Under the pieces are notes generated by a model, which made no database searches, was not told where the DNA came from, and saw only the letters and a list, made by a program, of their open reading frames with translations. Shown piece after piece: positions 1 through 38,055 of a DNA stretch of 38,055 nucleotides; position 1 is the first letter of the stretch; each line of letters opens with the position of its first letter. The position numbers and the translations under genes are program-made. The stretch is taken from contig JAJFFZ010000168.1 in assembly GCA_021776395.1 (NCBI GenBank), forward strand, positions 1-38,055, read 5' to 3'. The DNA comes from Hyphococcus sp. (GTDB lineage: Bacteria > Pseudomonadota > Alphaproteobacteria > Caulobacterales > Parvularculaceae).

Positions 1-862
1 ACGGCATTTTGTCTTTATACCCCGCATTCATCGCATTGAGATGCGCGGTGGCTTCAATGTCGGACTGGCCGCCGGACAGAAAGACGATGCCCGGCAGCGC
101 CGCCGGAACACTGGCCCGCAACACCCGGACCGTCATCTCCGCAACCTCGTCAACGCTTGCACGCTTGGCGCATTTTTTACCGGAAATCACCATATTCGGT
201 TTGAGAATTGTTCCCTCAAGCGCCACGTCCTGCGCATAGAGCTCGTCAAATAGCGACTTCAAGGTGAACTCGGTGACGTCATAGCAGCGGTCGATGTCAT
301 GGGCGCCATCCATCAACACTTCCGGCTCGACAATCGGGACGATATTGGCTTCCTGGCATAGCGCTGCATAGCGCGCCAGCGCGTGGACAGTCGCCGATAT
401 ACAGTATCCGGACGGAATTTCGTCGCCGGCAATATCGATTACCGCGCGCCATTTCGCAAACCGGGCGCCGAGCTTGTAATATTCGTTGAGGCGCTCGCGC
501 AAACCATCGAGGCCGTCGGTGACTTTTTCGCCCTCAGCGCCGGCGAGCGGATGGGCGCCCTTATCGACCTTGATGCCGGGAATGGCGCCCGTGTTTTCAA
601 TCAGCTTGACCAGGGCAGTCCCGTCCGCCGCTTTCTGGCGGATGGTTTCGTCAAACAATATCACCCCGGAAATATGCTCGCGCATGGCGGTCTCGGTGCG
701 GAACAGCAATTCACGATAATCGCGGCGGCTGTCTTCGCTTGATTGCGTATCGATAGCGTCGAAACGCTTCTTGATGGTGCCGGACGATTCATCCGCTGCA
801 AGAATGCCCTTTCCGGGCGCCACCATCGCTGTGGCTACTTTATTAAGCGCCGTCAAACCCAT
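1..862 (-). CDS. fba: Class I fructose-bisphosphate aldolase (3' end outside window)
   Basis: It cleaves fructose-1,6-bisphosphate to dihydroxyacetone phosphate and glyceraldehyde-3-phosphate, or runs in reverse in gluconeogenesis, in the cytosol. The reverse-strand translation from the ATG at 862 opens with MGLTALNKVATAMVAPGKGI and continues with the class I signatures LAADES, ILFDETIRQKA, IKVDKG, KWRAV, EPEVLMDG and GTILKPNMV; the lysine of the last motif is the Schiff-base residue of the family. The FLSGGQSD motif follows near the window edge. About 287 residues are visible, so only the C-terminal tail (roughly 50 residues in the family) is missing. The start lies 3 bases after the pgk stop, so this is the last visible gene of the tkt-gap-pgk-fba operon. 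It is the lysine-dependent class, not the zinc-dependent class II enzyme. Confidence 0.96.
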   Translation of the reverse strand, partial: MGLTALNKVATAMVAPGKGILAADESSGTIKKRFDAIDTQSSEDSRRDYRELLFRTETAMREHISGVILFDETIRQKAADGTALVKLIENTGAIPGIKVDKGAHPLAGAEGEKVTDGLDGLRERLNEYYKLGARFAKWRAVIDIAGDEIPSGYCISATVHALARYAALCQEANIVPIVEPEVLMDGAHDIDRCYDVTEFTLKSLFDELYAQDVALEGTILKPNMVISGKKCAKRASVDEVAEMTVRVLRASVPAALPGIVFLSGGQSDIEATAHLNAMNAGYKDKMP

Positions 863-865
863 GTT

Positions 866-2086
866 CTACGCCCCATCTTTTTGTTGTGCCGCCGACGCTT
901 CGAGCGCTGCGACCCCCGGCAATGTTTTGCCTTCGAGCCATTCAAGAAATGCGCCGCCCGCAGTTGATACATAGGTGAAGTCTTTAACGACGTCGGCGGC
1001 GGCGAGCGCGGCCACCGTGTCGCCGCCGCCGGCGACGGCGACAAGCCCCGCCTCTTTCACGCGCCGGGCGGCAAAGCGCGCCGCCTCAACCGTCGCAGTG
1101 TCGAACGGTTTGATTTCAAACGCGCCGAGCGGGCCGTTCCAGACCAGAGTTTTTGCGCTCTCGATTTTTTCGGCGATAAGATCGGTGGTCTCCGGCCCAA
1201 GGTCGAGGATCATTTCATCAGCAGCCACGCCGTCCGGCGCGCGCACTTCGCGGTCAGCGCCCTCAGCAAATTCTTTGGCGACCACCACATCGACCGGCAA
1301 GACGAGGTCGCACCCCGATTGCCTGGCTTGCGCGATAATTTCCAGCGCGGTCGCCGCAAGGTCCGGCTCGCATAGGGATTTGCCGACGCTTTGGCCTTGG
1401 GCATATAAAAATGTGTTGGCCATGGCGCCGCCGACCGCCAGTATATCGGCGCGGCTGACAAGATTGAGCAGGAGTTCAATTTTGGTTGAGACTTTTGCGC
1501 CGCCCACCACCGCCATCATCGGCCGCACCGGTTCTGATAGCGCGGCTTTCAGATAATCAAGTTCGCGCTCCATCGCCCGCCCCACCGCACACGGCAACAC
1601 ATACGCAATCCCCACCGTCGAGGCATGGGCGCGATGGGCTGCGGAGAAAGCATCATTGACATAAATGTCGCCAAGCTCGGCAAGCTGTCTGGCGAATGCA
1701 AAATCATTTTGTTCTTCACCCGGATGAAACCGGGTGTTTTCCAACAACGCCACATCGCCGTCGATTAAGCGGTTGACGACCTTGCGCGCCGCGTCGCCAA
1801 CACAGTCTTCGGCAAACTCGACCGGGCCGCCGAGCTTGTCGCTCAGCACTTTGCGCACTGGTTTCAGCGAGAGTTTCGGATCGGGGTTACCCCTGGGCCG
1901 GCCATAATGCGACAGCAGCAGCGTTTTGGCGCCTTTTTTCGACAGCTCCTGAATGGTCGGCAAGGCGCGATCGATGCGGGTGGCGTCGGTCACCACGCCG
2001 TCCTTCATCGGCACATTAAAATCGACCCGCACCAGCACAATTTTGCCAGCGACATCGAGATCATCAAGCGTTCGGTAAGCAGCCAC
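866..2086 (-). CDS. pgk: Phosphoglycerate kinase
   Basis: It transfers phosphate between 1,3-bisphosphoglycerate and ADP in the cytosol. The protein begins VAAYRTLDDLDVAGK and has the N-terminal substrate segment LVRVDFNVPM, the basic-patch segment ENTRFHPGEE, the hinge segment VVGGAKVSTK, and the C-terminal nucleotide-loop segments VWNGPLGAFE and STAGGAFLEWLEGK. I chose the GTG at 2086 (406 residues, close to the usual 390-400) because AGAGG lies 5 bases before it, whereas the in-frame ATG at 2152 would add 22 residues of non-homologous sequence and overlap gap by 58 bases. The Shine-Dalgarno overlaps the gap stop codon, which suggests translational coupling. The call to function is secure; the start is likely. 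Confidence 0.97.
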   Translation of the reverse strand: MAAYRTLDDLDVAGKIVLVRVDFNVPMKDGVVTDATRIDRALPTIQELSKKGAKTLLLSHYGRPRGNPDPKLSLKPVRKVLSDKLGGPVEFAEDCVGDAARKVVNRLIDGDVALLENTRFHPGEEQNDFAFARQLAELGDIYVNDAFSAAHRAHASTVGIAYVLPCAVGRAMERELDYLKAALSEPVRPMMAVVGGAKVSTKIELLLNLVSRADILAVGGAMANTFLYAQGQSVGKSLCEPDLAATALEIIAQARQSGCDLVLPVDVVVAKEFAEGADREVRAPDGVAADEMILDLGPETTDLIAEKIESAKTLVWNGPLGAFEIKPFDTATVEAARFAARRVKEAGLVAVAGGGDTVAALAAADVVKDFTYVSTAGGAFLEWLEGKTLPGVAALEASAAQQKDGA

Positions 2087-2097
2087 GCCAGCCTCTA
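2084..2097 (-). promoter_or_regulatory. Shine-Dalgarno of pgk overlapping the gap stop codon
   Basis: On the minus strand the order is TAG (gap stop, 2097-2095) sharing bases with AGAGG (2096-2092), then five bases, then GTG (2086-2084). Ribosomes ending on gap would sit on the pgk initiation site. This decides the GTG start over the upstream ATG. Confidence 0.6.
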
Positions 2098-3102
2098 AAG
2101 ATGCTTCGCCATTTCCAACGCCGTATCGGTCATCCGCGTGGAAAAGCCCCATTCATTATCATACCATGCCAAGACGCGCACAAGTTTACCGTCCATGACT
2201 TGTGTTTGCGGCAGGGCGAATGTTGATGAGTGCGGATCATGATTGAAGTCCGATGACACTAGCGGCTTGTCGGTGACGGCCATGACGCCTCGCAACGCGC
2301 CATTTGCCGCCTCAACCATCGCATTGTTGATTTCCTCAACAGTGGTCTCCCGCTTCGGCGTAAACACCAAATCGATCACCGAGACATTGGCGGTCGGCAC
2401 GCGGATCGACGAACCGTCGAGCTTGCCGTTGAGTTCCGGCAGTACAATGCCCACAGCTTTCGCCGCAGCGGTTGATGTCGGGATCATGTTGGTGGCCGCG
2501 CCCCTGGCGCGATAAAGGTCTTTATGCAGCGTATCGAGCGTCGGCTGGTCGCCCGTGTAAGAGTGGATGGTGGTCATATAGCCCTGCTCGATGCCGACCG
2601 TGTCGTTTAGGATTTTTGCAACAGGCGCGAGGCAGTTGGTGGTGCAGGACGCGTTGGAGACGACAACATCGTCCGCCGTCAAGGCGCCATGATTGACGCC
2701 GAAAACGATGGTCTTGTCGGCGCCGGAAGCCGGCGCGGACACCAGAACCCGCTTGGCGCCAGCATCCAGATGCATCGCCGCTTTGTCGCGTGCGGCAAAA
2801 ATGCCGGTGCATTCAAACACCACATCAACATCCATCTCACCCCAGGGCAGTTGGGTCGGATCGCGCTCGGCGATTACCTTGATCGGGCCCATGCCGACAT
2901 CGATGGTATCATTGGCGACCCTCACTTCATGGGGAAACCGGCCGTGTACGGAATCATATTGAACCAGATGCGCATTCGTATCCACAGGGCCAAGATCGTT
3001 GATCGCAACGACATCTACGCCCTTGCGGCCAGTCTCAACAATCGAGCGCAAAGCCAGCCGCCCGATCCGTCCAAACCCGTTAATTGCAATTTTCAACGCC
3101 AT
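2095..3102 (-). CDS. gap: Glyceraldehyde-3-phosphate dehydrogenase, type I
   Basis: It oxidises and phosphorylates glyceraldehyde-3-phosphate to 1,3-bisphosphoglycerate with NAD(P). The 335-residue protein has the Rossmann start INGFGRIGR, the cofactor-selecting segment AINDLG (Asp at the strand end points to NAD preference), the active-site SNASCTTNCLAP with its nucleophilic Cys, the general-base His in TTIHSYTGDQ, and the C-terminal WYDNEWGFSTRM. The ATG at 3102 follows AGGAGA at good spacing; a TTG one codon upstream is possible but unnecessary. It lies 9 bases after tkt and its stop overlaps the pgk ribosome site, so it is the second gene of the tkt-gap-pgk-fba operon. Confidence 0.98.
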   Translation of the reverse strand: MALKIAINGFGRIGRLALRSIVETGRKGVDVVAINDLGPVDTNAHLVQYDSVHGRFPHEVRVANDTIDVGMGPIKVIAERDPTQLPWGEMDVDVVFECTGIFAARDKAAMHLDAGAKRVLVSAPASGADKTIVFGVNHGALTADDVVVSNASCTTNCLAPVAKILNDTVGIEQGYMTTIHSYTGDQPTLDTLHKDLYRARGAATNMIPTSTAAAKAVGIVLPELNGKLDGSSIRVPTANVSVIDLVFTPKRETTVEEINNAMVEAANGALRGVMAVTDKPLVSSDFNHDPHSSTFALPQTQVMDGKLVRVLAWYDNEWGFSTRMTDTALEMAKHL

Positions 3103-3111
3103 CAAATTCTC

Positions 3112-5097
3112 CTAACCAATCAGTCTTTTCACTTCACCGACAACCGCGTCCGTGGTGATGCCGAAATGCTTGTATAAATCCGTCGCCGGGGCCGAGCCGC
3201 CAAAACCGGTCATGCCGATAAACCCGTCTTTGAGGCGCAGGAACTGGTCCCAGCCCTGACGGATCGCCGCCTCAACGCCAACGCGCGGCTTGTCGCCAAG
3301 AACTTCCAGCCGATAACTCTCCGTTTGCATCGCAAACAGCTCAAACGACGGCGCGCTGACGACGCGCGCTTTAACGCCCTCGCCCGCCAGCCGCGCCCGC
3401 GCCGCCATGGCGATTTCAACCTCAGAGCCGGTGGCGATAATCGTCGCGTCATAAGCCTCATCACCGGCGATAATATAAGCGCCGTGAGCGGAAAGGTTTT
3501 TATCTTCCTCGGTAAGACGCGCCGGCTCCAGCGCCTGGCGGGTCAGCGCAATCACCGATGGCGTTGCAATATTCTTCAACGCAACCTCCCAGCACTCGGC
3601 GGTCTCCACCGCATCACAGGGGCGAAACACATTGAGATTGGGGATCGCGCGCAGCGCCGCCAGATGTTCAACCGGCTGGTGGGTGGGCCCGTCCTCGCCA
3701 AGACCGATGGAATCGTGGGTCATGACATAAGCCACGCGCAACCCCATCAGCGCCGCAAGACGAATGGACGGGCGGCAATAATCGGCAAACACCATAAACG
3801 CGCCGCCATAAGGAACCACGCCGCCATGCAGCGCCATGCCGTTCATCGCCGCAGCCATGCCATGCTCGCGAATGCCGTAATGGATATATCGGCCAGCATA
3901 ATTATCCGCATCGAGAATACTAAGGCCTTTGGTTTTGGTGTTGTTCGAACCAGTAAGGTCAGCCGAGCCGCCAATGGTCTCGTCAATGACGCTATTGACA
4001 ACTTCCAACGCCATTTCGGAGGCTTTGCGGGTTGCAACTTTTTTCGGCTCATTGACCAGCGCGGATTTGTGTGCACGGATCGCCGGCGACAAAACGCCGG
4101 CATAATCGCCCGCAAGCGCCACACGCAAAGCCTCGCAATTGACGTCACTCTTGAAGCGTTCTTCCCATACATTGCGGACGGCTTGCCCGCGCGCGCCAGC
4201 CTCGCGCCAGGCGTTCAATATCGGCTCGGGAATGTCAAACGGCGGATGCGGCCAGTCGAGCGCCTTGCGGGCGCCGACGATTTCCTCTGCGCCCAGGGGC
4301 GAACCATGAGCGGCGGCTTTGCCGCTTTTGGTTGGCGCACCAAAACCTATCTGGGTTTTGCAGGCGATCAGCGTCGGACGGTCAGAACTTCGCGCCGCTT
4401 CCATCGCCGCAGCAATAGCGCCCCGGTCATGACCATCAACCCGCGCCGTCGCCCAGCGCGAGGCGGCAAAGCGCTCTAGCTGGTTGGTTGAATCCGAAAG
4501 CGAAACCGGCCCGTCAATCGAAATATCATTATCGTCAAACAGAACAATCAGCTTGCGGAGCTTCAAATGGCCGGCAAGCGAAATCGCCTCCTGGCTAATC
4601 CCCTCCATCAAGCAACCGTCGCCGGCGATGACATAGGTGTGGTGGTCGACCAGCCCGTCGCCAAACCGCGCATTGAGATGCGCCTCGGCGAGCGCCATGC
4701 CGACCGCGTTGCCGAGCCCCTGGCCGAGCGGGCCGGTGGTGGTTTCAACCGCCGGCGCATGGCCATATTCCGGATGGCCCGCAGTCTTCGCGCCAAGCTG
4801 GCGGAAATTTTTGATGTCCTCAATCGACATGCCTTTATAGCCGAGGAGATAACCGAGCGAATAAATCAACATCGAGCCGTGGCCGGCGGACAATATGAAC
4901 CTGTCGCGATCCGGCCAGGACGGATCACCCGCATCAAATTTCAAAAACTGGGTGCACAAAACGGTCGCAACATCGGCCATACCCATGGGCATGCCAGGGT
5001 GGCCGGATTTGGCTTTTTCCACAGCGTCCATGGAAAGCGCCCGGATTGCGTTTGCCATCTGCGAAAAATCGACGCCGGCAGGCGGGGTTCCAGACAT
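3112..5097 (-). CDS. tkt: Transketolase
   Basis: It moves two-carbon ketol units between sugar phosphates in the pentose phosphate pathway (and in the Calvin cycle where present), using thiamine diphosphate and a divalent metal. The 661-residue length is typical. Seen in order: the N-terminal [16 protein letters not shown], the diphosphate/metal motif starting GDGCLMEG, the pyrimidine domain with the family motif [19 protein letters not shown], and a C-terminal transketolase domain. The ATG at 5097 has an AAGGAA ribosome site. It is the first gene of the tkt-gap-pgk-fba operon. No RuBisCO or phosphoribulokinase gene is visible, so a role in carbon fixation cannot be claimed from this window. 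Confidence 0.98.
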
Positions 5098-5416
5098 CTA
5101 AATTCCTTTATTCCAACGGCCAAAAAGGATGGCCGTTGGGCGTTCAAGCGCCACGCAGGCTATCGCGCCATTAGGCGCGGCGGCCAGTCGGCCTTGCCAA
5201 AGTGTAAAATGAAGAGCGTATTTTACACTTTGGTATGATGCGGGCAAAACCGGGACAATATATTCGCCGCTTCATGCATCGGGGCGGATGACGGGTCAAG
5301 GGGCGCAAATTGTCCCCAGGCGCGGCTCCGCGCGCCTATCACGACAGCGCTGGACAGAATCAACCGCGCCCGTCAGATTGGCGGTGTTCAACGCCCTAAC
5401 CCGGATAGGCGCCCTA
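5098..5416. other. Divergent intergenic region between tkt and the DUF4164-type gene
   Basis: This 319-bp gap separates the minus-strand tkt operon from the plus-strand zapA unit and should hold both promoters. It contains a perfect 14-bp inverted repeat (5197-5233) and a 7-bp GC hairpin (AGGCGCG at 5318-5324 with CGCGCCT at 5331-5337). An open frame runs from 5288 into the downstream gene, but the stretch before 5417 does not look like protein of that family, so I treat it as leader sequence. Confidence 0.6.
5197..5233. promoter_or_regulatory. Perfect 14-bp inverted repeat, probable operator
   Basis: The left arm CCAAAGTGTAAAAT (5197-5210) and right arm ATTTTACACTTTGG (5220-5233) are exact reverse complements with a 9-base spacer. 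No T-run follows on either strand, so a terminator is unlikely. On the minus strand TAAAAT (5225-5220) could be a -10 with TTGCCC (5247-5242) as a poor -35 at 16-bp spacing, placing the dyad over a tkt-operon promoter. A dimeric regulator binding here is inferred; the regulator is unknown. Confidence 0.55.
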
Positions 5417-5650
5417 ATGTCTGTGATAGAAAAAGCCGTTATCGACCTCGCCAATGCGCTCGACACGCTTGAAGCCAAAATCGACGGCAAGTTTGACGAC
5501 CACGCCGCCAGCAGCGACGCGAACGTCGCCGCGCGCCGCCAGGCCCAGACCGCACGCACGCATGCGGAAACCGCCGCCCAAGGCGTCGGCGCGGCGATCA
5601 GCGATATAAAGGCGCTGCTCAACAACAACCCGGCAAACGGAAAAGGCTGA
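5417..5650 (+). CDS. Small coiled-coil protein upstream of zapA (DUF4164-like)
   Basis: This 77-residue protein starts MSVIEKAVIDLANALDTLEA. It is hydrophilic, rich in Ala, Asp and Lys, with no signal peptide or membrane segment. The heptad-like run over residues 8-65 suggests one long helix or coiled coil. Alphaproteobacteria commonly carry a small DUF4164-family protein directly in front of zapA, and both size and position match; the assignment rests on those rather than on a diagnostic motif. The ATG at 5417 is preferred over the longer frame from 5288, whose extra 43 residues are basic and low in helix-forming pattern. It ends 4 bases before zapA, so the two are probably co-translated, and a role close to the Z-ring is a guess from context. 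Confidence 0.75.
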   Translation: MSVIEKAVIDLANALDTLEAKIDGKFDDHAASSDANVAARRQAQTARTHAETAAQGVGAAISDIKALLNNNPANGKG

Positions 5651-5654
5651 AACC

Positions 5655-5984
5655 ATGGCCCAGGTGGAAATTCAACTGAACGGCCGCGATTATCGCATCA
5701 CTTGCGATGACGGCCAGGAAGCGCGCCTGCATGAACTGGCCGCATATTTTGACCGGCATGTCTCAGAGCTCGCCAAAGAGCTTGGGCAAATCGGCGACGC
5801 CAGGCTAATGTTGTTATCTGCGCTGACGGTTTGCGACGAGCTGTTTGAGGCCAAGGCGCGCATCGCCGATCTTGAAGACGCAACCGACAACCTCGACCCG
5901 GATACCGCCGGCGCTGCTGGCCGCGCCATTGAAGCCGCGGTAGCCCGCGTCAACGAAATCGGCGATCGCCTGGAAGAGGCTTGA
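5655..5984 (+). CDS. zapA: Cell division protein ZapA
   Basis: ZapA binds FtsZ and bundles its filaments at the division site. The 109-residue length is typical. The N-terminal beta segment VEIQLNGRDYRITC, followed by EARLHELAAYFDRHVSEL, is the family's globular head; the rest, including LMLLSALTVCDELFEAKARI, is the helical dimerisation stalk. It is the second gene of a pair with the DUF4164-like gene, 4 bases apart. In many alphaproteobacteria the 6S RNA gene and a 5-formyltetrahydrofolate cyclo-ligase gene follow zapA; here only 84 bases separate its stop from the convergent kinase gene, so neither is present at this place. Confidence 0.92.
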   Translation: MAQVEIQLNGRDYRITCDDGQEARLHELAAYFDRHVSELAKELGQIGDARLMLLSALTVCDELFEAKARIADLEDATDNLDPDTAGAAGRAIEAAVARVNEIGDRLEEA

Positions 5985-6068
5985 TTTGGTTTTTTGACGA
6001 TAGGCCGAACCACTTTTTGACGGCCATATAGCGCGCCCTAAAAGTAGGCCGCGCACGCATTATCTTCG

Positions 6069-8093
6069 TTAGCCGGCAGACATTTTGATTGGCGCGCTAT
6101 TGTCGCCCCCGGTCTCCGCATCAGCGTCAACAAACGCCCTACCTTCAACAATGCGCGCGAGCGCCGCCTGAAGTTCTTCCTGGTTGAACGGTTTGCTGAC
6201 ATAGTCATTCATGCCGGCGTCGAGATATTTCTCCCGGTCGCCCGCCAACGCATGCGCAGTCACTGCGATGATCGGCGTATCGCGGTCAGCGCTGGCGCGC
6301 GCGCGAATTGCCTTGGTTGCAACGACACCATCCATGACCGGCATCTCGATATCCATGATGATGGCGTCAAAGGAATGGGAATCCATGGCCTCAACCGCCA
6401 ATTGTCCGTTTTCAACCATCACGACTTCATGGCCTGCGGACGCCAGAAACAGCTTGAGCACCTGCTGGTTCACCGGATGATCGTCCGCTGCGAGAATGTG
6501 CATGGACTGGGTGGCGGGCGTGATTACACTTGCAACTTTCACGCCGCGCAAAGCAGCCCCGCCCGCATCACAACTTGCCGCAATCCGGGCGGGGACAGTG
6601 AACCAAAACGCACTGCCCTTTCCTTCCTCACTGCGCACGCCGATTTCGCCGCCCATGAGTTCGACAATCTGCTTACAGATTACCAGGCCGAGCCCGGTTC
6701 CGCCGAACCGGCGGCTCATCGAGGAATCAGCTTGCGCGAAATGTTTAAACAGTTTTGGGCCCGCCTCCTCAGAAATCCCGATCCCGGTATCGCGAACCGT
6801 GATCACCAACTGATCCGAACTGCGCGTCTTTCCCAACCCCGCAGAGAGTTCGACATGGCCCCGATCCGTAAATTTTATCGCATTGCCAATAAGATTAACC
6901 AACACTTGCCGCAGCCGCACGCCATCTCCATCCAGCACCTCAGGGAGGTCTGGACTTTTTTCGATTTTTAGCTGCAATCCTTTTTCCTCCGCCTTCGGAC
7001 GAAGAAGAGCCGCCACCTCATCGATAACCTTGCAGGGAGAATAAGGCACATTTTCGATAGCAACGGCACCGGCCTCCAGCTTCGAGAAATCGAGAACATC
7101 GTTCAAAACACGCAACAGCGATTTGGCTGATGACCGCGCAACATCGATATATTCGTGTTGTTGCGCCGTGAGCGGCGTTTTCAAAACCACGTCCAGCATG
7201 CCTAGCACGCCATTCATCGGGGTCCGCAATTCGTGGCTCATCGTCGCCAGAAATTGGCTTTTTGCGATATTCGCCGCTTCAGCTTGAAGGCTTTTTTCCT
7301 CCAGCGCGCGTTCATGCGCCATGTTTTGGGTGATATCGATTTGGGTCCCGGCAATCACCGCAGGACTGCCGCCTTCATGCCGTTCAACGATGCGACTATT
7401 TATGGCGACCCACACCCAATGACCATTTTTGTGGCGGATGCGCGCTTCCAGCATGCGCATCTGCGCCTTTCCGCGCAAACACGCCTTGATATGCGCCCAG
7501 CCTTTACCAATGTCGTCGGGATGGCACAGTAACTTCCATTGATGAATCGAGTAGGTATCGTCATTGTCGCCTTCTAGGCCGAGCATATTACGCCAATGAT
7601 CGTTCACCCAGATCTCGCCCGAACTCACATCCCATTCCCAGCAACCAGCTTCGGTGGCGTCGATAACATTCGCCAGGCGTTTTTTAGTCAGTTCAATCGC
7701 CATGCTCCGCGCATGCGCATTGACAACCTCCTCCCGCAACGCTCTGAACGCGCCCCTGTCGGCGTCCTCCTTATTGAGAGACGCAATGTAGCGTATGACG
7801 CCAGGCTCATCGCGTAAGCGGCGCAGGCGCGCATCAAAAACATCGCTTTTTTCTGCTCCCGCCAACATCACCCGAAACGCCGCCCATTCGCCAGTGGATG
7901 ACGCGTGTGCCATTGCTTTGTGTATTTTTGACTGCTCAGGAAAATTTGGGCGTTGCGTATCAAGTCTTGTTTGAAGCAACTTCGAAGCGGCGCGATTGAC
8001 GCCAATGATGGCGAATTTATCGTCAAAAATTATGTATGGTTCATTTGCGCGTTCGAAAATTTCTCCGAACATAGCCATACTAGTCGCACGCAT
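6069..8093 (-). CDS. Cytosolic PAS hybrid histidine kinase with C-terminal receiver
   Basis: A 674-residue sensor kinase without membrane segments. In order: a PAS-like domain (about 8-105), a second PAS with a PAC-type segment (about 138-262, ending AGTQIDIT), a short coiled linker, the dimerisation/phosphoacceptor box SHELRTPMNGVLG with His near 287, the ATPase domain with N-box NLIGNAIKFTD (Asn about 404), DTGIGI and GGTGLGL, and a receiver domain with DDHP and the acceptor Asp (about 581) in IIMDIEMPVMDG, plus the VTAHA and KPF switch residues. All catalytic residues are present. I chose the ATG at 8093; it overlaps the upstream gene by 14 bases, and ATGs at 8078 and 8072 are alternatives. 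No Hpt protein or response regulator lies nearby, so its phosphorelay partner is elsewhere. The signal sensed is unknown. Confidence 0.9.
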   Translation of the reverse strand: MRATSMAMFGEIFERANEPYIIFDDKFAIIGVNRAASKLLQTRLDTQRPNFPEQSKIHKAMAHASSTGEWAAFRVMLAGAEKSDVFDARLRRLRDEPGVIRYIASLNKEDADRGAFRALREEVVNAHARSMAIELTKKRLANVIDATEAGCWEWDVSSGEIWVNDHWRNMLGLEGDNDDTYSIHQWKLLCHPDDIGKGWAHIKACLRGKAQMRMLEARIRHKNGHWVWVAINSRIVERHEGGSPAVIAGTQIDITQNMAHERALEEKSLQAEAANIAKSQFLATMSHELRTPMNGVLGMLDVVLKTPLTAQQHEYIDVARSSAKSLLRVLNDVLDFSKLEAGAVAIENVPYSPCKVIDEVAALLRPKAEEKGLQLKIEKSPDLPEVLDGDGVRLRQVLVNLIGNAIKFTDRGHVELSAGLGKTRSSDQLVITVRDTGIGISEEAGPKLFKHFAQADSSMSRRFGGTGLGLVICKQIVELMGGEIGVRSEEGKGSAFWFTVPARIAASCDAGGAALRGVKVASVITPATQSMHILAADDHPVNQQVLKLFLASAGHEVVMVENGQLAVEAMDSHSFDAIIMDIEMPVMDGVVATKAIRARASADRDTPIIAVTAHALAGDREKYLDAGMNDYVSKPFNQEELQAALARIVEGRAFVDADAETGGDNSAPIKMSAG

Positions 8094-8619
8094 AATATTC
8101 GCGCGCTTCCCCTTCCTCAACGCCTTTTTGTGTCGGCGTAAACGAAACCACGACACGGCAACGCTCATCACCCTTGGCTATCGCCTCAGGAATTCTCACT
8201 TCCGCATAGCCCGCATTTTGCGCCGCGATACGGCCGAACACATTTGACGTCATCATGCACAGCGAGGGGCGGCCTTTGACATAGTCGCCAAATGGACAAC
8301 GAGAATTGACCAAAACGATACGCTCAGCGCTAATCGACTCCACTTGAAAGTCGCCTTGAATACGCTGTTTCAAATCAATCAGACAGGCGGCGATTTGCTG
8401 AAGAGAGAGAGATTTTACACGCGCGTGCCCGCAATATTCCTCGTTCATGACTTCGCCAAGGCGCGCGCCAACAACGCTGATAAAACCTGCCGCGTCTTCA
8501 ACGCCAACAACTTCCTCAAGCGCGCCGGACAATTCTCTTATCAGCTCACGGAGGAACTGGTCCCTATCCCTGGAAATCTCAAAAGCCGCAAACTCTTCTA
8601 TTTCAGAAATTGCACCCAT
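8080..8619 (-). CDS. Methanogen output domain 1-like sensory protein
   Basis: A 179-residue soluble protein with no signal peptide. An N-terminal helical part (about 1-60) precedes a mixed domain whose C-terminal half carries SRCPFG (Cys108), then LCMMTSNVFG (Cys121), then AIAKGDERCRV (Cys154). This CPFG...LC...G(D/A)..C.V layout is what I associate with the methanogen output domain 1 family and related V4R-like ligand or metal-binding domains; that assignment is from memory of the pattern and is moderate. The three spaced cysteines could bind a metal or react with a ligand. It overlaps the histidine kinase by 14 bases, so the two are translationally coupled, and I infer that it feeds a signal to the kinase. 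An NO, redox or lipid ligand are all possible. Confidence 0.65.
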   Translation of the reverse strand: MGAISEIEEFAAFEISRDRDQFLRELIRELSGALEEVVGVEDAAGFISVVGARLGEVMNEEYCGHARVKSLSLQQIAACLIDLKQRIQGDFQVESISAERIVLVNSRCPFGDYVKGRPSLCMMTSNVFGRIAAQNAGYAEVRIPEAIAKGDERCRVVVSFTPTQKGVEEGEAREYYACD

Positions 8620-8755
8620 GCCCGCACATCATTCTTGACTGTTCACTGATGTTAGATAGTTAAGGTAAATAATCTGTATGGAAACCCAAATACGATAACG
8701 TCTGATAAAACAATGCGATGAAGGCGCGGTTGATTTCCCCACCCCGCCCGGCGCG

Positions 8756-8770
8756 TTAATAAATACTTAA
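8756..8770 (-). promoter_or_regulatory. Perfect CtrA-type box upstream of the sensory operon
   Basis: On the minus strand the sequence is TTAA-GTATTTA-TTAAC (the last C at 8755), an exact match to the alphaproteobacterial CtrA consensus TTAA-N7-TTAA(C). It lies in the 196-base gap upstream of the methanogen-output-like gene, about 140 bases before its ATG. Scanning the window by eye, I found no other exact match. No clear -10 follows at the expected distance, which lowers confidence. Confidence 0.45.
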
Positions 8771-8815
8771 TTGGGCGCGCCACCACAGCTTAAAGCTAAG
8801 GCGATCATGCCGCGC

Positions 8816-9811
8816 TCATTGACCAAGCGCGACATCCATTGCATCGTCAGTTTCGATATCCGGCGCCACACCGACACCCTCGATCCGTCCGTTTTCCGCC
8901 GAGTAGTAATCGGCGATGGGCAGACTCAGTTGAAACCCACCGGGCACGTCAAATATTTTCTGTGAAAGCATTTGACCGGCGGTGGTTTCGCCGATGATCT
9001 TTGCGCGGCCTGAAATTTTGAAGGCGTCGGCGGCAAGCTCCGCAGCGCTCGCCGTGCGTTCGCTGGTGAGGACGTATACCGGGCCCTCAAAACCCGGTTC
9101 AACCGGCGTAAAGCGCAAGCGCGTGAGGGGTTGTTCTTGAACATCGGCCCAGAACGCCCGGATCGACCAGCCCTCCCAGGGCTCAACTGTCTTCAGGTCG
9201 GATGCGGTCGGCGCATGATGGTTTTCCGCATTCCAGCGCTGCGACACGAAACCGCCCGCATCGAATGGGTGTTCCAATACGTGGCCAACCAGCGGGCGGA
9301 CCGCAAAGGCGCCGCCGCCATTTTCGCGCAGATCGATGATAAGGCTATCAGCGCCCCTATCGGCAATCGTTGCATAGGCGGCGTCAATTTCCTCAATCGT
9401 GTCGAGACCCATCATGGTGTTCACCGTAAGGATGGCGACATCGCCGCGCCATGTCAGAACCGCGCCGCCGCCAATACGCAAATTATCGAGATAGGCCGCC
9501 ACGTCGTCAGCCGTTCCCCGCGCCGGGTTCAGTTCAACATGCGAGAACGGGCCGTCTTTCCAAATTTCCCGAAACCCCGCGATGAAAGCTTCATCAGACC
9601 CGGCCGTCTTTGCTAACGCTGCAACCGCCGCCTCTACTTGCTTGTAACCCGGCGTCTCCAACTCGGCGGGATTGTAATGGTTGGCGCGCATCGTCTTTGC
9701 GATATGTGCGGCCACATCCACATAGTCAGCAGACGGCGCTTGGGGTTCATCTGCATGTGCGAACGTAAACGATAAAAGAGTGATGGCGCTGACGGCGAGT
9801 AATCTTTTCAT
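8816..9811 (-). CDS. Secreted S41-family (tail-specific/IRBP-like) peptidase
   Basis: A 331-residue exported serine peptidase. The ATG at 9811 gives a clean signal peptide, MKRLLAVSAITLLSFTFAHA, cleaved after Ala-His-Ala; the longer reading frame to 9865 would bury it. After a helical N-terminal region like that of IRBP-type members (HIAKTMRANHYNP), the core has LIIDLRENGGG, then VLTSERTASAAELAADAF with the nucleophilic Ser of the family, then IIGETTAGQ. No PDZ domain is seen, so it is closer to the IRBP/tricorn-core group than to CtpA processing proteases. Substrate and periplasmic role are unknown. It is alone: gpmA lies upstream with a 166-base gap. Confidence 0.85.
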   Translation of the reverse strand: MKRLLAVSAITLLSFTFAHADEPQAPSADYVDVAAHIAKTMRANHYNPAELETPGYKQVEAAVAALAKTAGSDEAFIAGFREIWKDGPFSHVELNPARGTADDVAAYLDNLRIGGGAVLTWRGDVAILTVNTMMGLDTIEEIDAAYATIADRGADSLIIDLRENGGGAFAVRPLVGHVLEHPFDAGGFVSQRWNAENHHAPTASDLKTVEPWEGWSIRAFWADVQEQPLTRLRFTPVEPGFEGPVYVLTSERTASAAELAADAFKISGRAKIIGETTAGQMLSQKIFDVPGGFQLSLPIADYYSAENGRIEGVGVAPDIETDDAMDVALGQ

Positions 9812-9977
9812 TTTATGAATCCCTGCTTCCCCAAGATGCGCATTGCTGTCCTTTGGCGACAACAACGGCCATCAATCGTCGGGCACCCTTAGAAGACTTT
9901 TAGGGCGGTGAACATTCGTAGGCGAAGCAAATTCGCCAAAATGACGCATTTGAGCGACGGGGCGCCTGGGCGGCGCG

Positions 9978-10700
9978 TCAACCGTTCGCCGGCAGCGCTG
10001 CTGCGCGTTCCCCATCGAGGTAGCGCACCGTCGCCGGTTTGATTGAGCGGTCTTCGAATTCGAACAATAGCGGATTGCCGGTTGGGATTTCCACATGGAC
10101 GATGTCGTCATCGGAGACGTTCAATAACAACTTCACCAGCGCGCGCAATGAATTGCCGTGGGCGGCGACGATCAGCGACTTGCCGTCTTTCAGCTGCGGC
10201 GCAATCTCCGTTTCAAAATAGGGCGCCACCCGCTCCAGCGTCAGTTGCAACGATTCCGCTACAGGCACGTCAACGCCGAGCGCGCGGTAACGCGGATCGT
10301 CCGCCATATTGTAGGGATTGTCCGGCGTCATCGGCGGCGGCGGCGTTGAATAGCTGCGCCGCCAGATTTTCACCTGTTCGGCCCCATGTTTTTCCGCGGT
10401 TTCTTTTTTGTTGAGCCCGGTGAGCGCGCCATAATGGCGCTCATTCAGTCGCCAGGAACGCGTCACCGGCAGCCACATGCGGTCCATTTTATCAAGCATG
10501 ATCCAGAGCGTGCGGATGGCGCGCTTTTGCACCGAGGTATGACAGGCGTCAAATTCCGCACCCGTCGCGCGCAACAGCGCGCCAGCTTTTTCCGCCTCCG
10601 CACGGCCTTTTTCGGTGATATCGACATCGACCCAGCCGGTAAACCGGTTGTCGAGATTCCACTGGCTCTGGCCGTGGCGAACCAACGCAAGGCGCGTCAT
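9978..10700 (-). CDS. gpmA: 2,3-bisphosphoglycerate-dependent phosphoglycerate mutase
   Basis: It interconverts 3- and 2-phosphoglycerate in glycolysis by way of a phosphohistidine. The 240-residue protein has the phosphoacceptor motif [10 protein letters not shown] (His 8), the substrate loop [18 protein letters not shown] and the second catalytic His in [12 protein letters not shown]. The Gln in RHGQS in place of the common Glu is a frequent variant. The ATG at 10700 follows a strong GAGGAG site. It is monocistronic, divergent from the asparaginase gene; 97 bases between them hold both promoters. A weak hairpin (GGCGAA/TTCGCC, 9921-9937) lies downstream without a T-run. Confidence 0.96.
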
Positions 10701-10797
10701 TTTGCTCTCCTCAAAAAGTTTCGTCTATTTAGGGGTTACGCCGCGCGTTGGCTAGGCGCACATAAGCGATAGAGTCCGTGCAAGTCCCGGGACATAA

Positions 10798-11697
10798 ATG
10801 ATGACCAAACCCTCCACAGCAGCGCTGGCCATTCATGGCGGCGCCGGCGCGCGCGCCGGCCGCGATTATTCCAAAGCTGAGGCGCATCTTCTGGGCCTTG
10901 CCACGCGCGGACAGGAATTGTTGCAAGGCGGCGCCGAGGCGGTTGACGTGGTCGAACTTCTGGTTCGCGACATGGAGCGCTCAGGCCTCTACATTGCCGG
11001 CAAGGGCGCGGCGCCAAACGCTGCCGGTTACGCCGAACTTGATGCTTCGATCATGACCGCTAAGCCCGGCGTCTTACACCGGCAGGCGGGCTCCATCGCG
11101 GCGGTGAAACACCTCATCAGCCCGATTGAGGCGGCGCGCGCCATTATGGATGAAACACCCCATGTCATGCTGGCCGGTCGCGGCGCAGAAAATTTCTGCC
11201 GTCAGCACAAATTCGATTTTGTCGATAACCCGGACGCTTATTATGTGGTTCCCATCGGCGTCTTGCCGGAAGAAATGACGCAAGCCGAACTTGGCCATGG
11301 CACAGTCGGCGCGGTCGCCCGCGATGAGCAAGGCGGGCTTGCCGCAGCGACCTCCACCGGCGGCGTCTTCGGCAAGCTTGAAGGCCGGGTCGGCGATACG
11401 CCGCTGATCGGTTCGGGCAGCTGGGCCGATGAACATGTCGCGGCGTCCTGCACCGGGCTTGGCGAATATTTCATCCTCGCCGGCGGCGCTCAGGATGTGG
11501 CGAGCCGGGTGCGCTATCAGGGCGCCGATTTGCATCAGGCAACCGCAGGCCTCATCAAAGACGTCGCCCGGCTTGGCGGCGATGGCGGCGTGATCGCGGT
11601 TTCAGACGACGGCGACGTCGCCTTCGCCTGGAACTCCGACGGCATGAAGCGCGCCGGGTTTGGGCCGGATCAGGAATTATTTTCCGCAACGTTTTAG
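10798..11697 (+). CDS. Isoaspartyl peptidase / plant-type L-asparaginase (Ntn hydrolase)
   Basis: Members hydrolyse isoaspartyl dipeptides and L-asparagine after self-cleavage into two subunits. The 299-residue protein begins with the family N-terminus [10 protein letters not shown], and the cleavage site is HGTVGAVA, with Thr169 as the new N-terminal nucleophile. The C-terminal subunit has [22 protein letters not shown] and CTGLGEYF, which match the substrate-binding pattern of the family. There is no signal peptide, so it is probably cytosolic. It is slightly shorter than the 310-330 usual. Two ATGs stand in tandem (10798 and 10801); no strong ribosome site distinguishes them. It converges on the next gene with a 24-base gap. 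Confidence 0.92.
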
Positions 11698-11721
11698 GCG
11701 CGTGTGAACAGCACGCCAGCG

Positions 11722-13005
11722 CTAGTCATCAACGATCAAAAGATCGCGCCACACCAGGCGGTGATCGGAACTTTCAACCGGAAATCCCGGCCCGATGAGA
11801 TCGTAATATTCATCCTCCGGTCCGGGCCAGAAAATCCCTGACGCGCCCTCGCGCTGGCGCAGGCCAAACTTCGAATAGAGCACAACATCGAGCCTGAGAT
11901 TGCCGACGCCACGCTCCGGATTGTCATTAAAATCGGCTGGGTCTTCAGACGCATCGCCAATCTGGGTGAGATTGGCGCCGCCCTGAAGGCTGGCCTGCAC
12001 CACTCCGCCCCGGCTGGTCGGCGCCGGCGCCTGGGCCACCGCCGGCGCGTTTAGCAACTGGCTGATAGAGCCCTCAACCGCACCGCCATCATTGGGGTCG
12101 GCATTGAGATCGCCCATAATCACAAAGCGCGCGCCAGCCGCAAGCCCGCCCGTAACGCCCATGTCATCATATATGTATCCGCTCTTGCCATCCGTAATAT
12201 AGTCCGCCCAGAAACGGTTTTCATCAAAATTGCGCTTGCCGTTGCGGTCTTCTTCGCCGTCAAATCCCGGCGGCGTCGGATGGCTGGCGAGAACATGGAC
12301 GCGGGACGCGCCGATGATCACCGGTACGTCCCAATAATTCTTCGACGACAGGCGAAAATCTTCCAGCGCCTCAGCGCTGTACCAGTCTGCGGGCTCCGGC
12401 GTCGCCGGATCATCCGGCAGCAGCGCGCCGGGCATGTCTTTCCACAGGAAAGTCTGGAACGTGCGCACCGCCGTCGCGTCAATCGGATATTTCGACAGCA
12501 TCGCCATGGCGTATTGGCCGGGGAATTCGCCATAGCCGAACGCGTCGCCGCCATAGGCGCGCGAGCCCGGCTCAGTTGTGACAACGCCGTCGCGGTTAAG
12601 ATCGTGATCGGAGGCCAGCCCTGTATTAGACGGCGCGACGAAGACGTAAGGGTAAATCGCAGGCGCCGCGCCGTTCTGGCTGACTTCGAGATAATTTTCC
12701 TGAAACGAACGCAGCCCCGCGCCAGCCTCGTCATAGTCAAACTCATTGAGCACCAGAACATCCGGCGCAATGCGCTGAATAATCTCCGCGACTTTTCTTG
12801 CCTGCACATTATCCGGCGTTTGCAAATCTGTTTGCAGCACGCCCTCAGCCGGGCGGTTTAAATAGGTGTTGTAGGTCGCAAAGCGCACCGTCAGTTCGGG
12901 CGCCGCGGCTTCAACAGCCTGTTCCGGCTCATCCGCCGACGTCGATGCCTGCTCGCCGGAACACGCCGCCAGCAACAGCGCCGCAAGGCTCGCCAAAACT
13001 CTCAT
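11722..13005 (-). CDS. Lipoprotein of the endonuclease/exonuclease/phosphatase superfamily
   Basis: A 427-residue exported protein. The N-terminus MRVLASLAALLLAACSGEQA is a lipoprotein signal with lipobox LAAC, so it is anchored in a membrane and faces the periplasm or outside. A Glu/Ser/Ala linker follows. The fold motifs are RFATYNTYLN, VLVLNEFDYDE (metal-binding Glu), the His in VLASHPTPPGFDG, MGDLNADPNDG (catalytic Asp-x-Asn) and the terminal SSDHRLVWRDL (Asp-His). All the residues expected of a metal-dependent phosphodiesterase are present. Substrate cannot be read: extracellular nuclease, phytase-like or sphingomyelinase-like activities all occur in this superfamily. The ATG at 13005 follows GGAGAGGG. 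It is transcribed alone or behind the membrane-protein gene upstream. Confidence 0.88.
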   Translation of the reverse strand: MRVLASLAALLLAACSGEQASTSADEPEQAVEAAAPELTVRFATYNTYLNRPAEGVLQTDLQTPDNVQARKVAEIIQRIAPDVLVLNEFDYDEAGAGLRSFQENYLEVSQNGAAPAIYPYVFVAPSNTGLASDHDLNRDGVVTTEPGSRAYGGDAFGYGEFPGQYAMAMLSKYPIDATAVRTFQTFLWKDMPGALLPDDPATPEPADWYSAEALEDFRLSSKNYWDVPVIIGASRVHVLASHPTPPGFDGEEDRNGKRNFDENRFWADYITDGKSGYIYDDMGVTGGLAAGARFVIMGDLNADPNDGGAVEGSISQLLNAPAVAQAPAPTSRGGVVQASLQGGANLTQIGDASEDPADFNDNPERGVGNLRLDVVLYSKFGLRQREGASGIFWPGPEDEYYDLIGPGFPVESSDHRLVWRDLLIVDD

Positions 13006-13092
13006 ATCGCACCCTCTCCAACTCTCCCGGAGAGGCTACGCAAAATTACCGGCGCCGACAATCTATTTGGCCAATCGTTATTGTGGCTGCCG

Positions 13093-13458
13093 TTATTGTG
13101 GCTGCAGGCGGGCAATCTGTAATTCGATGCGTTTGAACTCGCGCAACATCCGATTGGACTCCATGCGCATCCAGAACCAGATTTTCATGAACCCGACCAT
13201 AGTCATCAGGAGCCAGGTGATCGCGCCCCAATGCGCAGCCTCAAGGCCAGTTGGCGAATACAGGAAGTGCCAGCCCGTATAGAACGCGCCGACGACCATA
13301 ACCAGCATGACGAATGTCGCGCCTATCGCGATCCAACCCTGTTTTCCACGATAAACGCTAAACCATAGAGTAAAAAGTCCCTGCTCGCCGAGTTGCTCGA
13401 ATAGTTCGCGCTCTTCTGCATCCAGGGCTTGTTGAATTTCTCGATCAAGATCGTTCAT
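13093..13458 (-). CDS. Two-helix membrane protein coupled to an ECF sigma factor (DUF6768-like)
   Basis: A 121-residue protein. The acidic N-terminus (residues 1-30, MNDLDREIQQALDAEERELF) lies in the cytosol, followed by two membrane segments (about 43-63 and 77-98) and a basic C-terminal helix rich in Arg and Met. Its ATG at 13458 lies inside the sigma factor gene, whose stop is at 13445, giving a 14-base overlap and probable coupled translation. The pattern recalls the DUF6768 family found next to ECF sigma genes, but I recognise it by layout only. In such pairs the second gene often restrains the sigma factor, so an anti-sigma-like role is a reasonable inference; no zinc-binding anti-sigma motif is present. 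Confidence 0.75.
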   Translation of the reverse strand: MNDLDREIQQALDAEERELFEQLGEQGLFTLWFSVYRGKQGWIAIGATFVMLVMVVGAFYTGWHFLYSPTGLEAAHWGAITWLLMTMVGFMKIWFWMRMESNRMLREFKRIELQIARLQPQ

Positions 13459-14014
13459 TGGATTTTCCTCCTTCCAGCGCGTCGCGCATCTTGCGCCGCG
13501 CATGCATCAGACGGGTCTTGACGGTGCCCGCCGGAACCTCCAGCGCGACGGCGATTTCCGCAACGCTAAAACCTTCCTTGTAATGAAGAGCAATCGCCGC
13601 CCGTTGGCCCGGCGGCAGCGACGCCATCACTTTATTGAGTACGCCGCCATCAGCGGCCGCTTCCATGGCGCCCGTCGCAACCGCATCAACCTTCGGCTCG
13701 ACCGCATAGGCGGCCGTGGTGCGACGATCGCGCTGGGTGCGGCGAATTGTGTCGGCGGCGCGACGCGTAACGATGCGATAGGCCCAGGCCGGAAACACCG
13801 CCGCATCCTTCAGGTGCGGCAACGCCCTGATAATATCGCGCCAGGCATCCTGCACTACATCGCGCGCCATCTCGCCATCGCCGGTTAACCGAAACGCGTG
13901 CGCAAGCAATCGCGCCTGCCATCGCTCCGCCAGCCGGCCAAACGCCGCGCGGTCGCCAGCACGCGCCGCCGCCGCCAGATATTCGTCGAAAATTCGTTCC
14001 GCATCCCGGCGCAT
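13445..14014 (-). CDS. ECF-type RNA polymerase sigma factor
   Basis: A 189-residue sigma-70 family factor with only regions 2 and 4. Region 2 (about 25-95) has LTGDGEMARDVVQDAWRDII and a promoter-melting segment FPAWAYRIVTRRAADTIRR. Region 4 (about 128-182) has LPPGQRAAIALHYKEGFSVAEIA and the -35-binding helix VPAGTVKTRLMHARRKMR. It overlaps the two-helix membrane protein by 14 bases. A 154-base gap upstream, between it and the glycosyltransferase, should contain its promoter, but I see no clear GGAAC-type ECF promoter there, so autoregulation is not supported by eye. The regulon is unknown. Confidence 0.9.
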   Translation of the reverse strand: MRRDAERIFDEYLAAAARAGDRAAFGRLAERWQARLLAHAFRLTGDGEMARDVVQDAWRDIIRALPHLKDAAVFPAWAYRIVTRRAADTIRRTQRDRRTTAAYAVEPKVDAVATGAMEAAADGGVLNKVMASLPPGQRAAIALHYKEGFSVAEIAVALEVPAGTVKTRLMHARRKMRDALEGGKSNERS

Positions 14015-14168
14015 GGCCTGCAGCCTTTCGGCAAAATTAAGCGTTCAGACCATAAGTCGCAGCTTGTGGCAAAGCGGTTCAAATACGTCCCGCCACGCGA
14101 AGAGTACGAATAAGCCTTTGTTTGTATTGGAAAATACCCACCCCAACAAGCTGTCAGGCGGCTGGCGC

Positions 14169-15188
14169 CTATTCGGCCGCCGCTTTTGCGGGCGGTTTGG
14201 CGCCTGCGCCGCCATAAACCTCGTCGACGATGTAGATTGGCCGCCCTTTCACCTCGACAAACAGGCGCGCAATATATTCACCCAATATACCGACAGATAT
14301 CATCTGTACACTGCCAAAGAATAAAATAAAAGTCAGCAGTGATGCATAACCAGGCACATCAACACCCGTGAAGAGCGTTCTTATTATGATCACCGAAGCG
14401 TAGAGAACCGACAGCAAGGCGATGACGCTGCCGATATAACTCCAAACCCGCAACGGCGCGGTGGAAAAACTCGCAATGCCGTCAATCGCAAAATTCCATA
14501 ACCGCCAGAAGTTAAACTTTGTCTCACCGGCGGTCCGCGCCGGACGCGCATACGCAACGCCAATGGATTTAAAACCGACCCAGGCAAACAATCCCTTCAT
14601 AAAGCGCGAGCGCTCAGGCAATGTCTTGATGGTTTCAACCACGCGGCGGTCCATTAGCCGGTAGTCGCCGGTGTTCTCCGGAATTTTCACTGCGGAAATT
14701 TTGTTAAACAAGCGATAGAAGCCCCCCGCCGTAAACCGTTTGGCGAATGTATCGGCGCCGCGATCATCGCGCGTTGCATAAACGACGTCATAGCCCCCAC
14801 GCCATTTTTCAATAAAGTCAGGGATCAGTTCCGGCGGGTCCTGCAAATCGACATCCATCACCACCACTGCATCGCCCTCAGCGTAATCAAGCCCGGCGGT
14901 GAGCGCTGCTTCCTTACCGAAATTGCGCGAGAAGGCGATCACGCGGATCTCGGAGTGACGATCCGCCAGCGCCGAGAGCTGCATGCGCGTGTCGTCGGAA
15001 CTGCCGTCATCGACTAACACCAATTCGTAACGCGCCCCGCCCGCCTTGATGATGTCCATCACCGCAGCGACAAAAGGCGCGATGGCGTCCGCCTCATTAT
15101 AGCAAGGCGCGACGATGGAAATCAGCGGAGTGTCGGGGCGCGCAACATTGCGCGCCGGTCTACGCTCAATATCTGTAACGTCGCTCAC
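14169..15188 (-). CDS. Polyprenyl-phosphate glycosyltransferase (GT2, GtrB/DPM1-like)
   Basis: It is predicted to transfer a sugar from a nucleotide donor to undecaprenyl phosphate on the cytosolic face of the membrane. The 339-residue protein has a GT2 fold (about 20-230): VAPCYNEADAI, LVLVDDGSSDDT, MDVDLQDPPE (the DxD metal/donor motif and the QDPP of the DPM1/GtrB group) and GDYRLMDRRVV. Two membrane helices follow (about 245-268 and 282-305), then a tail with EVKGRPIYIVDE, as in ArnC and GtrB. The start is GTG at 15188; there is no near in-frame ATG. The sugar and acceptor pathway (O-antigen modification, lipid A or protein mannosylation) cannot be told. A 121-base gap separates it from trpS. 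Confidence 0.9.
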   Translation of the reverse strand: MSDVTDIERRPARNVARPDTPLISIVAPCYNEADAIAPFVAAVMDIIKAGGARYELVLVDDGSSDDTRMQLSALADRHSEIRVIAFSRNFGKEAALTAGLDYAEGDAVVVMDVDLQDPPELIPDFIEKWRGGYDVVYATRDDRGADTFAKRFTAGGFYRLFNKISAVKIPENTGDYRLMDRRVVETIKTLPERSRFMKGLFAWVGFKSIGVAYARPARTAGETKFNFWRLWNFAIDGIASFSTAPLRVWSYIGSVIALLSVLYASVIIIRTLFTGVDVPGYASLLTFILFFGSVQMISVGILGEYIARLFVEVKGRPIYIVDEVYGGAGAKPPAKAAAE

Positions 15189-15260
15189 CTCTTCGCCCTC
15201 GCGGATTGGCGCTCAAAAGAGCCGCCCGGTAGAGAGAGCTTGGTCGCGAGGCGTTAAAAA

Positions 15261-15276
15261 TTAACCAACATTTTAC
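15261..15276. promoter_or_regulatory. Near-consensus CtrA-type box upstream of the glycosyltransferase gene
   Basis: TTAA-CCAACAT-TTTAC differs from TTAA-N7-TTAAC by one base and lies about 75-90 bases before the GTG of the glycosyltransferase. It is a weak prediction because such near-matches can occur by chance. Confidence 0.2.
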
Positions 15277-15287
15277 TATAAAGGCTG

Positions 15288-15311
15288 AGCGCCGGACGGG
15301 TGCGCGGCGCT
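15288..15311 (-). terminator. Weak hairpin at the end of trpS
   Basis: AGCGCCG (15288-15294) pairs with CGGCGCT (15305-15311) with a 10-base loop and overlaps the trpS stop codon. On the minus strand only CAGCCTTTATAG follows, a poor T-run, so termination is uncertain. Confidence 0.3.
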
Positions 15312-16326
15312 AAACGACAAACCCGACGATTTCCTTGACTTGTTTGACAATCGGATCGGCGGTTGCAGCAGCGCGCGCAGCTCCGTCGCTCAGCACTTGC
15401 TGGAGGAAGCCCGGATCAGCCTCAAGCTGGCGCAGCTCATCGCCGATGGGGGCAATCTTCTCGACCACCAAATCTGCGAGCGCAGGCTTGAACACCCCAA
15501 AGCCCTGGCCGCCAAAGGACGCCAACACCTCCGCATCCGATTGGCCGGACAGCGCTGCATAGACGCCAACAAGATTGGCCGCTTCCGGCCGGCCGGCCAG
15601 GCCTTCTATTGTGTCCGGCAGGGGCTCGGCGTCGGTTTTCGCCTTTTTGATTTTCCGGGCGATCGTGTCCTTATCGTCGCTCAGAAAAATGCAGGCGTTT
15701 TGCGACGCGTCTGATTTCGACATTTTCGCCGTACCGTCGCGCAACGACATGATGCGCGCGCCCGGACCTTTGTTTAAAGGCTCCGGCAGCGGGAAGAAAT
15801 CTTCCGCTTTGAAATCATGATTGAACTTCGCGGCAATATCGCGCGACAGCTCTAAGTGTTGTTTTTGGTCTTCCCCCACCGGCACATGGGTTGCCTTGTA
15901 AACCAGAATGTCCGCCGCCTGAAGCACCGGATAGGTGTAAAGGCCGACCGAGGCGCGTTCTTTGTCTTTGCCGGCCTTGTCCTTGAACTGGGTCATCCTA
16001 TCGAGCCAGCCGAGCCGCGCGACGCAGTTGAATATCCACGCCAGTTCCGCATGCGCGCGCACCGCTGATTGGTGAAAAATCGCTGCGACCTTGGGGTCGA
16101 CGCCAGCCGCGAGGTATGACGCCGCGATGTGAAATGTCTGTGCACGCAGCTTTGCCGGGTCCTGCCAAACGGTAATCGCGTGCATATCGACGACGCAAAA
16201 ATGGCAGTCATACTCATTTTGCAAATCGACAAATTTCCGGATGGCGCCGAGATAATTGCCAAGATGCATCCCGCCGGATGGCTGAATGCCCGATAGCACC
16301 CGCATAGGCCCCTGATAGCCGCTCAT
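15310..16326 (-). CDS. trpS: Tryptophanyl-tRNA synthetase
   Basis: It charges tRNA-Trp with tryptophan using ATP. The 338-residue length is right for the family. It is a class I synthetase with the HIGH-like motif as [11 protein letters not shown] near residue 18 and the KMSKS loop as [10 protein letters not shown]. The segments VVDMHAIT and [20 protein letters not shown] are also family-typical. I start at ATG 16326 ([18 protein letters not shown]); a longer open frame to 16506 is the overlap with murJ and carries no homology. It is last in the mutS-glnD-murJ-trpS order. A 7-bp hairpin (15288-15311) overlaps its stop codon but has only a poor T-run. Confidence 0.97.
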
Positions 16327-16345
16327 TATTCTAGGTCTTTCTATT

Positions 16346-17938
16346 TCACGCGTCAGAATTCGTCTTGTAGTCGGAAGGCCGCACGGCGCCAAGAACCAGC
16401 GCCAACAAACCATAAACACCCATGCCGGCGCCTGAAATAGCGATAATCGCAACCCATTCCCGGTGGAACAGATAGCCGGCGAGAGTATCACTATAGCCGA
16501 GAGCAAAGTTCAAAAACACCGCCAGCCCGAGCGTCGCCGCGATGATGCGCCCCAGCCGCGCCCCGAGCCGCCCGCCGGGCTGAAACTGGCGGCGCCGGTG
16601 AAGCGCAAAGGCGAGCAGCAAAACCTGCACCCAGGCGGCGAATACGGTAGCGAAGGCGACGCTTAAAAAGCCGAAGCGCGGAAACAATGCCAACGCCAGA
16701 ACCGTGTTGATGGCGATGGTGATAATCGCAAAATTCATCGGCGTTCTTGTGTCTTGTCTGGCGAAAAATGCCGGCAAGAATATTTTTTGCCACACAAAAG
16801 CCGGTAATCCCCAGCCGAATATCGCCAGCGCCATACCCGTCATCAACGCATCATGGGCGGTAAACGCCGAACCCTTAACCCCGAAAATCGACAACGCATC
16901 GCCCGCAAGGCCGCGAAACAGCGCGTCGCAAATCGGCGCGCCCATCACCACAAACGCCGCCGCCGCCGGAAAACACAACAGCGCGGAAATTTCCAGCGAG
17001 CGGTCAATGGCGCGCGCCGCGCCAACCTCGTCGCCTTCCTTCACGCGCCGCGACAACATCGGCAACAACACGATGGCCAGCGCAATGCCGACCACCGCCA
17101 GCGGCAACTGGTAGAGCTGGTCGGCGTTCATCAGCCACGACACCGCGCCGGGCTCGCGGCTGGCGATATTGGTGCCGATGATGAGATTAATCTGCACCGC
17201 GCCGGCGCTGATGAACCCGGGGGCGCCCAGAACAAACAGCCGTTTGACGCCCGGCGTCAGGCGCGGCCTGCGCAGCTTCAGGAAATATCCCTGGCGCGCC
17301 GCGCCATAAACAACGATCGCCACCTGCACCAGCCCGCCGGCAAAAACGCCCCAGGCCGCCGCCTGACCGGTGATTTCCGTATCAGCCTTGGCGTAAAGCA
17401 AAATCGCCGCGATGAGACAAATATTGAGCGCCAACGGCGCGCCGGCCGCGGCGGCAAAGCGATTGAGCGAGTTTAAAATCCCGCTCATCAGGCCGACCAG
17501 CGACATCATCATCAGATAGGGAAACATGATCCGTGTATAAAGTGTCGCCAGCGCAAACTTTTCAGGCTCGGCTTTAAACCCAGCGGCGATGAGGTAGACA
17601 AACAATGGTGCGGCAAGCTCAACAATCGCGGTCAGCAGCGTTAAAATAAACACCAGGGCGGTGAGGACTTCCTCGGCGAACGCCTTGGCTTCGGCTTTGC
17701 TCTCGCCAACCAGCTTACCCTGAAACAGCGGGATGAACGCTGCATGAAAGGCGCCTTCCGCAAACAGCCTTCGGAACATATTCGGCAGACGGAACGCCGC
17801 CCAGAATGCGTCCGCCACAGGATTGCCGCCGGCGCCGATGACGCCGGTGATTAAAATCTGGCGCACAAACCCAAGCACCCGGCTGGCCATGGTCATGCCG
17901 CTCACTGTCGCCAGGGACTTGAATAAATTACCGCTCAT
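16346..17938 (-). CDS. murJ: Lipid II flippase MurJ
   Basis: It moves lipid II, the peptidoglycan precursor, across the inner membrane. The 530-residue protein is highly hydrophobic with about 14 membrane segments, and opens with the family signature [22 protein letters not shown], followed by [22 protein letters not shown], both diagnostic of MurJ/MviN. The typical length is 510-540. I use ATG 17938; an ATG at 17977 would add 13 residues without a ribosome site. It follows glnD after 55 bases and precedes trpS by 19, in the conserved alphaproteobacterial order glnD-murJ-trpS. Confidence 0.96.
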
Positions 17939-17993
17939 CGATGCCGCCAGGCTAATTCCATATTGAGGTCTTCGCATGTCGGGATAGAGGGGT

Positions 17994-20720
17994 TTATTGG
18001 CCGGAACCAGAAGAAAGAACGCTGAGAAGCTTTTTCTCAATCTTCTTGAGTGAAACGGCGTCGGTGATTTTACGCCTTTTGCGGTCGCACAGATAAAACG
18101 CGTCAACCGCGCGCTCGCCATAGGTGGCGATATGCGCCGAGACGATTGAGACTTCCATATCGGCGAGCGCGGCGGCAAGCTCAAACAAAAGGCCGGGCCG
18201 GTCGAGCCCCTCGGTCTCAACCACGGTTGCATCTTGCGAGGCGTCAATTTCAATGCGCACCGCTGGCGCTACTGAAAATATCGAGCGCCGGTCGCCAAGC
18301 CGGCGCCGCAGGCTCGGCGGTTTGGCGGGCGCCTTACGCGCCGCCGACAATAAAGCGCCATGCAGCCGGCGCGTGAGATTTAAATCCTCAAGCGGGGCGC
18401 CGTCTGGCGATTGCAGCGCGAAAATATCGAGCGCTTTGCCGTCGGTTGTCGTCAAGGCCTGCACGATGCGCACGCTGAGCCCGCTTGCGGCGACCGCGCC
18501 GGCAATATCGGCGAGCAGGCCGGGACGGTCATCTGCATATACAATCGCCTCAAGGTCGCCGTCGCGCGGCGTTACCGTCACCGCCGCATCGGCGCTATCG
18601 GTTTGCGCGGCTTGCGCAAGATGGGCAAAGCGCACGATAATGTCGGGATCGACGGAGCGAAACATCGTATCCGTCAGCTGGCTGAGGAAGTCTTCTTTCT
18701 CCGCCTCGCTCCAGCCCGTAAGCTGCACCTTTGTTTGCGAACGCGCCGCTGATGCCCGCGCCTCAAGGCGTTCGTGCAGCATTGCTTCGCCGCCGTCAAA
18801 CCAGGCTGCGCTCGCCTCATATAGTTCGGTGAGCTGGCCGCGGATCACCTCATCCCAGGACTGCCAGCCGACAATGCGCAAATGGCAAACCGACAGAACC
18901 AGCATCAGGTCAAGCCGGGCGCGACTGCCGACAGATTTGGCGAAATTTTCTATCGCCCGCGCCTCGGTGAGGTCGCGCCGTTCGGCGGTGCGCACCATCA
19001 GAAGGTGATTGGCCGTCCCCCAACCGACAAGCACAGCATCCTCAGCGCTAAGCCCGAGACGCCGGGCGATCCGCTGCACCAGCTTTTCACATTGAAGCGC
19101 AGATTTATCGCTCAGTGTCCAGATGGATTCGCGCAGCAACATGGCCAGAAAATAAAGCAGCGGCGTATCGGCGTTTTTAATAATTTTCGTTGCAATCGGG
19201 TGGTCGTCTTTCAACTGGCCACGACGGATGCGCGCTAACACGGCGATACTGCGCAACACATGTTCGTCCAGCGTAAATCGCCGGTAAAGCCCGTAATCGA
19301 TGCGCCCGACAATCGAGCCATAGGCCGGAATGTATTTCCCAAGCAGGCCGGTTTCGGTCATCACCCGCAGCACCCGCACAGTGTCGGAAGATTTTGTGAG
19401 TATGCCCTCAAACAGAGCCGCAATGCTCGCATCCTTGCGCACGTCAGAGGTTACCGTCGGCGTCTGTTCGGCAATAACCGCCAGCGCATCGGGATGGAAA
19501 TCGATTTTCGGTTTTTTGGAAAACGCTCTGAACAGGCGAAAGAAATCGCGCGGGGTTTTGCGCGCCCGCGCCGCGCTCGCAAAATCGAGCCGGCCGCCGC
19601 GAATGCGCAGATTGGGTTTGCCAGGCGCTTCGTCCGATTGCAATTCCTTTGGCAGCAACGCCGGCAAACGCGGGCGGCGCTTGGCGCGTTCTTCTTCCAG
19701 CTTGGCGAATAAAATACGCGTCAGTCGCCCGACCTCCACTGTGTTCAGGAAATAATGTTTCATCAACCGTTCGGCGGCGCTGATATTTTTACGGTCCGCA
19801 TAGTTCAGCCTGGCGGCAATTTCCGGCTGAACATCAAATGTCAGCCGCTCATCGGCGCGCCCGCGCAAATCATGCAGCTGCACCCGCACTGACCACAAAA
19901 ATCGCTCCGCCTTCTGGAGTGCGCGCCGTTCCGACGCGTCCATGATTTTATCGATGGCTTTGTGCTCTCCGATGGCGCCGCCATAGACATACTTATAGAG
20001 CCACCGGATTGTCTGCACATCGCGCAGGGCGCCTTTGCCCTCTTTGATGTCCGGCTCAACCAGATAACGGGTCTCGCCGGCAGCGGCGTGACGCTCGTCC
20101 TGTTCCCTCAGCTTCGCGGCGACAAACTGGTTTTTTGTGCCCCAGCGCAAACGGTCATAACTGCCGTGAAAATCATCAAACAGTTTTTTTGACCCGCATA
20201 AGAGCCGCGCATCGAGATAGGCGGTGCGCGCAATCATATCCTGTTTGGCGAAATCAATCGCAGTTTTGGGCGTGTGGACGCCATGGCCGATTTTCAGCCC
20301 GCTATCCCACAAAGCGTAGAGCATAAAATCGGTGACCGCGCGCAAGGATGCGTCGTCACCAGACTTTTGCGTCGGGCGATGCAGAAACAGAAGATCGATA
20401 TCTGAAAACGGCGCCAGCTCGCGCCGGCCATAGCCGCCAATGGCGCAAAGCGCGATGTCATCGCCGGCAGGCGAGAGTTTGTAGAGCGCCTTGATGATGG
20501 CGTCCATCGAGCGGGCAATGCGCGCGGCGACCTTGTCGCCGCGGTCTGAATGGCCAAGCCCATCGGCGCGCAGCACAGGCATCCTCTCGCGCAACAGCTT
20601 GCCGACCGCGCCATGGCGCTGGCCGGCGCGCTCAGCGGCCACCGCAGACTTCAGGGCATCGGCAAAGGCGGCAGCGTCTAGCAGCGCGGCTTTGGTCTTC
20701 GATGGTGATTGCGATGTCAC
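17994..20720 (-). CDS. glnD: PII uridylyltransferase GlnD with a degenerate HD domain
   Basis: GlnD senses glutamine and uridylylates or deuridylylates PII proteins. The 908-residue protein has an intact nucleotidyltransferase motif (AIGGYGRRELAPFSDIDLL, about 120-140), the GlnE/GlnD-like helical region, and two C-terminal ACT domains (DDRPGLLADIAG and LDRPGLLFELAA). The HD phosphohydrolase domain has lost its metal residues: where family members have HDIxKGxxGDHS, this one has LRESIWTLSDKS (about residue 523), and the QHLLM or HHLLM motif reads NHLLM (about 570); LDEHVL (about 486) is kept. Deuridylylation may therefore be absent. No ATG is available: I choose GTG 20720 (read MTSQSPSK) because a TTG at 20780 lies upstream of a possible -10. 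Confidence 0.93.
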   Translation of the reverse strand: MTSQSPSKTKAALLDAAAFADALKSAVAAERAGQRHGAVGKLLRERMPVLRADGLGHSDRGDKVAARIARSMDAIIKALYKLSPAGDDIALCAIGGYGRRELAPFSDIDLLFLHRPTQKSGDDASLRAVTDFMLYALWDSGLKIGHGVHTPKTAIDFAKQDMIARTAYLDARLLCGSKKLFDDFHGSYDRLRWGTKNQFVAAKLREQDERHAAAGETRYLVEPDIKEGKGALRDVQTIRWLYKYVYGGAIGEHKAIDKIMDASERRALQKAERFLWSVRVQLHDLRGRADERLTFDVQPEIAARLNYADRKNISAAERLMKHYFLNTVEVGRLTRILFAKLEEERAKRRPRLPALLPKELQSDEAPGKPNLRIRGGRLDFASAARARKTPRDFFRLFRAFSKKPKIDFHPDALAVIAEQTPTVTSDVRKDASIAALFEGILTKSSDTVRVLRVMTETGLLGKYIPAYGSIVGRIDYGLYRRFTLDEHVLRSIAVLARIRRGQLKDDHPIATKIIKNADTPLLYFLAMLLRESIWTLSDKSALQCEKLVQRIARRLGLSAEDAVLVGWGTANHLLMVRTAERRDLTEARAIENFAKSVGSRARLDLMLVLSVCHLRIVGWQSWDEVIRGQLTELYEASAAWFDGGEAMLHERLEARASAARSQTKVQLTGWSEAEKEDFLSQLTDTMFRSVDPDIIVRFAHLAQAAQTDSADAAVTVTPRDGDLEAIVYADDRPGLLADIAGAVAASGLSVRIVQALTTTDGKALDIFALQSPDGAPLEDLNLTRRLHGALLSAARKAPAKPPSLRRRLGDRRSIFSVAPAVRIEIDASQDATVVETEGLDRPGLLFELAAALADMEVSIVSAHIATYGERAVDAFYLCDRKRRKITDAVSLKKIEKKLLSVLSSGSGQ

Positions 20721-20779
20721 GTAAAACCCGGCGTTGAAGCTGCGGCAAGTGATTGTCGCCTGCGCCGGGCCTGAATTCA

Positions 20780-20816
20780 ACTATAGCAAAATCAATGAAT
20801 ATTGATTTCGCTATGG
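20780..20816 (-). promoter_or_regulatory. Imperfect 16-bp palindrome with a possible extended -10 for glnD
   Basis: Left arm CTATAGCAAAATCAAT (20781-20796) and right arm ATTGATTTCGCTATGG (20801-20816) match at 14 of 16 positions around GAAT. On the minus strand TGCTATAGT (20788-20780) fits an extended -10, giving a start near 20773 and a short leader to GTG 20720. No good -35 is seen. It could be an operator or an RNA hairpin. Confidence 0.35.
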
Positions 20817-20838
20817 TTTGTTTTCGCTCGCGGCTAAT

Positions 20839-20902
20839 CCTCGCTTCGCGAGGGCCTGCGCGGGCGCGGCGCATAAGCGCCGGACTGCGGTCGCAGTCTT
20901 TT
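20839..20902 (+). repeat. Cluster of three perfect hairpins ending in a T-run
   Basis: In the glnD-mutS gap stand three perfect stems in tandem: CCTCGC-TTC-GCGAGG (20839-20853), CGGCGC-ATAA-GCGCCG (20867-20882) and, directly after, GACTGCG-GT-CGCAGTC (20883-20898), followed by TTTT (20899-20902) on the plus strand. The last one looks like a rho-independent terminator on the plus strand, yet no plus-strand gene precedes it. It could end a small RNA or be a REP-like element. Confidence 0.5.
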
Positions 20903-20989
20903 AGAATCAATCCTCACATCAATTGGCTATATACGCCTCATAGCCCGCCAGACTATCGCCACGCGGAGAATAGGGCCGCGCCTCAGCAC

Positions 20990-23719
20990 TCAAGCCGGCG
21001 GCTTTATCGCTTTCAGCCGGTATAAAATGTTCAGCGCTTCTTGCGGGCTTACCGCATCAGGATTGACCTCCGCCAGCGCTTCGACCAGCGGGTCGACCTC
21101 CGGGTTCGGCTCGCATTCTTTTGCCGGCGCAGCGGCGGCAAACAGCGGCAATTCATCCACATGACCGCCGGCGCGGCGTTGTTTTTCAAGCGCCGCCAGA
21201 ACGCCTTGCGCGCGCACCACCACGCTGCGCGGCAGGCCGGCGAGCTTTGCGACAGCAATCCCGTATGACCGGTCCGCCGCGCCCGGCGCAACCTCATGGA
21301 GAAACACCACATCGCCTTTCCACTCGCGCACCTTCATCGACATATTAACGAGACGCTCCAGCGGATCAGACAGCGCCGTCAGCTCATGGTAGTGGGTTGC
21401 GAACAAACCGCGGCAACGGATCGCGTCATGGAGATGCTCAACCGCCGCCCAGGCGATGGAAAGCCCGTCAAAGGTCGAGGTGCCGCGGCCGATTTCGTCA
21501 AGCACCACCAGCGAGCGCGCCGTCGCCTGATTGAGGATCGCCGCCGTCTCAACCATTTCAACCATGAAGGTCGAGCGGCCCTTGGCGATATCATCAGCCG
21601 CGCCGACACGCGAAAACACCCGGTCGACGACGCCGATATGGGCCGATGCGGCGGGCACGAAAGAGCCCGCCTGCGCAAGAATGGCGATTAGCGCGTTCTG
21701 GCGCAGGAAGGTTGATTTCCCGGCCATATTCGGCCCGGTAATCAGCCATAGCTGCGCTGCGCCATCGGCGCTGAGGCGGCAATCATTGGCGACAAACGCC
21801 GCCTCGCCGGCCGCGCGCAACGCCCGCTCGACCACCGGATGGCGCGCGGCCTTCACATCAAATGCGTTGCTGTCATCGACAACCGGACGGACATAGGCCT
21901 CATCGACGGCAAGTTCGGCCAGCGCCGCGCTGACGTCAATTTCCGCAAGCCCGGCCCCCGCCGTTGCGAGCGCATCGCGGCGCTCCAGAACCGTGCGCGT
22001 TAGCTCAGTGAAGAGTTCCAGCTCACGCGCCAGCGCCTCATCTTTTGCACGGGTGATCTTGGCGTCGAGGTCCGCCAACTCGCCGGTGGTAAAACGCACC
22101 GCACTGGCCAGTGTCTGGCGATGAATGAACGTTTCATCATGCGGCGCGGAGGCGAGCTTGTCGCCATGGGCCGGCGGGGTTTCAACGAAATAGCCAAGCA
22201 CATTGTTGTGGCGAATTTTGAGCGGCTTGACACCGGTTTGCTGGCGGTATTTTGCTTCCAGGCCGGCAATCACCCGGCGCGCTTCATCACGCAGCACGCG
22301 AACCGAATCGAGACCGGGATCGAAACCTTTGGCGATAAATCCGCCATCGCGCGCCAGCATCGGCGCATCGGCGCCAATCGCCGCGCGCAAGGTTGCAATC
22401 AGCGTGGAGAAACCTTCGCCTTGACGGTCCTCGATGGCGACAAGGCTCGCCTCAACCGATGGCGGCGGCGTATCAAGATGTGGCGCACGCGCAATGATTT
22501 CAGCAATGGTTCGGGCACTGATTAATGCATCACGAATGGCGGCCAAATCGCGCGGCCCGCCGCGCTCCAGCGATAGCCGCGACAGCGAGCGGGCAATATC
22601 CGGCGTTTGCTTCAGGCTATCGCGCACCGAAAGCCGCAACTCCGGCGCGCGTTCAAAAAACCCCACCGCATCGAAGCGATGGTTAATCTTCACCGGGTCG
22701 GTCAGCGGCGCGGACATGCGCGCCGCCAACAATCGCGCGCCGGCGCCGGTGACGGTGCGGTCCACCGCCCATAAAAGCGAGCCTTTGCGCCCGCCGGCCT
22801 GCGCCTGGGTGAGCTCCAGCGAGCCCCGGGTCGCGGCGTCAATCGCCATTGTCTCAGTTGCCGCGGCGCGTTTTGGCGCGCTCAAAGCCGGCATTCTGCC
22901 GGCTTGCGTGAGCTCCACATAGCCAAGCAGCGCGCCCAGCGCCGCACATTCGGCGCGGTTAAAATCTCCGAACCCATCGAGCGAGGCGACGCCAAACACA
23001 TCCAGCAAGCGGCGCTGGCCGGCGGTGGAATCAAATTGCTGCGCGGGCAGCAGCGTCAGCCGATCGGCGGGACAAACCGAAGCGATGCGCGCCGCCCAAT
23101 CGCTTTGCTCCCCATCGGGAGCAATTAATTCCTTCGGCGCAATAACGGCGATGTCTGAGGCGATGGCGTCCTTGTTTGTAGCGCGCACCGACAGCTCGCC
23201 GGTCGAGACATCCGCCCAGGCAATCGCCGCATCCTCGCCGCTACGTAAAATCGAAACGGCGCACAGAAAGTTGTTGGCGCGCGCATCAAGCAGCGTTTCT
23301 TCAAGGATGGTTCCCGGCGTCACGGTGCGCACCACCTCGCGGCGCACCACTGATTTTGGCCCGCGCCTTTTTGCCTCCGCCGGGTTTTCCATCTGCTCAC
23401 AAATTGCGACTTTAAAACCCGCCTTGATAAGCTTGGCGAGATAAGGCTCAAAGGCGTGAAACGGCACGCCGCACATGGCAATCCCCTCGCCATTATGCTG
23501 GCCGCGTTTGGTCAGCGTGATATCGAGGACGCCCGCGGCGGTTATGGCGTCGTCAAAGAACAATTCGTAGAAGTCACCCATGCGATAAAACAGCAATGCA
23601 TCGCCGACAGTTTCGCGGATAGCGTGATATTGCACCATCATTGGTGTCGCTGGCATTGGCGTTGCTGGCAGCGCCGATGCTTTTGCAGGTTTATTCTTGT
23701 CAGGCGCGGTATCGGTCAT
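20990..23719 (-). CDS. mutS: DNA mismatch repair ATPase MutS
   Basis: It binds mismatches and starts methyl-independent or nick-directed repair with MutL. The 909-residue length is normal for alphaproteobacteria. The mismatch-wedge motif is GDFYELF (Phe50, Glu52). The clamp and lever regions follow, then the ABC-type ATPase: Walker [11 protein letters not shown] (about 655-664), the loop [14 protein letters not shown], Walker [13 protein letters not shown] (about 738) and the family's [11 protein letters not shown]. The ATG at 23719 begins [13 protein letters not shown], a variable 27-residue extension. It heads the mutS-glnD-murJ-trpS run but the 269-base gap before glnD with several hairpins may make glnD separately expressed. 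It is divergent from the metallopeptidase gene. Confidence 0.98.
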
Positions 23720-23844
23720 GGTCTAACGGGTCGCAGTTTTTGCAATTGTCATGGGTTGAAAATTATTCTTTGCATATTTTCGAAAAGCAATTTGATCTTT
23801 CTACAAAACCACCCAAGATGGATATCAGTTCCAGAGTTTTATTG

Positions 23845-24573
23845 ATGCCGATAAATCACATTACCCGAACCGAAATCAACATTGGCGAGCGCCCGGTGCC
23901 GCTGATCGCGCGCGTGAATCGGTGCGCCAAGCGGTTGATTTTAAAGGTAGACCCGGTGGCTGGGGAAATCTTGGTGACGGCTCCCACCAAACGCAGTTTG
24001 CCGGAGGCGATCGCTTTTGCCCATGAGCGCAGCGAATGGATCGCCGGCCAGCTCGATGAAAAGTTGCGCGCCCGGGCCTTTGCCGAGGGCATGCGCATCC
24101 CATATCGGGGAACGCTGCATACGATTATCCGCGATGGCGGGCCGCGCGCGCCGGTGCGTATCGATAATGAATTTCTGCCCGTCATCCGGGTCGGCGGAGA
24201 CGGCGCCCATCTCAATCGCCGGCTGGTCGATTGGATGAAACGCGAGGCAAGGAAAGCACTAACCGACCGCGTCGGGCAGTATTGCGCACAGCTTGGCAAA
24301 AAACATCGGGCGCTGCGCATTCGCGACACGCGCTCGCGCTGGGGCTCATGCTCGTCGGACGCAACGCTATCCTTTTCATGGCGCCTGATTATGGCGCCGG
24401 ATGATATTCTCAGCTATGTCGCCGCGCATGAATGTGTTCACCTGGAACATTTGTACCATTCGCTAGCCTTTTGGCGCCGGGTTGCAACTTTGGGCGTTGA
24501 CGCGCGGGCGGCGGAAAACTGGTTCAACGCTAATGGCGCCGCGCTGTTCTCTTATGGCGTGCAAGCCGCGTAA
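23845..24573 (+). CDS. YgjP/SprT-like zinc metallopeptidase (DUF45/M48-type)
   Basis: A 242-residue soluble protein. The N-terminal half has the family's RLILKVDPVAGEILVTAPTK and the repeat of helices with WIAGQLDEKL. The C-terminal half holds the signature RDTRSRWGSCSS, LSFSWRLIMAP and the zinc site HECVH (HExxH) in AAHECVHLEHLYHSLAFW, with the His of YHS as third ligand. The family is poorly characterised in bacteria; no physiological substrate is known to me. The ATG at 23845 is my choice; ATG 23818 would add nine residues, and neither has a strong ribosome site. It is divergent from mutS, and converges on the penicillin-binding protein gene with only 7 bases between stops. Confidence 0.9.
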   Translation: MPINHITRTEINIGERPVPLIARVNRCAKRLILKVDPVAGEILVTAPTKRSLPEAIAFAHERSEWIAGQLDEKLRARAFAEGMRIPYRGTLHTIIRDGGPRAPVRIDNEFLPVIRVGGDGAHLNRRLVDWMKREARKALTDRVGQYCAQLGKKHRALRIRDTRSRWGSCSSDATLSFSWRLIMAPDDILSYVAAHECVHLEHLYHSLAFWRRVATLGVDARAAENWFNANGAALFSYGVQAA

Positions 24574-24580
24574 CGCTGGT

Positions 24581-26464
24581 TTATCCGCGAGTTTTTAAAA
24601 CTTCGGCAATCGGATCATCGTATATCGGGACCATTGGCGCGACATAGACCGGCGGCAAAGCGCGGACCATAATCTCTCGCCACATCACCGCAGGGGCGCG
24701 ACCGCCGGTGACGCCTGGCATTGGCGCGTTGTCGTCGCGGCCGACCCATATCACACCGACGAGACCGCCCGCATGGCCTGCAAACCAGGCGTCGCGGCTT
24801 TCTTGCGACGTGCCGGTCTTGCCGGCTGCGCGATAGCCCGGCGTTTGCGCCGCCCGGCCGGTGCCCCAGTCCACGACGCTTTCCAGCATTGCGTTTGTCG
24901 CCGCAATGGCTTCGCGCGGCGCGGCCTGGCCAGCATAAGACCCCTCGCGGCGATAGACAGCATCACCGTCAACGGTCTCGATACTGACAATCACATGGGG
25001 CTCGACGCGATAGCCGCCATTGGCGAAGGGCGCATAAGCGCTCGCGAGCTGCAATGGCGACACCGCATCGACGCCCAGCGCCAAGGCCGGCCCCGGGTTC
25101 AGCTTGCCCGCCCACCCCATGGCGCGCGCCGTCCGGCGGACATTCCCGCGCCCAACTGTTTCCTGTAGACGAATGGTCGCTGAATTCAGTGAGCGGACCA
25201 TCGCCTCACGCACCGTGACCTCGCCGTAGAATTTACTGTTATAATTATCTGGCGCCCATTTCCCGATCTTCAGCGGCGCATCAAGAACAATATCGTCAGC
25301 CGTCACCCCGGCCTCAACCGCGGCGAGAAAAACGAATGGCTTGAACGCCGATCCCGGCTGACGTTTGGCTTGAACCGCGCGGTTAAACTGGCTTTCGCGA
25401 TAATCGCGCCCGCCTATCATCGCCCGGACGGCGCCCGCATCATCGAGAATGACCGCTGCGCTCTGGGCCCCGGCAAGGCCATCGTCAGCGCTGGCAATGC
25501 CCGCGATCATGCCGATTTCCGCAGCCTCCTGCATGCGCCGGTCAAAAGTTGTCCGCACCACAAGATCGGCGTCAATCTCTCCGGCGCGCACGCGCACGCG
25601 GCTCATAATATAATCAATAAAATACGGCGCCGACGACAACCGCGACGCCTTGACCACTATCGGCCTTGAAACCACCTCGCTCGCCTCAGCCTGGGTCAGA
25701 AAACCGGCCGTAACCATCTGATCAATAACCAGGCGGCCGCGACGGCCTGCGTCATCCGGATTATGGGTCGGCGCAAACCGCGACGGCGCTTTTAACAGTC
25801 CCGCCAGAACCGCAGCCTCGCCAAGCGACAAAAACCGCGCAGGCTTTGCGAAATAACGATAGCTTGCCGCATCAATCCCATAGGCGCCGGCGCCGAAATA
25901 GACCCGGTTGAGATATAGTGTGAGGATTTCTTGCTTGGTGAATTTTTGCTCAAGCCACAGCGCGAGAATAAACTCCTGGGCTTTCCTCTTGAGCGTTCGC
26001 TCATTGGTGAGAAAAATATTCTTGGCGAGCTGCTGGGTTATGGTCGATCCGCCCTGCACCACTCCGCCTTTGCGCATATTCACGAACAATGCACGGCCCA
26101 CTGAGACCGGATTAACGCCGAAATGGTGGTAGAAATTTCGGTCCTCGACGGCGAGCACAGCGTTGGGGACATAATCGGGCAGATCCGCCAGGCGCACCGG
26201 CGCGCCAGCGCTGGCGCCATGAACCCGGAGCGGCGCGCCGCCGGAATCCAGCAGCGTGATTTTTGGCCCCCCCGCCGAGCGCCACAGCACATCCGTATCC
26301 GGGAGGTCGCGGGCGATATAGGCAAAAACCAGCGCAACGCCGATCAGGACCGTCACGCAAAACACGCCGCCATCGCTCACCAGGCGAAAATATCCCTGTC
26401 GGCTGGCCGCGGGCCGCCTTTTGCCGGCTTTATGGTTTGCCCTCCGGGCGCGTTTCTTGGCCAT
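24581..26464 (-). CDS. Bifunctional penicillin-binding protein (class A, PBP1-type)
   Basis: It polymerises and crosslinks peptidoglycan. The 627-residue protein has a short basic cytosolic tail (KKRARRANHKAGKRR), one membrane anchor (about 30-53), a GT51 glycosyltransferase domain with the catalytic Glu in VEDRNFYHHFG, QGGSTITQQLAKN and LTLYLNRVYFGAG, and a transpeptidase domain with SxxK in PGSAFKPF (Ser near 371), SLN in RSLNSATI and KTGTS. No OB-like insert of the PBP1a type and no C-terminal extension are obvious, so I do not pick mrcA or pbpC. I use ATG 26464; the reading frame extends to 26518. A near-CtrA box lies 23-40 bases upstream. Confidence 0.95.
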   Translation of the reverse strand: MAKKRARRANHKAGKRRPAASRQGYFRLVSDGGVFCVTVLIGVALVFAYIARDLPDTDVLWRSAGGPKITLLDSGGAPLRVHGASAGAPVRLADLPDYVPNAVLAVEDRNFYHHFGVNPVSVGRALFVNMRKGGVVQGGSTITQQLAKNIFLTNERTLKRKAQEFILALWLEQKFTKQEILTLYLNRVYFGAGAYGIDAASYRYFAKPARFLSLGEAAVLAGLLKAPSRFAPTHNPDDAGRRGRLVIDQMVTAGFLTQAEASEVVSRPIVVKASRLSSAPYFIDYIMSRVRVRAGEIDADLVVRTTFDRRMQEAAEIGMIAGIASADDGLAGAQSAAVILDDAGAVRAMIGGRDYRESQFNRAVQAKRQPGSAFKPFVFLAAVEAGVTADDIVLDAPLKIGKWAPDNYNSKFYGEVTVREAMVRSLNSATIRLQETVGRGNVRRTARAMGWAGKLNPGPALALGVDAVSPLQLASAYAPFANGGYRVEPHVIVSIETVDGDAVYRREGSYAGQAAPREAIAATNAMLESVVDWGTGRAAQTPGYRAAGKTGTSQESRDAWFAGHAGGLVGVIWVGRDDNAPMPGVTGGRAPAVMWREIMVRALPPVYVAPMVPIYDDPIAEVLKTRG

Positions 26465-26486
26465 GGGCCATGCTTCGGCGCGGATG

Positions 26487-26503
26487 GTTAACAGGGCGTA
26501 AAC
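26487..26503. promoter_or_regulatory. Near-consensus CtrA-type box upstream of the PBP gene
   Basis: On the minus strand the sequence GTTTAC-GCCCTG-TTAAC fits TTTA-N7-TTAAC, one base from TTAA-N7-TTAAC, and contains the TTAACCAT half-site (26491-26484). It lies just upstream of the PBP ATG and also in the gap before the TetR gene. Cell-cycle control of a wall synthase would make sense, but the match is imperfect. Confidence 0.25.
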
Positions 26504-26607
26504 GCTGCCAGCTGGCAAATGCAGGCGGGCGTATGTTCATCCGCCGGCAAACTGCGTATGATCGGCTTTAAGACAAACGCCAACAGCAGGGGCGGGCGCG
26601 GTTAAAT

Positions 26608-27231
26608 ATGACAGTCCAAGCGATACAGGCGGATATGCCGATCGATCAAAAGACCGACGCCATCGTCAAGGCGGCGCGCAAGACCTTTCTGGCACGCGGA
26701 TTTGACGCTGCAAGCATGGACCAGATTGCGCTTGAAGCAGCCGTTTCCAAACGCACGGTCTATAATCGCTTTCGCTCCAAGGAAGAACTATTCGGCGCAG
26801 CGATTGAAGACACCTGCAGAAAAGTCCTGCCCGTCAACGTCGATGAGATTGAATCCAGCCTGCCGCCAGGCGAGTTGTTACTGCAGCTGAGCCTTGAATT
26901 CGTCAAAGGCATATTAGACCCGGAAGCTTTGTCACTGCGCCGCATCGCAGCTTTTGAAGCCGACCGCACGCCTGCGATTGGCCAGTCCTATCTCGCCCAT
27001 GGACCGCAATGGATGGTTAAACAATATTTGCCCATTCTCGCTCGCCTGGGCGCGAAGGGCGTTTTAAAAATCGATGATCCCGAGGCCGCCATCTGGCAGT
27101 TGGGTGCGCTGATAACCGAGCCGCTCCACACCTGGGCGCTTCTGGGCGCGGCGCCAAAAGACCTAGACGCGGCCATCACCAAGCAAGTGACAGGCGGCGT
27201 TACGGCGTTTTTGAAGCTTTATTCGGAATAA
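26608..27231 (+). CDS. TetR/AcrR-family transcriptional regulator
   Basis: A 207-residue regulator. The N-terminal DNA-binding domain (about 15-62) has the typical KAARKTFLARGFDAASMDQIALEAAVSKRTVYNRFRSKEELF pattern, with the recognition helix around SKRTVYNRF. The C-terminal ligand domain (about 80-207) is helical and not assignable to a ligand; it resembles the AefR-like group with FEADR and its final helix. ATG 26608 has no strong ribosome site. It stands divergent from the PBP gene with 143 bases between them, and no transporter or enzyme is adjacent on its strand, so the target gene is unclear. The gene ends before a strong bidirectional terminator. Confidence 0.9.
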   Translation: MTVQAIQADMPIDQKTDAIVKAARKTFLARGFDAASMDQIALEAAVSKRTVYNRFRSKEELFGAAIEDTCRKVLPVNVDEIESSLPPGELLLQLSLEFVKGILDPEALSLRRIAAFEADRTPAIGQSYLAHGPQWMVKQYLPILARLGAKGVLKIDDPEAAIWQLGALITEPLHTWALLGAAPKDLDAAITKQVTGGVTAFLKLYSE

Positions 27232-27278
27232 TAAGCGCCGGAACGAAGCGGACGCATTTCAGACATCGTCCACATAAA

Positions 27279-27306
27279 AAACCGGCGCAGCAAGCTGCGC
27301 CGGTTT
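27279..27306. terminator. Strong bidirectional terminator between tetR-type gene and OmpA gene
   Basis: A perfect 13-bp stem, AAACCGGCGCAGC (27279-27291) with GCTGCGCCGGTTT (27294-27306) and a 2-base loop, is flanked by AAAAA on the left and TTT on the right. It can stop transcripts from both convergent genes. Confidence 0.85.
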
Positions 27307-27328
27307 AATATATTGCGTCTTCGTCAGA

Positions 27329-28483
27329 TCATTCGAAAGAAATCGTCACTTCCGAACGACGATTAAGCGGCTCGCGCACGCCGTCTGGCGTGGCTTTGGC
27401 CGGATTGGACTCGCCATAAGCTTCACTACGGATCCGGTCAGCGGGAACATTATTGGCAATCAGCGCATCACGAACCGCCTTGGCGCGACGCTCGGAAAGA
27501 GCCTGATTATAAGCCGAAGAGCCGGACGTGTCGGTGTTGCCCGACACAACCACGCCGTCGATGTCATTTTCAAGCGCCCGCCCGGCAGCTTCGGCAATCA
27601 ATGTCGAGGCCTGCGGCGTAAGGTTCGCTTTGTCATAGTCAAAATAGACCGTGAACCCAACCGGATCGAGGTCAGCGGACTGTTCTTCAAGCAATTGCGG
27701 CGGACATTCGGCCGTCATCGGCACGCTCGAGCCATCCCAGCAATCTTTGTACTGAACAGCTGGCGCAGCCGGCTCGCCAAAACTCCAACGCAGACCAGCG
27801 AAGATGTTGTGTGACTCCGTTTCAACCTTAAACCCAGCCGTAGACCCATTTAGTGTGCCAGCGAACGTCTGCTTAATAGGTTTAAAATACCGATAAGAAA
27901 CATCTAGCGTTAAACCCTCCGCCAGGTCGACGGCGACGCCTGCAATAGCTTGGCCGGCTAAAGAGGTCCTGGAAGCACCGTATGCGATAGACAACGCAGG
28001 CGTCGGCGCGCCTCCGGCCGCCACGGCGCCGGAAATAGTATGATTAACATTTGCGGCCCCGACGCCAACACCTACATACGGCGTGACAACATCGCTGAGC
28101 CCTTTAAAGTCATAAAGAACATTCGCCATGAAGCTGTAGGTATCGGTGCTGCCGGAAATGGAGCCTGAAGGGAAACCGCTAAAGGCGAGCGTGGGATCAA
28201 TCTGGTCAATGTCGCTGCCACGATAGGAAAACTCTAATTCAGTGCGGAAACCGTTATCCCACGCATAACCTAACGCTGCGTAGATCCCTATTCCTTTGTT
28301 ATAATCTGCAGAGCTGTCAAACGCGAAGGGTCCAGACCCGCCTGGCGCATCATTGCTGATATCGTTCTCATAACCCATATAACTAAGGCCGGCGCCGATA
28401 GCTCCGTAAAGGCCTTCTGCGCTTGCAGCCGGCGCGATCGCCAACGATGCGGCGGCAGCTAGTAACGTTGTCTTTAATTTCAT
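27329..28483 (-). CDS. OmpA-family outer-membrane porin
   Basis: A 384-residue outer-membrane protein that ties the outer membrane to peptidoglycan. ATG 28483 follows GAGGAGGGG and starts a signal peptide (MKLKTTLLAAAASLAIAPAASA). Residues about 24-240 form a beta-barrel rich in aromatic alternation (LYGAIGAGLSYMGYEN, FRTELEFSYRG, LDVSYRYFKP, HNIFAGLRWSFG). A short linker has CWDGSSVPMTAECPP, with a likely disulphide pair. The C-terminal OmpA domain (about 270-384) has VYFDYDKANLT, VSGNTDTSGSSAYNQALSERRA and NRRSEV, the peptidoglycan (diaminopimelate) binding site with Asp and Arg. The barrel is longer than eight-strand OmpA in E. coli but usual for alphaproteobacteria. Confidence 0.95.
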   Translation of the reverse strand: MKLKTTLLAAAASLAIAPAASAEGLYGAIGAGLSYMGYENDISNDAPGGSGPFAFDSSADYNKGIGIYAALGYAWDNGFRTELEFSYRGSDIDQIDPTLAFSGFPSGSISGSTDTYSFMANVLYDFKGLSDVVTPYVGVGVGAANVNHTISGAVAAGGAPTPALSIAYGASRTSLAGQAIAGVAVDLAEGLTLDVSYRYFKPIKQTFAGTLNGSTAGFKVETESHNIFAGLRWSFGEPAAPAVQYKDCWDGSSVPMTAECPPQLLEEQSADLDPVGFTVYFDYDKANLTPQASTLIAEAAGRALENDIDGVVVSGNTDTSGSSAYNQALSERRAKAVRDALIANNVPADRIRSEAYGESNPAKATPDGVREPLNRRSEVTISFE

Positions 28484-28607
28484 TTTCCCCTCCTCAGGTG
28501 GACCAATATTCGCCTGGCAAAGCCACGGCCCGGCTACATAAATCTTCGACACGTCCTACCGGGTTTTCCCCCTTGAATACAGACGTAAACACCGAAATCA
28601 CTCCAAA

Positions 28608-28636
28608 ATGATAATATGCCGTTAACCATGTTGCAA
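28608..28636 (-). promoter_or_regulatory. Candidate sigma-70-like promoter of the OmpA gene
   Basis: On the minus strand TTGCAA (28636-28631) and TATCAT (28613-28608) have 17-bp spacing. The spacer contains GTTAAC, and TTAACCAT (28623-28630) reads on the plus strand, a CtrA half-site. This would give a leader of about 118 bases before ATG 28483. The 28484-28753 gap has no other clear element. Confidence 0.4.
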
Positions 28637-28753
28637 CTACGCATCGCTGCGGCCCCCTTCAGACATATCATCCATTTTACTGTCTTCCACACACCCTTGT
28701 TATTGCGAGGGTGGAGTGGCGGTTTTAGGGCGGCAATGAGGTTGTTTAACCGG

Positions 28754-29335
28754 TTATTCCGCCTCGCCCGCCGCACCAGCGCCCGAAATGCTATGTTGTT
28801 TGGCCCACAATGTTTCCGCCGCGCCCAGGCGCTTGGCCTCAAATCGCGCAGCAATGAACAGGTAATCGGACAGGCGATTGAGATATCTGAGCGCCTGCGC
28901 GGCCTCTGGCTGTTGGCGCGCAAGCCCCGCCAGGGCCCGCTCAGCGCGGCGGCAGACCGTCCGCGCCACATGCAGCCAGGCCAGAACAGGCGCGCCGCCT
29001 GGCAGGATGAAGTCTTTCAACGGCGGCAGGTCCTGGTTGAGAACGGCGGCGGCATCGTCAATGCGGTCAACATGGGCCGCCGATAATAGCGGCGTGTCAG
29101 GGAGCGATAGCCCTCCACCAAGATCGAAAAGATCGTGCTGAACGCTGACAAGGGTTTTCGCCACCGCGCCGTCTGACAGATGGGCGAGCACCACGCCGAT
29201 CCAGCTATTGAGCTCATCAACATCGCCGAGCAGCGCAATGCGCGGATGGTCTTTAGCGAGCCGGGTTCCATCTCCAAGCGACGTCTCGCCCTTGTCGCCG
29301 CCGCGGGTCACGATTTTTGTCAGACGGTTTGGCAT
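28754..29335 (-). CDS. PduO-type cob(I)alamin adenosyltransferase
   Basis: It transfers the adenosyl group of ATP to cob(I)alamin to make coenzyme B12. The 193-residue protein has the ATP-binding N-terminus TRGGDKGETSLGDGTRLAKD, the VDELNSWIG motif, FILPGGAPVLAWLHVARTVCRRAERAL with the key Arg, and YLNRLSDYLF. All match the trimeric PduO/CobA2 type rather than CobA or EutT. Its C-terminus ends with Ala/Gly/Glu. It is isolated: no cobalamin synthesis, B12 riboswitch or B12-dependent enzyme is in the window, so it may salvage corrinoids for a methylmalonyl-CoA mutase or ribonucleotide reductase elsewhere. A 101-base gap upstream carries the POT gene's terminator. Confidence 0.94.
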   Translation of the reverse strand: MPNRLTKIVTRGGDKGETSLGDGTRLAKDHPRIALLGDVDELNSWIGVVLAHLSDGAVAKTLVSVQHDLFDLGGGLSLPDTPLLSAAHVDRIDDAAAVLNQDLPPLKDFILPGGAPVLAWLHVARTVCRRAERALAGLARQQPEAAQALRYLNRLSDYLFIAARFEAKRLGAAETLWAKQHSISGAGAAGEAE

Positions 29336-29381
29336 CGGTTTCTGCTTTCAAATTATCCCCAATATTTTCCACTATACAACG

Positions 29382-29411
29382 AAAAACGCCCGGCAGACGA
29401 ACCGCCGGGCG
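29382..29411 (-). terminator. Rho-independent terminator of the peptide transporter gene
   Basis: On the minus strand CGCCCGGC (29411-29404) pairs with GCCGGGCG (29394-29387) with a 9-base loop, followed by TTTTT (29386-29382). It lies 26 bases after the POT gene stop and before the ATG of the adenosyltransferase gene. Confidence 0.85.
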
Positions 29412-29436
29412 CTGTCTGATAGTTTTTTATGACGCT

Positions 29437-31269
29437 TTAAGCGCCAGCCTTTTCCGGCGGGTGGATGCCGCCGGCGCCCGGTTGCCCAAGCTGCGCCTCG
29501 CCAGCCAACGCATGCGCCGGGTCACCTTTCAGCGTATCAAGATGCATCAATTTTTTGATGATCGGCGAGATCAGCAACATCACCACGCCAGTCGCCATCG
29601 CGACATAGGCGACGTTGGTATAAACGGTCACATAAGTCGCTTTAGCCGCCACAACATCCGTAAGCTGACCGCCAATTGTTTCAGCACCTGTCCCACGGGC
29701 GATGACGCCGGCGAGATAATTCGACAGGCCCGAATATAAAAACCACGCGCCCATGCTCATGCCGACCGCCCGCGCCGGAGCCAGCTTCGTGACTTGCGAC
29801 AGGCCGACCGGCGACAACATCAACTCGCCCATGGTGTGGATCCAGTAGATCAGGAAGATGAAATAAACTGCAATGAGCCCCGTGCCGGAAGCGACGATGC
29901 CGCCGACCAGCGACAAGAACCCAAGCCCGGCAAGGAAAACGCCGAAGGCAAATTTCACCGGCGCGGAGGGCTCAATTTTGCGTTTCGACATGGCGATCCA
30001 CATCCACGCAAAGATCGGCGCGAACAGGACGATAAACCCGGCATTTAGAAACTGAAAAACCGGGGTCGGCACGGAAACGCCAAACATCGTTCGATCAACA
30101 AGTCTCGCCGTAAACAAAGTCAGCGACGAGCCGGCCTGTTCGAACAATGCCCAGAACGGAATTTGCGCAAGGATAAAATATATCGCCGCCAACATCCGAT
30201 CGCGTTCTTCACCCGCCAGTTTGGTAGTCGCGTAACCAACAAGAAACAAGAATATGGCGATGCCCAGCATGCCGACAAACCACTCCGGGATCAGATGCGA
30301 GTTCATGACGGTCAGCATCGCGAAGATGATAATGCCAACGCCGGTGAGGTAACACGCCCACTCGACATTAATTGGTCCGAGAACTTTTTCTTTGAGTTTT
30401 TCCATGCTTGGCGGATCGGCGCGGCCCTCAAGCCAGGGTTGGAAAGCCAGGAAGGTCAACAAGCCCGCAAGCATGCCAACGCCGGCGAGACCGAAGCCCC
30501 AGTTCCAGCCGTATTTAATGCCAATAATGCCGACCGTAAGGGAGGAGATTAACGAGCCGAGATTGATCCCCATATAGAAAATCGTGAAGCCGGAATCCCG
30601 CCTGGTATCGCCAAGTCCGTAAAGCGCGCCAACGATGGTGGAAATATTCGCTTTTAGAAAACCAACGCCGGCGATGATCAGCGCTAACGCCAGATAAAGC
30701 GTGTTGACGTATAACTGTTCTTTTTCGACCCGCGTCGTATAGGCGTCGGTCGCAATCGTTGCCGGCAAGCCAACTGCGGCAGGCTCGGCAATGAGCATCT
30801 GCGTCGCGCCGTCATTGAAACTGATCAGTGAACGCCCGCTATCGGAAACCAAAACCTGCGGCGCATCACCGCCGCGGCCATCAAGCGTAATCTGATAGTC
30901 TTGGCCCTCATAGGTGAGAAATTCTTTTGAACCGCCGCCCTCAAACGCCATCAGGCCATGGCCCATCACCAGCAAGATGGCGCCATAGGTCACCGCCTTG
31001 CGCTGGCCGAGATATTTGTCCGCGAGCGAGCCGCCGATAATGGTCATCACATAGACCAGCGCCGTATAGGCGCCATACATCACCGCCGAGCGTTCATCGG
31101 AAAACAGGAAGTGCTGCGTTAGATAAAGAATGAGCAGACCGCGCATGCCATAATAGGAAAAGCGCTCCCACATCTCAGTGAAAAACAGAATGTAAAGCCC
31201 GCGCGGATGGCCGAAAATGGTTTTTTCGCCAGCCGGAATGGCCGAGGGCGTTGCAGTTGCTTCGCTCAT
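29437..31269 (-). CDS. POT-family proton-coupled oligopeptide transporter
   Basis: It imports di- and tripeptides with protons across the inner membrane. The 610-residue protein has the family ExxERFxYYG motif as EMWERFSYYGMRG (helix 1), GGSLADKYLGQRKAVTYG (helices 2-3 loop), FYMGINLGSLISS and, in the C-terminal half, a helix with VGLSQVTKLAPARAVGMSMG. It has an insert of about 75 hydrophilic residues (about 110-188) between helices 3 and 4, predicted outside the membrane, with GGxSKEFLTYEGQDYQI beta-like character. This makes it longer than the usual 490-520 residues. ATG 31269 follows AGGGAG. It is monocistronic, with its own terminator. Substrate is inferred from the family only. Confidence 0.92.
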   Translation of the reverse strand: MSEATATPSAIPAGEKTIFGHPRGLYILFFTEMWERFSYYGMRGLLILYLTQHFLFSDERSAVMYGAYTALVYVMTIIGGSLADKYLGQRKAVTYGAILLVMGHGLMAFEGGGSKEFLTYEGQDYQITLDGRGGDAPQVLVSDSGRSLISFNDGATQMLIAEPAAVGLPATIATDAYTTRVEKEQLYVNTLYLALALIIAGVGFLKANISTIVGALYGLGDTRRDSGFTIFYMGINLGSLISSLTVGIIGIKYGWNWGFGLAGVGMLAGLLTFLAFQPWLEGRADPPSMEKLKEKVLGPINVEWACYLTGVGIIIFAMLTVMNSHLIPEWFVGMLGIAIFLFLVGYATTKLAGEERDRMLAAIYFILAQIPFWALFEQAGSSLTLFTARLVDRTMFGVSVPTPVFQFLNAGFIVLFAPIFAWMWIAMSKRKIEPSAPVKFAFGVFLAGLGFLSLVGGIVASGTGLIAVYFIFLIYWIHTMGELMLSPVGLSQVTKLAPARAVGMSMGAWFLYSGLSNYLAGVIARGTGAETIGGQLTDVVAAKATYVTVYTNVAYVAMATGVVMLLISPIIKKLMHLDTLKGDPAHALAGEAQLGQPGAGGIHPPEKAGA

Positions 31270-31423
31270 AAAAACTCCCTTTGGGCGCGAGCCCTGACAA
31301 GGCCGTCGCCGCTGTATTTTACTCTCGCACCCCTCCCGGACACGAATTGGCGCGCACTCTAAGCTAAATACGCACTAAAAATCCAGCCGTTAACGGCGCC
31401 CTTCCGGCAGCGGCAGAATATAA

Positions 31424-31467
31424 AGAACCCGCGGGGCGCCTATTTTACAGACACGCGCGCGGGTTCT
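31424..31467 (-). terminator. Weak terminator hairpin downstream of the M23 peptidase gene
   Basis: AGAACCCGCG (31424-31433) pairs with CGCGGGTTCT (31458-31467) over a 24-base loop. On the minus strand TTTATATTC follows the stem, which is a moderate T-run, so it may end the M23 transcript. On the plus strand it would be part of an RNA of unknown role. Confidence 0.35.
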
Positions 31468-31481
31468 CGTTTCGTCCCATC

Positions 31482-31518
31482 GGCCCGGACAGCATCAACG
31501 CTTGGCCGGGCCTTTTTT
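31482..31518 (+). terminator. Orphan plus-strand rho-independent terminator
   Basis: GGCCCGG (31482-31488) and CCGGGCC (31506-31512) form a GC stem with a 17-base loop (AGC/GCT inner pairing), followed by TTTTTT (31513-31518). It reads only on the plus strand, where no protein gene precedes it back to the divergent region, so it may end a small RNA. Confidence 0.55.
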
Positions 31519-31526
31519 GCGGGGCG

Positions 31527-33191
31527 CTAAGGCTTCACCCAGACCGCCCCATAACGGTGCTGTGAATTAGCGCCGTCAAACGCGGTGACGCTTTGCGTCA
31601 CAAACCCGTCGTTCCAGGCTTTTTGGATTTCGGTTTGATAGCCAGCCGAAGACAGCTTGTGGCGGGCCCGTGTCTTACCGGCGTATTTCGACGAGAAGAT
31701 CACCGAATAATAGGGCGTTCCATTGTGCATGTAGCCGTTCAGATAGATCGGCAAACGCCCGGCCGTTTTTTGCGTATTCACGACGCCCTGATAGTCAGCC
31801 TCGCGCACTGAAGATTTCAGCGACCACGACCCAATGGAGTTGGTGCGATAGAGCGCGGTGTAACGGCGTTGGCCATTAACGCTGACAACAGATACCGAAA
31901 CCGGCTTATAGCCATCGGCTTTGGCCTTGTTGAAAATCGCCTGGTGCTGTTGCTGGGTGCGATTCGAACGCAGCCGGTATTGGCCGGGCTTGTTCTTTTG
32001 ATAAATCGTTGCATAGCGAACCTGGCCATTTTGCAGATAGCTATCGATAAAGACCGGCTCATACCCATCGGCCTTCGCCTTATCCAGATTGGCCTGATGG
32101 GTCGATTGCGTTTGGCGCGAATAGGCGCGCCATGCGCCGGTTGACGGCTCCCAGATATGGTTCAAGAAGACCTTGCCGCCAACGCTATAACCATCAATGA
32201 GCTTAGGCCGAAAGCCGCTATTGGCCAAATGCTTGAACACGCGCCCAAAGCTGCTTGTTTCGGCTTTATGGCGCGCATATTCACGCCCGAGCCGCGTTGG
32301 CGGCCAGAACAGGACGTCGCCTTTGGTAATGCGCTTGCCGGAAAAGCTTGTCCATTGATCAATATCAGCAGCGCCGCCATTCCACGGCGTCGACATGCCG
32401 CGGCGAAAACGCATCAGGTCAGCAACCCAGGAACCGTTTGAATTTTTTCGTTCCGTATGGATATGAATATGCGGGCCGGTCGATGATCCGCTATGGCCTA
32501 TACGGCCAAGAAACTGGCCTGCCTTAACGCGTTTGCGTTGCGCCGGCAAAAGGGCGATTTCGGGATACATGCCGTTTTCATCCAGATTCCCCGCAGATTT
32601 ATCCGGCACGGAATCAAATTTGGTTTTCGTCTTTGGGCAAAGTGACGCTGGAATTGCGTTAGTCTGCGCATGGGCGTAAAGCGCGCGCGTTCCGTCATCA
32701 TGGAGTATCCACAGATGATTGCCGCCGCCAGACATCAAGCCATCTTTCAAGTTTTGATGGTACCAGCCCTTTTGCGCACTCGGCACGTCATTGTCTTCCT
32801 CAGGCCGTTTCGGCCGCGGATTTTGCGGCGCCTTGCGCCAACAGGCTATAATCGTTCCCGCCTTCATGGCGTAAAACGGTTTTCCGTATACGATGTAATT
32901 GGAGTTTTTTGGATTATCCCAATGCTCAGAGTTAGTGATCCCCTTCTTCAGCGAAGTCCAGCTGTCACCAGAAACCCGGCGGCCTGAGATGTCATAACCA
33001 TATTTTTGCGTGGTGGTAACGGCGTGATCGCGGGTAAAATATCGTTCGCCCGGTTTTAAATCATTAGCAAATAGCGGCAAATCATACGTCTTGCCGCGCA
33101 ATTGGGCGTTTGCCGGCGCCAGCCCGGCTGTAAACGCAAGCGCCAATAAACTGATGCAAATATTTCGTGGCAGAACCGTAGTCTCCCCCAT
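31527..33191 (-). CDS. Secreted M23 metallopeptidase with five C-terminal tandem repeats
   Basis: A 554-residue exported protein. ATG 33191 follows GAGGAGAGAG and begins a signal peptide, MGETTVLPRNICISLLALAF and on to NAQ at residue 30. The peptidase domain (about 50-250) has His56 and Asp67 in DHAVTTTQKYGYD, LYAHA (His174) and GPHIHIH (His241, His243), together the zinc ligands of LasA/lysostaphin-type endopeptidases. Residues 303-554 hold five repeats of about 50 residues, each with a helical A.ADGY-like segment, NGQ-like turn and a YxxIY or Y.A.W end, as in bacterial tandem repeat domain 1 of polyglycine hydrolases. The repeats may bind peptidoglycan or protein; the substrate is unknown. 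There is an isolated promoter at 33305-33333. Confidence 0.88.
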   Translation of the reverse strand: MGETTVLPRNICISLLALAFTAGLAPANAQLRGKTYDLPLFANDLKPGERYFTRDHAVTTTQKYGYDISGRRVSGDSWTSLKKGITNSEHWDNPKNSNYIVYGKPFYAMKAGTIIACWRKAPQNPRPKRPEEDNDVPSAQKGWYHQNLKDGLMSGGGNHLWILHDDGTRALYAHAQTNAIPASLCPKTKTKFDSVPDKSAGNLDENGMYPEIALLPAQRKRVKAGQFLGRIGHSGSSTGPHIHIHTERKNSNGSWVADLMRFRRGMSTPWNGGAADIDQWTSFSGKRITKGDVLFWPPTRLGREYARHKAETSSFGRVFKHLANSGFRPKLIDGYSVGGKVFLNHIWEPSTGAWRAYSRQTQSTHQANLDKAKADGYEPVFIDSYLQNGQVRYATIYQKNKPGQYRLRSNRTQQQHQAIFNKAKADGYKPVSVSVVSVNGQRRYTALYRTNSIGSWSLKSSVREADYQGVVNTQKTAGRLPIYLNGYMHNGTPYYSVIFSSKYAGKTRARHKLSSAGYQTEIQKAWNDGFVTQSVTAFDGANSQHRYGAVWVKP

Positions 33192-33304
33192 ATCTCTCTC
33201 CTCAATGTTAAGCTGGGCAACCCCTTGCCGCCCCATCACGACCATCCTCGCGCCGACATGTGTCCGAAATCGCTCGCCATCGTGACGAAAAAATGGCGCG
33301 GCGC

Positions 33305-33333
33305 ATTATGTTGCAGATATCAACCGATAACAA
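33305..33333 (-). promoter_or_regulatory. Candidate promoter of the M23 peptidase gene
   Basis: On the minus strand TTGTTA (33333-33328) and CATAAT (33310-33305) are separated by 17 bases. The start would be near 33298, giving a leader of about 107 bases before ATG 33191. It lies in the gap after the small membrane-protein gene. Confidence 0.4.
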
Positions 33334-33371
33334 GGCCGTTAAAGTCTGCCTGCTGAGTTAACGCCGAATAC

Positions 33372-33629
33372 TCAAGGCCGGTTGTTTTTATTTAGAAAAA
33401 TCCTGGCGACGCCGACCAGACTGATGGCCAACCAGAAGACCTCGACCACAAAAGCCGCTACGCTAAAGGCGAATAGAAGGGAGAAAATGATCAGTGCCGC
33501 GCCAATGCCGTTCAGCATCGGGTAAAGCAGTCGGGTAACATCCATGCGCCCGACTTGGGAAAGAAAATAGGTCCCGACCACCAGCGCAACGCCGATAAAT
33601 CCGACCATGTCTGCGGGCGTTAGGTGCAT
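33372..33629 (-). CDS. Small three-helix membrane protein (CBU_0592-like)
   Basis: An 85-residue hydrophobic protein with about three membrane helices (about 8-22, 37-55 and 57-77). The pattern MVGFIGVALVVGTYFLSQ, MLNGIGAALIIFSL and VVEVFWLAISLVGVARI resembles the CBU_0592 family, small membrane proteins of unknown function that often sit by metabolic genes. ATG 33629 is preceded by AAAGAAAA. It begins 40 bases after the stop of lpd and on the same strand, so it may be the tail of the odhA-odhB-lpd transcript. Function is unknown; a longer reading frame to 33779 overlaps lpd and is not believed. Confidence 0.7.
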   Translation of the reverse strand: MHLTPADMVGFIGVALVVGTYFLSQVGRMDVTRLLYPMLNGIGAALIIFSLLFAFSVAAFVVEVFWLAISLVGVARIFLNKNNRP

Positions 33630-33669
33630 TTGGTTTTCTTTTTGTTTGCCGGACGAACTGACGCAGCAA

Positions 33670-35073
33670 TTACGCCTGCATAGTCCAGCCTTCAACGCCC
33701 ATTGCCGCTTGGCGGATGGCTTCAGACCGTGTCGGGTGGGCGTGGCAGGTGCGCGCGATATCTTCCGAGGCGCCGCCAAATTCCATCACGCTGACAACCT
33801 CGGCGATGAGCTCGCCGGCCTCGCGGCCGATGATATGGCAGCCAAGAACCCGGTCGCTGACGGCGTCGGCCAGTACTTTTACAAAACCATCCGTCTCATG
33901 ATTGGTTTTGGCGCGGCTGTTGGCGGCGAACGGAAACTTGCCGACTTTATATTGAACGCCCGCCGCTTTCAGCTCTTCTTCGGTTTTGCCAACCGAGGCG
34001 ATTTCCGGATAAGTGTAAACGACGCTCGGCACAGTCTCATAATTGACATGCCCGGCCTTGCCGGCCAGCAGCTCAACGCACGCCACCCCGTCATCTTCCG
34101 CCTTATGCGCCAGCATCGGCCCGTCTATCGCATCGCCGATTGCCCAGACGCCGTCAATATTGGTGCGGAAATGATCGGTGATGATGACGCCGCGCTTGTC
34201 CAGCTTGACGCCGATATTTTCAAGTCCGAGACCTTCAGTAAAGGGCCGCCGGCCAATGGCGACCAACACCGCATCAGCGTCAATCTGTTCAGCATCGCCG
34301 CCAGCGGCAGGCTCAATTGTCAGTTTAACTTTGGTTTTCAGCGTTTGAGCGCCCGTCACTTTCGATGACAGTTTGAAGGCCATGCCCTGTTTTTTCAAAA
34401 TCCGCTGAAACTGTTTTGAAACCTCGCCGTCCATGGTCGGCAGGATGCGGTCGAGATATTCCACCACCGTCACCTCAGCGCCGAGCCGGCGCCAGACCGA
34501 ACCGAGCTCCAGGCCGATAACCCCGCCGCCGATCACCACCAGATGTTTCGGTACGGAGGCAAACTCAAGCGCGCCGGTGGAGGAGACGATTTGCACTTCG
34601 TCGATATCGACGCCCGGCAGCGGCGTTACTTCCGAGCCGGTGGCGATGATGATGTTTTTGGTTTCAAGTTCTGCCGACGTCTCGCCGCTGATCCGAACTT
34701 TGCCGGGCGCAATAATTTCTCCGGCGCCGAAAAACGTCTCGACTTTGTTTTTCTTCATCAGATAGGCAACACCCTTGGTCAGCCCGTCAACGGCGTCGTC
34801 TTTTTGCTTGAGGAGCTGACCGAGATCGAGCGCGAGGCCGCTGATTTTTATGCCGAGACCCTCAAAGTTGTTCCCCGCCGTCTCATAAAGCTCCGAGGCG
34901 TGCAACAGCGCCATGGACGGAATGCAGCCCACATTGAGGCACGTCCCGCCAAGCATTTTGTTGTCGCGTTTTTCGATCATCGCGACCTTCAGGCCGAGCT
35001 GTCCGGCGCGGATCGCAGCGTTATAACCGCCGGGCCCGGCGCCGATAATGACGACGTCATAGGATTCAGACAT
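33670..35073 (-). CDS. lpdA: Dihydrolipoamide dehydrogenase (E3)
   Basis: The flavoenzyme reoxidises the dihydrolipoyl groups of 2-oxo acid dehydrogenases, giving NADH. The 467-residue protein has the FAD motif VIIGAGPGGYNAAI, the redox disulphide GGTCLNVGCIPS, the NAD motif VVIGGGVIGLELGSVW, and the catalytic His-Glu pair in HAHPTRSEAI at the C-terminus. ATG 35073 is 12 bases after odhB, so the gene belongs to the odhA-odhB-lpd operon and this E3 is likely dedicated to 2-oxoglutarate dehydrogenase. Other E3 copies may exist elsewhere. Confidence 0.97.
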   Translation of the reverse strand: MSESYDVVIIGAGPGGYNAAIRAGQLGLKVAMIEKRDNKMLGGTCLNVGCIPSMALLHASELYETAGNNFEGLGIKISGLALDLGQLLKQKDDAVDGLTKGVAYLMKKNKVETFFGAGEIIAPGKVRISGETSAELETKNIIIATGSEVTPLPGVDIDEVQIVSSTGALEFASVPKHLVVIGGGVIGLELGSVWRRLGAEVTVVEYLDRILPTMDGEVSKQFQRILKKQGMAFKLSSKVTGAQTLKTKVKLTIEPAAGGDAEQIDADAVLVAIGRRPFTEGLGLENIGVKLDKRGVIITDHFRTNIDGVWAIGDAIDGPMLAHKAEDDGVACVELLAGKAGHVNYETVPSVVYTYPEIASVGKTEEELKAAGVQYKVGKFPFAANSRAKTNHETDGFVKVLADAVSDRVLGCHIIGREAGELIAEVVSVMEFGGASEDIARTCHAHPTRSEAIRQAAMGVEGWTMQA

Positions 35074-35085
35074 CAGAGGATTTCC

Positions 35086-36576
35086 TTAAAGGTCGAGAAG
35101 CAAGCGTTGCGGGTCTTCGAGGTTTTCTTTAACGCGCACCAGGAAGGTGACGGCGCCTTTGCCGTCGACGACGCGATGGTCGTAGGACATCGCCAGATAC
35201 ATCATCGGCCGCACCACAACTTCGCCATCGCGCGCCACCGGGCGCTGCTCAATCCGGTGCATGCCGAGAATGCCCGATTGCGGCATGTTCAAAATTGGCG
35301 TCGACAGGAGCGAGCCGTAAATGCCGCCATTGGAAATGGTGAACGTGCCGCCTTGCATCTCTTCCAGTTTCAAATCACCGGCGCGCGCGCGCCTGCCGAA
35401 ATCGGTAATCGCCAGCTCTATCTCCGCCAGCGACATCATATCCGCATCGCGAACAACCGGCACCACAAGACCGCGGTCCGAGCCGACGGCGACGCCGATA
35501 TCATAGTGATTTCTGTAGATGATGTCGGTTCCGTCGATTTCCGCATTGACGTCCGGCACTTCTTTGAGGGCGTGAACGCAGGCCTTAACGAAAAGCGACA
35601 TAAAGCCGAGTTTGATGCCGTGCTTTTTCTCAAAAAGATCTTTGTACTGTTTTCGAAGCTCAATCACCGCACTCATATCGACATCGTTAAATGTCGTCAG
35701 CATCGCGGCGGTGTCTTGCGCTTCTTTCAGCCGTCTGGCGATGGTCTGGCGCAGGCGCGACATCTTCACCCGCTCCTCGCGCGGGCCGAGATCGCGCGGC
35801 GCGCGCGGTGCGGCGGGGGGTTTTGCTTTGGCGGTGAGCGCATCGCCTTTGGTGACGCGTCCATCCTTGCCGGTGCCGGCGATCGCGGCGGGGTCGAGCC
35901 CGCGCTCGGCGACGACGCGGCGCGGCGCCGGCGATAGCGCTGCCGCCTGGCTGGTAGTTGGCGCCGGTGTTGGCGCGCTTGCAGCCTTTGCCGGGGCCGG
36001 TGCTGCGCCATTGGTTTTTGCCGCGGCGCCTTTTTGAATAACCGCGAGCAGCGCGCCGACTTCCACCGTATCACCCTCTTGCGCGGCGATTTTTACCAGC
36101 ACGCCGGTGACCGGCGCCGGCACATCCATCGCGGCTTTGTCCGTCTCCAGACTGACAATCGGTTCATCGGCGGTAACCGCGTCGCCTTCTTTTTTCAGCC
36201 ATTCGCCGATATCCGCCTCGGTTACCGATTCGCCGGACGCCGGCACGCGCACTTCTATTTCCTCGCCGCCCGCTGATGCGGCAGCTGGCGCAGGCGCCGG
36301 CGCAGCGGCGGGGCTCGCCTCCGTCTTCGTCGCCGCACCGCCTTCTTCGATGGCGCCGAGAAGCGCATCGACTTCAACCGTATCGCCTTCCTGCACAGCG
36401 ATGCTCGCAAGAACACCCGCATGGGGCGCCGGCACTTCGACCGACACTTTATCGGTTTCCAGCTCCACCAGCGGCTCGTCAACGCCGACAGCGTCGCCTT
36501 CATGTTTCAACCATTTGGCGATGGTCGCTTCGGTGACAGATTCTCCCAAGGCGGGAACGCGGATTTCGGTCGACAT
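35086..36576 (-). CDS. odhB: 2-oxoglutarate dehydrogenase E2 (dihydrolipoyl succinyltransferase) with two lipoyl domains
   Basis: It transfers succinyl groups from E1 to CoA through lipoyl-lysine arms and forms the complex core. The 496-residue protein is longer than the usual 400-420 because it has two lipoyl domains: Lys43 in [11 protein letters not shown] and Lys147 in [11 protein letters not shown]. Ala/Pro-rich linkers separate them. The E1/E3 binding domain is [22 protein letters not shown] (about 215-236), and the catalytic domain ends with [13 protein letters not shown] (His467, Asp471). ATG 36576 starts 26 bases after odhA. Two near-identical lipoyl domains are unusual for this E2, where most bacteria have one; an internal duplication is probable. 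The succinyl specificity is inferred from the odhA partner. Confidence 0.96.
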
Positions 36577-36602
36577 GATATTCTCCGTTGCGAAGGACGC
36601 CG

Positions 36603-38055
36603 CTATAGTGCGAGCGCGTCGTCCAAAAAGGCGTCCAGTTCTTTCTTGTGCCGGCTCATCAGGCCCGTAGCGGGCGAGGCGGAAGCCGGCCGGCCGGCAT
36701 AGCGGGCGCGTTTGTGTTTGGCGCCGATCTGATCAAGGGTCCACTCCAGGTTCGGTTCCATAAAGAACCATGACCCCATATTTTTTGGCTCTTCCTGACA
36801 CCACACCATTTCGGCGTCTTTGAAGCGTTGCAGTTCTTTAATCAGGGAATGCGCCGGGAACGGATAAAACTGTTCAACGCGCATCAGGTAGATATTGTCT
36901 AGCCCACGCTTTTCGCGTTCGTCCAAAAGGTCGAAATAAACCTTGCCCGAGCACAAAACAACGCGCTTGATTTTGGCGTCAGAAACGAGCTTGACGGTTG
37001 AGCCGGGCTTGGATTCGGCGTCATCCCACAGCACCCGGTGAAACGATGAGCCGGGGCCCATCTCATCCAGCGTGGAAACGCATTTTTTATGACGCAGAAG
37101 CGATTTCGGCGTCATCAAAATCAGCGGCTTCCTGAAATTGCGCCGCATTTGCCGGCGAAGAATGTGGAAATAGTTGGCCGGCGTGGTGCAATTGGCGACT
37201 TGCATATTATCTTGCGCACAGAGCTGCAAAAATCGTTCGAGCCGAGCCGAGGAATGCTCCGGGCCCTGGCCTTCATAACCATGCGGCAATAACAGGACGA
37301 GCCCGCACATGCGCAGCCATTTGCGTTCGCCAGAAGATAAAAACTGATCGATGATAATCTGGGCGCCGTTGACGAAGTCGCCAAACTGGCCTTCCCACAT
37401 CACCAGGAATTTTGGATTGGCGAGGGAATAGCCATACTCAAACCCCATCACCGCAAATTCCGACAGGTTGGAATCATGAACTTCGAACGTCGCATTGGAA
37501 TTTTCGAGATGGCGCAGCGGCGTGTAGGTGGTTTCGGTTTCCTGATCGATGAACACCGCATGGCGCTGAGAGAATGTGCCGCGGCGCGAATCCTGCCCTG
37601 ACAGTCTTACGCCGAAACCATCCTGTAATAGCGAGCCAAAAGCCAACGCCTCGGCGGTCGCCCAGTCTATGCCGGCGCCTTTCTCGAGCGCTTTGCGCTT
37701 GTGATCAATAATACGCGCCAGGGTTTTGTGGATTTTGAAATTTTCCGGATAGTGCGTCAGCGCGCCGCCAATGGTGTTGAGATTATCCATCGACACAGCC
37801 GTATCGCCGCGCCGGTCATCGTTGATTGGCTGCACAAATCCCGACCACTGGCCATCAAGCCAATCAGCCTTGTTGGGTTTAAACGCTTCGGCAGCGTCAA
37901 ATTCCTCACCCAAAAATTTGCGAAACCGCTCACGCTGAGCTTCGCCGTCGCCTTTGGCGATAACGCCTTGTTCTTCAAGCCGCCCGGCGTAGATTTCTCT
38001 GGTGGTGGGCAGTGCGCGAATTTTTTTATACATGCGCGGCTGCGTAAAGCTCGGC
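36603..38055 (-). CDS. odhA: 2-oxoglutarate dehydrogenase E1 (5' end outside window)
   Basis: The thiamine diphosphate-dependent E1 decarboxylates 2-oxoglutarate and succinylates the lipoyl group of OdhB. About 484 residues are visible, the C-terminal half of a roughly 950-1000-residue protein. The reading frame runs to the window edge with [12 protein letters not shown], and the methionine at 38033 is internal, not a start. Conserved segments include [62 protein letters not shown] and [13 protein letters not shown], all typical of SucA/OdhA. It is followed after 26 bases by odhB and then lpd, so it is the first visible gene of the operon. Confidence 0.98.

Follow-up and report, generated by a model that had tools for sequence, protein, structure and literature searches.

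Introduction

GlnD is taught as a two-way enzyme, and its two sites set the nitrogen signal. In the passages cited here from a study of R. rubrum GlnD, the nucleotidyltransferase domain uridylylates PII and the HD domain deuridylylates it (PMC3480911). The cited part of a review also assigns the uridylyl-removing activity to the HD domain, so that two activities lie on two domains. In the same review, actinobacterial GlnD is described as adenylylating GlnK, and the response of a Tyr51Ala GlnK to nitrogen status at AmtB as almost wild type; on that account PII can act without turnover of the mark (PMC4285133). No HD-less or one-way GlnD, and no work on GlnD of the Parvularculaceae, was found in the titles and opening lines of the open-access literature.

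The Parvularculaceae are mostly marine bacteria. In this study, we analyzed a glnD gene in a stretch of 38,055 nucleotides from Hyphococcus sp., a member of this family (the window).

The window protein is a GlnD with an intact transferase motif

The glnD gene is flanked by mutS (20990-23719) on one side and by murJ and trpS on the other. Its features are listed in Table 1. The TTG start is uncertain, as the alignments to most relatives begin at about residue 20-30. The protein scored 655.4 bits against NCBIfam TIGR01693 (UTase_glnD), exceeding the cut-off of 519.4, and it carries the G-G-[YF]-G-R ... S-D-x-D motif, the PF08335 domain and two ACT stretches. Narrower GlnD models fell below their cut-offs, for example PRK05092 (771.7 against 959). 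By its sequence, the protein is a member of the GlnD family and, judged by its metal site, not of the bifunctional kind.

The initial annotation had described the transferase motif and two ACT domains as kept, and both descriptions held. Gly115, Gly116, Asp127 and Asp129 of the transferase motif were found in 55/55 readable Parvularculaceae rows and Arg119 in 54/55. The two Pfam ACT stretches scored 55.5 bits (cut-off 27), and their limits in Table 1 follow the secondary structure elements of the predicted model. AlphaFold2 modeled the whole protein with a pLDDT of 89.0 and a pTM of 0.85. A sequence search of the PDB at E <= 0.01 returned no GlnD structure.

Table 1. Coordinates of glnD features in the window, and of divergent GlnE-like loci in other genomes
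Feature	Position	Strand	Basis
glnD, 928 aa, TTG start as listed	17994..20780	-	NCBIfam TIGR01693 match
Nucleotidyltransferase motif GGYGR...SDIDLL, residues 115-131, intact	20388..20438	-	Motif reading
GGYGR	20424-20438	-	
SDIDLL	20388-20405	-	
GlnD_UR_UTase domain, residues 218-358	19707..20129	-	PF08335, 126.3 bits (cut-off 21)
Pseudo-HD domain without metal site, a homolog of the uridylyl-removing HD domain	18786..19346	-	Intact-HD profile A2
LDEHVL, retained motif of GlnD	19254-19271	-	
First ligand His, in LDEHVL, kept as His507	19260..19262	-	
LRESIWTLSDKS, residues 549-560, altered HD motif segment of GlnD	19101-19136	-	
HD pair replaced by Arg550-Glu551	19128..19133	-	Alignment to E. 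coli GlnD
GDHS His position, now Ser560	19101..19103	-	
NHLLM	18996-19010	-	
His592 of NHLLM, kept	19005..19007	-	
Last ligand Asp (E. coli Asp597), now His633	18882..18884	-	
ACT pair, C-terminal, about residues 736-815 and 840-924	18009..18575	-	Pfam ACT
Divergent GlnE-like loci	L207:2676-5546, L208:900-3791, L209:3836-6661, L210:3143-6049, L213:2608-5460		

The HD domain of the window protein lacks its metal site

The ligands were read against the E. coli K-12 GlnD columns His471, His514-Asp515 and Asp597. The HD segment is 188 residues long in E. coli and in the nearest relatives of the window alike. The intact-HD profile A2 matched the window domain at E = 9.0e-45, which supports homology. 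The Pfam HD model (PF01966) gave no match to this domain at E <= 0.01, and scored 49.5 bits with E. coli GlnD and 47.3 bits with the HD domain of a Kordiimonas GlnD. The H...HD...D site of bifunctional GlnD and of the HD phosphohydrolase superfamily is absent from the window GlnD. As first proposed, the HD pair is gone and LDEHVL is kept, with its first ligand His. A second metal His had also been called lost; the GDHS position does read Ser560, and if the His of the HLLM motif was meant, that His is in fact kept. The loss of the site was confirmed, and it reaches beyond the range 18995-19275 first assigned to it, as the last ligand Asp is also replaced (Table 1). Displacement of the HD residues to a nearby position was rejected: the alignment is gap-free at the HD motif, and no HD pair occurs within the domain.

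The altered domain is predicted to be folded. AlphaFold2 modeled it alone with a pLDDT of 91.6 and a pTM of 0.88. In a structure comparison with this model, the best chain was 3wfo_A (Z 16.1, rmsd 3.1, 171 aligned). HD hydrolases ranked lower, for example PhnZ 4n6w (Z 8.8, rmsd 3.5, 128 aligned), and for helical models a Z below about 13 may reflect a common arrangement only.

The loss extends across the Parvularculaceae

A search with the window protein matched 55 of 62 Parvularculaceae genomes. One of them, G465, was discounted (sole match E = 4e-4 over 75 residues), leaving GlnD in 54/62. These gave 56 GlnD rows, 55 of them readable per ligand column; in the HD Asp and last-Asp columns, the unread cell belongs to a half of the G024 GlnD. 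In that genome (contig 194, L034), GlnD appears as two open frames split near residue 515, perhaps by an assembly frameshift. Its halves and the truncated G034 copy (L037) stand outside all four alignments, which were chosen for spread (A1, 17 family rows; A3, 27 family rows; A4 and A6, 68 and 45 rows in all), and outside the tree.

No Asp was found in either Asp column of the family. The HD Asp column held 49 Glu and 6 Gln, and the last-Asp column 40 His, 12 Arg, 2 Tyr and 1 Asn. Position 550 was His in 39 rows, Gln in 13 and Arg in 3, the last being the window and its two nearest relatives only. The HD loss was also seen in named strains of Amphiplicatus, Aquisalinus and Parvularcula. The initial annotation had treated the loss as a trait of this organism; the loss is real, but the 54 genomes and the tree described below make it old and common to the family. 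A sequencing or assembly error at 19100-19160 is refuted by the identical loss in GlnD of 54 genomes and by the open frame, and with nothing in its favor we consider it practically impossible.

The same rows bear on whether a rearranged set of ligands, drawn from His507, His550/Glu551, His592, His633 and others, would let the altered domain keep removing UMP. His507 (42/55 readable rows), His550 (39/55) and Glu551 (49/55) are frequent in the family, and all 27 rows of alignment A3 share Glu506, His527 and Cys632. However, no ligand position is constant across the Parvularculaceae: we read H/Q/T/E/N at 507, H/Q/R at 550, E/Q at 551, H/P/R/Y/F/K/Q at 592 and H/R/Y/N at 633, and the window itself has Arg550. 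Removal by such a site is therefore improbable.

Intact HD ligands outside the family

Among the GlnDs read residue by residue, none outside the Parvularculaceae was HD-less. All four ligands (H, H, D, D) were present in 65/65 named loci checked (of 80 named) and in 15/15 other loci of the same order. In 83 class-level rows, which partly overlap those sets, HD was found in 82/82 readable rows and the last Asp in 79/80. These rows comprise 29 best and 30 low-scoring matches of 262 class genomes (one in two pieces) and 23 references, the references being the rows shared with the earlier named and order sets. In 30 further low-scoring GlnDs of the class and phylum, HD and the last Asp were present in 30/30; the remaining matching genomes of class and phylum were seen as scores only.

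Two further loci differ in other ways. One GlnD outside the family (L279, G164 contig 6) keeps the His and HD and has Asn at the last Asp. A GlnD-like open reading frame (L371, G313 contig 1, about 1515482-1515856) has a degenerate transferase motif and keeps the HD pair and the last Asp. It is perhaps an eraser-only GlnD, the mirror image of the window GlnD.

Origin of the pseudo-HD domain and selection on it

A quick tree was built on residues 80-360, without the HD domain; it included 31 of the 56 rows from the family and 27 from elsewhere. The 31 family rows lay beyond one branch with an SH-aLRT of 100, and mapping of the HD state on this tree needed one change. The conversion of the HD domain to a pseudo-enzyme probably dates to the common ancestor of the Parvularculaceae. 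With 0.91 changes per column, the transferase part also shows a long stem branch.

The pseudo-HD domain is under purifying selection. Its dN/dS between the window and four relatives was 0.039, 0.093, 0.097 and 0.134, with the HD-domain dS near saturation in the last two, more distant comparisons (1.46 and 1.52). For the whole GlnD, the same four comparisons gave 0.079, 0.086, 0.124 and 0.113. The dN/dS was below 0.26 in every GlnD domain where it was computable (two values were not).

Conserved columns were lost mainly from the HD domain. The family lost 22 of 44 HD columns conserved in 27 HD-intact GlnDs, compared with changes in 7 of 61 conserved transferase-domain columns. Measured against 14 reference rows outside the order, the family lost 26/47 HD and 4/49 transferase columns, and 13 rows of other families in the order lost 4/47 and 0/49. 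The p-values of the Fisher tests on column loss are descriptive only, because columns were treated as independent. E. coli His464, conserved in HD-intact GlnDs, is Arg500 in 31/31 family rows of the tree alignment, which looks like a retooling of the pseudo-HD domain. Given the stem branch of 0.91 and the 7/61 changed columns, the transferase may also have shifted.

Tyr51 of PII is found where GlnD is found

Two canonical PII genes, one GlnB-like and one GlnK-like, were found in the window genome, and each encodes Tyr51. Canonical PII was defined by the T-loop pattern. Two weaker PII-superfamily proteins of this genome (L003 and L004, G000 contigs 248 and 8) are without a canonical T-loop. Across the family, Tyr51 was present in 72/72 distinct canonical PII genes, from 42 of the 54 GlnD-positive genomes. 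Of the other 12, 10 lay outside the PII searches, G011 had no match and G024 a weak match only.

GlnD was not found in 8/62 genomes: four of genus g2, three of genus g4 and G007. The four g2 genomes had no PII match either. In the three g4 genomes, PII has Leu51 in place of Tyr51. G007 had no GlnD, yet Tyr51 was present in both of its PII genes; this genome is 84% complete, and the exception is likely to come from an incomplete assembly. Tyr51 of PII thus tracks GlnD even though the metal site of the eraser is gone. This coupling rests on few independent losses, because the Leu51 genomes all come from a single genus and probably record one event.

These data also bear on whether GlnD is a decaying relic, with both activities lost or going. 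The long stem branch and the eight genomes without GlnD, one of them the incomplete G007, fit decay. However, the transferase Asp pair persists in 55/55 readable rows, dN/dS is low in every computable domain, and Tyr51 persists where GlnD persists, with another residue in its place in the three g4 genomes without GlnD. Decay is accordingly hard to credit.

Resetting of PII and the downstream enzymes

Another HD-domain protein had been suggested as a possible replacement, and we searched for GlnD-type HD domains. No second one was found at E <= 1 in 36 family genomes, apart from a stray match at E = 0.66 (G025). The search recovered GlnD, which is fragmented in G024 and G034, and would miss a deuridylylase of another type.

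A GlnE match was found in 59 of 60 genomes searched, the window genome included; in G029 the match is a divergent protein only. Most genomes of the genus to which the window belongs, and single genomes of the genera g3, g5 and g6, also encode a divergent second GlnE-like protein, usually 940-1010 aa long (Table 1). This protein looks like a pseudo-GlnE, because its first half is without the SDID motif of GlnE. None was seen in the other families of the order among the matches listed, where several genomes have an unlisted third match. A link between HD loss and this protein was unsupported: G033-G035 have an HD-less GlnD and two canonical GlnE matches only.

Glutamine synthetase gave 19 matches in 17 genomes, and the adenylylation Tyr was kept in 16/16 sequences read (13 from the family, 3 from elsewhere in the other families searched). 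In the genome of the window, the only match was weak and non-canonical. In three family genomes without PII and GlnD (G028, G459 and G458; L323, L328 and L333), the adenylylation site reads DLYAMS, with the Tyr kept, and most others read DLYDLP.

One alternative is a cycle that still runs both ways, in which an unrelated phosphodiesterase, gained or recruited, resets PII-UMP and GlnD forms the forward half only. Tyr51 and GlnD are retained together, a switch cleared by growth alone would be slow, and the balance of PII and PII-UMP should still matter, because GlnE matches are present in 59/60 genomes. However, no candidate eraser emerged from a search that covered GlnD-type HD domains only. 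We regard such a cycle as possible but somewhat doubtful, and its probability overlaps that of our preferred explanation, as both share the loss of GlnD's own removing activity.

A proposed one-way GlnD

In our preferred explanation, which agrees with the uridylylation-only enzyme suggested by the initial annotation, GlnD with its pseudo-HD domain probably still uridylylates Tyr51 of PII and no longer removes UMP. Its observed basis is the lost metal site, the kept transferase motif, the selection on the domain and the association of GlnD with Tyr51. From these we infer the two activities, a gating by glutamine, what the pseudo-domain does and how PII is reset, as follows. Under nitrogen limitation, the nucleotidyltransferase would uridylylate Tyr51 of PII, and glutamine at the ACT domains would gate this reaction. 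The folded, selected pseudo-HD domain may act as a regulatory module or scaffold. Removal of UMP from PII would no longer be a function of GlnD; lacking the HD ligands, the enzyme would write without erasing. PII-UMP would be reset by dilution and turnover, by proteolysis or by an unrelated enzyme. On balance, the better guess is that the whole family uridylylates PII in one direction only, that the dead HD domain has become a sensor or scaffold, and that growth, proteolysis or a hydrolase of PII-UMP yet to be discovered clears the mark.

With its writer retained and the catalytic site of its eraser lost, the family can reveal roles of the HD domain beyond catalysis. Its GlnD tests the need for enzymatic reversal of PII modification and may lead to a PII-UMP hydrolase not yet discovered. 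A natural control is provided by the three g4 genomes with Leu51 and without GlnD.

Comparison with known systems

The window GlnD shares the GGYGR/SD.D motif, PF08335, the ACT pair and a homologous HD domain with the bifunctional GlnD of E. coli and R. rubrum. It differs from them in the loss of the HD metal ligands, E. coli being compared by alignment and R. rubrum by description. Actinobacterial GlnD, compared by partial description only, acts on the equivalent Tyr51 but transfers another nucleotide. In C. glutamicum, proteolysis of GlnK reportedly serves as a control, according to the title of a 2004 paper. A dead HD domain is also known from RelA, where, in contrast to SpoT, the synthetase retains the folded domain in a regulatory role, without catalytic activity. 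The window GlnD resembles RelA in keeping such a domain, and differs in its transferase. In bacteria with RelA, another protein carries an active HD domain, whereas the search of 36 Parvularculaceae genomes yielded no GlnD-type HD domain beyond that of GlnD.
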